Below are positions 1 to 40,773 of a stretch of DNA of 40,773 nt, piece by piece. Positions within the stretch are counted from its first letter, which is position 1; each line of letters opens with the position of its first letter. The position numbers and the translations under genes were made by a program. This stretch comes from Planctomycetota bacterium (GTDB lineage Bacteria > Planctomycetota > MHYJ01 > JACPRB01). The stretch is from the NCBI GenBank assembly GCA_035574235.1, contig DATLZA010000113.1, forward strand, positions 1 to 40,773. Direction: 5' to 3'. Under the pieces are notes generated by a model, which saw only the letters and a list, made by a program, of their open reading frames with translations, ran no database searches and was not told the DNA's origin.

Positions 1-1
1 G

Positions 2-175
2 CTTTTCCAGGGCGTCGTCGCCTGCATCCATTCGGACTTCCGGCTGGGCGGGCTTCGGCCCGGAGAGACCAAGCGCGCGCGCGGGAAGGTCTACCTCATG
101 GAGAACGACCCGGACCGTCTTCTGGCGCGCTACCGCCGGGACTTCCCCGCGCCGGCCGGGTCCGCGCCCCGGTAG
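2..175 (+). CDS. C-terminal end of an unidentified protein (5' truncated by window edge)
   Basis: An open frame enters from the left edge and ends at TAG 173-175, giving 57 residues. The tail is basic and arginine/proline-rich towards the end (…RYRRDFPAPAGSAPR). It contains a short segment with VVACIHSDF and KVYLMENDPDRLL, which does not let me name a family. Codon use (strong G/C at third positions) matches the neighbours, so this is probably a genuine gene end. A promoter for the next gene begins 36 bp after its stop, so it is not in the MarR operon. Confidence 0.5.
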   Translation, partial: LFQGVVACIHSDFRLGGLRPGETKRARGKVYLMENDPDRLLARYRRDFPAPAGSAPR

Positions 176-211
176 CGCCCGCCCCGACGGCTCCCGCACG
201 ACCGCTCGAGC

Positions 212-240
212 TTGACTCCGGGACGTCCTCCCCCTAATAT
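212..240 (+). promoter_or_regulatory. Sigma70-type promoter of the MarR operon
   Basis: TTGACT at 212-217 and TAATAT at 235-240 are separated by exactly 17 bp. The expected start of transcription is near 247, only about 7 nt before the ATG at 254, so the leader would be extremely short. Confidence 0.8.
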
Positions 241-255
241 ATAGGAGTCCTATAT
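239..255. promoter_or_regulatory. Palindromic operator overlapping -10, RBS and start codon
   Basis: ATATAGGA and TCCTATAT form a perfect 8-bp inverted repeat around one central base (247). It overlaps the end of the -10 box, the AGGAG ribosome-binding sequence (243-247) and the first two bases of the ATG at 254. MarR proteins bind short palindromes as dimers, so autorepression is the natural inference. Binding would block both RNA polymerase and the start region. Confidence 0.75.
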
Positions 256-907
256 GAATGACGACGTCCGTCCTTCCGCGCTCGCCCGGTTCGAGCGGGC
301 CTCGGGCTCCCTCGACGAGCGTCTTTCCGCCGCGCTGGCCAAGGTCGCGCTGGCGGCGCGGCACGATCTTCGCCGGGCCGCGGCCCGGGACGGCCTTTCC
401 GCCGTGCAGGCCCAGATCCTGGCCGCCCTCTCGCGGGAGGGCGCGCTCGAGATCGGCGCCTTGGCCTCGCGGCTGGGCCTCACGCAGCCCACCGTCAGCG
501 ATTCGGTGGCCGCCCTTGAAGCCCGAAGGCTCGTGCGGCGCCGGCCCGACCCGGCCGACCGGCGGCGCGTGCGCGTCGAGGCCTCCGCGGCCGGACGCCG
601 CCTGGGAGGCCGCCTCGTGCTCTGGCCCGAGCTTTTCCGCGAGGGACTCGAGGGACTTTCCGAGGCGGACAAGGAGATCCTTTTCCGGACGATGCAGAAC
701 GTGATCGTGAGCCTGCTCGACCGCGGCGCGATCCAGGAGGCGCGGATCTGCCGCACGTGCGCCTGGTTCCGGCCGAACGTCCGGCGGGACCCGCGCCGGC
801 CCCACCTGTGCGCGCTTGTGGGGCTTCCCCTGGGGCCGGCCACGCTGCGGGTGGACTGTCCGGACCACCGTCCCGCCGCCGCCCCGCCCCGAGGAGGACG
901 CGCATGA
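254..907 (+). CDS. MarR-family regulator with C-terminal four-cysteine extension
   Basis: A 217-residue winged-helix regulator. Residues about 20-155 have the MarR layout: a helical dimerisation segment, a DNA-recognition region around 61-95 (IGALASRLGLTQPTVSDSVAALE), and a wing with RRPDPADRRRVRV. After the usual family end there is an extra tail of about 55 residues with C166-x2-C169, H184/C186 and C202 (CRTC … HLC … DCPDH). This spacing could bind zinc or an iron-sulphur cluster, or act as a thiol switch. The start ATG 254 has AGGAG at 243-247. Its stop overlaps the ATG of the amidotransferase (904), and a glutaredoxin-like gene follows, which suggests redox or metal sensing. Regulation is probably autogenous through the palindrome at 239-255. 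Function of the tail is inference. Confidence 0.88.
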   Translation: MNDDVRPSALARFERASGSLDERLSAALAKVALAARHDLRRAAARDGLSAVQAQILAALSREGALEIGALASRLGLTQPTVSDSVAALEARRLVRRRPDPADRRRVRVEASAAGRRLGGRLVLWPELFREGLEGLSEADKEILFRTMQNVIVSLLDRGAIQEARICRTCAWFRPNVRRDPRRPHLCALVGLPLGPATLRVDCPDHRPAAAPPRGGRA

Positions 908-1605
908 ACCGGCCGTGGATCGTGATCCAGCACGTGCCGTTCGAAGGCCCCGGGCTGTGGGCGGAAGAGGCCGAACGCCGCGGCATCCCCCTGCGCGTCG
1001 TTCGAACCGACCGGAGCGACCCCGTTCCGGACCCGTCGGGGCTTGACGCGTTCGGCGGGCTCATCGTCATGGGAGGCCCCATGTCGGTGCGGGACGCTCC
1101 GCGCCTGAAGCACCTGGATCTCGAGCGCCGGCTTCTGGCCGAGGCGGCGCGGCGCGGGATTCCGGCCGTGGGCGTGTGCCTGGGCGCGCAGCTGCTGGCC
1201 TCGGCGTTCGGCGCGGAGGTCTATCCCGGACCGGCGCCGGAGATCGGCTTCGGCTCCGTCCGGCTCACGGAGGAAGGACGGCGCGATCCGGTGCTCGGAC
1301 CGGAGGCGGAGCTTCCGGTCTTCCACTGGCACGGGGAGACCTTCGATCTTCCGCGGGGCGCTGTTTGGCTGGCCCGTTCGGAGGCGTATCCCCACCAGGC
1401 GTTCCGGATCGGCGCGAACGCCTACGGATTGCAGTTTCACGTCGAACTGAACGCCCCTCTGGCGGAAGCGTGGGCCCCGCATCTGCCGGAGGGCGTCCGG
1501 ATCGTGCCCTCGGAGCGCGAATCGGTCGAGCGCTCCGGGCGGCGGGTGATCGCCCGGTTCTTCGACCGGGCGGCGGATCGACCGGAAAGGAGCCGATCGA
1601 CATGA
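904..1605 (+). CDS. Class I glutamine amidotransferase (GMP-synthase-GATase-like)
   Basis: A 233-residue stand-alone class I amidotransferase of the YfeJ / GMP-synthase-GATase-like type. The nucleophile elbow is GVCLGAQ with C92, and the catalytic His/Glu pair is in LQFHVE (H179, E181). GGLIVMGGPMSV near residue 51 and FHWHGETFDLP near 140 are also typical of the family. Such proteins hydrolyse glutamine to glutamate and ammonia, or act on gamma-glutamyl substrates; the true substrate cannot be told from sequence. The ATG overlaps the MarR stop (ATGA) and its own stop overlaps the next ATG, so the three genes are translationally coupled. Cytoplasmic, no signal peptide. The partnership with a redox-type MarR and a glutaredoxin hints at glutathione or thiol metabolism, but this is inference. 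Confidence 0.9.
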   Translation: MNRPWIVIQHVPFEGPGLWAEEAERRGIPLRVVRTDRSDPVPDPSGLDAFGGLIVMGGPMSVRDAPRLKHLDLERRLLAEAARRGIPAVGVCLGAQLLASAFGAEVYPGPAPEIGFGSVRLTEEGRRDPVLGPEAELPVFHWHGETFDLPRGAVWLARSEAYPHQAFRIGANAYGLQFHVELNAPLAEAWAPHLPEGVRIVPSERESVERSGRRVIARFFDRAADRPERSRST

Positions 1606-1838
1606 CGAAGGCGACCTTCTATCACGCCGGCTGTCCCGTCTGCGTGGACGCCGAGCGGCTCGTGGCGGAGGCGATCGACAAGTCGCGCTACCAGCTCGAG
1701 GTGGTCCACCTCGGCCGGGACAAGGCGCGGATCGCCGAGGCGGAGAAGGCCGGGGTGAAGTCGGTCCCGGCGCTCGTTCTGAACGGGAAGCCGTACCACA
1801 TCAACTTCGGAGCGTCGCTGGCGGATCTGCGCCGCTGA
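1602..1838 (+). CDS. Glutaredoxin/thioredoxin-like small protein
   Basis: A 78-residue thioredoxin-fold protein. The redox motif C11-P-V-C14 follows the first beta strand (ATFYHAGCPVC), and the cis-proline segment is SVPALVLNGK near residue 54, as in glutaredoxin-like proteins. It should be a cytoplasmic thiol-disulphide oxidoreductase. The ATG overlaps the amidotransferase stop (ATGA). It ends the three-gene operon and is followed by a GC-rich hairpin at 1859-1885. Its last 38 bases overlap the annotated end of the convergent GntR/LacI-type regulator, which may mean the regulator frame is artificially long. Confidence 0.85.
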   Translation: MTKATFYHAGCPVCVDAERLVAEAIDKSRYQLEVVHLGRDKARIAEAEKAGVKSVPALVLNGKPYHINFGASLADLRR

Positions 1839-3051
1839 GCCTCCTCGAACCGCACGGCGGGCCCCCTCCCCCCGCGAGGGGGCCCGCCCCCCGGCGGCCG
1901 TCTCCGAGAACCCCATGGACCGCAGGATGGACTCCGCCGGGAGGGCCGGCCGTGGAGCCGGGGAGAACGGCGTGCGGGAAAAGGCGGCGCTCGGGCCGTG
2001 AAGCCCCGCGGGAGCGGATCGCGCGCAGGAGCGTCGCCACCGCGCAACGCCCCATCGCGAACCAGTCCGCGTCATGACAGGCCAGGCCCGCCACCGGCTC
2101 GCCCCCGCCCCCCATGACGCTGAGCTCGCCGGGGACGCGCACTCCGCGCCGGCGAAGCCCGCCCACCACGAGCTTGGCCAGCGTGTTGTTGAAGCACAAA
2201 AGCGCCGTCGGCCGGGGATGCAGCCGCTCCAGCGTTTCGATCACCTGCTCCGCTCCGGCCGGGGTCAACTCGACCGACATCTCCCAGACCCTTCGGCGCG
2301 GGAGCCTCGCGTCCCGGAGCCCCTGGCGATACCCGCGCAGCCGCCAGGGGTTCAGGTCCTCCCGTCTCCAGTGCGCGTACGCGATCCGGCGGTGGCCGAG
2401 CCCCGCCAGGTGCGCCACCGCCGCCCGGGCTCCCTGGAAGGAGTCCTCGCGCACCGACCCGACCCGCGGGAGATTCAGCTCGTGGTCCAAAAGCATGACG
2501 GGCACCCCCAGCCCCAGCGCGCGCCGCACGAGCTTTTCCTCCCCGAAGGACGCGAAGATGATCCCCCGGAGCTGCGCGGTTCTCAGGAGCCGCTCCAGGG
2601 CCTCGTCCATCTCCGCGGGCGGCGCATGACGAAGCAGGAGCTCGTAGCCCGCACGGCCCGCCTCGCGCAGGGCCCCCTGGAGCATCAGGCCGCTGATCGT
2701 AGGCGTGACGGCTTCCTCTTTCCCTCGGGCGGAGGGATAGTCGGTCTGGAGGTACGCCAGCGCCCGCGCCTTTTCGGGCGCCCGAAGCCGGAGCGAGGGC
2801 GGCTCCAGCAGCGTCCCGCGACGCCGAATCTTCACCAGGAGCCCCTCGCGCTGGAGCGCCTCCTGAGCCAGCCGCACCGTCTCGCGGCTGACTCCGAGCT
2901 CTTCGGCCAGATCCACCGCCGGCGGCAGACGGTTGCCCGGGAAAAGCCCCTGGGCGATCGCCTCGCGCAGGATCCGCTCCGTCCGGCTCACCAGGCTCAA
3001 CGGACGCTCGATCCGCGGAAGCTTCGGTCGCCTGTCCGCCGCGTTTCCCAC
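1801..3051 (-). CDS. GntR-type HTH regulator with LacI/periplasmic-binding-like sensor domain
   Basis: About 416 residues. The N-terminus has a GntR winged helix (SRTERILREAIAQGLFPGNRLPPAVDLAEELGVSRETVRLAQEALQ in two stretches, roughly residues 20-70). The rest is a sugar-binding-protein fold like LacI/PBP1 regulators (RGIIFASFGEE, GVPVMLLDHEL, VREDSFQGARAAVAHLAGLGHRRIAY). I prefer the GTG at 3051, because AGGAGG lies 8 nt upstream (3060-3065); a longer frame from a TTG at 3105 would start inside the -10 box. Family members respond to sugars or metabolites. It is divergent from the transglutaminase/kelch cluster and may control it. Oddity: the normal ending (HAVLPGSTAGPPG) is followed by about 50 low-complexity residues encoded across the terminator hairpin and into the opposing gene, so a frameshift or lost stop near 1980 is possible. 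Confidence 0.85.
   Translation of the reverse strand: MGNAADRRPKLPRIERPLSLVSRTERILREAIAQGLFPGNRLPPAVDLAEELGVSRETVRLAQEALQREGLLVKIRRRGTLLEPPSLRLRAPEKARALAYLQTDYPSARGKEEAVTPTISGLMLQGALREAGRAGYELLLRHAPPAEMDEALERLLRTAQLRGIIFASFGEEKLVRRALGLGVPVMLLDHELNLPRVGSVREDSFQGARAAVAHLAGLGHRRIAYAHWRREDLNPWRLRGYRQGLRDARLPRRRVWEMSVELTPAGAEQVIETLERLHPRPTALLCFNNTLAKLVVGGLRRRGVRVPGELSVMGGGGEPVAGLACHDADWFAMGRCAVATLLRAIRSRGASRPERRLFPHAVLPGSTAGPPGGVHPAVHGVLGDGRRGAGPLAGGGGPPCGSRRLSGADPPATLRS
1859..1885. terminator. GC-rich hairpin between convergent genes
   Basis: GGGCCCCCTC (1859-1868) and GAGGGGGCCC (1876-1885) pair perfectly over 10 bp with a 7-nt loop. There is no T-run on either side. The position 20 bp after the glutaredoxin stop fits a bidirectional terminator, although the minus-strand regulator frame reads through it. 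Confidence 0.55.
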
Positions 3052-3104
3052 GGATGCCGCCTCCTGAACCGGACCGCCCGACCGATCGTCCGCCCGGATT
3101 CCCA

Positions 3105-3123
3105 ATTATACAATCATCTTGTA
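3105..3123 (-). promoter_or_regulatory. -10 box and overlapping inverted-repeat operator of the GntR/LacI-type regulator
   Basis: On the minus strand TATAAT occupies 3110-3105. TACAA (3109-3113) and TTGTA (3119-3123) form an inverted repeat with a 5-bp spacer that overlaps it. TTGTA-type half sites are common for GntR-family operators. The site lies between the divergent regulator and the gene at 3194, so it could serve both. No convincing -35 box was seen at 17 bp. Confidence 0.55.
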
Positions 3124-3193
3124 AATATCGCGCCGCCTTTCCTTCCGTGTAGGACTATGTTGGAAGCTCCATGCATGCGCTCGGAGGTGCCGG

Positions 3194-4720
3194 ATGAGGT
3201 TGCTCCTGCTGGCCGTCTTGTGGGCCGGGTTTCACGGCGTCGCGCCCGTGAATCGCCGGGCGAACGGGGCGCCCGGGGGCGACATCCCCTGCGACGCCCG
3301 CCTCCGGGAGGGACGCCTGCGGGCGGCCCCCGAAGGGCTCAAGGTGACCACCGACCGCACCGTGGATACGAGTTCCCTCGAATCGATCGTCCGCGACGTC
3401 GTGCGCCTGGCGGACGCCGCGACGAACGATGAGAAAGCCATCGCCCTCCACACCTGGCTCCACCACACGATTTTCCACGCCCCGTATCCCGTCGAGACCC
3501 CGCCCCAGTCGGTGGGGCCGCTCAAGGTGATCAAGGTCTACGGCTGGGGTCTCTGCGGCGGACAGCATACGGTGCTCAAGGCCCTTTTCGAAACCGCCGG
3601 CTGGAAGGTGCGTTACCGCGGATGGAGCAACCCGGGCCACACGACGATCGAGGTCTTCTACGACGGCCGCTGGCACTACTTCGACGTCTTCCTGAAGTGC
3701 TACTACTGGACGCGCGACCGGAAGACGATCGCCGGTCAGGACGACATCAAGGAGGACCCGGGGATCGTGCGGGAGGCGCCGCAGGAAGGCCGGGTGCCGC
3801 CGGATCACTACCTCTGCTGCGGCGACGATCCCGAAGGCGTGGTTCAGGGGTGCAAGACCTCCACACCTTATCCACCCTCCCGACCCGAGGACGGATGGGC
3901 TTCCGTTACGGGACGCGACCGGAACTACGCGCCGTCGCTGCGGCTTCCGGCGGGCGCGACGATGCGCCTGGAGTGGCGGGGCGAGCCCGGCCAAGCGGCC
4001 GTGCCGCAGCGCTCGCAGCACTCCTGCGGCATCAGGGACTTCCGGAACGACCGGACGCTGGGGCCGATCCTGGAACACTACGGACCGCGCAATCACTCCA
4101 ACGGACGCCTGATCTACGCGCCGGACTTCTCCCGAGCCGCCGACATGGCCGATATCGCCCTCGAAAACGCCCAGGCGAAGGCAGGAAAGATCGTTGCGCC
4201 AACGGCCGGGAGCGCGGTTTTCAAACTGCCCTTGCCCTATCCTTATGTCACGGGCCGGCTCGAAGCGGAGCTGGAGGGTCACGGGACCTTCTCCATCTCC
4301 ACCGATGGCGGCCAGTCGTGGTCGGAAACGCCGGGGGGCGACATTTCGGCGCGGATCCGGCAGAAATATGACGTCTGGATCAAGGCGGAGTTTTCCGGGG
4401 CGCTTTCGAAGCTCCGGTTCGAGGCGGTCGTCCAGCACAACCGCTCCGCTCAGCCGTACCTTCTGGCCGGCTCCAACGTCGTCACCCTCTCCGCGGCCGA
4501 GGAGCTGCCTCCGGACCGCACGGTCCGGGTGACCTACGCCTTCCAGGAGGCCACCGCCGCCGAAAAGAGGACGCAGTTCGACGGATCGGGGCTGAGCTAC
4601 GGCGAACCGCGGACGGTGAGCGAGACGGCCCGATCGCTGCCCCACCGCTGGCGGATCGACGTCGGCGGCAACACCCCTCCGAAGATGCTTTACCTGGAGT
4701 ACGCCGTTCAGGCGCGCTGA
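3194..4720 (+). CDS. Secreted transglutaminase-like domain protein
   Basis: 508 residues with a short N-terminal signal peptide (MRLLLLAVLWAGFHG). Residues about 60-170 form a transglutaminase-like papain-fold domain: C121 in YGWGLCGGQ, H149 in NPGHTTIEVFYDG and D164 in HYFD match the Cys-His-Asp triad. The remaining roughly 330 residues lack a motif I recognise and look beta-rich, including DGGQSWSETPGG near residue 378, reminiscent of exo-sialidase/BNR or other beta-sandwich repeats. The start has GGAGG at 3183-3187, 6 nt upstream. The kelch gene follows after 9 bp, so they form an operon. In planctomycete-type secreted proteins such a domain may act as a protease or amide-crosslinking enzyme outside the cytoplasm; the substrate is unknown. 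Confidence 0.85.
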   Translation: MRLLLLAVLWAGFHGVAPVNRRANGAPGGDIPCDARLREGRLRAAPEGLKVTTDRTVDTSSLESIVRDVVRLADAATNDEKAIALHTWLHHTIFHAPYPVETPPQSVGPLKVIKVYGWGLCGGQHTVLKALFETAGWKVRYRGWSNPGHTTIEVFYDGRWHYFDVFLKCYYWTRDRKTIAGQDDIKEDPGIVREAPQEGRVPPDHYLCCGDDPEGVVQGCKTSTPYPPSRPEDGWASVTGRDRNYAPSLRLPAGATMRLEWRGEPGQAAVPQRSQHSCGIRDFRNDRTLGPILEHYGPRNHSNGRLIYAPDFSRAADMADIALENAQAKAGKIVAPTAGSAVFKLPLPYPYVTGRLEAELEGHGTFSISTDGGQSWSETPGGDISARIRQKYDVWIKAEFSGALSKLRFEAVVQHNRSAQPYLLAGSNVVTLSAAEELPPDRTVRVTYAFQEATAAEKRTQFDGSGLSYGEPRTVSETARSLPHRWRIDVGGNTPPKMLYLEYAVQAR

Positions 4721-4729
4721 GGAGGCGTC

Positions 4730-6763
4730 ATGACGGTCCTGGGATGGTTGCTCTTGCTGGCGGCTCCGCAGGAAGATCATCCGCTGAACACCTGGGTCAA
4801 GCGCACGCCCGTCGAAGCGACCCCCGTGTCGCCGAGGCTGGGCTACGAAGGGGACTGCGTCTGGTACGCGCGGCAGGGCGTTCTTCTGCGCTACGGCGGT
4901 CACAATCAGGGAGGCGGCGGGGAGCAAGGCTCGGAAGTATGGATCTTGGATCCCAGGAGCTGGGCGTGGACGCTGAAGGAGCCCAACACCTCCCCTCCGG
5001 GGGTCTGCTGCGTCCAGCAGAACATCTACGACCCCGCCCGAGGGGTCTACCTCCGATTCCCCTCCTTCAGCGGGGGCCACGGGTGGCAGTGGCATCGGGA
5101 ACTTTACCTCAATAACACGAGTGTCTGGGCTTATGAGCTGGAAACCAACCTTTGGAAGAACCGGCGTCCCCTGCCCGCCCCGCCGATCGCGCCGCTGCGG
5201 TGCGCCTCCTGGGACAGCGACCACGAAGTCGTCGTGATCTTCGGAGGGGAGGGAAGCCGGGAGGGCACGCTCGTGTACGACCCCCACGCCAACACCTGGC
5301 ATCGAATGAAGCCCGCCCGCCAGCCGGAGTTCCGTTCGGGCGGCCAGATGTGCTACGACGAGGCCCGAAGGCTGCACGTCCTCTTCGGGGCGCAGTTCAG
5401 CCGGGACGACGCGACCTGGGTCTACGACCTCCGGAAGAACGAATGGAGCGCGCGCCGGCCCGACCCCCTGCCGCCCGCCGACAGGAACGACGCGGTCCTG
5501 GCCTACGACTCGGTGAATCGCGTGGTCCTGGCGATCGTGAAGGTGACGGAGGGCAAGGACGAAGACGCCCGGCACCGTCTGGAGACCTGGGCCTACGACG
5601 CCGGCGCCGACCGGTGGACGAAGATGAACCCCGCCCGCGAACCCGACCCGTCGGGCAACCGCGCGCGCGATCTCATGTTCGTCCCCGAGCACAATCTCTT
5701 CTATCTCGAGAACTGCCCCGGCAGGCCCCGCGAGCAGCAGGTCTGGACCTACCGCTACGCGGCGGGACGGCCGCCGGAGCCGATGTCGCTCCGCCTGAGG
5801 ACGCGGAAAGACGGGGCCGAGCTCGTCTTTCAGGGACCGCCGGGGAAGCATGCGGTGTTTCGCGGCGAAGGGCCGCGGCCGTGGGAGGCGGAGTTCCGAG
5901 AAGTCGGCGTTTGCGAGGCCGGCGCGCCGTTCGTGGATTCGGGGCTCCAGCCGGGAACCCTTTATCACTACCGCGTGGGCCGCGCCCGGGGACGCACCCA
6001 GCCGGCCCTCGTGGAAGACGTGGTGGTGTCCGTGCTTTCCCGCGAGGAGGTGGAGGTTTCGTGGAAGCCTCCTCCCGGCGATCCCGCGGTGGGGTACCAT
6101 GTCGAGCGCGCCGCGGTGGAGGTCTATTCCGAGGACCAGCTCAAGCGTCTCAAGTCCCGCACGCCGCCGCTGGAGCCGCCCTCGGTGGGCGCGATCCGCA
6201 AGGTGGGGCCGTTCCGGCGGCTCACCGAGGCGCCGGTGGGCGGGACCTCCTTCACGGACCCCGTGAATCTCGAGGCGCTTCCGAAGATCGACGGCGATCC
6301 GGTGTTTGACGCGCCGTTGAATTCCGAACAGCTGGACCCGGCGGGGCGGCCCTGTCGCTTCGCGGTCTACGCCTACCGCGTGCGGGCCGTCAACGCGCTC
6401 GGGGTCGAAGGCGGTCCTTCGCCGGCGGTCTTCACGCTTCCTTCCGCGCCTCAGTGGCTCTTCTCCAGGGAAGACGGAGCGAGCGGCCACCTCAAGTGGG
6501 CGGGGAACCCCGAGAAGGCGATACGGGGCTATCGCGTCTACCGCATGGACGGAAGGTGGGACAAGGACACGGTTTCGCGTCTCACCCCCGAGCCGATCGC
6601 CCGGACCTCCTTCCGCGACCCCGAAGCGGCCGGAAAAACGCGCCGCTATTACGTCGTGGCGGTGGACGCGATCGGCCAGGAGGGGCATCCCTCGGCGCCG
6701 GTCTGGTACGAGCGGGAGTGGAAAAAGTATTACGAACCGTTCGTGGGAGAGTGGCACCAGTGA
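4730..6763 (+). CDS. Secreted kelch-repeat protein with C-terminal fibronectin type III domains
   Basis: 677 residues. A short signal-like start (MTVLGWLLLLAAPQE) is followed by galactose-oxidase/kelch-type beta-propeller blades through about residue 350. Repeating units carry Y-D and W pairs (VWILDPRSWAWT, VWAYELETNLWKNRR, TLVYDPHANTWHRM, TWVYDLRKNEWSARR, TWAYDAGADRWTKM). Residues about 360-660 form three fibronectin-III-like modules, including VEVSWKPPPGDPAVGYHVER and GYRVYRMDG. AGGAGG ends 4 nt before the ATG. It lies 9 bp after the transglutaminase gene, and a related kelch gene follows after 47 bp. Likely an extracellular or periplasmic binding protein; I see no catalytic copper-ligand set, so enzymatic galactose-oxidase activity is not claimed. 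Confidence 0.87.
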   Translation: MTVLGWLLLLAAPQEDHPLNTWVKRTPVEATPVSPRLGYEGDCVWYARQGVLLRYGGHNQGGGGEQGSEVWILDPRSWAWTLKEPNTSPPGVCCVQQNIYDPARGVYLRFPSFSGGHGWQWHRELYLNNTSVWAYELETNLWKNRRPLPAPPIAPLRCASWDSDHEVVVIFGGEGSREGTLVYDPHANTWHRMKPARQPEFRSGGQMCYDEARRLHVLFGAQFSRDDATWVYDLRKNEWSARRPDPLPPADRNDAVLAYDSVNRVVLAIVKVTEGKDEDARHRLETWAYDAGADRWTKMNPAREPDPSGNRARDLMFVPEHNLFYLENCPGRPREQQVWTYRYAAGRPPEPMSLRLRTRKDGAELVFQGPPGKHAVFRGEGPRPWEAEFREVGVCEAGAPFVDSGLQPGTLYHYRVGRARGRTQPALVEDVVVSVLSREEVEVSWKPPPGDPAVGYHVERAAVEVYSEDQLKRLKSRTPPLEPPSVGAIRKVGPFRRLTEAPVGGTSFTDPVNLEALPKIDGDPVFDAPLNSEQLDPAGRPCRFAVYAYRVRAVNALGVEGGPSPAVFTLPSAPQWLFSREDGASGHLKWAGNPEKAIRGYRVYRMDGRWDKDTVSRLTPEPIARTSFRDPEAAGKTRRYYVVAVDAIGQEGHPSAPVWYEREWKKYYEPFVGEWHQ

Positions 6764-6810
6764 CGGTCGCTCCGTCGCGGCGAAAGAGATTTCCCGAGGG
6801 AGACGGGACC

Positions 6811-8055
6811 ATGGTCATCGATCGGCGGACGTTCCTGAGCTGGAGTCTGGGGAGCCTCGGGCTGGCTCTGGGTCAGGAAAGCCGGAACCCGCTGGCGGGT
6901 CTGCCCTCGCCGCCCGGACCGCATCTCCGGGGAATCCAGGCGCTCGGGGACAACCAGTGGCTGGAGCTGGGCTCGCCGGCGCCCGATCCGCGCTGGGGCC
7001 GGGCGCGGGGGCGGAGCTGGACGAGCGAGATGCCGCTGGCCTCCGAACTTCGGGGGGCGTTTCTCTTCGGCGAGGGCGTCCACGGGTACACCAAGCCGGA
7101 CGGGCACTACATGGACGACCTCTGGTTCTACGACCTGAACGCCCATCGCTGGATCTGCTGCTATCCCGGGGCGGACACGAAAACGCTGGACCTCGTGATC
7201 GACGCGGACGGCTTCGAGGCCACGCAAGACGGCCGGCGGATCCCCGTGGCTTCGCAGGTTCACGGATACGAGATGAACACGTACGATACGCACCGGCGCC
7301 GCTTCATGAGCATGCCCAATCCCGGCGGCTACGAGAAGTCCGCGCTCCCGCAGCGGGCGCGATGGTTCCGACCTCCGCCGTCCGATGCGAGCCCCTGGTT
7401 CTTCGAGGCCTCCACCGGCCGCTGGAACCGGCGGCGCACCGGCACGCCGGGGCCCCCGAGCGGCCACGGGGACACGCTGATCTACATCCCCTCGAAAGAA
7501 CGGGCCTTTTTCGCCCACCGGAGCCGGGACGTGTGGTTCTATGATTGCGTGGCCGACGCCTGGCGCCAGGCGCGCCCGTCCGGTCCTCCGCCTCCCTTCG
7601 GCATCGACGCCACGTCCTGCTACGATTCCAGGCGCGAGCGGATCTACATCGGCGGCGGAAGCTATCCGGTCGCGTCGGGCCCGAACGCGCTGTGGATCTA
7701 CGATCTGAAGACCGACGCGTGGATCGACCCTCGGCCCCAAGGCGCCCCCTGCCGGGGCTCGAACAGCTATCCCACGAAGAACGCCGTCCTGGCGTACGAT
7801 CCGCACCATGACCGGGTGCTGCTGGTCATGCACTCCGCGCACGACGACCGGCGGGAGCGCCTGGGGGTCTACGTCTACGACCCGGAGGCCAACGCGTGGG
7901 AAGGAGAGGGATTCCCCGTTCCCGAGAAGCTCGGCGCGAACGGGCAGGCCAAGAACGGCTTCTACGACCCCGAGCTCAACGCGGTTTTCATCCATTCGGC
8001 CGGCGACAGCCGCGACGACGGAACGATCTGGGTCTACCGGTACCGGAGGAAGTGA
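6811..8055 (+). CDS. Tat-exported kelch-repeat protein
   Basis: 414 residues. The N-terminus MVIDRRTFLSWSLGSLGLALG is a twin-arginine export signal. The body is a kelch-like propeller with blades ending in W after a Y-D pair (LWFYDLNAHRWICC, VWFYDCVADAWRQA, LWIYDLKTDAWIDP, VYVYDPEANAWEGE). I chose the ATG at 6811 because it begins the Tat signal and has GGGAG about 8 nt upstream; a longer open frame upstream overlaps the previous gene. It is paralogous in style to the preceding kelch protein and last in the 3194-8055 cluster. Transport in a folded state through Tat suggests a cofactor or early folding, but none is identified. Confidence 0.87.
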   Translation: MVIDRRTFLSWSLGSLGLALGQESRNPLAGLPSPPGPHLRGIQALGDNQWLELGSPAPDPRWGRARGRSWTSEMPLASELRGAFLFGEGVHGYTKPDGHYMDDLWFYDLNAHRWICCYPGADTKTLDLVIDADGFEATQDGRRIPVASQVHGYEMNTYDTHRRRFMSMPNPGGYEKSALPQRARWFRPPPSDASPWFFEASTGRWNRRRTGTPGPPSGHGDTLIYIPSKERAFFAHRSRDVWFYDCVADAWRQARPSGPPPPFGIDATSCYDSRRERIYIGGGSYPVASGPNALWIYDLKTDAWIDPRPQGAPCRGSNSYPTKNAVLAYDPHHDRVLLVMHSAHDDRRERLGVYVYDPEANAWEGEGFPVPEKLGANGQAKNGFYDPELNAVFIHSAGDSRDDGTIWVYRYRRK

Positions 8056-8103
8056 TGCGGCGCGGAGCGGCCTGAGGAGAGTCCGGAGGACGCCGGCGGG
8101 GCT

Positions 8104-8148
8104 TGGAGCGGGCGACCGGATTTGAACCGGCGACCTTCTCGTTGGCAA
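8104..8148. repeat. Left attachment-site repeat (tRNA-Gly 3' fragment)
   Basis: A 45-bp exact copy of 17190-17234. It contains only the region corresponding to the anticodon loop, T arm, acceptor 3' strand and CCA, so it is not a working tRNA gene. It marks the far end of the integrated element; crossover in the anticodon-loop region is usual for tyrosine integrases using tRNA targets. Confidence 0.93.
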
Positions 8149-8232
8149 TTCCGCTGAAGGGGGCCACGCAGCGAAATCGACGCGAATTTTACGCCTCGCA
8201 GCGCACGCAAGGAAGCAAAAATAACCCTGCTT

Positions 8233-8250
8233 GTCACCACGGCGTCACCA
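8233..8250 (+). repeat. Left pair of candidate integrase arm sites
   Basis: GTCACCA at 8233-8239 and again at 8244-8250, 11 bp apart in the same orientation. TTGTCACCAC (8231-8240) recurs exactly at 17161-17170 at the other end of the element, also in an 11-bp pair. Confidence 0.6.
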
Positions 8251-8385
8251 TCGCTCTTCTCGTTGTCGGGGAGAAAGTCGTCTCCTCGTTTGTGCATTCC
8301 CGCCCGTGCGCAAGCGAGGGCGGCTCTTCGCCGGGCGGCGGCCCGCCGTTTCTCCTCGAAGCAGAAGGGCGTTTGGCTCCCCGGT

Positions 8386-8412
8386 CCGCCCCCGGGCTCC
8401 ACCCGGGGGCGG
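8386..8412. repeat. Perfect 11-bp-stem hairpin, copy 1 of a duplicated motif
   Basis: CCGCCCCCGGG, loop CTCCA, CCCGGGGGCGG. The first 24 bases (8386-8409) recur exactly at 15050-15073 near the other end of the element. There is no adjacent T-run, so a simple intrinsic terminator is not obvious. Confidence 0.75.
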
Positions 8413-9009
8413 ACGCAGCGGCGTCCTTCTCGTCAAAGGCGCATTGTTTTGCGAGATTCCGGAAGGTTTCTGCTCGAATGGCGGAGTTCCCGCGTCTTCT
8501 CGAAGAACGCGTGCTCCAACGCCATCTCACCCCGTGGCGCGTGGATCGGCGCAAGATGCAGACAAGGGCGTGGAGGCGTTCGAAAACTCGCCTGCGGGGA
8601 AAATGAACGCCCTGGCGTACGTCCTACGGAGCTTCGAGGACGGCGCAGAGACCGCGATGATTGCCCCCCCCTTCCGCCGCGCCCCCCTCCGGTTGGGGGG
8701 CGGGCGGGGCTACGAGGGGTATTGAGAAGAAGCTGAACGAAGGGGTGGGCACCCTGCCCCGGAGAAGAGCCCTTCCAGTTCAGATAATTGACTCTCCTCG
8801 AATGCGGCGAACGTTCCCCAATGTTGCATGATTTTTGGTGTAGACTAACGGAAGTCGGCACAGCGAGATGGAGAGGGTTCGTTCCCAAACGCAGCAGGTG
8901 AAGCGATGGAGGACGGTCAAGAATGTGGACTGGCTAGCCCCTTCGGGAGCCCGACGGAAATTAGGGCAACCCCCAAGAAGAGGGTGAAACGTCTAAGCGG
9001 GAGGTCTGT

Positions 9010-9930
9010 ATGAACTTCAGAATCATCCTGGTCTTGCTCATCATTCCAAAGGTGCTCTCAGGGCAAGTTCCTCCCACGGAAGAGGATGCAAAGAAGGCGG
9101 AGGCGATACTTTCGAACAACCCCGAAGATGCTTCCGCAAATCTCGTACTTGGCAAATATCTTGCGTTCGTGAGAGAGGATTGGGATAGAGCCGTTTCCTT
9201 CCTTTCGAAGGGATCCGATCCCGCTCTGAAGAGAGCAGCTCTTGAGGAGCAGTCTCCTGTGCAAGACGGACAACAAAAGGTTCGGATCGGTGATGCTTGG
9301 ATAGATGCCACGAAAAAGTTTCCTTCATTTCGTGAGGAGATATACGGAAGAGCAATTTACTGGTACATGAAAGCACTTCAAGATCTCGATGAAGTCGGAA
9401 GAATGAAGCTTATTGAAAGAGCCAGGAAAATGTCCGCCTCCCCTGGCGGAAGAGGGGTTATCAGGGGTCAGGCGAGAAATTGGGATCCGTTTGCAGGAAC
9501 CGGTTCATCTCTCGATGGCACGTTTTCTCATTCTGGGCGTGTTTCGGTAAGAATTTCATCCGAAGTAAAAGCACCGAGGCCAAACTTTCCAAGGATCAAA
9601 AGCGAGTCCATTCTTGTTCCTGTCGGCGCTAAAAAGGCTGTGCTTTCGGCCTGGGTCCGGAGCGAAGGGACAGAACCGAATCGTGATGCGCTCCAAGTTG
9701 GGTTCTGGGATGCAGGCCGAAACGGTATCACGCAGGGGGGACCGATCATACCAGCTGATCATCCATTTTGGGTTCGTATTGATAAAACGGTTGAGGTTCC
9801 TGAGCAAGCATCCCGGATGGAAGTTTGGGTTGTGATGGATTCCACTAAGGGAACAATATGGATCGATGATGTTTCTCTTGTGGTTGCTGGCAAAGAACTT
9901 CTTAAAAATGGCGGATTTGAAGAACGGTGA
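9010..9930 (+). CDS. Secreted TPR-like protein with C-terminal carbohydrate-binding-like beta-sandwich (cargo)
   Basis: 306 residues. The signal peptide is MNFRIILVLLIIPKVLSG, likely cleaved before QVPPTEED. Residues about 22-145 are helical and TPR-like (DASANLVLGKYLAFVREDWDRA; IYGRAIYWYMKALQDLDEV). Residues about 155-300 look like a CBM/discoidin-type jelly roll, with AVLSAWVRSEG, IWIDDVSLVV and an ending of KNGGFEER. GGGAGG at 8999-9004 precedes the ATG by 5 nt. This gene is clearly AT-richer than everything around it (many AAA, GAA, ATT and TTT codons), which supports recent acquisition with the element. TPR plus jelly-roll proteins of this kind are common secreted proteins in planctomycetes; the ligand is unknown and the role of the protein as element cargo is inference. 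Confidence 0.82.
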   Translation: MNFRIILVLLIIPKVLSGQVPPTEEDAKKAEAILSNNPEDASANLVLGKYLAFVREDWDRAVSFLSKGSDPALKRAALEEQSPVQDGQQKVRIGDAWIDATKKFPSFREEIYGRAIYWYMKALQDLDEVGRMKLIERARKMSASPGGRGVIRGQARNWDPFAGTGSSLDGTFSHSGRVSVRISSEVKAPRPNFPRIKSESILVPVGAKKAVLSAWVRSEGTEPNRDALQVGFWDAGRNGITQGGPIIPADHPFWVRIDKTVEVPEQASRMEVWVVMDSTKGTIWIDDVSLVVAGKELLKNGGFEER

Positions 9931-9950
9931 GTGCTGGGGATGCTTGGGGA

Positions 9951-9987
9951 ATGTCCTGAAGCTCCCTGCATTTGAAGGAAGGGCCTC
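9951..9987 (+). repeat. Direct repeat copy A flanking the 10344 gene
   Basis: ATGTCCTGAA, a 10-bp variable spacer, then TTTGAAGGAAGGGCCTC. Copy B at 10780-10817 has the same two blocks with an 11-bp spacer and one change (TTTGAAGGAGGGGCCTC). Confidence 0.7.
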
Positions 9988-10286
9988 TGAACCCATAGCG
10001 CAGCCGATTCGTCGGAAATTGGAGAAAACGAAGGAAGGGATGGATATGCGGCATGCGAAAGGGGGGGCAGGACGCTCGCGAAGCGAGGGTCGCCAAGTCG
10101 TGCATGAGGACGCTCAACGCCTCCCCTATCGGTCACCCTCCGGGCGGAGGGTCAAGCGGCGTGACTACCCTTCTTTCTTGTCCGGGAAACCGGGGGCGGT
10201 ACAGATCCCTTGCTGTTCCAGAACTCGCCTGCGCTGTTTCCGAACGGCGTGGGGTTCGTTCTACAGGTCGAGGACGGGCCTCGCCC

Positions 10287-10315
10287 TTCAACCTCTTTCG
10301 ATGGCCCAGTATAAT
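10287..10315 (+). promoter_or_regulatory. Promoter of the 10344 gene
   Basis: A perfect TATAAT at 10310-10315, with a weak TTCAAC at 10287-10292 and a 17-bp spacer. Transcription would begin near 10322, leaving a 20-nt leader that contains GGAGG (10331-10335). Confidence 0.65.
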
Positions 10316-10343
10316 GGATCGTATCTCAGCGGAGGAACACTGG

Positions 10344-10757
10344 ATGGACCACAGGGCGGTCGAGTACTTGGAATTGTCCGGCGGGATCGATACGGCGAAG
10401 CGGTTGATCGCGCGCAATCTGGACAAGTTGGATCTTGATGAACTTGATGACGCCAAGAAGGCAAGGCTCAAGAATGCTGTCCTTACACGCTTCCTTGAAC
10501 GGTTCAAGGAAGGAGCGGCGAAGATCGTTGAATCCACATTCCCCTCGAATGTGCTCGACGAAGCCTTGAAGATCCTCAAGTCGGAGGTGGGGCGGAACAT
10601 GACCTTCTACAACGTGATGGCCGAGTCGCGCTTGGCCGACTTGGCTGAGAAGGAGATCAAGAAGGTGATCGAGGAATTGGAGAAGGAGGAAGACGAAGAG
10701 GAGCGGAAGCGCAAGCAAGAAGAGCGGAAGGACAGGGGAAGCAAAGGAAAGAAGTAG
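10344..10757 (+). CDS. Small helical protein with highly charged C-terminal tail (cargo, unknown function)
   Basis: 137 residues, no signal peptide. Residues 1-100 are helical (VEYLELSGGIDTAKRLIARNL; FPSNVLDEALKILKSEVGRNM) and faintly resemble DUF2059-type domains, but I do not assign the family. Residues about 105-137 are an almost uninterrupted run of E, K, R and D, probably a charged helix or coiled coil. I chose ATG 10344 because GGAGG lies 8 nt upstream and because the earlier in-frame ATG (10314) is inside the TATAAT box. The gene is flanked by two direct repeats, 9951-9987 and 10780-10817, as if it were an inserted cassette. It is the last plus-strand gene before the convergent serine recombinase. 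Confidence 0.72.
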   Translation: MDHRAVEYLELSGGIDTAKRLIARNLDKLDLDELDDAKKARLKNAVLTRFLERFKEGAAKIVESTFPSNVLDEALKILKSEVGRNMTFYNVMAESRLADLAEKEIKKVIEELEKEEDEEERKRKQEERKDRGSKGKK

Positions 10758-10779
10758 GAGGGAGCACATATAGAAGGGG

Positions 10780-10817
10780 ATGTCCTGAAATCCGTTAGGT
10801 TTTGAAGGAGGGGCCTC
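10780..10817 (+). repeat. Direct repeat copy B flanking the 10344 gene
   Basis: ATGTCCTGAA (10780-10789), an 11-bp spacer, then TTTGAAGGAGGGGCCTC (10801-10817). It lies 22 bp after the stop of the charged-tail gene; see copy A at 9951. Confidence 0.7.
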
Positions 10818-10913
10818 CGGCCCGATACGATCGGACCCGAGGTCGACTGAAGGTGCTCCCCCGCCGGGAGCAGATCGAGGAGGAGATACGCTGCTCAGAG
10901 TCGAGCGGGCCGT

Positions 10914-11567
10914 TCAGGAAACGATCGACCGCTGGACCGCCGAACGGGAGGGATCGGCCCCTGGTTCAGAAAAGGCCCTCGGTTCCTTGAGGCGTTTGTG
11001 AACGGTTCCGACCGAAACCCCCAGCGCTTTGGCGATCCGGCGGACGCCGAACCCGCGGGCGCGAAGCTCCCGCAGGAGTTCCCAGTCAATGGGAAGAGGC
11101 GTCCTTCCCAGGCGTTCCCCCGCCGCCCGCTTGCGAGCGAGCGCCGCTTTCACCCGTTCGCTCTTCCGGGCGCTTTCCATGCCGGCAGCCCACCCGGCCA
11201 GGAAGGCCATCACCTCCCCGAAAGGACCTCCGCTATCGAGCCAGGGTTCTCGACAGGAAACGAGCCGCACTCCGGCGGCCTTCAGCCGCCGGAGGAGCGA
11301 CAGAAGATCCACCGGATCCCTCGAAATCCGATCCGCCGCCCAGACGACGAGCGTATAGCCCTTGAGAAGTCCCGCTTCGGCATCCCGCAGGAGGCGCTCC
11401 CGCTGGGGTAGCCTCGGACGCTCCGCCCAGGCGGATCCTACGTCGGCATAGTCATAGCGCGGATCGAGCGCCAGCCCCAGACGGCCGATCAGGTCCTCCG
11501 TATCCCGATCCTGGTTCTCGATCTTCTCCGAGGGATCGCTCACGCGCCGGTAACGACAGGCCTTCAT
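10914..11567 (-). CDS. Small serine recombinase (resolvase/invertase type)
   Basis: 217 residues. The N-terminal catalytic domain has Y6-R7-R8-V9-S10, the same Arg8/Ser10 positions as gamma-delta resolvase, then QDRDTEDL, VVWAADRISRD (the DRxxRD arginines) and a long helix (MESARKSERVKAALARKRAAGERLGR). Residues about 160-195 form a Hin/resolvase-type helix-turn-helix (ELRARGFGVRRIAKALGVSVGTVHKRL). The start ATG 11567 has AGGAGG 7 nt upstream (11575-11580); a longer frame from 11654 would read through the iteron cluster. It is last in the minus-strand operon. Such enzymes resolve dimers or invert DNA by double-strand exchange via a phosphoserine bond. The repeat clusters at 11585-11611 and 11672-11698, just upstream, are candidate recombination or operator sites. 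Confidence 0.92.
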   Translation of the reverse strand: MKACRYRRVSDPSEKIENQDRDTEDLIGRLGLALDPRYDYADVGSAWAERPRLPQRERLLRDAEAGLLKGYTLVVWAADRISRDPVDLLSLLRRLKAAGVRLVSCREPWLDSGGPFGEVMAFLAGWAAGMESARKSERVKAALARKRAAGERLGRTPLPIDWELLRELRARGFGVRRIAKALGVSVGTVHKRLKEPRAFSEPGADPSRSAVQRSIVS

Positions 11568-11584
11568 CCCTATACCTCCTGAAA

Positions 11585-11611
11585 CCGGCACAAGCGGCAC
11601 AAGTGGCACAG
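11585..11611 (-). repeat. Three tandem 9-bp iterons, cluster 1 (inverted relative to cluster 2)
   Basis: Read on the minus strand: CTGTGCCAC, TTGTGCCGC, TTGTGCCGG, head to tail without gaps. It lies in the 73-bp leader between the serine recombinase and the 74-residue gene upstream of it. Confidence 0.75.
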
Positions 11612-11640
11612 GCTGTAATCTGGCACTAAGGGCTTGGTGC

Positions 11641-11865
11641 TCAAGCGCTTTCATCCGAAAGACTCATGGTTTTGTGCCGGTTGTGCCACTTGTGCCGCTT
11701 TGTGGGGGGTATACCCTCCTTGAGCCGCTTGATCACCCGGTCCCTGTAGAACTCCAGAAGCTCGCGCATTGCTTCGTGTCCTTCGCAGGAAGGGCCGTGA
11801 ATCGCACGCTCCGCCTGCACGAGCTCCTCGAGCACGGCGTTCATGACGGCTTCGACAGCTTTCAC
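11641..11865 (-). CDS. Small protein of unknown function
   Basis: 74 residues, helical (AVMNAVLEELVQAERAIHG; MRELLEFYRDRVIKRLKEG) with a basic tail RHKWHNRHK formed by the iteron cluster. I chose GTG 11865 because AGGAGG precedes it by 9 nt and it begins 4 nt after the stop of the upstream gene, as in the rest of the operon; ATG 11844 is an alternative. The basic tail and small size would fit a DNA-binding accessory protein, but no family is recognised. Confidence 0.6.
   Translation of the reverse strand: MKAVEAVMNAVLEELVQAERAIHGPSCEGHEAMRELLEFYRDRVIKRLKEGIPPTKRHKWHNRHKTMSLSDESA
11672..11698 (+). repeat. Three tandem 9-bp iterons, cluster 2
   Basis: Read on the plus strand: TTGTGCCGG, TTGTGCCAC, TTGTGCCGC, followed by a partial TTTGTG. 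About 19 bp form a perfect inverted repeat with cluster 1, 71 bp away. It lies inside the 3' end of the 74-residue gene and produces its KRHKWHNRHK tail. Confidence 0.75.
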
Positions 11866-11869
11866 CGTC

Positions 11870-12415
11870 TTATCCCTCCTCCCCCGGCTCCCGTTGGCGC
11901 GCAGGCGGGCAGGACGCCTCACCCTCCCGCCGGGCCGTCCGGACCAGCTCCCGAACCGCCTGGTTGACCTTCTCCCGGACCACCCTTCGGGCTTCCTTGA
12001 CCAGCTCCCGCTCCTCGGGAACCGGCGGCTTCGAACGTGCCCTTTCGTACGCCTTGCCGAGGTGGTCGAGGACGGTATCCGTGGAGGCGTCCGGGATGAT
12101 GCCGCGGTCGTAGAATTCCTGAGCCAGTTCGTCGGCGGGGACGCAGCGGGTCTTCCTGCCGTGCAGCGCCCTCGGCAGACGGTTCCGCCATTCTTCGAGC
12201 GTCATGCCGCCCGGAAAGCAGACGCCCCCTCGGTTCCGGACGTCTTTGATGAGCGCCCGATCAAGCTCGGTGGTCTGGCGGTGCTCCTCCCGAACTTTGC
12301 GGAGAATCTCCTGGGCTACCCTCTCGGGACACGCCAAGGCGATCCGGCGGAGCTCACGAGCGGCGAGTTCCCTTTGCGCCGCCTGACCCGCCCGGCGTAG
12401 CTGCATACGGCTCAT
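11870..12415 (-). CDS. Unknown helical protein in the element operon
   Basis: 181 residues, rich in R and E, mostly helical. There is an internal segment with WRNRLPRALHG and DELAQEFYDRGIIPDASTDTVLDHLGKAYER. No signal peptide, membrane segment or known catalytic motif. The ATG at 12415 overlaps the stop of the coiled-coil gene (ATGA), so translation is coupled. Its start codon sits directly beside the 51-bp near-palindrome at 12417-12467, which could affect initiation. The arrangement and charge fit an accessory replication or regulatory protein of the element; that is inference only. Confidence 0.72.
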   Translation of the reverse strand: MSRMQLRRAGQAAQRELAARELRRIALACPERVAQEILRKVREEHRQTTELDRALIKDVRNRGGVCFPGGMTLEEWRNRLPRALHGRKTRCVPADELAQEFYDRGIIPDASTDTVLDHLGKAYERARSKPPVPEERELVKEARRVVREKVNQAVRELVRTARREGEASCPPARQREPGEEG

Positions 12416-12882
12416 GGGGTGCCCACCTGCCCACTGCCCACCGTGGGCACCTGGGCACTGGGCACCCCCCCTTCCTGGGGGGTGCCCGCCTGCCCCGAAA
12501 GCTCCGTAGCGCCCGGCGGCATGGCAGCAGGTTCGTCCGTCCCCCGTGGCAGGGCGCAGATCGGGCGGATGGCCTCCAGGCGCCGTTCCGCTTCTTCCAC
12601 CTTGCGCAAGAGCACCTCTCGTTCGACTTCGGGGAGCTGCCGCACCGCTTCGCGCGCCGCCAGCACCGCCGCCTGGAGTTCGCTCTGCCGGCCGCATTCG
12701 GTGGAGAGACGCCCGAAGGCCGAGGTGGTGCGCACGCGGAAGCGGGAGATATCCTTTTCGAGCTTTCGGACCTTCGCTCGCGCTATAGACGCTGAAATGA
12801 ACGCCGGGACGAGACCCATCTCGGAGTTTGCGCGCTTGAAACGCGCGTCCAGGCTTGAGAGCCGGAAGGGGGAGTCCGTCAT
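12412..12882 (-). CDS. Coiled-coil protein of the element operon
   Basis: 156 residues. Residues about 10-110 are predicted helix or coiled coil (ARAKVRKLEKDISRF; QAAVLAAREAVRQLPEVEREVLLRKVEEAERRLEAI). The last 40 residues are low-complexity G/P/T/V/A (GQAGTPQEGGVPSAQVPT) and are simply the translation of the repeat block 12417-12486, so the DNA structure, not the protein, may be under selection there. ATG 12882 has AGGAGG 8 nt upstream, and its stop overlaps the next ATG. Function unknown. Confidence 0.75.
   Translation of the reverse strand: MTDSPFRLSSLDARFKRANSEMGLVPAFISASIARAKVRKLEKDISRFRVRTTSAFGRLSTECGRQSELQAAVLAAREAVRQLPEVEREVLLRKVEEAERRLEAIRPICALPRGTDEPAAMPPGATELSGQAGTPQEGGVPSAQVPTVGSGQVGTP
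12417..12467. repeat. 51-bp near-palindrome built from TGCCCA units
   Basis: Two 25-bp arms around one central base (12442). The left arm has three direct TGCCCAC units; the right arm has the same units inverted (GTGGGCA, CTGGGCA, CTGGGCA). The outer 9 bp and inner 7 bp of the arms match exactly and the middle is shifted by one base. It lies inside the 3' end of the coiled-coil gene. Confidence 0.75.
12461..12486. repeat. 10-bp-stem hairpin adjoining the palindrome
   Basis: GGCACCCCCC (12461-12470), a 6-nt loop, then GGGGGGTGCC (12477-12486). It overlaps the right end of the 51-bp palindrome, so the two structures exclude each other. Confidence 0.7.
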
Positions 12883-12894
12883 AAGCAGCGCCTC

Positions 12895-13464
12895 CTACGA
12901 GAGAATCGCAAGGTAAGCCGAATTACACCTCTGGCAAACAAGACGAGGGAGGAGCCCCTGCCCGCACCCAGGGCAGGGGCTCCGGAGGGTGGCCAGCGCA
13001 TTCGCGAGTCTTGCGGTTTCCCATTTCTGGCGTTCGACTTCGGCCTCGAGGGCTTCAAGGCGGCGCACAAGCTCCGGAAGAGGGGCGCGCCTCTGGGATT
13101 CGTACCGATCGAGAGAGGCCAAGGTCTTGGCTACGCGGGCTACTGCTGCAGGATCCCTCCCCGAGCGGATGATTTCGTCGCCTGTGCGGCCGTCGAGGAA
13201 CGCCCTGGCGATCTCGACATCCTGAGGATCCTCGAGAAAGCTGGCTGAGGAATTTTTGAGTAATTCCGTGCGGAATTTTTGAGGAATTTCCCCATCCGAA
13301 TTCCTATAGGGAATTTCCCCACCTGTCCCATTTGGGACATCCCGGAGGTATCGGGCTACGGTCTTCCGGTCCTTGCGGAGACGTCTCGAAATCTGAGCAA
13401 TGCTTAAGCCCTGGTCCCGCAGGTGGGCTACACGTTCCTTGAGCGTGGGAGTGCCCATGCTCAT
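12895..13464 (-). CDS. HTH protein with C-terminal zinc ribbon
   Basis: 189 residues. The N-terminal helix-turn-helix (residues about 8-40: RVAHLRDQGLSIAQISRRLRKDRKTVARYLRD) resembles transposase or sigma-like HTHs. It is followed by a linker with two GEIP repeats (encoded by the AT-rich repeat patch), a coiled coil (about 130-160) and a four-cysteine zinc ribbon, C164-x2-C167 and C177-x2-C180 (CPGCGQ … CQRC). ATG 13464 overlaps the upstream stop (ATGA). The combination of specific DNA binding, coiled coil and zinc ribbon is suited to a replication initiator, primase-associated factor or regulator of the element. Which one cannot be decided from sequence. Confidence 0.8.
   Translation of the reverse strand: MSMGTPTLKERVAHLRDQGLSIAQISRRLRKDRKTVARYLRDVPNGTGGEIPYRNSDGEIPQKFRTELLKNSSASFLEDPQDVEIARAFLDGRTGDEIIRSGRDPAAVARVAKTLASLDRYESQRRAPLPELVRRLEALEAEVERQKWETARLANALATLRSPCPGCGQGLLPRLVCQRCNSAYLAILS
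13247..13339. repeat. AT-rich cluster of short direct and inverted repeats
   Basis: GGAATTTTTGAG occurs at 13249-13260 and 13272-13283; GGAATTTCCCCA at 13283-13294 and 13310-13321. A near-palindrome around GAATTCCTATAGGGAATT (13298-13315) and TGTCCCA/TGGGACA (13324-13330/13333-13339) follow. The patch is the most AT-rich stretch of the minus-strand operon and lies inside the HTH/zinc-ribbon gene. Confidence 0.7.
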
Positions 13465-13814
13465 GACATCACCTTCTTCCTGGAGCGCTTCGGAAGGGCG
13501 GCCTCTTCCGCGGCCGCTTCCTCGGCTTGGGCCAGGAGGATCTCCTCCGGGGGACTATCGATGAGCCGCTTGTTGCACCCTTCGGGGCATTCGAGAAGCC
13601 GGAGCTGGGTAAGTTTGCGGATCGCAGCCAGGTGGCGGTAGGCGTTCCAGTAGTGCTCCAGATTCCACCCGCAATCACTGCACCACAGCGCCACCAACCC
13701 CCTTCCGCATGCCCGGCAGGCGATCCAGCGTGCCGCACGGCCGTACTTGCGGACCGTGACGAGTCCGAGGCCGAGTTTGGAGAGGAGGAGGGAGGAAGAA
13801 TACCACGGGGTCAT
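13461..13814 (-). CDS. Small zinc-ribbon protein
   Basis: 117 residues. A four-cysteine zinc ribbon is formed by C33-x2-C36 and C45-x2-C48 (CRACGRGLVALWCSDC), and a further CPEGC occurs near residue 81. The C-terminus is acidic then basic (LLAQAEEAAAEEAALPKRSRKK). ATG 13814 has AGGAGG 7 nt upstream and overlaps the DUF3631 stop; its own stop overlaps the next ATG. Between an ATPase and an HTH protein, it is probably a nucleic-acid-binding partner of the element's replication or regulatory apparatus. A longer frame to 14000 exists but reads into the ATPase gene and is rejected. Confidence 0.8.
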   Translation of the reverse strand: MTPWYSSSLLLSKLGLGLVTVRKYGRAARWIACRACGRGLVALWCSDCGWNLEHYWNAYRHLAAIRKLTQLRLLECPEGCNKRLIDSPPEEILLAQAEEAAAEEAALPKRSRKKVMS

Positions 13815-14995
13815 GAGCTCGCCTCCTCGGGGGTGGCGGAGCTGGCAGGTGGCGGCGGAGTGGCGGCGGTCGCGTCCGCCGGCGGCGCGGATGGGCAGTC
13901 CGTGGTGGGCGACGTGTGGGGACGTCTGGGCCGCGCGGCGTACGCCTCCCACGCACGCCGCAGGTCTCGGACCGCGTAGCCGCGCACGGTGGTCGTGCAC
14001 ACGCGCGCGTGGACGGGCGCGACTCCATATGCCGCCAGAATCCGTGCCAAGCGGTGGGGGGTCATGCCGCCCCGCCAGTCCGCCCAGGGTGCGTCATCTA
14101 TGGCGGACACGGCCCAGACAATGTCCCGCGTCGGCCATACATCGACGCCCACGGGACACGCCGCCTGCAGCTCCCTGAGCAGCCGCACCCCGACGTCCAC
14201 CTCCGCGGCCGCGGCGGTGCGCTCCGCCTCCGAGGAGAGCCGGACGGCAGCCCGCCGCAGGCGCGCGGGCCACGGTCCGCCTGCGACCTCCGCAATCGCC
14301 AAAAGCGGCGTCCATAGGTCCGCAGACCTGTCAGACAGCTCCCTCGGGATCCGCGGCCGCGCCGCTCGGATGGCGTCCGCCACGGACTCGACCCACCGGC
14401 CGATGTGCTCGCGGATGGACGCATACCGGGCAAGTATGTCCCGCGTCGCGCGTGCCATTCCGCGCGGCCGGCGGTGGCGCACGAGCTGGACCTCGATGCA
14501 TCTGGACAGGAGTGCGGCCTCCCGCGGACGACCGATCATGGCGATCGCCACGGGCGCGAAAACCTGATAGTCCACCGTGATCCATGCGTCGTCGCGCCGC
14601 ACGCACCGCGGGACGGTGCCGTCCGCCTCCCACCCCGCGTCCATCACGGCCAGGAGATCGGGGTGCGGGTCCTCCAGGACGTGGTGGCCCTCGTCGATGA
14701 GGATCGTGGCCGGCCCCACCTCCAGCCGCCTCCATATGCTGGCCGCCGTAGGAGCTATCATCGGCCGGCCCTCGTCCGCAAGTGCCGCCACGACCCTCAG
14801 CAGCGTCGTCTTGCCGGAGGCCGGAGGTGCGGTCAGGAGCAGGCGGGGCGACACCTCGACGACGCGCCGCGTGGCGGCGAAGGTGTGGACGACCCACGCC
14901 GCCACCGCGTCGGCCTGGGCGGCGTCCAAGACCACGTGTCGGCAGATGATGGCGCGCACGACGTCGAGGAGTCGGCGGCCACGATCGCAGCTCAT
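13811..14995 (-). CDS. DUF3631-type P-loop ATPase (helicase/primase-associated)
   Basis: 394 residues. Walker A is APPASGKTT (56-64), Walker B is ILIDE (98-102), and the downstream FAPVAIAMIGRP, followed by a conserved arginine-rich segment (SRCIEVQLVRHRRPRG), is characteristic of DUF3631 proteins, which accompany primases and replicative helicases in plasmids, phages and integrative elements. The C-terminal 60 residues are Pro/Ala/Thr-rich. ATG 14995 has AGGAGG 7 nt upstream and overlaps the stop of the HTH gene (ATGCCATGA arrangement). Likely a DNA-dependent ATPase for element replication. No primase domain is fused, so a host primase, or one of the zinc-ribbon proteins, would have to help. 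Function beyond ATP binding is inference from the family. Confidence 0.85.
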   Translation of the reverse strand: MSCDRGRRLLDVVRAIICRHVVLDAAQADAVAAWVVHTFAATRRVVEVSPRLLLTAPPASGKTTLLRVVAALADEGRPMIAPTAASIWRRLEVGPATILIDEGHHVLEDPHPDLLAVMDAGWEADGTVPRCVRRDDAWITVDYQVFAPVAIAMIGRPREAALLSRCIEVQLVRHRRPRGMARATRDILARYASIREHIGRWVESVADAIRAARPRIPRELSDRSADLWTPLLAIAEVAGGPWPARLRRAAVRLSSEAERTAAAAEVDVGVRLLRELQAACPVGVDVWPTRDIVWAVSAIDDAPWADWRGGMTPHRLARILAAYGVAPVHARVCTTTVRGYAVRDLRRAWEAYAARPRRPHTSPTTDCPSAPPADATAATPPPPASSATPEEASS

Positions 14996-15276
14996 GGCAT
15001 GACCTCCTTGTGGCTCGGAGAGGAGGGTGCAGGCGAGTGGGCGGCCCCGCCGCCCCCGGGCTCCACCCGGGGGACGGCGGGGACCTCCCCGTGGCTGCCT
15101 ATGCCGAGCCATCGCTCGAGCGCCGCGCGGGTCACACGTACGTGCCGGCGCCGTATGCCACTGCCGATGCAGACGGCAGCCAGGTTCCCACGGGCGATGG
15201 CCGCCCGGAGCGTAGCCGGTGAGACCCTCGCGATCGCGGCGGCCTCCCGGACCCGCAGGACTCCGCGCTCTAACAT
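14992..15276 (-). CDS. Excisionase/AlpA-like helix-turn-helix protein
   Basis: 94 residues. Residues 5-57 form a MerR-like HTH of the excisionase type (LRVREAAAIARVSPATLRAAIARGNLAAV … RRHVRVTRAALERWL). The tail of about 35 residues is Gly/Pro/Ser-rich and is encoded by the large hairpin at 15045-15082. ATG 15276 lacks a good RBS. It is the first gene of the minus-strand operon. Such proteins bend DNA and steer the integrase towards excision, or activate integrase genes, as AlpA does. The integrase is 750 bp away on the same strand. Confidence 0.85.
   Translation of the reverse strand: MLERGVLRVREAAAIARVSPATLRAAIARGNLAAVCIGSGIRRRHVRVTRAALERWLGIGSHGEVPAVPRVEPGGGGAAHSPAPSSPSHKEVMP
15045..15082. 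repeat. 16-bp-stem hairpin, copy 2 of the duplicated motif
   Basis: Inner stem CCCCCGGG / CCCGGGGG with loop CTCCA, and outer stem CCCCGCCG (15045-15052) / CGGCGGGG (15075-15082) with a single bulged A at 15074. Bases 15050-15073 are identical to 8386-8409. It lies inside the HTH gene. Confidence 0.8.
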
Positions 15277-15313
15277 TGCGCTGGACGCCCTCGAAATCCT
15301 CCGCTATCTTGCG

Positions 15314-15973
15314 GTGGTGCAGCGCCGCACCACTCGACGCCGGTCCCGCGTGCCCGAATACGTCCTTGCAGAGGACCGCTGGAAGGCCGTTTCGGAGAAG
15401 TTCGAGAACGCAATCGAAGTGCTGAGGCGGCATTTCATCCCTCGCAGCAACTCCTGGAGGTATCTAATCCTCCCGAAAGGTCATAATGCGGGACCTTTCG
15501 TCGTGCCACCTCGCGGCGAGGCGGATCCTCGCGTACCATGGGATTCGCCCCAAGCCGCCCATGCCGCGCTGGGGGTTCTCCTTACGTGGCTCATCACGGG
15601 GATGTCGACCCGAGAGTTGGCGCGGAGATGCCACGTGTTGATGCGGACCGTCGTGCCTAGAGGCGATACCCGAACTCGTCTTATCCGCTTCAGGAGGGAC
15701 GCATGTCAGTTCGTGTTCGGGACGTCGGACTTGGAAAAAGTATTTGATAAATTCAGCCCCCTCCGCAAAAAAACGAGCAAAGACATTGCCCCCGGAGATC
15801 GGGATCTGCCCCCCGCGGAATGGTGGAAGAGGCATAGCCATCTTTTGCCCCCGGAGATCGAGCGCAGAACTTCACGCGGAGTAAAAGTCCGAGGGCGCGA
15901 ACTGGCAGTGGGGGATTCAAATATTCTCGACAGCCTGGTGTACGAAAGGATCAAGTCCAGGCATCGGAGATGA
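15314..15973 (+). CDS. Unknown protein, start uncertain
   Basis: About 219 residues if it starts at GTG 15314. The translation has normal composition (VPEYVLAEDRWKAVSEKFENAIEVLRRHFIP; DACQFVFGTSDLEKVFDKFSP; NILDSLVYERIKSRHRR), unlike the shadow frames beside it, so I think it is a gene. I see no RBS at any candidate start, and the frame continues upstream into the opposite-strand genes, so a 5' truncation is also possible. It diverges from the HTH gene and converges on the integrase, with a hairpin between. It lies on the opposite strand to the operon, as a repressor or toxin might, but no motif supports either. Confidence 0.5.
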   Translation: MVQRRTTRRRSRVPEYVLAEDRWKAVSEKFENAIEVLRRHFIPRSNSWRYLILPKGHNAGPFVVPPRGEADPRVPWDSPQAAHAALGVLLTWLITGMSTRELARRCHVLMRTVVPRGDTRTRLIRFRRDACQFVFGTSDLEKVFDKFSPLRKKTSKDIAPGDRDLPPAEWWKRHSHLLPPEIERRTSRGVKVRGRELAVGDSNILDSLVYERIKSRHRR

Positions 15974-15981
15974 GGGTGCGT

Positions 15982-16013
15982 GGCCGCCGCGCCCGTGGGC
16001 GGACGCGGCGGCC
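15982..16013. terminator. Hairpin between convergent 15314 gene and integrase
   Basis: GGCCGCCGCG (15982-15991) and CGCGGCGGCC (16004-16013) pair perfectly over 10 bp with a 12-nt loop. No T-run, but the position 9 bp after the upstream stop and before the integrase stop fits a bidirectional terminator. Confidence 0.55.
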
Positions 16014-16027
16014 CGGAACTCCGTCCG

Positions 16028-17098
16028 CTACGGCGCCGTCTTCGGGGCCGGGACGACGACGGGAGGCGCAATCTGCACGCTGCCCATGTAGTGGCGGGCC
16101 AGGACACGTCCGTCCCGCCAGCCCCCCAGCCTCACCAGAACCGGCAACGAAACGTGCGGCGCCGTCGCGGTCGCCCAGGACCGCCGGAGCGCGTGCGGCG
16201 TCACTTCCTCCGGCCGCTTGAGCCCCGCGCGCCGGGCCGCCAGGATCATGTCCCGCCTCACATTGTCCCGTGACAATTTGGTCCCCTTCGAGCTGGCGAA
16301 GACCAGCCCCCCGCCGGAGGCGAGCAACCGCCGGCGCAGTACGGCCAGCACGGCGTCGTTCGCCTTGATCTGGCGGTGTTCATAGACCTTCGTCGATCGG
16401 ATGGTGATCAGCCCTCGCTCCAGATCCACGTCGTCGGCCGTCAGCGACAGCGCCTCGCTGATCCGACACCCTACGTTCGAGAGGAAAACGACCAGGTCCC
16501 GCAACGTCTCGTTGGCGCATGCGGCGGCGAGCTTCGAGAGCTCCTCGCCGTCGAGAACCCGCTTGACGTGAGTCGTCACGGGAAGCATGCGGAGATGCTC
16601 CACCGGATTTTCCCGGACGTATCCGGAAAAAAGCGCCCAGCGGAAGAGAGAGCCCACCCGCGAAAGGTGCGTGTTGACCGTGACCGGGGAGTACGGATGG
16701 CCCTTCGGGCTCTTCGACGCCAGGAGCGCCTGGCGGTACGCCTCGATGTCCCGCCGGGTCACCTTGTCGAGAAGCGTGAGCTTCCGCTCCCTGCACCAGG
16801 CGGCGAAGCGTCCGAGAATGTTCCGAATGCTCCGGCGGGTGCTCTCGTTCTGGCCTCCCCGGGCGGGGCAATAGTCCTGGAGCGCCTGTTCGATCGTGTA
16901 CGTCGCCGATCCGGCGATATTCCAGCGCCGCCGCACGATGTCGTCGGCCAGCTGGCGGGCGATGGAAAGCGCCCGGTGCCGGTCGGCCGTCTTGAGGTTC
17001 TTGCGCGTCCGCTGTCCGCCGCCGGTGACGTCCAGCCACCAGCTGCCGTGATGCCACCGCAGCGTCACGCCGCGGTCCACAGGGATGGGACCGAACAT
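16028..17098 (-). CDS. Tyrosine recombinase (phage-type integrase)
   Basis: 356 residues from ATG 17098, which has GGAGG 5 nt upstream (17104-17108); a GTG at 17119 would add 7 residues. The N-terminal SAM-like core-binding domain (about 65-165) is followed by the catalytic domain with R212 (GCRISEAL), K237 (RSTK), H302 and R305 (HALRR), W327 in place of the second histidine (LGGWRDG) and nucleophile Y337 (ARHYMG). An N-terminal arm-binding segment precedes the core domain. It lies 91 bp from the intact tRNA-Gly gene and should integrate and excise the element at the anticodon-loop/T-arm region. Arm sites at 8233-8250 and 17152-17169 are candidate binding targets. Confidence 0.95.
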   Translation of the reverse strand: MFGPIPVDRGVTLRWHHGSWWLDVTGGGQRTRKNLKTADRHRALSIARQLADDIVRRRWNIAGSATYTIEQALQDYCPARGGQNESTRRSIRNILGRFAAWCRERKLTLLDKVTRRDIEAYRQALLASKSPKGHPYSPVTVNTHLSRVGSLFRWALFSGYVRENPVEHLRMLPVTTHVKRVLDGEELSKLAAACANETLRDLVVFLSNVGCRISEALSLTADDVDLERGLITIRSTKVYEHRQIKANDAVLAVLRRRLLASGGGLVFASSKGTKLSRDNVRRDMILAARRAGLKRPEEVTPHALRRSWATATAPHVSLPVLVRLGGWRDGRVLARHYMGSVQIAPPVVVPAPKTAP

Positions 17099-17151
17099 AT
17101 GAGCCTCCAATCCAGCCACGGGGAGGCCCCCTTTGTCCGGCCTACGAGTGT

Positions 17152-17169
17152 GTCACCCGGTTGTCACCA
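17152..17169 (+). repeat. Right pair of candidate integrase arm sites
   Basis: GTCACCC at 17152-17158 and GTCACCA at 17163-17169, 11 bp apart, same orientation. TTGTCACCAC (17161-17170) is identical to 8231-8240 at the left end. Confidence 0.6.
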
Positions 17170-17189
17170 CTCCGTAAAAACCCCTTTAA

Positions 17190-17234
17190 TGGAGCGGGCG
17201 ACCGGATTTGAACCGGCGACCTTCTCGTTGGCAA
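17190..17234. repeat. Right attachment-site repeat (within tRNA-Gly)
   Basis: A 45-bp exact copy of 8104-8148. It runs from the first base of the anticodon loop to the terminal A of CCA, which is the usual target segment for tRNA-directed tyrosine integrases. Confidence 0.93.
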
Positions 17235-17264
17235 CGAGACGTTCTGCCACTGAACTACGCCCGC
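17190..17264 (-). tRNA. tRNA-Gly (GCC)
   Basis: 75 nt with encoded CCA. The 7-bp acceptor GCGGGCG/CGCCCGC, D stem GTTC/GAAC, anticodon stem TCTCG/CGAGA with loop TTGCCAA (anticodon GCC), and T stem with loop TTCAAAT all fold correctly. It is the intact copy after integration of the element; its 3' 45 bases are repeated at 8104-8148. Confidence 0.97.
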
Positions 17265-17329
17265 TGATCGACGCCGCGTGGCCGGGTCGTGCGTCGATAT
17301 CTAACACGCCCGCCGCGCCCGGTCAAGCG

Positions 17330-17797
17330 TTAACCGCGGCCACGCCCCCGCGCCGGCGGCTTCCCCTGCTTCCGGCCGGCGGCCTTGAGCACCTCCGCGG
17401 CGCGCCGGGCGTCCTCCTCGCGGTCGAACGCGAAGTAGCAGACGTATTTCCTCCCCAGGACCGACGCGGCCAGACCGCGAAAGCTGATCCCCGCCTGACC
17501 CAGAGCGTCCGCCATCGCGTGGCCCGCGCCCGCCCGGTTGTCCCCCTCGACGCGCAGCCCCGCCAGGTCCGCCGCCCGCGACAGCCCCGCCGCCCGCGCG
17601 GCCTCCTCCGCCCGCCCTCCCTTCACGGGGGCGACGTAAAGCACCCCCCGGCCGGGCTCCTCCGGTGTCCGCCGCGCCAGAACGAACTCGAGATTCACCC
17701 GCGCCCCGGCCAGCGGCCCCAGCGCCCGGGCGGCGCCCCCCGCCCGGTCCTCGATCTTCGCCACCCAGTACTCGACCGGCGTGATCTTCAACGGCAT
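17330..17797 (-). CDS. ACT-domain protein (two tandem ACT-like units)
   Basis: 155 residues. Two ACT-like repeats (about 8-70 and 80-140) show the beta-alpha-beta pattern (VEYWVAKIEDRAGGAARALGPLAGARVNLEFVLAR; LRVEGDNRAGAGHAMADALGQAGISFRGLAA). The tail is Lys/Arg/Gly-rich. ATG 17797 has GGAGG 7 nt upstream; a much longer frame into the SDR gene is rejected. ACT proteins bind amino acids as regulatory ligands. It is a single gene, not obviously linked to a biosynthetic operon here, so the ligand is unknown. Confidence 0.85.
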   Translation of the reverse strand: MPLKITPVEYWVAKIEDRAGGAARALGPLAGARVNLEFVLARRTPEEPGRGVLYVAPVKGGRAEEAARAAGLSRAADLAGLRVEGDNRAGAGHAMADALGQAGISFRGLAASVLGRKYVCYFAFDREEDARRAAEVLKAAGRKQGKPPARGRGRG

Positions 17798-17893
17798 GGC
17801 TTTTCCTCCATCCGCCGCCCCCCGCCGCGGCACCCCTCCAAGATAGTCCGATCCGCCTTCCGAAATAAATGGAAATCCCGACCGCCCAAGTCC

Positions 17894-17922
17894 TCGACAC
17901 GCCGCCCGGCCCCGGATACGAT
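17894..17922 (+). promoter_or_regulatory. Promoter of the SDR gene
   Basis: TCGACA (17894-17899), 17-bp spacer, TACGAT (17917-17922). The ATG at 17931 is 9 nt after the -10 box, so the transcript is probably leaderless or nearly so. Confidence 0.6.
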
Positions 17923-17930
17923 CGGCTCCC

Positions 17931-18695
17931 ATGAAGCCGCGCTTCCCCGATCGCGTCGTCCTCATCACCGGCGCCGGAAGCGGCATCGGCCGCGCCGCCG
18001 CCCTCGCCTTCGCCCGCGAGGGCGCCCGCGTCGCCGTCAACGACCTCTCGGAACCCGCCGCCGCCGAAACCTGCCGCCTCATCCGCGCCGAAGGCGGCCG
18101 CGCCGAACCCGTCCCCGGCGACGTCTCCCGCCCCGACGACGCCGCCCGCACCGTCGGCCGCACCCTCGAACTCTTCGGAGACCTCGACATCCTCGTCAAC
18201 AACGCCGGCATCGGCGCCTCCGGCACCGTCCTGACGACGCCCGACGAGCGCTTCGACGCGATCTTCCGGGTCAACGTCAAGGGCGTCTGGCTCCTCTCCC
18301 GCGAAGCCCTCCGCCTCTTCGTCCCCCGCCGCCGCGGCGTCATCGTCAACACCGCCTCCATCGCGGGCCTCCGCGGCATCCCCGACCGCGCCGCCTACAC
18401 CGCCTCCAAACACGCCGTCGTCGGCCTCACCCGCGCCATGGCCCTCGACCACGTCAAGGACGGCGTCCGGGTCAACTGCGTCTGCCCCGGCACGACCCGC
18501 ACCCCCTGGATCGACCAGCGCCTCCAGGAAGCCCCCGACCCTCAGGCCGCCCTCGCCCAGCTCGTCGCCCGCCAGCCCATGGGCCGCCTCGGAACCCCCG
18601 AAGAAATCGCCGCCGCCATCCTCTTCCTCGCCTCCGACGAATCCAGCTTCGCCACCGGCACCGCCCTCGTCGTCGACGGCGGCTTCAGCGCCTGA
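17931..18695 (+). CDS. Short-chain dehydrogenase/reductase
   Basis: 254 residues, classical SDR length. The NAD(P)-binding motif is TGAGSGIG (13-20), with NNAG (90-93), S143 and the YxxxK pair Y156/K160 (AAYTASK). The ending FATGTALVVDGGFSA is typical of the family. An acidic residue at the end of beta-2 (VNDLS, D38) favours NAD(H) over NADP(H). The closest-feeling relatives are sugar-alcohol or sugar-acid dehydrogenases such as L-fucose/fuconate-type enzymes (CPGTTRTPW), but the substrate is not determined. There is no RBS; the start codon sits 9 nt after the -10 box. Cytoplasmic. Confidence 0.92.
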   Translation: MKPRFPDRVVLITGAGSGIGRAAALAFAREGARVAVNDLSEPAAAETCRLIRAEGGRAEPVPGDVSRPDDAARTVGRTLELFGDLDILVNNAGIGASGTVLTTPDERFDAIFRVNVKGVWLLSREALRLFVPRRRGVIVNTASIAGLRGIPDRAAYTASKHAVVGLTRAMALDHVKDGVRVNCVCPGTTRTPWIDQRLQEAPDPQAALAQLVARQPMGRLGTPEEIAAAILFLASDESSFATGTALVVDGGFSA

Positions 18696-18783
18696 GACGG
18701 CGCGTTTTGCTTCCCCCGCCGTATCCCCCGTGGTACGCTCCTTCCCCATAACCGCCCATATGGGCCGTTCCGGGGAGGTGGGT

Positions 18784-20940
18784 ATGGGTTCGAGGCTCGG
18801 CATCCTTTGCCTTTTCGCCGCCGCGGCCGCCCCCGCCCCTCCCGACACCCCCACGATCACCGAACCCTCCGTGGACGGCCAGATCGTCGCCCCCGCCGAC
18901 GTCCACATGGAAGCCGCCGCATACTCCGACCCCGACGGCGATCCCCACGCCTCCAGCGACTGGGAAATCCTCCCCGCCACCGCCTCCGAAACGGTCTGGC
19001 AGGCCCACGACGCCGCCGGCCTGCTCCGCACCCACATCCACCTCGCCGACGGCTCGTTCGTCAACTCCTACGCCGGCCGCACCGAACTCGAGCCCGACCG
19101 GTCCTACCTCCTCCGCGTCCGATTCCGCGACGCCTCCGGCCAGGCCTCCCCGTGGGCCGAACGGACCTTCCGCACCAGCCCCGCCGGCACGCCCGGCCTT
19201 CCGGCCCCCATCCCGTGGGCCCCCGCGCGGTACGGTTACCGCATCGAGTCGGTCGCCTCCGGGTTCCAGCTCCCCGTCACGATCGCCTTCCATCCCTCCC
19301 CCGGAACCGCTCCCTCCGACCCTCTCTTCTACGTCACCGAACTCTACGGGACGATCAAAGTCGTCTTCCGCGACGGAACCGCCGGAACCTACGCGAGCGG
19401 ACTTCTCAACTACGACCCCTCGACCCTCGGCAGCTTCCCCGGCGCGGGGGAACAGGGCCTCACCGGCCTCTGCGTGGACCCGGCCACGGGCGATCTTTTC
19501 GCCACGATGCTCTACCACGACGCCGCCGCAAAAGCGCGCTACCCGCGCATCGTGCGCCTCACGAGCTCCGACGGCGGCCGCACCGGCTCGGTCGCCGCCG
19601 AATTCCGAATGCCGGGCGAACCCCAGGGACAGTCCCACCAGATTTCCACGATCTCGATCGGCCCCGACGGAAAGCTTTACGTCCACAACGGCGACGGCTT
19701 CGACCCGAGCACCGCTCAGAACCTCGCCTCCTTTCGAGGCAAGATCCTCCGCCTCAACCCCGACTTCACCGCCCCTCCGGACAATCCGTCCTACAACGCC
19801 TCCGACGGCATCACCGCGCGGGACTTCGTCTGGGCCTACGGCGTCCGCAACCCCTTCGGCGGTCGCTGGAGCGCCGGCGGGGAGCTCTACATGGTCGAAA
19901 ACGGCCCTTCCATCGACCGCCTGGCCCGGATCGTCGCCGGCCGCAACTTCGGCTGGGACGGCACGAATTCCTCCATGCTCACCCAGGCGATCTACGCGTG
20001 GAACCCCTCCCACGCCCCGGTGCATCTGGCCTTCATCGAACCGCAAACCTTCGGCGGAAGCGGCTTTCCGCCCGAGATGATGGGCCGCGCCTTCATCACG
20101 GAATCGGGCCCGACCTACGCCACCGGACCGCAGACGCTCGGCAAACGGATCGTCGAATGCGCCCTGCCGGCAGGAGACACCCCGCTTTCCGATCCTCCGC
20201 GCCTCTTCGCCGAGTACATCGGCACCGGCAAAGCCACCGCCGTGGCGCTCGCCGCCGGCCCCGACGGCCTCTACTTCAGCGACCTCTACCGCGACCAGGG
20301 CGCTTCCTCCCCCAAGGACGCCGGCGCGAAGATCTGGCGGATCCGCTACGCCGGAACGCCCCCCGCCGGTTCCGGCTCCGGCGCGCTCGCCGAATACTTC
20401 CCCACGCCCGACCTCTCCGGCACCCCGGTCGTGCGGCGCGACCCGACGATCGACTTCAGCTGGCCGGGCACGACCGCCCCCGCCCCCGGCCTGCCCGGCG
20501 ACGGATTCTCGGCCCGCTGGCGGGCCCGCCTGCGCCCGCCGGTCTCGGACACCTGGACGTTCGTCACGGACTCCGACGACGGCGTGCGGCTCCGGCTGAA
20601 CGGCCGGCTCCTCATCGACAACTGGACCGATCACGCCGTCACCCAGAACAGCGCCTCGATCGATCTGGTCGGCGGGCGGGCGTACGATCTCGTCCTGGAG
20701 TACTACGACCGGACCGGCGACGGGCGCGTCCGGCTCCGCTGGGTCTCGGCCGGAAATCCCCTGGAAACGATCCCGGCGGAACGCCTGGAAGACCCCTCCG
20801 CGCCGGCGGACGGCCCGGACTCCCGCTCCCGCTTCTCGTGCGGGCTTCTCGGAGCCGAGGCGCTGCTCTTCGCCGGGTTCGCCGCCCGCGCGCTCAGACG
20901 TCGACGTCGCAGAGCGCCACCGCCTGACGGAGCGATTTGA
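18784..20940 (+). CDS. Secreted PQQ-type aldose (glucose/sorbosone) dehydrogenase with PA14 domain and sorting-like tail
   Basis: 718 residues. The signal peptide (MGSRLGILCLFAAAAA) is followed by a fibronectin-III-like N-terminal module (about 18-125), a six-bladed glucose/sorbosone-dehydrogenase propeller (about 145-520: GAGEQGLTGLCVDP, TISIGPDGKLYVHNGDG, GRNFGWDG) and a PA14 sugar-binding domain (about 535-665: LAEYFPTPDLSG … SDDGVRLRLNGRLLIDNW). The C-terminus (SRSRFSCGLLGAEALLFAG, then six consecutive arginines) is hydrophobic then basic, like a tripartite sorting signal. The start ATG 18784 has GGGGAGG upstream. PQQ, if present, would oxidise aldoses outside the cell. The last 47 bases overlap the convergent isomerase gene. 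Confidence 0.88.
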   Translation: MGSRLGILCLFAAAAAPAPPDTPTITEPSVDGQIVAPADVHMEAAAYSDPDGDPHASSDWEILPATASETVWQAHDAAGLLRTHIHLADGSFVNSYAGRTELEPDRSYLLRVRFRDASGQASPWAERTFRTSPAGTPGLPAPIPWAPARYGYRIESVASGFQLPVTIAFHPSPGTAPSDPLFYVTELYGTIKVVFRDGTAGTYASGLLNYDPSTLGSFPGAGEQGLTGLCVDPATGDLFATMLYHDAAAKARYPRIVRLTSSDGGRTGSVAAEFRMPGEPQGQSHQISTISIGPDGKLYVHNGDGFDPSTAQNLASFRGKILRLNPDFTAPPDNPSYNASDGITARDFVWAYGVRNPFGGRWSAGGELYMVENGPSIDRLARIVAGRNFGWDGTNSSMLTQAIYAWNPSHAPVHLAFIEPQTFGGSGFPPEMMGRAFITESGPTYATGPQTLGKRIVECALPAGDTPLSDPPRLFAEYIGTGKATAVALAAGPDGLYFSDLYRDQGASSPKDAGAKIWRIRYAGTPPAGSGSGALAEYFPTPDLSGTPVVRRDPTIDFSWPGTTAPAPGLPGDGFSARWRARLRPPVSDTWTFVTDSDDGVRLRLNGRLLIDNWTDHAVTQNSASIDLVGGRAYDLVLEYYDRTGDGRVRLRWVSAGNPLETIPAERLEDPSAPADGPDSRSRFSCGLLGAEALLFAGFAARALRRRRRRAPPPDGAI

Positions 20941-21763
20941 GCGGATCCGGGCGCTTCGGAATGAATTCGTGGGCGTAGTAGCCCTGAAAGCCCGTCCGGA
21001 GCACCGCCCGCGTGATCGCCGGATAGTTGAGCTCCTGAGTCTCGTCGATCTCGCCGCGTCCCGGGTTGCCGCCCGTGTGGTAGTGCCCGATCCAGGCGTG
21101 GTTCTGCTGGATCGTGCGGATGACGTCCCCCTCCATGATCTGCGCGTGGTAGATGTCGTAAAGAAGCTTCACGTACGGAGAATTCACGGCCTTCAGGATC
21201 TTGAAGCAGTAGGGCGTGTTGTCCCCGATATAGCCCTTGTGATCGACTTTCGAATTGAGAATCTCGATCACGATCGTCACCTTGTGCTGCTCGGCGATCG
21301 GCTTGCACCGGTTGAGGCAGGCGACGGAATGGTCGATGGCTTCCTGATCGCTCATGCCGGGCACGCGGTTGCCGAAGAAGCAGATGACGTTCGGCACTCC
21401 CTCGGCGGCGGCCTTGGGAATGTTCTCCTCGAACGCGCGCACGATCCGGTCGTGATGCTTGGGGTCGTTGATCCCGTCGGCGATCCCTCCGGCCCCCACC
21501 ATGCCTGTCGTGACCACAAGGCCGTGGTCCTTGACGATCTTCCATTCGTTCGGGCCCACGAGATCGATCCCCGCCATGCCCATTTCGGCGCAAGCCTTGG
21601 CGAGTTCCGGCAGAGGGATCTTTCCGAAGCACCAGCGGGCGACCGACTGCTTCACCTTGCCGATGCGGACGACCTTTCCTCCCTCCTGCGCGGCGGCGGA
21701 CAGCGCGGGTCCCAGGGCCAGCGCCCCCGGAGCCAGAAGCGCGGCGCGGCGGGTGATTTCCAT
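20894..21763 (-). CDS. Tat-exported hydroxypyruvate-isomerase-like TIM-barrel protein
   Basis: 289 residues. A twin-arginine signal (MEITRRAALLAPGALALG) precedes a xylose-isomerase-like TIM barrel of the hydroxypyruvate isomerase (Hyi) family: AEMGMAGIDLVGPNEW, VIEILNSKVDHKGYIGD, KLLYDIYHAQIMEGD, HYHTGGNPGRGEID and YYAHEFIPK supply the usual metal-binding Glu/Asp/His residues. ATG 21763 has GGGAG 6 nt upstream. Export of a Hyi-type barrel is frequent in planctomycetes. The enzyme is a sugar isomerase/epimerase-like protein of uncertain substrate. Its 3' end overlaps the convergent dehydrogenase by 47 bp. Confidence 0.9.
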   Translation of the reverse strand: MEITRRAALLAPGALALGPALSAAAQEGGKVVRIGKVKQSVARWCFGKIPLPELAKACAEMGMAGIDLVGPNEWKIVKDHGLVVTTGMVGAGGIADGINDPKHHDRIVRAFEENIPKAAAEGVPNVICFFGNRVPGMSDQEAIDHSVACLNRCKPIAEQHKVTIVIEILNSKVDHKGYIGDNTPYCFKILKAVNSPYVKLLYDIYHAQIMEGDVIRTIQQNHAWIGHYHTGGNPGRGEIDETQELNYPAITRAVLRTGFQGYYAHEFIPKRPDPLKSLRQAVALCDVDV

Positions 21764-21851
21764 GGTTTTCTCCCTTCCCTCGAAAACGGACGGCATTAGA
21801 CTATACGGGCGACGACGAAAACGTGTCCACGAATTTCCGGGAGCACCTGCC

Positions 21852-22943
21852 ATGAGAATCGCCGCGCCGGCCGCGATCGTGACGATTCTGGCCGCCTGCG
21901 GAGGGACGCCCGAAACCGGACCTCCCGCCCGCCGCACCCACGTCTCCATCCGGGGAAACGCGTTCTTCCTCAACGGCCGCCCCACCTACGAGGGCCGCAG
22001 CTGGCAGGGCTACATGATCGAGGGCCTGCTCCTCAACGCCCGGCTCGTGCAAGGCATCTTCGACGACCTCAACCCCGAAACCCGCGACCGCTGGGCCTAC
22101 CCCGACACGGGCCGCTGGGATCCCGAACGCAACGTCCGGGAATTCCTCGAGGCGCTGCCCGAATACCGGCGCCACGGCCTTCTGGCCTTCACCCTGAACC
22201 TCCAGGGCGGCAACCCCCGCGGCTACGGGGGCGACGACCTCTACCATAATTCCGCTTTCACGGAAACGGGCGATCTCCGGCCGGAGTACCTGGCGCGTCT
22301 GGAGCGCGTCCTCGACCGCGCCGACGAACTCGGAATGGCCGTGATCCTCGGCCTCTTCTACTTCCGCCAGGACCAGCGCCTGCGCGACGAGGCGGCCGTC
22401 CTCCGGGCCGCGGACGCCGCCGTGGACTGGATCCTCGACCGGGGCTACACCCACGTCCTGATCGAAGTCAACAACGAGTGCAACATCCGGTACGACCACG
22501 CGATCCTGAAACCGGACCGCGTCCACGAACTCCTGGAGCGCGTCAAGAACCGCCGCCGCCACGGCCGCGGGCTCCTCGTCAGCACCAGCTACGGCGGCGG
22601 CACCCTGCCGGGGGAAAACGTCGTGCGCTCGGCGGACTTTCTCCTCCTGCACGGCAACGGCGTGGACGATCCCCGCCGGATCGCCGACCTGGTCCGCCGG
22701 ACGCGCCGGATCCCGGGCTACCGCTCGATGCCCGTCCTTTTCAACGAGGACGACCACTTCGACTTCGACAAGCCCATGAACAACATGATCGCGGCCATCA
22801 GCGAATACGCCTCCTGGGGATACTTCGATCCCGGCAAGAACGACTACGAGGACGGCTTCCAGTCGCCCCCCGTGAACTGGAGGCTCACCACGGACCGCAA
22901 GCGCGCCTTTTTCCGCAAAGTGCGGGAAATCACGGGGCACTGA
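21852..22943 (+). CDS. Glycoside-hydrolase-like TIM-barrel lipoprotein
   Basis: 363 residues. The lipobox is ILAAC with C16, so it is probably anchored in the outer or inner membrane. The fold is a (beta/alpha)8 barrel like clan-A glycosidases (GH5-like): a candidate acid/base E209 in LIEVNNECN and a nucleophile-like E299 in PVLFNEDDHFD at the ends of predicted strands 4 and 7. The N-terminal segment (GNAFFLNGRPTYEGRSWQG) is typical of such enzymes. GGGAG lies about 9 nt before ATG 21852; the frame is open upstream but within the opposite gene. Substrate not determined; neighbours suggest polysaccharide degradation. Confidence 0.82.
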   Translation: MRIAAPAAIVTILAACGGTPETGPPARRTHVSIRGNAFFLNGRPTYEGRSWQGYMIEGLLLNARLVQGIFDDLNPETRDRWAYPDTGRWDPERNVREFLEALPEYRRHGLLAFTLNLQGGNPRGYGGDDLYHNSAFTETGDLRPEYLARLERVLDRADELGMAVILGLFYFRQDQRLRDEAAVLRAADAAVDWILDRGYTHVLIEVNNECNIRYDHAILKPDRVHELLERVKNRRRHGRGLLVSTSYGGGTLPGENVVRSADFLLLHGNGVDDPRRIADLVRRTRRIPGYRSMPVLFNEDDHFDFDKPMNNMIAAISEYASWGYFDPGKNDYEDGFQSPPVNWRLTTDRKRAFFRKVREITGH

Positions 22944-22973
22944 GGCCGCCCGGGGAGGCGGACCCGCCGCGAC

Positions 22974-23678
22974 CTATTCGCGGGCGCGGCTGTAGAGCGA
23001 GAATACGTAAAGAAGCATCCCGAGCGCCGAGACGAGGCCCGCCACGTAGGTGAGCGCCGCGGCGTCCAGAACCCGCTTGACCTCGGGAAGCTCATCCGCC
23101 GTGACGATTCCTCCTTCGCTCAGGACCGCCAGCGCGCGCCTGGACGCGTTGAATTCGACGGGAACCGTCACGAGCGTGAAAAGAAAGATCGCCCCGTATC
23201 CGAGGAGAGCCCAGAAAAGGAGCGTCTTGCCCAGCCCCGGCGCGCTCGCCAGGAAAAGCCCTCCCAGAAGAAGCGCGATCTGGGCCACCCAGCTTCCCAC
23301 GGAACAGACGGGCACGAGCGCGCTGCGCATCATGAGCGGGAAGTACCCGCGGGCGTGCTGAATCGCGTGGCCCACCTCATGGGCCGCCACCCCCACGGCC
23401 GCCAGCGAGTCGCTTTCGTAGTTCGCCTCCGAAAGCCGCAGCGCCTTCTCGAGAGGATGATAGTGGTCGCTCAGGAACCCGTGCGTGGGCTCCACCTTCA
23501 CGTTCCGGATGCCTTCCGCCTCGAGAATCTCCCGCGCCACGCGGGCCCCCGTGAGCCCGCGGCGGGAGCGGATCCGCGAGGCTTCCTGATAGGCGGAGTG
23601 CACCTTGGCCTGCGCCCAAAGCCCCAAGAGAATCCCCGGAAGGGCGAACAGGAAATAGACGGGATCGACGTAGAGCAT
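22974..23678 (-). CDS. Membrane zinc metallopeptidase, YugP type
   Basis: 234 residues with an N-terminal membrane segment, an HEXXH zinc motif (H100-E101-VG-H104 in AAHEVGHAIQHARGY) and three further membrane segments (about 115-135, 140-175 and 210-230). The pattern VAREILEAEGI … VKVEPTHGFLSDHYHP … LSEANYESDSLAAVGVAAHE is characteristic of this widely conserved family. It is presumed to be an integral-membrane protease with a cytoplasmic or membrane-embedded active site; no physiological substrate is established. ATG 23678 has a weak GAGGAG about 11 nt upstream. It converges on the glycosidase-like gene. Confidence 0.93.
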   Translation of the reverse strand: MLYVDPVYFLFALPGILLGLWAQAKVHSAYQEASRIRSRRGLTGARVAREILEAEGIRNVKVEPTHGFLSDHYHPLEKALRLSEANYESDSLAAVGVAAHEVGHAIQHARGYFPLMMRSALVPVCSVGSWVAQIALLLGGLFLASAPGLGKTLLFWALLGYGAIFLFTLVTVPVEFNASRRALAVLSEGGIVTADELPEVKRVLDAAALTYVAGLVSALGMLLYVFSLYSRARE

Positions 23679-23762
23679 CGTTTTTCCGTCTCCTCGAATC
23701 TCCGATCTTTTAACGGGCCGGCGGGGTTCTACATTCTCGCGGCGCGCGGAACAAGGCGGGCC

Positions 23763-24854
23763 TCAAGGCCCGAGCCACTCCAGCGGAAACCGCGCGAAAA
23801 CCAGACGCTCGTAGGGATGAGCCTCCCCCGCTTCATAGAGGCATCCGACCCGGCCGCCCGGAAGCGCCGCCAGGCACGAATAGGCCGCGGGCCCCTCGTG
23901 CAGAACCCGCCCCGCCGTCCAGGTCGCCCCTTCGTCCGAACTCCCACGCACCATCAAACGGATTCTCCGCGATTCGTCCGCCGGATTCGAAAAGAGAAGA
24001 AGGCTCGGCTCGAACGAGTACCGGATGAGACTCGCCTGGCAGACGGGTTCCACGAGGGCCGGATCCGGAACCGCCTCCGACCAGGTTTCTCCCCCGTCGC
24101 GGCTGACCGCGGTCCCCCGGCGCCTCCCCCGGGACCCATGATTGCGCATGTTCAGAAGCAGCGAACCGTCCGACCGCTCCACGACCTGACACTCGTTCCA
24201 GACGTCTCCGACGGCGCCCCCCGTCTTCCAGGTCCGGCCCGCATCGTCGCTGAAAACGACCAGCGACAACGCCCGCCGGCCGCCCCGCTCGACCGCGTCG
24301 CACGGAACGACCAGGCGGCCGCTCCGCCGGCGGATCCCCACTCCCGGCCCGGTGGCGAACCAGGCCCAGTCCGGCTTCTTGACCTGGAGCGTGATCTCGA
24401 CCGGCGCCGACCACGTGAGCCCGTCATCCTCGCTTCGGGTCACCCACACGGTCCTCTCCCCGCGGGACGTCCCGGCGATGATCTTGCGCTCCGTATCCTC
24501 CCCCCGGTTGTGCGTGATCAGGAGCCAGATCGTTCCCGTCGAGGGATCCGCCACGGCGCAGGGATTCCCGCAGGTGTGCGGCCCGTCCTCCCACACGATC
24601 CGCATCGGCGACCACGTGCGGCCGCCGTCCTCGCTCCGGCGCACCACAAGATCGATATCCCCCGAATCCCCGGAGCCCCGGCGCCGGGCTTCGCAGAACG
24701 CCAGAAGCGTCCCCCGCGGCGTGACGAGAAGCGAAGGGATCCGGTACGTGTGAACCCCCTCCGTCCCCGCGACGAAAAGGTCCGTCTTCTCCACCTGCGC
24801 CGGGATGCCGCCGGGCGACCCCAGCGCCAGAAAGACCCCCATCCACGGTCCCAC
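23763..24854 (-). CDS. Exo-alpha-sialidase-like BNR-repeat protein (secreted)
   Basis: About 363 residues. A signal-like start ([19 protein letters not shown]) precedes a six-bladed sialidase propeller. The first-blade [22 protein letters not shown] matches the arginine-triad R, and Asp-box motifs S-x-D-x-G-x-T-W recur ([40 protein letters not shown]). I prefer GTG 24854 because GGAG lies 9 nt upstream and it begins 5 nt after the previous stop; ATG 24842 is an alternative. It would hydrolyse sialic-acid or similar terminal sugars outside the cytoplasm. It is co-transcribed with the DUF4380-like lipoprotein upstream. Confidence 0.88.
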
Positions 24855-24859
24855 GGCCT

Positions 24860-25861
24860 CTATCTCCGGAAGGGCGAAGGCGGAATCCGATCGGCCGCCC
24901 GACGCGCCTCTTCGAACGTGGCGACCTCGCGCTCCAGCCGCAGAAGGATCCACCGCTCCGGGAAAACGTACTCCTCGCCCGGCCGGAGCGTCACCTCCGG
25001 GCTGATCGGCTCGCACTCCGAGAAGCGCTCGTTGAAGTAGAACGCCACCGACAGCCCGCCGTCCGTGTAGCGCCCGCCGGGATCGTACGGGTAGTACTTG
25101 ACGTAAAGGAGGCTCCCGCGGACGTAGCCGATCCACCCCGCGTCCGAATCCGCGCCGATCTTCTGCTCCGGACCGCCCGAACGCACGACAAGCACTCCGT
25201 CGAGGACGCGCATCTCCGGGTGGGCGGGATCGACTCCGTTGTACTCCCAGGCGCCGCCCTTCCGCCGCCCGATCACCCATCGCGCGGGAAATCGGCTGCG
25301 CGGGTTGAGCGGGACGAGCGCGAAGCCTCCGCCCTTGCAGAGCGTGCGGTCCCACAGGCAGTAGGACTGCTCGCGGTCGGACACGTTCTTCATCCGCTGC
25401 ACGACCTCCAGCGCCCCGTCGCGCGGATCGATCGAGATCTGCTTCTCCAGGCGCAGCCCCAGCGTGGGGTCCGGTTCGCTCGACAGCGTGATCGTTCTCG
25501 GCGGCAGGAGTCCCCACCGGTACCGGCCCGACCAAAGCGCGGGATGCGGCGGGATGAGGCGCATCTCGGGGCCGACGTCGAGCTGGTATCCCCCGCCCGG
25601 CCGCGGCCGCCCGGAGGCGTCCGTGTTTTCCCAGAGGATGTTTTCGCCGTCCCGGGCGTAAACGACGACGCGGCCGGCCACGTCCGGAAGCGCGACCGCG
25701 ACCGTGCGGGCCGCCGGCGCCTCCAGAAGGAGCGCCGGCTCCACGCCCAGATGGGACACGACGCCGACCCGCGGAGGCGCCCCGGCGGTTTCCCCGCCCG
25801 CGCAGGAAAGAAGCGCCGCCGCCGTCAGGGCCGCGGCCCCCGAAAACGCGGTCTTCGGCAT
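24860..25861 (-). CDS. DUF4380-like lipoprotein
   Basis: 333 residues. The N-terminus is a lipoprotein signal with ALLSC (C20). The body is a beta-sandwich of the type seen in DUF4380/aldose-epimerase-like proteins ([78 protein letters not shown]). I chose ATG 25861 over the frame start at 25909 because the promoter at 25869-25899 lies upstream and would start transcription at about this ATG. The sialidase follows after 5 nt. It is probably a carbohydrate-binding or mutarotase-like surface protein; catalysis is not shown. Confidence 0.83.
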
Positions 25862-25868
25862 GCCCGGC

Positions 25869-25899
25869 ATTGTACCGGTCGCGCGGCCGGAGTTGTCAA
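25869..25899 (-). promoter_or_regulatory. Promoter of the DUF4380/sialidase operon
   Basis: On the minus strand TTGACA (25899-25894) and TACAAT (25874-25869) are separated by 19 bp. Transcription would begin about at the ATG (25861), giving a leaderless message; there is no RBS. Confidence 0.6.
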
Positions 25900-25943
25900 C
25901 AAACGGCACGCCGGGCCGCCCCGCCCGGTGTTAGAATAAGGGC

Positions 25944-26375
25944 GTGGGAAACGAACGTCCCCGGAAAACGGGACACTATCTCATCGGCTCGGCGCTCCTG
26001 TGGGGCCTGGGCACCTGGGCCGTCGAATGGTTCGTGAACTATGAGGAATCCCTTTTCCGGGCCATCGCCGCGGCCGCCGGAGGACTCGTGGCCGGATGGT
26101 GCACGGCGCTCGTGCTGGGCCGCCTGGCCAAGTGGGGGTTCGGCGCCAAAGCGCTGATGGCGGCGGGGCTTCTCTTCGGAGTGGCCTTCGCCTCGGGCGC
26201 CGTCACCGGACTCAACTTCGCGCTGAGCGGATTCAAGCGCGACGCGGTGCGGTTCGACTGGGAGTCCTTCCAGGCGTTCGTCCTGAGCGTGGCGGTGATT
26301 CCGGCGGCGGCGCTGGGAATCGTGACGGGCCTCTACGTCCGCCTTCAGGTTCCACGAACGGCCAAGAAGGCCTGA
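25944..26375 (+). CDS. Small integral membrane protein
   Basis: 143 residues with four predicted membrane helices (about 12-32, 37-58, 68-92 and 110-133) and a short positively charged C-terminus. No family recognised. The GTG start has no RBS, but TAGAAT ends 7 nt before it, so it may be leaderless. It is transcribed away from the DUF4380 operon. The 30-bp gap before the large PA14 gene at 26406 suggests they are co-transcribed. Confidence 0.78.
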   Translation: MGNERPRKTGHYLIGSALLWGLGTWAVEWFVNYEESLFRAIAAAAGGLVAGWCTALVLGRLAKWGFGAKALMAAGLLFGVAFASGAVTGLNFALSGFKRDAVRFDWESFQAFVLSVAVIPAAALGIVTGLYVRLQVPRTAKKA

Positions 26376-26405
26376 TTCGCCGAGGAGCGGGAGCGACCGG
26401 GGATC

Positions 26406-29400
26406 ATGGGCCAGGAGATCGTCTACTGTTTCCGGTGCCTGGGGCGCCTGACGGGCGCCGACTTCGAAAAGGGCAAGGGGTTCCGCCACGAAGGCAAAGC
26501 GGTCTGCCTTCCCTGCGCCCAGGCGCTTCTCGAGACCGCCCGGGGGACGGAACGGGAAGCGCTCGAAGCGCTCCTCCGGAAAATTCCCGCCCGGAAGGTC
26601 TCGAACCCCGCCCTGCCGACGTTGCCCGCGTCCACCGAAAGCTCCCGCAAACTCAGGGCCCTGGCGGCCGTTCCGCAGGACCGCAAGCCCGCTTCCCGCA
26701 CGCGCGTGTATCTCGTCGCGGCGCTCGGCGCGATCGCGGTCGTCGCGCTTGCGGTTCTGGCGCTCTCCTCCCGAAAGGAGTCCGTGCCCGCTCCCGTTCT
26801 CCAGATCGAAAAGACCGCTCCGCCTCCCGCCCCCCCTCCGCCGCCTTCTCCGCCTCCTCCGCGTCCGGCGTCCCCCTTCGCGGCCGAACTCGAGGAGATC
26901 GACCGGCAGGTCCGCCCGCTGACCGACAAGGAAGAATTCGGTCCCGCCCTCGACCTCCTGGAAGCCGTCCGCCGCCGGCGCTCGGACCCCGCCTGGGACC
27001 GGGCCGTCGCCGAACGGATCGCCCGCGTCGAGGAGGCCCTTCGAGCCCTCTACGCCCCTCTGCGCGAGGAAGCCGTCGCGGCCCGGCGGGCCGGAGACGC
27101 CGCCCGCGTGGACCGCGTTCTCGAACGGGTGCGCCGCTGGAAATCGGACCGGCTGATGGGCGATCTCGAAGAAGCGCTGGCCGCGGCGGCGCCCGCGCCC
27201 CCTCCGCCTCCGCCGCCCCCGGCCCCTTCCAAGGACCGCGCGGCCTACGAAGCGGTCTGGAAGCGCGCCATGACCCTGGCGGCGGCCCGCGCCCACGCGG
27301 CGGCGATCCGGGAACTCGAAGCCCTGCTCCCCCGCGTGACGGAACCGGACGTCCGCGCGGACCTGACCGAAGATCTCCGGCTGTTCCGGGCGGCGCAGAA
27401 CCTGCTGCAGAAGGGAATTAAGGCCCTGCGCGAGCGCTCCCTCGGATTCAATGTGTCCATCGTCGCGCTCGAACCCGATGGGAAGACCCGTCGGCACGAC
27501 CAGCCGCTCCTGCGGATCGCCCCGACCCACCTCGAACTGCGGGAAACGCCGCCCGTCACATTCGCCGAGATCCTCCCGACGACCCTCGCGGAACTCGCCG
27601 GAGCCCCCAAGTCCGAAGCCGCCGCGGTGCTGTGCTGTCTGGAAGGGCATCCGCTGACGGCCGGCAAGCTCTGGAACCGCCCCACCATTCCGGACCGCTA
27701 CTTCCGCGAAGCCGAAGCGATCAAGTCCCGGCGCACGTCCGAGCGCGAAGCGCAGGCCGGACGGCTTTTTCGGGAAGCTTTCGAGCAGTGGCTCTCTCCG
27801 GCCGCCCGGGTCGAAGGCCTGCGCGGGCTGGAGCGGTTGAAAAAGGAATTCGGGGACACGCTGGCGGCCGCCCGGCAGGAGGCGGTTCTGGAGGCGGCGC
27901 GCCCCGAGGGCGCCCGGGAGTATTTCCTGGCGGCCGGCGACCTGAAAAGCTCCGGCGCCCTGCGCCCGCGGCGATACGAGGAGGCGCGCGCCGCCTGGAC
28001 GTGCGGCGCGCGGGCGGCGGACCGGCCGGACCCCGACTTCCTCGAGTTCGAGTTCTCCGCCCTGGGGGGAACGGCCTATCGCGCCTGGGTCTACGCGGGG
28101 GCGTGCTGTCTGGAACACTTCGCCTTCGGAGTGCAGGTCACCGACCATCCCTCGGCCTCCATCGGGAGCGAAGGGTCCATCCCCGTGACCCCCTCGGCGC
28201 TTCTGCCCCGCACGCATTCCGCCCACCCCGCGCGGGGCGAACCGGCCCGCTGGGAATGGGTGCTCCTGCCCTTGCCCGCCTTCCGGACGGAGGGGCGAAA
28301 GACGGTCCGCCTCGTGCGGCTCCGGGAGAATTTCAGCGCGGCATGGGTGTTCGTCTCCTCGGCGCGGACCGCGCCTCTTCCCCTCCCCGAGGCGCGCGAA
28401 GCGGAACGCGAGCGGCCGACGCTCCCGATCCCTCCCGCCCCCCGATCCCCGAGGGGCCGCATCCTTCGCGAATACTGGACCGACATCGACGGCAACGAAT
28501 TGCGGGCGCTCAAGGAACATCCGCTCTTCATCGCCGGACGCCCGACCGGCGCGGAGTGGGCCACGAGCCTGGAAGGTCCGCGGGACTGGCGCGAACGGTA
28601 CGGCACGAGATTCCGGGGTTACCTGTGGCCTCCGGCGACGGGGGAATACACGTTCTGGATCTCCGGAGACGATCAGTGCGAGCTGTGGCTGAGTCCCAAT
28701 GAGGACCCCGGCCGCAAACAAAAGATCGCCCACGTCCCCGGTTTCACCGATCCGCGCCAGTGGGAACGCGACCCGGCGCAGAAATCCCGGCCCGTGTCCC
28801 TGGTCCGCGGCCGGCGTTACTACATCGAGGTGCTGCACAAACAGGGAGGCGGGGGAGACCACGTCGCCGTCGGATGGCAGCTCCCCGACGGAACGCTCGA
28901 GCGCCCCATTCCGGGCAGGCGCCTGTCGCCCCCTCTGCACGATCCCCTGACCCTCTTCACGTCTCCTCTCCCGGGCGATGCGTTCCCCGCCCGCGCCGAC
29001 CTCACGGTGGAACTCGAAACCGTCAACCTCCATCCCGTCCGGATCGAGCTCTTTCACGCCTCCACGAAACTCGGAGAGCTTCGTCCCTCCGCCCCCGCCT
29101 ATCGCTGGACCAACATCCCGGCGGGCAGCCACCCGCTTCTGGCGCGCGTGACGGACCGTTCGGGCGAGGTGCTGCTGGCCCCGCCCGTCCACATCCGCGT
29201 GGGCGAGGTTTCCTTCTACCGGGGCATCAACCTGAACGGCCCGCCGTGCGTCATCGACGGTCAGAAGTGGGAGGGCCGGGACGCCAAAAACCTCGAGGTC
29301 CGCGGCCGCGGGTTCGGACGGCCGGACGCGGAGCTGCGTGTGCCGGCGGAATCGGCCCGCGCGGACATGATCCGCTCCTCGATCCGCGACGACGACGTTT

Positions 29401-29663
29401 CGATCGCCCTCACGTCGGTTCCGAAAGGCGCCTACCTCGTTTACCTTTATGTCTGGGAGAGCGAAACCTCCCGCACGTACGACGTCACCCTCAACGGCAA
29501 GGTCGTCCAGTCCCGGTTCGCCTCCGGCCCCGCCGGCCACTGGGAGCGGCTGGGCCCCTGGACCGCGGACGTCTCCGACGGCAAGATCGAAGTGCGGACC
29601 TCGGGAGGGCCGGCGCACGTGTCGGGCCTGGAGATTTGGCGCCTCGGAGCGGACGCCAAGTGA
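26406..29663 (+). CDS. Large membrane-anchored PA14-domain protein with N-terminal zinc ribbon
   Basis: 1085 residues. Order: zinc ribbon with C8-x2-C11 and C34-x2-C37 (YCFRCLGRL … CLPCAQ); a membrane helix at about 99-122; proline-rich linkers near 135-150 and 260-275; a helical region (155-250, 280-340); an uncharacterised segment; a PA14 domain (about 690-845: REYWTDIDGNELRALK … FWISGDDQCELWLS); an Ig-like module (about 855-940: SPLPGDAFPARADLTVE); and a malectin-like beta-sandwich (945-1080: YRGINLNGPPCVIDGQKW … LYVWESETSRTYDVTLNG). The zinc ribbon would be cytoplasmic and the rest outside. This architecture is typical of planctomycete cell-surface proteins. Role unknown, probably carbohydrate binding. 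ATG 26406 has only a weak GGGG near it. Confidence 0.82.
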   Translation: MGQEIVYCFRCLGRLTGADFEKGKGFRHEGKAVCLPCAQALLETARGTEREALEALLRKIPARKVSNPALPTLPASTESSRKLRALAAVPQDRKPASRTRVYLVAALGAIAVVALAVLALSSRKESVPAPVLQIEKTAPPPAPPPPPSPPPPRPASPFAAELEEIDRQVRPLTDKEEFGPALDLLEAVRRRRSDPAWDRAVAERIARVEEALRALYAPLREEAVAARRAGDAARVDRVLERVRRWKSDRLMGDLEEALAAAAPAPPPPPPPPAPSKDRAAYEAVWKRAMTLAAARAHAAAIRELEALLPRVTEPDVRADLTEDLRLFRAAQNLLQKGIKALRERSLGFNVSIVALEPDGKTRRHDQPLLRIAPTHLELRETPPVTFAEILPTTLAELAGAPKSEAAAVLCCLEGHPLTAGKLWNRPTIPDRYFREAEAIKSRRTSEREAQAGRLFREAFEQWLSPAARVEGLRGLERLKKEFGDTLAAARQEAVLEAARPEGAREYFLAAGDLKSSGALRPRRYEEARAAWTCGARAADRPDPDFLEFEFSALGGTAYRAWVYAGACCLEHFAFGVQVTDHPSASIGSEGSIPVTPSALLPRTHSAHPARGEPARWEWVLLPLPAFRTEGRKTVRLVRLRENFSAAWVFVSSARTAPLPLPEAREAERERPTLPIPPAPRSPRGRILREYWTDIDGNELRALKEHPLFIAGRPTGAEWATSLEGPRDWRERYGTRFRGYLWPPATGEYTFWISGDDQCELWLSPNEDPGRKQKIAHVPGFTDPRQWERDPAQKSRPVSLVRGRRYYIEVLHKQGGGGDHVAVGWQLPDGTLERPIPGRRLSPPLHDPLTLFTSPLPGDAFPARADLTVELETVNLHPVRIELFHASTKLGELRPSAPAYRWTNIPAGSHPLLARVTDRSGEVLLAPPVHIRVGEVSFYRGINLNGPPCVIDGQKWEGRDAKNLEVRGRGFGRPDAELRVPAESARADMIRSSIRDDDVSIALTSVPKGAYLVYLYVWESETSRTYDVTLNGKVVQSRFASGPAGHWERLGPWTADVSDGKIEVRTSGGPAHVSGLEIWRLGADAK

Positions 29664-29737
29664 AGTTTCCCGGGCGTCTTTTCGAAAAACCCGCCGCGCC
29701 GGACGCTGTTTCATAGACGAAAGCCCCGAGGACCCGC

Positions 29738-32449
29738 ATGAAAACATGCCTTGCGCTTCTGGCGCTGACCGGCGCCGCCGGCCTGCGGCAGGATCCCGCG
29801 GAAGATCTTCCTCCCGGAGGGATCGCCGTCCGGATCGGCTGGCGGGAGGAAGGGGATCCCGCCTGGGCGCTCGCCGACACCGGCCGATGGCTCGTCCACA
29901 TTCTCGTCGCCGACGAGGACCGCGCGGACTCCGTCCGCCGCGCGCTCGCCGGGCGCGGGCGGTCCGGCGCCGTCACGGCGGAGGCCTGGGGCGGCGGGCG
30001 CCTCCCCTTTCCCGACCATCTGGTCAACGCGGTCCTCGCGGACGCGCCCGGCCCGGCGCCGGAGGAGGAAATGCTGCGCATCCTCGTTCCCGGCGGGACG
30101 CTCCGGATCGGCGAGCGCCGGGTGCGCAAGCCCTTCCCGCCCCGGCACGGATCCTGGACCCACGCGCGGCATGGAGCCGACGGCAACATGGTTTCGGAGG
30201 ACGCGTCGGTGGCGGCTCCCACGGGGTTGCGCTGGGTGGCGGGTCCCGCGCAGGACGCGGGCGGCCGGAAGTGGTACTACGACCATGTCTTCCTCGCCGC
30301 CGGGGGGCGGGCGTTCTACGTCTACGAGGAGTCCCTCGTCGCCCGCGACGCCTACAACGGGCTTCTCCTCTGGACCCGGCCGCTGAAAATCCACACGTTC
30401 AAGGAACGGGGGACGACCACGCCCTCCGAGAAAAACCCCAGGAATCTCGTGGGCTCTCGGACGACCAAGGTCCGTCCGGTCGTCGCCGGCGACACGCTTT
30501 TCGCCGCGGCGGACGGAAAGCTCCTCGCGCTGGACGCCGCCACGGGCCGGGACGCCGCCGTTCTCGACGTGCTGAAGAATCCCCGGGAGCTTTTGGTGGA
30601 AAACGGGACCCTGGTCGTCGCGGAGGAAGGCGCGCTGCGGGCGTGGGACGTCGCCGCCCGCAAGCTCCTCTGGAGCGCGCCCCTTTCGGCCCGGCGGATC
30701 GTGGCGGGCGGCGGAGCGGTCTACGCCCTTTCGGGAACGGAGGCGGCGGCGTTCGACCTGGCCACGGGCCGCGAGCGCTGGCGGATCCACGATTCGGACG
30801 TCCAGCAGGTCCTGACGGCGACCTACGGGGAGAAGCTGCTCGTCCTCGAGAAGGCGACGCTGCGGGACGATCCCATCGGATGCGGTCTGATCGTCCTTTC
30901 CGCGGAGGACGGACGCACGCTCTGGAAGAAGGACCTGGCGCCCCGGATGACGCATTACCAGGAAACGCGGGCCTTCTTCGCGCAGGGGCTGCTCTGGGTG
31001 AACGCCGTGGAAGCGCGGGGTCCGCAGCTGGTGGGCCTGGACCCCCGGACGGGCGAGAAACGCCGCCATCTGTGGGGGGCCGGAGGCGCCCACTGCGCGC
31101 CGCCGGTGGCCACGCAGAAATATTTCATCGCCCCGGAATGCAACTTCACGGATTTCGAGACGGGCGAGCGCGCGCTGGCCCGGATGGTGAAGGGCGCCTG
31201 CCGGATTCCCTTCGTGCCGGCCAACGGGCTTCTCTACACGTTCCCGGTGCAGTGCGAGTGCTATCCGATGCTTCGCGGATACATGGCGCTGGCGGCCGAT
31301 CCGCCGCCGAAAGCGGAATCCGCGCCGCTTCTTCGGCCCGCGCCCCGGAAGCCGTCCGCGGTCCCGGCCGCGCCCCCCGCCGCGGACGAATGGCCCGCCT
31401 ACCGCCGGGACGCCTTCCGGAGCGGAAGCACCGCCGCCCGGATCCGCACGGAAGGACTCGCCCGGAAGTGGGAAGTCCCGCTCGTTTCCCCTTCCGCCGG
31501 AGAGCGCGCCCGCGACTGGAAGGACAATCCCTTCGTGCGGGGTCCGCTGACCCCGCCCGTGGCCGCCGGAGGGATCGTCGTCGTCGCCGCGCCGGACCTT
31601 CATCGGGTGATCGCGCTGGAAGCGGAAACGGGGCGCCTCCGCTGGTCGTTTGCGGCGGGCGGGCGCGTGGACACGCCGCCCACGCTCGACCGGGGCCGGT
31701 GCCTTTTCGGCGCGCACGACGGGTGGGTGTACGCCCTCGACGCCGCGGACGGCTCGCTCCTGTGGAAGACCCGCCTGGCGCCCGCCGACACGAAGATCCC
31801 CGCCTACGGGCAGCTCGAATCCCTGTGGCCCGTGCCCGGCAGCGTGCTCGTCCTCGGAGATCTCGCCTACGCCGCCGCCGGGCGGCACCCTCTGTCCGAC
31901 GGAGGCGTGCACGTGGCGGCGCTTCGGGTGGAAACGGGCGAGATCGTCTGGCGGAGGGCGCTGACGGAAGTTCCGCTGACCAAGTGGTACGGCCCGAAGC
32001 TCTCGACCGACCCGAAGGTCAAGGTCGGTCTCGATTTCGAGCCGGTGGACCTCCTGGTGCGGGACGGGGACAAGGTGGCCATGTCCCGCTGGAGATTCGA
32101 CCCGGCGACGGGCGAAGGAGGTCTCGAGCTGGAGAACCTTCACTACACCGCGCCGGGCGGCCGGAAAATCCCTCGCGGGCTGTGGGGCTACGGGATCCGG
32201 CAGACCAAGCACGTGCTCCCCAAGCCGCCGGCCGTGTTCGACGAACGCGAGATCTACACCGGAGCCAAGGGGGACGTGGCGCTCCTTCTGGCCGGGGGCG
32301 TGCGCCTGGCGGCGACGTCGGAAGGAGACCTTCTGGTGGGCGAGCGCGCGGTGCCCCTGGAGGCGGTCGCGGTTCCCGACGGCCTGATCGCCGCCTGGGG
32401 CCGCGTGTATCTTTCGACCCAGAAGGGCAGCCTGATCTGCCTGGAGTAA
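29738..32449 (+). CDS. Secreted PQQ-like beta-propeller with degenerate methyltransferase-like N-terminal domain
   Basis: 903 residues. After a signal peptide (MKTCLALLALTGAAG), residues about 28-125 resemble a class I SAM methyltransferase (HILVADEDRADSVRRAL; WGGGRLPFPDHLVNAVLADAP; EEMLRILVPGGTLRIG), but the glycine-rich SAM loop is not evident, so this domain is probably inactive. The remainder holds two sets of PQQ-like blades with repeated G-x-x-x-W motifs (AYNGLLLWTRPL, TGRERWRIHD, DGRTLWKKDL, TGRLRWSFAA, DGSLLWKTRL, TGEIVWRRAL). GAGG lies about 6 nt before ATG 29738. A dehydrogenase function with PQQ is possible, but many such propellers are only binding modules. Confidence 0.85.
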   Translation: MKTCLALLALTGAAGLRQDPAEDLPPGGIAVRIGWREEGDPAWALADTGRWLVHILVADEDRADSVRRALAGRGRSGAVTAEAWGGGRLPFPDHLVNAVLADAPGPAPEEEMLRILVPGGTLRIGERRVRKPFPPRHGSWTHARHGADGNMVSEDASVAAPTGLRWVAGPAQDAGGRKWYYDHVFLAAGGRAFYVYEESLVARDAYNGLLLWTRPLKIHTFKERGTTTPSEKNPRNLVGSRTTKVRPVVAGDTLFAAADGKLLALDAATGRDAAVLDVLKNPRELLVENGTLVVAEEGALRAWDVAARKLLWSAPLSARRIVAGGGAVYALSGTEAAAFDLATGRERWRIHDSDVQQVLTATYGEKLLVLEKATLRDDPIGCGLIVLSAEDGRTLWKKDLAPRMTHYQETRAFFAQGLLWVNAVEARGPQLVGLDPRTGEKRRHLWGAGGAHCAPPVATQKYFIAPECNFTDFETGERALARMVKGACRIPFVPANGLLYTFPVQCECYPMLRGYMALAADPPPKAESAPLLRPAPRKPSAVPAAPPAADEWPAYRRDAFRSGSTAARIRTEGLARKWEVPLVSPSAGERARDWKDNPFVRGPLTPPVAAGGIVVVAAPDLHRVIALEAETGRLRWSFAAGGRVDTPPTLDRGRCLFGAHDGWVYALDAADGSLLWKTRLAPADTKIPAYGQLESLWPVPGSVLVLGDLAYAAAGRHPLSDGGVHVAALRVETGEIVWRRALTEVPLTKWYGPKLSTDPKVKVGLDFEPVDLLVRDGDKVAMSRWRFDPATGEGGLELENLHYTAPGGRKIPRGLWGYGIRQTKHVLPKPPAVFDEREIYTGAKGDVALLLAGGVRLAATSEGDLLVGERAVPLEAVAVPDGLIAAWGRVYLSTQKGSLICLE

Positions 32450-32462
32450 ACCCGGCACGGAC

Positions 32463-32720
32463 AAGATTTCCGACCAAGTCGAGGATGAATTGACCGTGCT
32501 GCGCCCGTCGTCGGATACGGTACGAACCGCGCTCCAGGGCGTTTCGGATCACGGGCTTTCCTTCCGGGACTCCATGCTCTGGGCGGTGGAGAATCGCCTT
32601 TCCCGGATTTATTCCGAGGACTTCCAGGACGGGCAAGTGCTCGGCGGCGTCCGATTCCGGAATCCGCCGCGCTCGGAGCCTCCCGCCGCGCCTAAATCCG
32701 GGCTCCCCGGCCCTCCATAG
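32463..32720 (+). pseudogene. C-terminal remnant of a PIN-domain (VapC-like) toxin
   Basis: The frame through TTG 32490 translates to DHGLSFRDSMLWAV, ENRLSRIYSEDFQDG and QVLGGVRFRNP, closely matching the C-terminal half of PIN ribonucleases (a conserved Asp in FRDS and SEDFQDG). The N-terminal half with the first acidic residues is missing, because the upstream sequence is the end of the propeller gene. There is no RBS or promoter, and the frame continues into unrelated residues before TGA 32718-32720. It is a decayed fragment, and no antitoxin gene is visible nearby. Confidence 0.75.
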
Positions 32721-32722
32721 TC

Positions 32723-34438
32723 GTGGCCGCGATCGTCGTCCTGGCGCTTCTGGCATCCCCTCAGGAGCTCAAGCTCGATTTCTCGGAGGAACCTCCCCCG
32801 GGACTCCGCCTCCTCCACGGGGCCCGCCGCGCCGAAGGAACGCTCGAATTCCTCAATCCCCTCCAGACGGCGGAGATCGACTTCTCCCGCCGGCTCGACG
32901 GAATCCCGGCCCTTACGGTCGGCGGGTGGTTTTTTCCGCGCGGCCGGGGGGAGCAGTATTTCTTCTTCCGGGGGCTGCCCGAGTATTCGGGCCTGGGCGA
33001 GCGGTGGCTGCGGCCGCACCCCGAATGGGTGGGCTTCGTCCTGGGAACGGACGCGCGGGGATTCCTCATGGGCGCGGTCCACGGAAACGGATCGATGCCC
33101 TTCCCCTACGTCACCCTGGACGAAGTGCCGTTCGGCTCCTGGAGCCAGATCGTGGCCGTCAAGGACGCCCGCGGCCACCAGAAATTCTACCGGAACGGAA
33201 CGCTCGTGGGCTCGGACCTCGACTCCGCGCACGCCCCGAAGATCACGCCCTTTCGGGACACGGCCGAAGGCCCGCCCGTCCGCGTGACCGTGCCCCTCGG
33301 CGGCCGGGTCGGCGAGGTGTGGATCCACGCCCGCGAGCTTTCGGCGGAGGAAATCCGCCGGGACTTCGAAGCCCAGAAGGCCCGCTATTTCCCCGCGCTT
33401 CCCGCGGAGCCCGTATCGCTGCGCGAGATGAATCTCCATCCGCGGCCGGGCCTCTGGAAGGAGCCGGTCACGGCCGAAACCTGGCCCCGGATCCGCGAAC
33501 GCCTCCTCGGCGCCTATGAGCGCGTTTTCGGCCGGATGCCCGCCGAACGGGTCCCGCTCGATCCGCGGATCCTCTCCGAGGAGGACTGCGGGACGTACGT
33601 CCGCCGGAAGGTATCCCTCCAGGTCCAGCCGGGGGACCGGATGCCGGCCTATCTTCTGGTCCCGAAGAATCTCCCGGGACGCGTTCCGGCGGTGGTGTGC
33701 TTCTACGGCACGACGCGCGGCGCCGGGAAGGACACGCTGGTCGGCCTGTCGGGGCCCGCGCCGGGGACGCCGCCGGAGAAAAACCGCGCGTTCGCCCTGG
33801 ACATGGTCGAGGCGGGCTTCGTGGCCTTCGCCGCCGACTATCGGCGCGACGGCGAGCGGATCCGTCCCGGCCGCCGGCCGTACGACACCTCGGATTTCTA
33901 CCGCGAGTTCCCGGATTGGTCGATCCACGGCAAGGATGCGTGGGACACGATGCGGGCGATCGACTACCTCCAGACGCTCGACGTCGTGGATCCCGACCGG
34001 ATCGGCATGGTGGGCCATTCCTACGGCGGCCACAGCACGATCTTCACGACGGCGATCGAGCCCCGAATCCGGGCGGCCTGGGCCAACGGCCCGGTCTCGG
34101 AGTTCATCCACCACGGCTCCCACTGGGCGGTCCCGGCGGGAGGCGGGGCGAGCCAGTCTCTCCCGGCGATGCGGCCGTACGTCCTCGACCCCACGCAGCC
34201 GGCGCCGCTGGCCTTCTACGAAGTCATGGCGCTGGCGGCGCCCCGGGCGCTCGCCGTGGGCCAGGCGGCCGGCGAACGCCGCCCGCTCGACGAGGAAAAC
34301 CACGCCGCCGTCCGGCGCGTCTACGAGGCGCTCGGCGCCGCGGACCGCGTGCGCTTCGTCTGGTACGCGGGCGACCACGACTTTCCCCCGGTCACGCGCC
34401 GGGAGGCGGTCGCGTGGCTGCGCCGGCACCTGCGGTGA
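32723..34438 (+). CDS. LamG/concanavalin-like domain fused to alpha/beta-hydrolase (acetyl-xylan-esterase type), secreted
   Basis: 571 residues. A short signal-like start (MAAIVVLALLAS) precedes a LamG-like jelly roll (about 30-215: LTVGGWFFPRGRGEQYFFFRG; SWSQIVAVKDARGHQKFYRNG; GGRVGEVWIHARELSAEEI), then an alpha/beta hydrolase with nucleophile S433 (GHSYGG 431-436) and candidate catalytic His H552 (AGDHDF), resembling acetyl-xylan esterases and prolyl-oligopeptidase-like hydrolases. Its GTG follows the PIN remnant by 2 bp; no RBS is evident, so the start is the least certain part. The substrate is not known; sugar-ester cleavage fits the neighbourhood. Confidence 0.85.
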   Translation: MAAIVVLALLASPQELKLDFSEEPPPGLRLLHGARRAEGTLEFLNPLQTAEIDFSRRLDGIPALTVGGWFFPRGRGEQYFFFRGLPEYSGLGERWLRPHPEWVGFVLGTDARGFLMGAVHGNGSMPFPYVTLDEVPFGSWSQIVAVKDARGHQKFYRNGTLVGSDLDSAHAPKITPFRDTAEGPPVRVTVPLGGRVGEVWIHARELSAEEIRRDFEAQKARYFPALPAEPVSLREMNLHPRPGLWKEPVTAETWPRIRERLLGAYERVFGRMPAERVPLDPRILSEEDCGTYVRRKVSLQVQPGDRMPAYLLVPKNLPGRVPAVVCFYGTTRGAGKDTLVGLSGPAPGTPPEKNRAFALDMVEAGFVAFAADYRRDGERIRPGRRPYDTSDFYREFPDWSIHGKDAWDTMRAIDYLQTLDVVDPDRIGMVGHSYGGHSTIFTTAIEPRIRAAWANGPVSEFIHHGSHWAVPAGGGASQSLPAMRPYVLDPTQPAPLAFYEVMALAAPRALAVGQAAGERRPLDEENHAAVRRVYEALGAADRVRFVWYAGDHDFPPVTRREAVAWLRRHLR

Positions 34439-34449
34439 ACCGCCCGCGG

Positions 34450-34455
34450 TATAAT
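34450..34455 (+). promoter_or_regulatory. -10 box of the DUF4230-like gene
   Basis: A perfect TATAAT ending 9 nt before ATG 34464, with no RBS between. I see no good -35 box, so dependence on an activator or on the -10 alone is possible. Confidence 0.5.
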
Positions 34456-34463
34456 GCCGGTAC

Positions 34464-35120
34464 ATGGAGATCCTGGTCGGAGTCCTTCTCGGGGCGTGCC
34501 TGATCCTCGGGGCGGCGCTTCTCCTGCAGCGGCGGCGGGCGCGGGGAGCGTCCGCGGCGGCAATTCCCGGCGGAGCCCTCGAAGGCCTGCGGCGCACGGG
34601 GGAACTGGTGGTTCTGCGCGCCTACTGGTCGATCCCGGCGGTGGGGGAAGACCACGTCTTCGGAGATCTCGGGCGCAAGTTTCTGAGCTGGCTGTGGAGC
34701 CAGAACAAGACGATCATGATCTTCCGGTTCGAGATCCGCTTCAAATACGACCTGCGCGATCCCGCCTCCGTGCGTCTTTCCCCGGGGGCGCCCGGAGAGC
34801 TGGAGGTGGCCCTGGGGCCGCCGTCCCACGAGATCGGCCTGGCGGACGTGCGCTTCTACCACACGGAGCGGGGGCAGCTCCTGGACTGGCTGCTCCCCCG
34901 GGCGCTCAACATCTTCCAGAGCGACATGGACGACCGGACGCGCCAGAAGATCCTGGAAGTCGCCCAGGAGACCGCCCGCCGCGAGGCGGAGGGCCACGCC
35001 CGCGAGCTGGCCCCCGAAGCCCGCCTGGCGGCCGAAGCGATCCTGACGGCCCTGGCCCGTTCCGCGGGCTTCTCCGACATCCGCTTCGTTCCGGCCGCGG
35101 AGCCCGCGCGCGCGGGATAA
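34464..35120 (+). CDS. DUF4230-like membrane-anchored protein
   Basis: 218 residues with one N-terminal membrane helix (ILVGVLLGACLILGAALLL) and a soluble body resembling DUF4230 (GELVVLRAYWSIPAVGE; FRFEIRFKYDLRD; LEVALGPPSHEIGLADVRFY; LDWLLPRALNIFQ; AAEAILTALARSAGFSDIRF). The body is likely outside the cytoplasm. The protein has a single short cytoplasmic tip and no catalytic motif, and its family role is unknown. The start is at the end of a -10-only promoter, without RBS. Confidence 0.75.
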   Translation: MEILVGVLLGACLILGAALLLQRRRARGASAAAIPGGALEGLRRTGELVVLRAYWSIPAVGEDHVFGDLGRKFLSWLWSQNKTIMIFRFEIRFKYDLRDPASVRLSPGAPGELEVALGPPSHEIGLADVRFYHTERGQLLDWLLPRALNIFQSDMDDRTRQKILEVAQETARREAEGHARELAPEARLAAEAILTALARSAGFSDIRFVPAAEPARAG

Positions 35121-35185
35121 CCGAAAAAGCTGGCGTTTTCCCCCCCGCCGGGGCTATCCTCGGTAAAATTTTCAGGAGCCCTCCC

Positions 35186-36946
35186 ATGCCCCTCCCGCGC
35201 GCCGCCCGATTCTCTCTTCTTGCCTTCGCCGCCCTCCTCGTGCCGGCGTGCGGCGAAGACTCGTCCACCACCATCGTCCAGCCCCTTCCGGGCCCCAAAC
35301 TGTCGGCGCTGAGCCTTTCGACCGGAAACCTCGATCCGTCGTTCTCTCCCGACACCTCCACGTACTCCGTGGGGCTCATCTTCGACACGACGATCGCGCT
35401 CACGCCCACGGCCGCGGACGCGGGCACGACCATTCTGGTCAACGGAGTTCCGGTCCCCTCGGGCGCCTCCCATGCGGTCGGCCTGAACCCCGGGACGAAC
35501 ATGATCACCTTGACGCTGCTGGCCTCCAACGGTGCTCAGGGATCGTACTTCCTGCTGGTCCGCCGATCGATCGAGGAAGCCTACGTCAAGGCCTCGAATA
35601 CCGACCCGGGCGATGGATTCGGCGGGAGCACCGAAGGTTTCACTGGCGTTACTCTGGCCAATGCCTCCAGCGTCGCGGTCAGCGGAGACTGGATGGCGGT
35701 CGGCGCGTGGGCGGAGGACAGCGCCCTCGCCGGGTCTCAGGACGACGACGGCGCTCCAGAAAGCGGCGCCGTATACCTCTTCCGCCGCGTCGGAAGCTCC
35801 TGGTCCCAGAAACAGTATATCAAGGCGCCCAATATCGGCGCGAACGACGAGTTCGGCCGGGCCGTGGCGATGGACGGCGACACCTTGGCGGTCGGCGCGT
35901 GGAGGGAGGACAGCTCCAGCGCCACGACTCCCGATGAGCTCGCTGCCGACAGCGGCGCGGTTTACATTTACCGCTATGACGGCGCCGCCTGGAACCTGGA
36001 GGCGTATCTCAAGGCTTCCCCGATCGTCGGGGGCGACCGATTTGGCTCCGCCGTAGCCCTTCAGGGAAACGTCCTCGTGGTGGGAGCGATCAGTCATAAC
36101 GGAACCTCCGTCAACGACTCCGGCGCGGCCTTCGTTTTCCGGCGCTCCGGCACAACCTGGACCCAGGAGGCCGTTCTAAAGGCATCCACCGAGGAAACTA
36201 ATCCCCTCTTCGGAATCAGCGTGGCCCTGGACGGCGACGCGATCGTCGTAGGAGCGTGGATGGAGACGGACGGGACGGTGATCGATTCGCCCCCGCCTTC
36301 CGGTCCCAGATCGGGGGCTGCTTACGTCTTTCGACGCACCGGGACCTCCTGGATCCAGGAGGCTCGCTTGCAGCCGCCGGCCGTAGAGAATGGCGACCGG
36401 TTCGGCTGGTCCGTGGCGATCTCCGGCGATGTGGTCGCAGTCGGGGCACCTCTCGAGGACAGCGACGCCACGGGAATCGGCGGCGACGCAACCAACAATA
36501 ATCTTGATGGAGCGGGCGCGGTCTACGTCTTTCGCCGCACCTCCGGCTCCTGGTCGCAGGACGCCTACGTCAAGCCGGGGCACCAGTTTGACTCCGGAAT
36601 GACTTTCGGCGCGGCGCTCGCCCTGCGAGGCCCGACGCTGATCGTCGGAGCGGCCACCGAACGTGGAACCAATCCCGGGATAAATCCCACACCGCAATCG
36701 GGCTCGGAGGCGTCGGGCGCGGCTTTCGTCTTCCGTTACAAAGGCGCCTCGTGGACCCAGGAGGCCTATCTCAAAGCCGCGGTCATCGGCGGCACAAACG
36801 ACGATTATTTCGGGTTTTCCCTGGCCTTCGACGGTCAGACGCTGGTCGTGGGCGCCCCTCGCGAGGACAGCAACGCCACAGGGGTCAACGGAGATGCCAC
36901 GGACAATAGCTCCCTGGAAAGCGGTGCGGCTTACGTTTTCCGGTAG
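35186..36946 (+). CDS. FG-GAP-repeat lipoprotein with cadherin-like N-terminal domain
   Basis: 586 residues. The lipobox is LVPAC (C22). Residues about 35-125 form a cadherin-like/beta-sandwich domain (LSALSLSTGNLDPSFSPDTSTYSVGL; PTAADAGTTILVNGVPVPSG), followed by about seven FG-GAP-type repeats, each with F-G-x-S/A-V-A … VVGA … SGAAYVFRR (for example DEFGRAVAMDGDTLAVGA, DRFGWSVAISGDVVAVGA, DYFGFSLAFDGQTLVVGA), making an integrin-alpha-like propeller. AGGAG lies 7 nt before ATG 35186. A surface-exposed adhesin or ligand-binding lipoprotein is the likely role; calcium sites are plausible but not checked. Ends with a blade, no further domain. Confidence 0.9.
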   Translation: MPLPRAARFSLLAFAALLVPACGEDSSTTIVQPLPGPKLSALSLSTGNLDPSFSPDTSTYSVGLIFDTTIALTPTAADAGTTILVNGVPVPSGASHAVGLNPGTNMITLTLLASNGAQGSYFLLVRRSIEEAYVKASNTDPGDGFGGSTEGFTGVTLANASSVAVSGDWMAVGAWAEDSALAGSQDDDGAPESGAVYLFRRVGSSWSQKQYIKAPNIGANDEFGRAVAMDGDTLAVGAWREDSSSATTPDELAADSGAVYIYRYDGAAWNLEAYLKASPIVGGDRFGSAVALQGNVLVVGAISHNGTSVNDSGAAFVFRRSGTTWTQEAVLKASTEETNPLFGISVALDGDAIVVGAWMETDGTVIDSPPPSGPRSGAAYVFRRTGTSWIQEARLQPPAVENGDRFGWSVAISGDVVAVGAPLEDSDATGIGGDATNNNLDGAGAVYVFRRTSGSWSQDAYVKPGHQFDSGMTFGAALALRGPTLIVGAATERGTNPGINPTPQSGSEASGAAFVFRYKGASWTQEAYLKAAVIGGTNDDYFGFSLAFDGQTLVVGAPREDSNATGVNGDATDNSSLESGAAYVFR

Positions 36947-37006
36947 GCTCGGGGACGGCCGATCCCCTCTGGACCCGCAGGGAAGTCCTTTGGTACCCTG
37001 AGGCGC

Positions 37007-38428
37007 GTGAGACTCGCGCGCCGCGACTTCCTGCGCCGGGCGGGGGCTCTGACCCTCGGGTTCCTGGGCCTGCGGCACCTGGCCGGCTGCGGGGGAGAAT
37101 CTCCGCACCGGATCCGCGGACTCGGCGATCTCGTTTCCGACCCGAACGAGATCCTCGACCTCCCGCCGGACTTCCGCTATCAGATCCTCTCGCCCACGGG
37201 AGAGCCGATGGCCGACGGGCTTCTCGTCCCCGGCGGCCACGACGGCATGGCCGCCTTCCCCGGACCCGACGGACGGACGGTCCTCGTGCGCAACCACGAA
37301 CTTCTCCCCTCCGACGTCCGCCGCGGCCCGTTCGGTTCCCGCAACGAGCTTCTCGGACGGATCCCCCGCGAACGCCTGTACGACCCCGGCCACGGCCTGA
37401 CCCCCGGCCTCGGAGGAACGACGACCCTCGTGTACGACACCCGCTCCCGCAGGCTCCACCGGCAGTTCCTCAGCCTCGCGGGCACCTGGCGAAACTGCGC
37501 CGGCGGACCCACCCCCTGGGGAACCTGGCTCACCTGCGAGGAAACCGTCCAGCGCGGCGGGGGTCCCGCCGAACGCGACCACGGCTTCGTCTTCGAGGTC
37601 CCCGCCGACCCCGCCCGCGGCCCCGTGGCGCGCCCGGAACCCCTCAAGGCCATGGGCCGCTTCAATCACGAAGCAGCCGCCGTAGACCCCCGGTCGGGGG
37701 CCGTCTACATGACCGAGGACCGAGGCGGGACCTCCGTCGCGCGGCCTTCGGAGCGCGGCCTGGGACTCCTCTACCGGTTCCTGCCCGACCGGCCCGGAGA
37801 GCTCGCCCGCGGCGGACGCCTCCAGGCCCTCAAGATCGTCGACCGCGCCGGAGCCGACACCACGAACTGGGGCGGACGCGAACCGGCCGTCCCCGTGGGC
37901 GTCCCCTTGGCCGTCGAGTGGATCGATCTCGAGGACGTCGAGTCCCCGGACGATTCGCTGCGCCATCAGGGCCATTCCCGCGGCGCCGCCCGATTCAGCC
38001 GCGGGGAAGGCATCTGGGCCGCAAAGGACGGAATCTACTTCTGCGCCACCGACGGCGGCCGCCGCCGCAAGGGACAGATCTGGCGCTACGTCCCGAGTCC
38101 CGACGAGGGCGCTCCCGGAGAGCGCCGCCGGCCGGGAACCCTGGAACTCTTCATCGAGCCCGACGACGCCTCCGTCATGGAGAACGGCGACAACCTCACG
38201 GCCGCCCCGTGGGGCGATCTGGTCTTCTGCGAGGACGGCCCCTGGGGGAACCGGCTGGTCGGCGTGACCCCGGAAGGCAAGCTCTACCCCATCGCCCGCA
38301 ACGCGCTCAATTCGTTCGAGCTGGCGGGGGCGTGCTTCTCCCCGGACGGGACCACGCTCTTCGCCAACATCCAGACCCCCGGCCTCACCCTGGCCATCTG
38401 GGGCCCCTGGGAGCGGCGGCTGGCCTGA
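37007..38428 (+). CDS. PhoX-type phosphatase (DUF839), Tat-exported
   Basis: 473 residues. A twin-arginine signal (RLARRDFLRRAGALTLGFL) ends in a lipoprotein-like cysteine (HLAGC). The body matches the PhoX/DUF839 family: GGHDGMAAF, VRNHEL, GGTTTLVYD, LAGTWRNCAGGPTPWGTWLTCEE, FNHEAAAVDP, YMTEDRGG, FCATDG, DNLTAAPWGDLVFCEDG, ARNALNSFELAGACFSPDG and TLFANIQTPG. These residues build the calcium/iron-binding active site of PhoX alkaline phosphatases. A GTG start with no RBS is preceded by TACCCT 8 nt upstream. It would release phosphate from organic phosphate outside the cytoplasm; no Pho box was seen. Confidence 0.93.
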   Translation: MRLARRDFLRRAGALTLGFLGLRHLAGCGGESPHRIRGLGDLVSDPNEILDLPPDFRYQILSPTGEPMADGLLVPGGHDGMAAFPGPDGRTVLVRNHELLPSDVRRGPFGSRNELLGRIPRERLYDPGHGLTPGLGGTTTLVYDTRSRRLHRQFLSLAGTWRNCAGGPTPWGTWLTCEETVQRGGGPAERDHGFVFEVPADPARGPVARPEPLKAMGRFNHEAAAVDPRSGAVYMTEDRGGTSVARPSERGLGLLYRFLPDRPGELARGGRLQALKIVDRAGADTTNWGGREPAVPVGVPLAVEWIDLEDVESPDDSLRHQGHSRGAARFSRGEGIWAAKDGIYFCATDGGRRRKGQIWRYVPSPDEGAPGERRRPGTLELFIEPDDASVMENGDNLTAAPWGDLVFCEDGPWGNRLVGVTPEGKLYPIARNALNSFELAGACFSPDGTTLFANIQTPGLTLAIWGPWERRLA

Positions 38429-38644
38429 CGCCGTTTCTCCTTCCGGGAAGGCAAATTTCTCCGCAAAATCCTCCTCGCGGGACGGAGAAACCGATCGACC
38501 TTGCCTTGTAACGCCGCGCGGAGTGCTGTAACAGAGAAGGATAGTCCGGCTGTAGAGGAAGAGCGAACCACGGGGTTTCCTCCGCGCCCAACGGAGAATT
38601 CCGCCCCTCCCCACGGGAGGGATCCGCGGGAGTGGACATCCCCC

Positions 38645-38686
38645 GTGATTCGTGATTCGTTATACGTAATTCGCGATGCGCGATTC
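38645..38686 (+). repeat. Six degenerate 7-bp tandem units
   Basis: GTGATTC, GTGATTC, GTTATAC, GTAATTC, GCGATGC, GCGATTC in strict head-to-tail order. It lies in the 293-bp gap between PhoX and the propeller gene; the rest of that gap shows no gene. Such heptamer runs occur in many uncultured-bacterial genomes, but I know no function. Confidence 0.7.
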
Positions 38687-38721
38687 GCTTGGGGATTCCC
38701 GGAACGGCTGAAACGGCACCC

Positions 38722-40773
38722 ATGAGCTCACCCGCCCGCCGGCGCCTGGGCGCCGCCGCGCTCGTCCTGGCGATCCTTCTTCCCGCGCCTTACGCGGAGG
38801 CGGTGATTCCCTCCGCCTTCGGGCCCATCCAGGCCCTTCTGGTCATCCTCCCTCAACTCCTGGTGGCCCTGGCGGCCGCCGTCGTGGCGCTCTTCAAGCC
38901 CCGAACCTACCGCTTTCTGGCGGCCTACCTCTGGAGCCATAAGATCCTGACGCTCGTCCTGGCGGGCCTGGCGGCCGTCGCGATCGTCGGCCCCGGCGCG
39001 ATTTTCGGAGGAGGCGCCGTCGCCGCCGAACGCCGCGGCGCCGCCTGGGAAGCTTTCCGCGGGGGCCCCCTCCGGACCGGAACCGTGCCCGGCTCCTCCG
39101 GTCCCGTGGCCGCGCCGGAAGTCCTCTGGAAACTCACGCTCGGCGCCTCCGCCGCGGTCGATTCCTCCCCCGCTCTCGTGGGCAACCGGCTCTACTTCGG
39201 CGCCGCGCGCCACTCCGCCTTCGGCGGCGGCTCGGGCCTCCTGGCCGCCGCGGACACCGAAACCGGACGGCTCGTCTGGGAATACGACGGCAAGGGCGAC
39301 CTCGCCCCGCCCCTGCGCCCGGTCTTTTCCTCCCCCGCCGTGGCCGCCGAACCCGACCCCGCCGGCGGCCCCCCCGCCGCCCGGTTTCTCGTCAGCGGCG
39401 AAGGCTACCACGAGGACAAGAACTGCCGCCTCGTCTGCCTGGACCTCGAACCCGTCCGCCGGGGCGAGCCTCGGCCGCGCCTCCACTGGTTCGTTCAGAC
39501 CACCAGCCACGTCGAAAGTTCCCCGTGCGTCTTCGACGGCAAAGCGTTCGTGGGCGCCGGCGACGACGGCTTCTGGGCCGTCAACCTCGCCGACGGCCGC
39601 GTCCTCTGGCGGCTCGAGGGCGCGCCCTCCTACCGCCTCGAAGGACCCCAGGTCGAAGCTCTCGGCCGCCTCGAAGGAAAAACCGTCGTCGCCCACGGGC
39701 CCGCGCGGCGCGAAGGACTGGGCGCGCGCGGCAAGGACGACCCGGGCGAGCTCGTGCTCGAACCGAAATCCTTCCGCGAACACTCCGGCCCCCCCGTCAC
39801 CGCCTCCGATTCCGGCCGGACCTGGGAGCGCGCCGTCACCGGCCGCGTCGTGCGCGAAGGAGGCGTTCTCCGACTCGCCGTGGAACAGTCCTTCCCCGAC
39901 TGCGAGTCTTCCCCCGTGGGGGCGATCCGCAACGGCGAACCGGTCGTCCTTTTCGGAACCGGCCTCGGAGGCCCTCGGGTCAACTGCGTCGCGGCGCGCA
40001 CGGGACGGGTTCTCTGGGCGGTCCCCGCGCCCTACCCGGCCTTCGGCGCCCCGACCGTGGCGGGCGAGCGCGTCCTTCTTGGAACCGGCAACGGCAACTT
40101 CGTCATGAGCGCCCCGCAACCCGCGGGCGCGATCCTTTGCCTCTCGCTCCAGGACGGACGGGAGCTCTGGCGCGTTCCGGCGGGCGACACGATCCTGGGC
40201 GCCGTGGCCGTCCACGGCGGCCGCGCCTACGCCGCCGCGCGCGACGGCCATCTGTACGTGCTCGAGATCGAAAAGGGAACCCTCCTCGCCAAGATTCCCG
40301 TCGGCGGCGCGATGGTCTGCTCCCCCGCCGTCACGGAACAGGCGGTCTACGTCGCCACGGAGCAGGGGAAGCTTTTCTGCCTCGACCGCCTCCAGGGCGG
40401 CGTGCGCGGATCGGCCGCCCTTTCGCCGGGAACGCCGGTCGTCTCCTCTCCCGCCGTGGGCGAGGGCAAGCTTTTCGTCGGGACGCGCACGCGCGGCCTC
40501 GTGGCCGTGGGCGAACGGCCGGCGTCCGGACCGGACGACCGGCCGCCCTCCCCCTGGAGGGGCCTCGGGGGCGACCTGGGACGGACCGGCGCGGCGGACG
40601 ACCGCGGCCTTCCCGCGATCGAAGGGGACACGGCCGATCTCCGGGAGCCGACTCCCGAGCCGCTTCGCCGTCCGGTCACGGCGCCTCCGGCCGCCTGCGG
40701 CGCGTCGCTCTACGTGCCGTTCGCCGACGGGCTGGCCCAGGTGGACGCGGCCACCGGCCGCCTGCGGTGGGAG
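38722..40773 (+). CDS. Membrane-anchored PQQ-like beta-propeller protein (3' end beyond the window)
   Basis: Open for 684 codons from ATG 38722 to the edge, with no stop. The N-terminus has a signal-like helix (LGAAALVLAILLPAPYAEA), then membrane helices near 35-58 and 74-96. The rest is PQQ-like blades (SSPALVGNRLYFGAARHSA; DTETGRLVWEYDGKGD; ADGRVLWRLEG; TGRVLWAVPAP; QDGRELWRVPAGD; GTLLAKIPVGGAMVCSPAV), again ending in a blade (VDAATGRLRWE). The start lacks an RBS and is not in a recognised promoter context. It is distinct from the 29738 propeller, which lacks the membrane helices. Exact role unknown. Confidence 0.85.
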   Translation, partial: MSSPARRRLGAAALVLAILLPAPYAEAVIPSAFGPIQALLVILPQLLVALAAAVVALFKPRTYRFLAAYLWSHKILTLVLAGLAAVAIVGPGAIFGGGAVAAERRGAAWEAFRGGPLRTGTVPGSSGPVAAPEVLWKLTLGASAAVDSSPALVGNRLYFGAARHSAFGGGSGLLAAADTETGRLVWEYDGKGDLAPPLRPVFSSPAVAAEPDPAGGPPAARFLVSGEGYHEDKNCRLVCLDLEPVRRGEPRPRLHWFVQTTSHVESSPCVFDGKAFVGAGDDGFWAVNLADGRVLWRLEGAPSYRLEGPQVEALGRLEGKTVVAHGPARREGLGARGKDDPGELVLEPKSFREHSGPPVTASDSGRTWERAVTGRVVREGGVLRLAVEQSFPDCESSPVGAIRNGEPVVLFGTGLGGPRVNCVAARTGRVLWAVPAPYPAFGAPTVAGERVLLGTGNGNFVMSAPQPAGAILCLSLQDGRELWRVPAGDTILGAVAVHGGRAYAAARDGHLYVLEIEKGTLLAKIPVGGAMVCSPAVTEQAVYVATEQGKLFCLDRLQGGVRGSAALSPGTPVVSSPAVGEGKLFVGTRTRGLVAVGERPASGPDDRPPSPWRGLGGDLGRTGAADDRGLPAIEGDTADLREPTPEPLRRPVTAPPAACGASLYVPFADGLAQVDAATGRLRWE

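Follow-up and report, generated by a model that had tools for sequence, protein, structure and literature searches.

A MarR-family regulator with a four-cysteine tail: a candidate metal or thiol switch with a conserved operator at its own start

A 40,773-nucleotide stretch of DNA from a member of the Planctomycetota (the window; it begins at its contig's first base, in a draft genome of 4.06 Mb) opens with the gene for a MarR-family regulator that ends in a tail bearing four cysteines and whose own start appears to be covered by an operator. What might such a protein sense, and which genes might it control? A sequence-only reading had suggested a switch based on a metal or on thiols, with an operator that covers the start of its own gene. 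As a reading this is well supported by the comparisons reported here, in which the cysteines, the operator, and the redox neighbours all prove to be conserved, although the gene most often found beside the regulator elsewhere in the family, that for protoglobin, does not adjoin it in the window.

We present evidence for a cross-phylum MarR subfamily, apparently undescribed, that uses a dedicated operator and is strongly linked to globin and thiol-redox genes. MarR repressors, cysteine sensors, and globins are each familiar; their combination with a dedicated operator and a tie to protoglobins appears to be new. A literature search, with most subscription papers outside its scope, returned no description of the tail and no MarR protein controlling protoglobins. 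For the terms MarR, globin, protoglobin, and TAGGA, the accessible text of a 2005 study of nitrogen-oxide regulons (PMC1274295) contains one passage, concerning a Campylobacter globin.

The regulator, its promoter, and its operon

The window protein belongs to the MarR family by Pfam (MarR_2, 1.8e-15; MarR, 9.5e-13), with MarR-domain scores of 57.3 and 48.3 bits against cut-offs of 27 and 24.6; no NCBIfam model scored above its cut-off, the best being NF052438 with 43.9 bits against 220. With other MarR proteins, such as Rv0880 (PDB 4yif), it shares the winged-helix domain, the fold, and, as predicted here, a palindromic operator at its own promoter, and it differs from them in about 60 extra residues that contain four cysteines. 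Alignments to MarR structures in the PDB end by residue 157, upstream of all four, so that the tail cysteines do lie outside the usual MarR fold as had been claimed. An AlphaFold2 model (six sequences) has the MarR fold, the best Foldseek match being MftR (E 1.7e-5) in a list headed by MarR-type proteins, with TM-scores to target of about 0.5-0.6 and high rmsd; the tail, at a pLDDT of about 40, was not modelled. PADLOC matches fall on the winged-helix part, residues 38-117. No Pfam or NCBIfam model matched the extra tail above its cut-off, and a Pfam search with the window's tail alone matched no family.

Table 1. Coordinates of predicted features in the window and of the family of about 240 residues in other loci.
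Feature	Location	Strand	Basis or remark
Sigma-70-like promoter, TTGACT-17-TAATAT	212-240	+	Promoter scoring
Predicted operator, perfect 17-bp palindrome ATATAGGAGTCCTATAT	239-255	.	Inverted repeat and family conservation
MarR-family repressor with four-cysteine tail	254-907	+	ORF, ATG start, 217 aa
MarR winged-helix domain, residues 47-106	392-571	+	Pfam
Four-cysteine tail, residues 164-205 (C166, C169, C186, C202)	743-868	+	Alignment, tail profile
Class-I glutamine amidotransferase	904-1605	+	Pfam; start overlaps MarR stop
Thioredoxin_3 (glutaredoxin-like), 78 aa, YHAGCPVC	1602-1838	+	Pfam; start overlaps amidotransferase stop
Family of about 240 aa	L045:4611-5351		
Family of about 240 aa	L047:4712-5455		
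Family of about 240 aa	L049:2741-3508		
Family of about 240 aa	L050:4582-5298		
Family of about 240 aa	L052:4582-5298		
Family of about 240 aa	L108		
Family of about 240 aa	L117		

C166 is the first cysteine of the window protein, and identity with an OhrR/SydR-type sensor was rejected on that ground. Among 57 members aligned from window residue 16, no column corresponds to the helix 1 cysteine of OhrR/SydR-type proteins, and no cysteine is conserved in the aligned part of the MarR fold.

The promoter region is as compact as the sequence-only reading had described it, with the promoter close to both palindrome and ATG and the palindrome, at exactly 239-255, lying across the regulator's own start. 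The palindrome runs from the end of the -10 element across the predicted transcription start and into the start codon, of which it includes the first two bases; its core, TAGGANTCCTA, occupies 242-252. Shuffles of positions 150-1000 gave a mean of 0.0 sigma-70-like sites of this kind. An AGGAG is found at 243-247, upstream of the MarR ATG; from this promoter transcription would start near 247, which would leave the AGGAG mostly outside the mRNA and thus make the transcript nearly leaderless.

On its own the palindrome is not rare. The window holds 13 entries of such size, where Markov sequences counted in the same way average 10.2 (arms of at least 8, spacers of 0-4, some palindromes being entered twice at two spacers), and the significance of this one comes from its position and its conservation elsewhere; a chance palindrome was rejected only once the operator proved to be conserved across the family. 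Within the 4.06-Mb genome the exact core occurs once, as does the 17-bp site when as many as three mismatches are allowed, and one-mismatch cores show no enrichment, being found at 19 places where the reversed pattern is found at 115. These counts argue for a local switch, and the candidate role of global regulator in this genome was rejected.

The three genes for the MarR protein, the amidotransferase, and the Thioredoxin_3 protein all overlap, forming a tight operon. The MarR reading frame and its four cysteines are present as first described; the glutaredoxin-like partner is indeed in the operon, but as its third gene, with the amidotransferase intervening. Relatives of the amidotransferase occur near tail-bearing MarR genes in L046, L051, and L128, and relatives of the Thioredoxin_3 protein no more than 1.5 kb from the regulator in L044, which comes from a Sphingopyxis, and in L046, L112, and L115. 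In the window, the thiol-redox neighbour of the regulator is this Thioredoxin_3 protein; no haem gene adjoins the regulator, and no protoglobin match was found in the first 9 kb.

Distribution of the four-cysteine tail

When 84,980 species were scanned, each represented by a single genome, with six search patterns of which two derived from the tail, five relatives emerged, two from Chloroflexota and one each from Kapabacteria, Bacteroidota, and Acidimicrobiia; in these and the window protein all four cysteines are invariant (6/6). By tblastn, 34 plasmid records matched, all over residues 47/48 to 202-205, and they include Alpha- and Betaproteobacteria, a Nostoc, a Deinococcus, and a Spirosoma. 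The tail-only profile A2 was positive in 10 of 294 genomes from the window's phylum, 20 of 301 from the phylum of L008 (Chloroflexota), and 17 of 296 from the phylum of L012, each count including the genome on which the search was centred; since about 20 candidates were scored per genome, these counts are lower bounds. Whole-protein searches of four genomes from the window's own family gave tail-less MarR matches or none, and a tail search in three of the four found no tail. One scan of viral contigs with the L008 protein gave no match.

Sixty loci were compared, comprising the window, one locus from each of 49 other tail-positive genomes, and 10 of the 34 plasmid records (L140-L142 being near copies), together with 26 control MarR loci, all from the window's phylum. 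The tail, C-x2-C-x(9-17)-C-x15-C, is intact in 59 of the 60, which cover six named phyla and the window's own; in the window it reads C-x2-C-x16-C-x15-C. Selection of the loci by tail profile makes it partly circular to find the cysteines in them; less affected by that choice are the last spacing, constant at x15 across intact tails, and the finding that no other cysteine column exceeds 4/57 in the tail-bearing alignment. None of the 26 control proteins has the motif. Poor conservation of the tail cysteines in orthologues, named at the outset as an outcome that would count against a switch, was looked for across phyla and did not appear. The sole exception among the 60, L155 (G421:C47), departs after the third cysteine and lacks the fourth; the same genome has a second tail-like match, on contig C120, which was dropped from the set.

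A tree of the MarR part minus the tail was built from 57 tail-bearing rows (L144 and L147 being too short and L155 lacking the motif) and the 26 control rows. The tail label changes three times on this tree, against 22.3 times in shuffles. The starred group that contains the window has 36 rows, every one of them tail-bearing, and the window's sister (98/97) is L110, from the same phylum. As the tree rests on few columns and its tail-bearing rows fall into three groups, a single origin of the tail is not established.

The operator and the neighbouring genes

Across the family the core TAGGANTCCTA is found again, either at the start of the regulator gene or ahead of the operon to which that gene belongs. 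The 531 kb of the 60 loci contain 25 exact cores, spread over 23 loci, where Markov shuffles gave 0.10. An exact core lies no farther than 1.5 kb from the regulator in 22 of the 60 loci and a core with at most one mismatch in 38, compared in each case with none of the 26 ordinary MarR loci; in 21 of the 60, a search that allowed one mismatch found no operator. The motif TTGAC lies within 45 bp upstream of 24 of the 43 distinct operator sites, against 2.5% of random same-locus stretches. To judge from this recurrence, the prediction that TAGGANTCCTA is the operator of the MarR subfamily, in most of its branches, is well supported, and that the family and its operator are both real is very probable.

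Two loci of a branch marked by FG[VI]C, L112 and L114, lack TAGGANTCCTA and have a common upstream palindrome, GTATCGANTCGATAC, perhaps the branch's own operator. A variant core, TAGGTATCCTA, is found upstream of protoglobin in L127 and L128, from the phylum of L008, 753 and 1323 bp before the MarR start.

Of the 50 tail-positive genomes, 28 were searched for a strict form of the site, WTAGGANTCCTAW, as were 28 genomes without a tail match that were hand-picked by us. The tail-bearing set amounts, from the listed sizes, to about 107 Mb, and it leaves out most of the weaker-scoring Chloroflexota and the weak members of the window's phylum G039, G085, G150, and G214. In the tail-bearing set it occurs at 15 places in 14 genomes, and 14 of the 15 are at the regulator's own locus; the reversed pattern occurs at 2 places. 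In the tail-negative set the strict site occurs once, inside an ORF, and the reversed pattern at 7 places. In view of the reversed-pattern counts, here and in the window's genome, the evidence is the place of the sites and not their number. The fifteenth strict site, on another contig of G212, lies 4 bp before the gene for a 291-aa protein with two matches to Bac_globin (truncated haemoglobin). The window's sister, L110, combines an exact operator with a protoglobin gene 3 bp downstream. Operators standing away from the MarR gene mostly precede another gene of the locus, namely protoglobin in L127, L138, L139, L143, L150, and L154, redoxin in L146 and L153, cytochrome P460 in L151 and L152 (one-mismatch sites), and the secreted protein of about 240 residues in L108.

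Protoglobin (PF11563) is the commonest neighbour across the family: at a distance of up to 1.5 kb from the regulator it occurs in 32 of the 60 loci and in none of the 26 controls; for the window's phylum the figures are 4 of 10 tail loci against 0 of 26 (p=0.0036). At the same distance, the other partners among the 60 loci are MOSC (7), the secreted 240-aa family (7), redoxin (6), Thioredoxin_3 (5, including the window), glutaredoxin (4), AhpD-like proteins (4), amidotransferase (3, including the window), cytochrome P460 (2), AurF (1), and thiol peroxidase (1), and each of these families is absent from the 26 control loci. The counts come from a search with profiles seeded from the same loci, window included, and leave out two neighbour clusters merged by low-complexity frames. 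A haem or thiol-redox partner is present anywhere in the fetched stretch in 46 of the 60 loci. Thiol-redox partners occur in 17 of the 60. The Nostoc locus, L046, combines amidotransferase, thioredoxin, thiol peroxidase, and globin, and an NnrS gene lies near L045.

In the phylum of L008, 41 of 251 genomes have a protoglobin match; of 30 protoglobin loci fetched there, 11 contain a tail-bearing MarR gene and 19 do not. If the 251-genome sample corresponds to the first 250 genomes of the tail search, protoglobin would occur in 15 of the 17 genomes with the tail and in 26 of the remaining 234.

The family of about 240 residues, which by eye has a signal-like start, adjoins the regulator in seven of the 60 loci (Table 1), and the six members tested (L045, L047, L049, L050, L052, and L117) had no Pfam match. 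On a Paraburkholderia plasmid (L048), a tail-bearing MarR gene is found without listed partners and without the operator; its product perhaps has a different target.

The centre and the signal

Taken whole, the following scheme is the best explanation, with chances a little better than even. The regulator would be a local autorepressor of its three-gene operon, its dimer being predicted to bind 239-255 and to block the sigma-70 promoter by covering the -10/+1 region. The four tail cysteines would hold one metal centre, more plausibly an iron-sulfur cluster than zinc. Were this centre altered by an oxidant, by nitric oxide, or by a nitrogen species related to it, the repressor would leave the DNA and the operon would be switched on. 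Release would induce haem and thiol defence genes, the putative targets being protoglobin, truncated haemoglobin, cytochrome P460, and thiol-redox genes across the family, and here the amidotransferase and the thioredoxin-like protein. Of the separate parts, a metal in the tail is likely, an iron-sulfur cluster there is an evenly balanced call, and a nitrogen species as the signal is somewhat less probable than that. More tentative still is the proposal that the proteins form a HiPIP-like iron-sulfur MarR subfamily, a dedicated sensor of NO (or O2) that controls globins through TAGGANTCCTA in several phyla.

Two points favour an iron-sulfur cluster over zinc: haem proteins, which deal with NO or O2, are the partners met most often, and the tail cysteines resemble those of HiPIPs, C-x2-C-x(about 16)-C-x(about 13), in order and spacing. 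HiPIPs are electron carriers and not regulators. Homology to them was considered and remains a lead only: with profile A2 searched against the PDB, HiPIP 3h31 was the second of three matches at a non-significant E=0.66, the match was gone with the larger profile A3, and the HIPIP model (PF01355) matched 1 of 40 tails, at E 0.056, none significantly.

A Zn(Cys)4 tail, either structural or acting as an oxidant-opened zinc-thiol switch with the same operator and targets, is a less likely occupant. Four invariant cysteines suit zinc as well as they suit an iron-sulfur cluster, the matches of single tails to zinc families and to iron-sulfur families are equally weak, and the thiol-redox partners of 17 loci would fit a zinc-thiol switch. 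The tail, however, has one CxxC pair where common zinc ribbons carry two, and the commonest neighbour is a haem globin.

With the cluster retained, the signal could instead be oxygen or general redox state, an iron-sulfur repressor then keeping the globins off without oxygen; we regard this as doubtful, to the same degree as zinc. O2 and NO are both ligands of globins and possible signals for iron-sulfur regulators, and the set of partner genes does not separate the two, but the cytochrome P460 genes behind the one-mismatch operators of L151 and L152 and the NnrS gene near L045 point weakly to nitrogen species.

A metal-free thiol-disulfide switch, in which the tail would form disulfides on oxidation and be reset by the operon's thioredoxin-like protein, would suit the thioredoxin, glutaredoxin, and redoxin neighbours, and the accessible text on SydR provides an example of such sensing in a MarR protein. 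It is nonetheless improbable, as four cysteines kept at fixed spacing exceed the needs of one disulfide switch and the only other cysteine column reaches 4/57. No better placed is an ordinary small-molecule repressor whose tail merely stabilises the dimer and whose redox neighbours are incidental, for although many MarR proteins bind aromatic acids, redox and haem neighbours are enriched here relative to ordinary MarR loci and the out-of-locus operator also precedes a globin gene.

If the tail does hold an iron-sulfur cluster, the regulator may, by analogy, work like NsrR or SufR without being one. NsrR, SufR, and ArnR, with which it would share this way of working, are repressors with a cysteine-bound cluster that control NO or redox genes; they belong to other DNA-binding families and have other cysteine layouts than the window regulator. 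Among MarR repressors, SydR and OsbR answer oxidants, as is proposed here; in the accessible portions of their papers the cysteines named are C16 and C114 for SydR, a disulfide sensor, and C55 and C133 for OsbR, and these lie inside the MarR fold, whereas those of the window regulator lie beyond it. The accessible text on CioR of Chromobacterium violaceum describes a MarR autorepressor of an operon protective against nitric oxide, with one named cysteine, C52, and cytochrome bd genes as targets (PMC11837568). By the cysteines named in these texts OsbR, CioR, and SydR have no tail, and they were rejected as members.

A defined operator would allow a simple reporter to reveal the signal that induces protoglobin, and regulated genes to be read from sequence. 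If the iron-sulfur proposal is true, the regulator would be the first known MarR-type iron-sulfur sensor, as we know of no earlier one, and bacterial protoglobins, whose role in their single-domain form is to our knowledge unsettled, would gain a regulator and a physiological signal.

Elsewhere in the window, ARAGORN called a tRNA-Arg at 1482-1579 (+), within the amidotransferase gene and probably false, and an ordinary-looking tRNA-Gly at 17190-17264 (-). The adjoining proteins encoded at 4730-6763 and in the next frame, to 8055 (+), have by eye the look of Kelch-type repeats, and a perfect palindrome with 11-bp arms, CTTCCTTGAACGGTTCAAGGAAG, is found at 10490-10512.

What the first reader, a model, noticed from the sequence alone, without database searches (positions are those of the whole stretch)
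10914..15276. Eight-gene translationally coupled operon as a possible new replication or mobility module
Excisionase-like HTH, DUF3631 ATPase, zinc-ribbon protein, HTH plus zinc-ribbon protein, coiled-coil protein and two unknown proteins are linked mostly by ATGA overlaps or gaps of a few bases, with AGGAGG-type RBSs, ending in a serine recombinase. Several members have no recognised family.
Basis: partly seen in the sequence, partly recalled or inferred. Interest (0 to 1): 0.8.

Follow-up and report, generated by a model that had tools for sequence, protein, structure and literature searches.

The report
Replication operon of a tRNA-inserted mobile element
The eight genes form the excision-and-copying operon of a 9.1-kb mobile DNA element inserted in a glycine tRNA gene; its motor protein belongs to a known family, but following it up showed that such genes often carry a characteristic repeat pattern at their end that looks like the start point for copying the element.

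Summary
In detail: eight minus-strand genes, 15276 to 10914, four ATGA overlaps plus gaps of 4 and 12 nt, most with AGGAGG-type ribosome sites. They lie in a ~9.1-kb element bounded by a 45-bp repeat of the tRNA-Gly 3' half (8104-8148 / 17190-17234), with a tyrosine integrase beside the tRNA. The core, integrase - HTH_17 - DUF3631, is a known kind: PF12307 is 'RepAM', the replication protein of actinomycete ICEs, and this core recurs in other tRNA/tmRNA islands, terminase- or capsid-carrying satellite-like elements and phages. The five small proteins and the serine recombinase have no counterparts in those islands. A confident model shows DUF3631 as an AAA+ ATPase, nearest to hexameric replicative helicases, not a rolling-circle nuclease; relatives fuse it to Prim-Pol, DnaG-type or DnaB-N domains. 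New: DUF3631 genes often carry a symmetric iteron array (near CCGNNACA) at their 3' end (strict arrays: 23 of 27 there in the discovery set, 7 of 7 in held-out loci), a candidate origin. This element's only strict array (GGCACAA, 11587-11696) is displaced 2.1 kb downstream, before the recombinase. Likely a self-replicating, not self-transmissible integrative element: a new variant of a known kind.

The parts
17190..17264 (-). tRNA-Gly(GCC), integration site; its 3' 45 bases (17190-17234) are one att repeat
   Evidence: ARAGORN; exact 45-bp repeat
8104..8148 (-). second copy of the tRNA-Gly 3' 45 bases: far att site, end of the element
   Evidence: (copy of the tRNA 3' end, 9086 bp apart)
16028..17098 (-). 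tyrosine integrase, adjacent to the tRNA
   Evidence: PF00589 8.1e-23, phrog_1 1.3e-45
15272..15973 (+). possible divergent gene between integrase and operon (regulator?), start codon unclear
   Evidence: own-frame codon score best; no family
14992..15276 (-). HTH_17 excisionase-like protein (94 aa), first gene of the operon
   Evidence: PF12728 1.1e-9; TIGR01764 4.8e-6, just under its cut-off
13811..14995 (-). DUF3631 (RepAM-type) AAA+ replication ATPase, 394 aa, Walker A GK62, Walker B DE101-102, C-terminal helix-turn-helix-like domain with two strands (about 286-353)
   Evidence: PF12307 1.5e-33; alignments; AF2 model pLDDT 87.8; Foldseek
13461..13814 (-). Zn-ribbon protein (117 aa), orphan
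   Evidence: CRACG...CSDCG motif in sequence; no family; no real relative in 382 genomes
12895..13464 (-). HTH + C-terminal Zn-ribbon protein (189 aa), orphan
   Evidence: HTH_38 2.4e-6; chance hits only in 362 genomes
13230..13335 (-). AT-rich patch of AATTCC/GGAATT repeats inside the HTH-ZnR gene
   Evidence: GC down to 0.38-0.40; 6 copies, 2 of 400 shuffles reach this
12412..12882 (-). coiled-coil-type protein (156 aa), orphan
   Evidence: no significant family
11870..12415 (-). unknown protein (181 aa), orphan
   Evidence: no family; only chance hits in 392 genomes
11641..11865 (-). small unknown protein (74 aa, GTG start)
11587..11696 (-). symmetric iteron array: three TTGTGCC/GGCACAA at 9-bp period, 61-nt spacer, three inverted copies; candidate replication origin
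   Evidence: only strict array in the window, 0 in 300 shuffled windows; coordinates; comparison with other DUF3631 loci
10914..11567 (-). small serine recombinase (217 aa) with C-terminal HTH; resolvase/invertase type
   Evidence: PF00239 7.8e-24, phrog_125 8e-32
8149..10900 (.). lower-GC (about 54-57%) far part of the element with plus-strand ORFs 9010-9930 and 10359-10757; cargo
   Evidence: no family

Best explanation
The eight genes are the excision-and-replication operon of a 9.1-kb integrative element in the 3' half of tRNA-Gly(GCC). Shown by sequence: tyrosine integrase next to the tRNA, 45-bp att repeats, an HTH_17 excisionase-like gene directly upstream of and coupled to a DUF3631 gene. 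Inferred: integrase with the HTH_17 protein cuts the element out as a circle; the DUF3631 protein, an AAA+ helicase-type initiator (RepAM type), loads on an iteron origin and copies the circle with host primase and polymerase; the coupled small DNA-binding/Zn-ribbon proteins are element-specific helpers or regulators; the serine recombinase resolves multimers. The best origin candidate in this element is the GGCACAA array at 11587-11696. No conjugation or packaging gene was recognised, so transfer would need a helper.
For: tRNA and exact 45-bp repeat 9086 bp apart. Integrase, HTH_17, DUF3631, resolvase families. [quoted passage not shown] Circular Streptomyces AICE-like records with integrase - HTH - DUF3631 - Prim-Pol - Tra/FtsK. 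DUF3631 in relatives is fused to Prim-Pol 1.4e-17, DnaG CHC2 zinc finger 2.6e-18, DUF3854 3.8e-13 or DnaB N-terminal 6.6e-11. Model with 36 sequences, pLDDT 87.8; PDB matches led by MCM/CMG, RuvB, AsfvPrimPol, AAV Rep40, best E 1e-6, BFVD led by phage primase-helicases 5e-15. Other bounded tRNA islands with the same core: L006 (38-bp tRNA-Val repeat, about 7.3 kb, in a genome of the same family) and L038 (45-bp tRNA-Arg repeat, about 9.9 kb). Iteron arrays at DUF3631 3' ends, confirmed on held-out contigs.
Against: Excision, replication and the roles of all small proteins are untested. The window's DUF3631 has no primase fused or adjacent. Its iteron array is 2.1 kb downstream of DUF3631, whereas most lie at that gene's 3' end, and its spacing (three copies, 61 nt, three copies) is not the commonest one. 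TM-scores to solved structures are low (about 0.4), so only the AAA+ class, not a closer family, is supported. The HTH_17 match to the excisionase model TIGR01764 is just below its cut-off.
Confidence: 0.72

Rival explanations
1. It is a phage satellite (PICI/cfPICI-like): excises on helper infection, replicates with DUF3631, and is packaged by the helper; one of the orphan proteins redirects packaging.
For: Cousins with the same core carry packaging genes: L036 TerL (phrog_2 1.7e-26), L078 TerS PF25673 1.5e-27, next to a predicted TerL, L091 TerL 3.5e-13, L063 prohead protease 5e-22 and capsid 1.1e-29. Size of 9.1 kb and tRNA site are typical.
Against: No TerS, TerL, capsid, HNH or other packaging gene recognised in the window element; no helper phage was sought or identified.
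Confidence: 0.2
2. It is a decayed remnant of an AICE-like conjugative element that lost Tra and Prim-Pol and no longer moves.
For: RepAM-type core without an FtsK-type Tra or Prim-Pol; PMC3218068 describes Frankia elements lacking tra or rep as remnants or mobilizable. Lower-GC cargo.
Against: All operon genes are open with intact motifs and tight coupling; att repeats are identical over 45 bp, which argues for a fairly recent or maintained insertion.
Confidence: 0.2
3. The GGCACAA array is not an origin but a binding or crossover site of the serine recombinase, an operator, or an RNA hairpin controlling it.
For: It ends 19 bases upstream of the recombinase start; as RNA it folds strongly (z = -5.9).
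Against: Arrays of the same design (8-9-bp period, inverted halves, CGNNACA core) sit at DUF3631 3' ends in many elements; the same CGGCACA motif forms the array of L077 at its DUF3631 gene.
Confidence: 0.35
4. The small genes are a cargo (for example defence) operon unrelated to replication.
For: They are not conserved with DUF3631 elsewhere.
Against: Translational coupling with DUF3631; nothing convincing in PADLOC (best 1.3e-3, an HTH stretch).
Confidence: 0.2

Closest known systems
Actinomycete integrative and conjugative elements with RepAM (pMEA300 type; PMC3218068)
   Same: tyrosine integrase, tRNA 3' integration, excisionase-like HTH, DUF3631/RepAM replication protein, same int - xis - rep neighbourhood
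   Different: no FtsK-type Tra, no Prim-Pol, own set of orphan coupled proteins, terminal serine recombinase; RepAM there was predicted to be a rolling-circle initiator, whereas this model is an AAA+ ATPase
Phage-inducible chromosomal islands and capsid-forming satellites
   Same: small, att-bounded, int - HTH - replication helicase core; DUF3631 cousins with TerS/TerL or capsid genes
   Different: no packaging gene recognised here
Iteron origins inside or beside initiator genes (SaPI, lambda O; named from general knowledge)
   Same: short repeats clustered at the replication gene; candidate AT-rich patch inside the HTH-ZnR gene
   Different: sequence and symmetric layout differ; in this element the array lies 2.1 kb from DUF3631
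AAA+ replicative helicases (MCM, AAV Rep40, AsfvPrimPol)
   Same: overall AAA+ fold by Foldseek
   Different: low TM-scores (about 0.4), no detectable sequence relation

Membership tests
AICE (actinomycete ICE) | site-specific integrase and att repeats in a tRNA 3' end | tested here: met
AICE (actinomycete ICE) | replication protein RepSA, RepAM (PF12307) or Prim-Pol | tested here: met
   PF12307 1.5e-33
AICE (actinomycete ICE) | excisionase/RDF gene | tested here: inconclusive
   HTH_17 1.1e-9 above cut-off; TIGR01764 26.8 bits against a cut-off of 28.8; function untested
AICE (actinomycete ICE) | FtsK/SpoIIIE-type Tra translocase | tested here: not met
   no such domain in any scanned ORF of the element
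AICE (actinomycete ICE) | host in Actinomycetales | not tested
PICI / cfPICI-type phage satellite | integrase plus replication module in an att-bounded island of about 10-15 kb | tested here: met
   9.1 kb
PICI / cfPICI-type phage satellite | packaging or capsid-redirecting genes (TerS, TerL, capsid, cos/pac) | tested here: not met
   none
PICI / cfPICI-type phage satellite | induction and transfer by a helper phage | not testable with these tools
   needs experiment
DUF3631 / RepAM replication ATPases | PF12307 plus upstream P-loop with Walker A and B | tested here: met
   G61, K62, D101, E102 invariant in 36 sequences
Rolling-circle (RCR) initiator, as predicted for RepAM in 2011 | RCR nuclease fold | tested here: not met
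   model is AAA+; Foldseek top matches are helicase/initiator ATPases
DUF3631-linked iteron arrays (defined here) | paired direct and paired inverted 7-mers at 8-11-bp period | tested here: met
   11587-11696
DUF3631-linked iteron arrays (defined here) | location within about 450 bp of the DUF3631 stop | tested here: not met
   array lies 2.1 kb downstream; only CCGCCAC x3 at the gene's 3' end

The most novel reading that the evidence does not exclude
DUF3631 replicons (AICEs, satellites, phages, tRNA islands) share one origin design: an AAA+ helicase-initiator reading a symmetric iteron array (CCGNNACA, two variable bases setting element-specific identity) normally carried in its own gene's 3' end; in this element the origin has moved to the far end of an operon whose coupled orphan proteins are a new set of origin or replisome helpers.
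Probability: 0.4. Interest if true: 0.75.

Novelty: new variant of a known kind. Interest (0 to 1): 0.55.

Why it matters
DUF3631 is still labelled 'unknown function' in Pfam, and the one paper in the held library that names it predicted RepAM to be a rolling-circle initiator. The structural model, the fused primase and DnaB-N domains and the position-specific iteron arrays point instead to a helicase-type initiator with its own origin. That is directly testable with a minimal plasmid and a DNA-binding assay, would give a rule for finding origins in a wide range of integrative elements, satellites and phages, and would explain how related elements could coexist without cross-talk. The window's element itself is a moderately unusual member: no primase, five orphan coupled proteins, a resolvase and a displaced array.

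Tried and rejected
Conserved eight-gene module: rejected; no counterparts of the downstream proteins in 18 DUF3631 neighbourhoods nor convincing ones in 362-392 genomes of the phylum; the marginal hits sit in ordinary chromosomal surroundings without DUF3631. Only two of the six downstream proteins (serine recombinase, integrase being separate) were not searched genome-wide: coiled-coil and unknown-8 were not, for lack of searches. Known phage or plasmid fragment: no close relative; best phage record 31.5% (Phipami28), best plasmids 32%. Defence operon: nothing convincing in PADLOC. Solved relatives by sequence: none. Single-sequence structure model: useless, pLDDT 38.5; the alignment-based one was used. 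Empty-site test with a flanking gene in related genomes: flanking gene not found elsewhere, so no empty site seen. lambda-O-like origin inside the HTH-ZnR gene (AATTCC patch): possible but weaker statistically (2-5 of 400 shuffles) and without comparative support. Link between the two variable iteron bases and the C-terminal domain of DUF3631: small excess similarity (0.035, permutation p about 0.0025), post hoc and confounded by relatedness, so only suggestive. Sigma-70 promoter scan: nothing. Genome-search loci were not handed to the structure predictor, whose stated rule does not list them.
Full report
OBSERVATION. The eight ORFs described are real and lie on the minus strand from 15276 to 10914. 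Exact junctions are -4, -4, -4, +12, -4, +4 and +73 nt, with AGGAGG-type sites before five of the genes. Codon scoring gives the best score to the annotated frame of each ORF. Families: HTH_17 (1.1e-9), DUF3631 (1.5e-33), HTH_38 (2.4e-6), Resolvase (7.8e-24); the Zn-ribbon, coiled-coil and two unknown proteins have none.

ELEMENT. A tRNA-Gly(GCC) lies at 17190-17264. Its last 45 bases recur exactly at 8104-8148, 9086 bp away. A tyrosine integrase (16028-17098) follows the tRNA directly. The operon is thus the inner part of a ~9.1-kb integrative element: tRNA - integrase - (possible divergent gene 15272-15973, plus strand) - eight-gene operon - lower-GC cargo (about 8.1-10.9 kb) - att. No recognised conjugation, primase, terminase or capsid gene was found among the ORFs scanned.

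RELATIVES OF THE CORE. DUF3631 relatives (31-36% identity for the good matches) occur in 30 of 392 genomes of the phylum. Their neighbourhoods often hold a tyrosine integrase and an HTH_17 protein, in places beside a tRNA or tmRNA: L006 (38-bp tRNA-Val repeat, about 7.3 kb) and L038 (45-bp tRNA-Arg repeat, about 9.9 kb) are bounded by repeats; L042 and L045 have the integrase next to a tRNA-Val and a tmRNA. The best plasmid records are circular 13.5- and 14.3-kb Streptomyces AICE-like elements with integrase - HTH - DUF3631 - Prim-Pol - Tra/FtsK. In IMG/VR, DUF3631 follows integrase and HTH_17 next to a tRNA in L075, L078 and L091, the last two with terminase genes; L063 carries prohead protease and capsid genes; L036 (chromosomal) carries a TerL. 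The window's Zn-ribbon, HTH-ZnR, coiled-coil, unknowns and serine recombinase have no counterparts in the 18 chromosomal neighbourhoods compared, and genome searches with three of them found only chance hits.

WHAT DUF3631 IS. The only paper in the held library that names DUF3631 (PMC3218068) identifies PF12307 as RepAM, demonstrated to give autonomous replication in AICE pMEA300, and predicts that it is a rolling-circle initiator. The evidence here points elsewhere. In relatives the domain is fused to Prim-Pol, DnaG-type zinc finger and core, DUF3854, or the DnaB N-terminal domain. Walker A lysine and Walker B DE are invariant in 36 sequences. A model built from the window protein and 35 related sequences has pLDDT 87.8; its nearest solved structures are MCM/CMG, RuvB, AsfvPrimPol and AAV Rep40 (E from 1e-6, TM about 0.4), and its nearest viral models are primase-helicases (5e-15). 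The C-terminal part (about 286-353) has helices followed by two strands, compatible with a winged helix; that reading is mine from the secondary structure, not a tested match.

ITERON ARRAYS. Asking where the strongest short-repeat cluster lies in each DUF3631 locus gave an unexpected answer: in 38 of 53 loci it lies in the 600 bp around the DUF3631 stop, with 2.7 expected. Written out, many arrays have one layout, two copies at 8-9-bp period, about 43 nt, one copy, about 19 nt, one inverted, about 43 nt, two inverted. The repeat differs from element to element but mostly fits CCGNNACA (CCGCTACA, CCGCCACA, CGTTACA, CGAAACA, CCGTCACA, CGCGACA). The array runs in different reading frames and in several loci beyond the stop codon, so the constraint is on DNA, not protein. 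A strict detector (two direct and two inverted exact 7-mers at 8-11-bp period) finds 27 arrays in 69 loci (932 kb), 23 of them near the DUF3631 stop, and none in 300 shuffled 40.8-kb windows. The motif-directed test gives 29 of 65 regions; control windows from the same loci reach the five-copy level in 11 of 672 (this control count needed only one copy on each strand, so it is if anything generous). Because these patterns were found by looking, I fetched new contigs and repeated the tests on 35 held-out loci: 7 strict arrays, all 7 near the stop and none elsewhere in 311 kb; motif-directed 8 of 35 against 1 of 345 controls. The feature is therefore real but not universal, and some held-out contigs are related to discovery ones.

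THE ARRAY IN THIS ELEMENT. The strict detector gives exactly one array in the 40.8-kb window: GGCACAA, three copies at 9-bp period, 61-nt spacer of 50% GC, three inverted copies, 11587-11696. The motif CGGCACA fits CGNNACA and is the same as that of L077, whose array is at its DUF3631 gene. But here the array lies 2.1 kb downstream of DUF3631, between unknown-8 and the serine recombinase, and its layout resembles the simpler form of L078 or L126 rather than the commonest one. At the DUF3631 3' end there are only three CCGCCAC copies. Two further repeat patches lie in the operon: AATTCC in the HTH-ZnR gene and a TGCCCA/TGGGCA hairpin at the coiled-coil/unknown-7 junction.

MECHANISM. Most likely: integrase and the HTH_17 protein excise the element; the DUF3631 protein opens an iteron origin and acts as helicase, with host primase; the coupled small proteins regulate or assist; the serine recombinase resolves multimers. 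Shown: gene content, bounds, coupling, fold class, arrays. Inferred: every activity. Helper-phage packaging and decay of an AICE remain open rivals, and the array may instead serve the recombinase.

VERDICT. The core is a known kind found outside its best-described setting; the accessory set is unexplained; the iteron rule for DUF3631 genes is, as far as the searches of the held library go, undescribed. That library lacks most subscription papers, including the original pMEA300 work, so priority is not established.

Noticed in passing
L037, L039, L041, L044, L051, L052, L060, L066, L070, L077 and others, at the DUF3631 3' end: Symmetric iteron arrays fitting CCGNNACA, with element-specific central bases; candidate origins of DUF3631 replicons in general.
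   Followed up: yes
window 13230-13335: AT-rich AATTCC/GGAATT repeat patch inside the HTH-ZnR gene, with a TGTCCCAAATGGGACA palindrome beside it.
   Followed up: partly
window 12400-12500: Triple TGCCCA and triple TGGGCA forming a strong hairpin (z = -3.1) right before the unknown-7 start codon; may hide its ribosome site so that it is read only by coupling.
   Followed up: partly
window 8386-8409 and 15050-15073: Exact 24-nt near-palindromic repeat CCGCCCCCGGGCTCCACCCGGGGG, one copy in the HTH_17 gene, one near the far end of the element.
   Followed up: no
window 8578-8627 and 10215-10264: 50-nt direct repeat at 72% identity in the cargo part, both reading 'ENSPA..'-like peptides on the plus strand.
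   Followed up: no
window 15272-15973: Plus-strand ORF without a clear start codon or family between integrase and operon; possible divergent regulator.
   Followed up: partly
L036 6900-17300: About 10-kb island between the tRNA-Trp/rpmG and secE genes with integrase, HTH_17, DUF3631 (one internal stop) and TerL.
   Followed up: partly
L045 7288-11218: tmRNA-adjacent island whose operon order (HTH_17, 192 aa, DUF3631, 203 aa, Zn-ribbon, coiled-coil) resembles the window's by protein type, without sequence similarity.
   Followed up: no
own genome G000: Six tyrosine recombinase matches (PF00589) in the whole genome, one of them this element's integrase; the others were not examined as further islands.
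   Followed up: no
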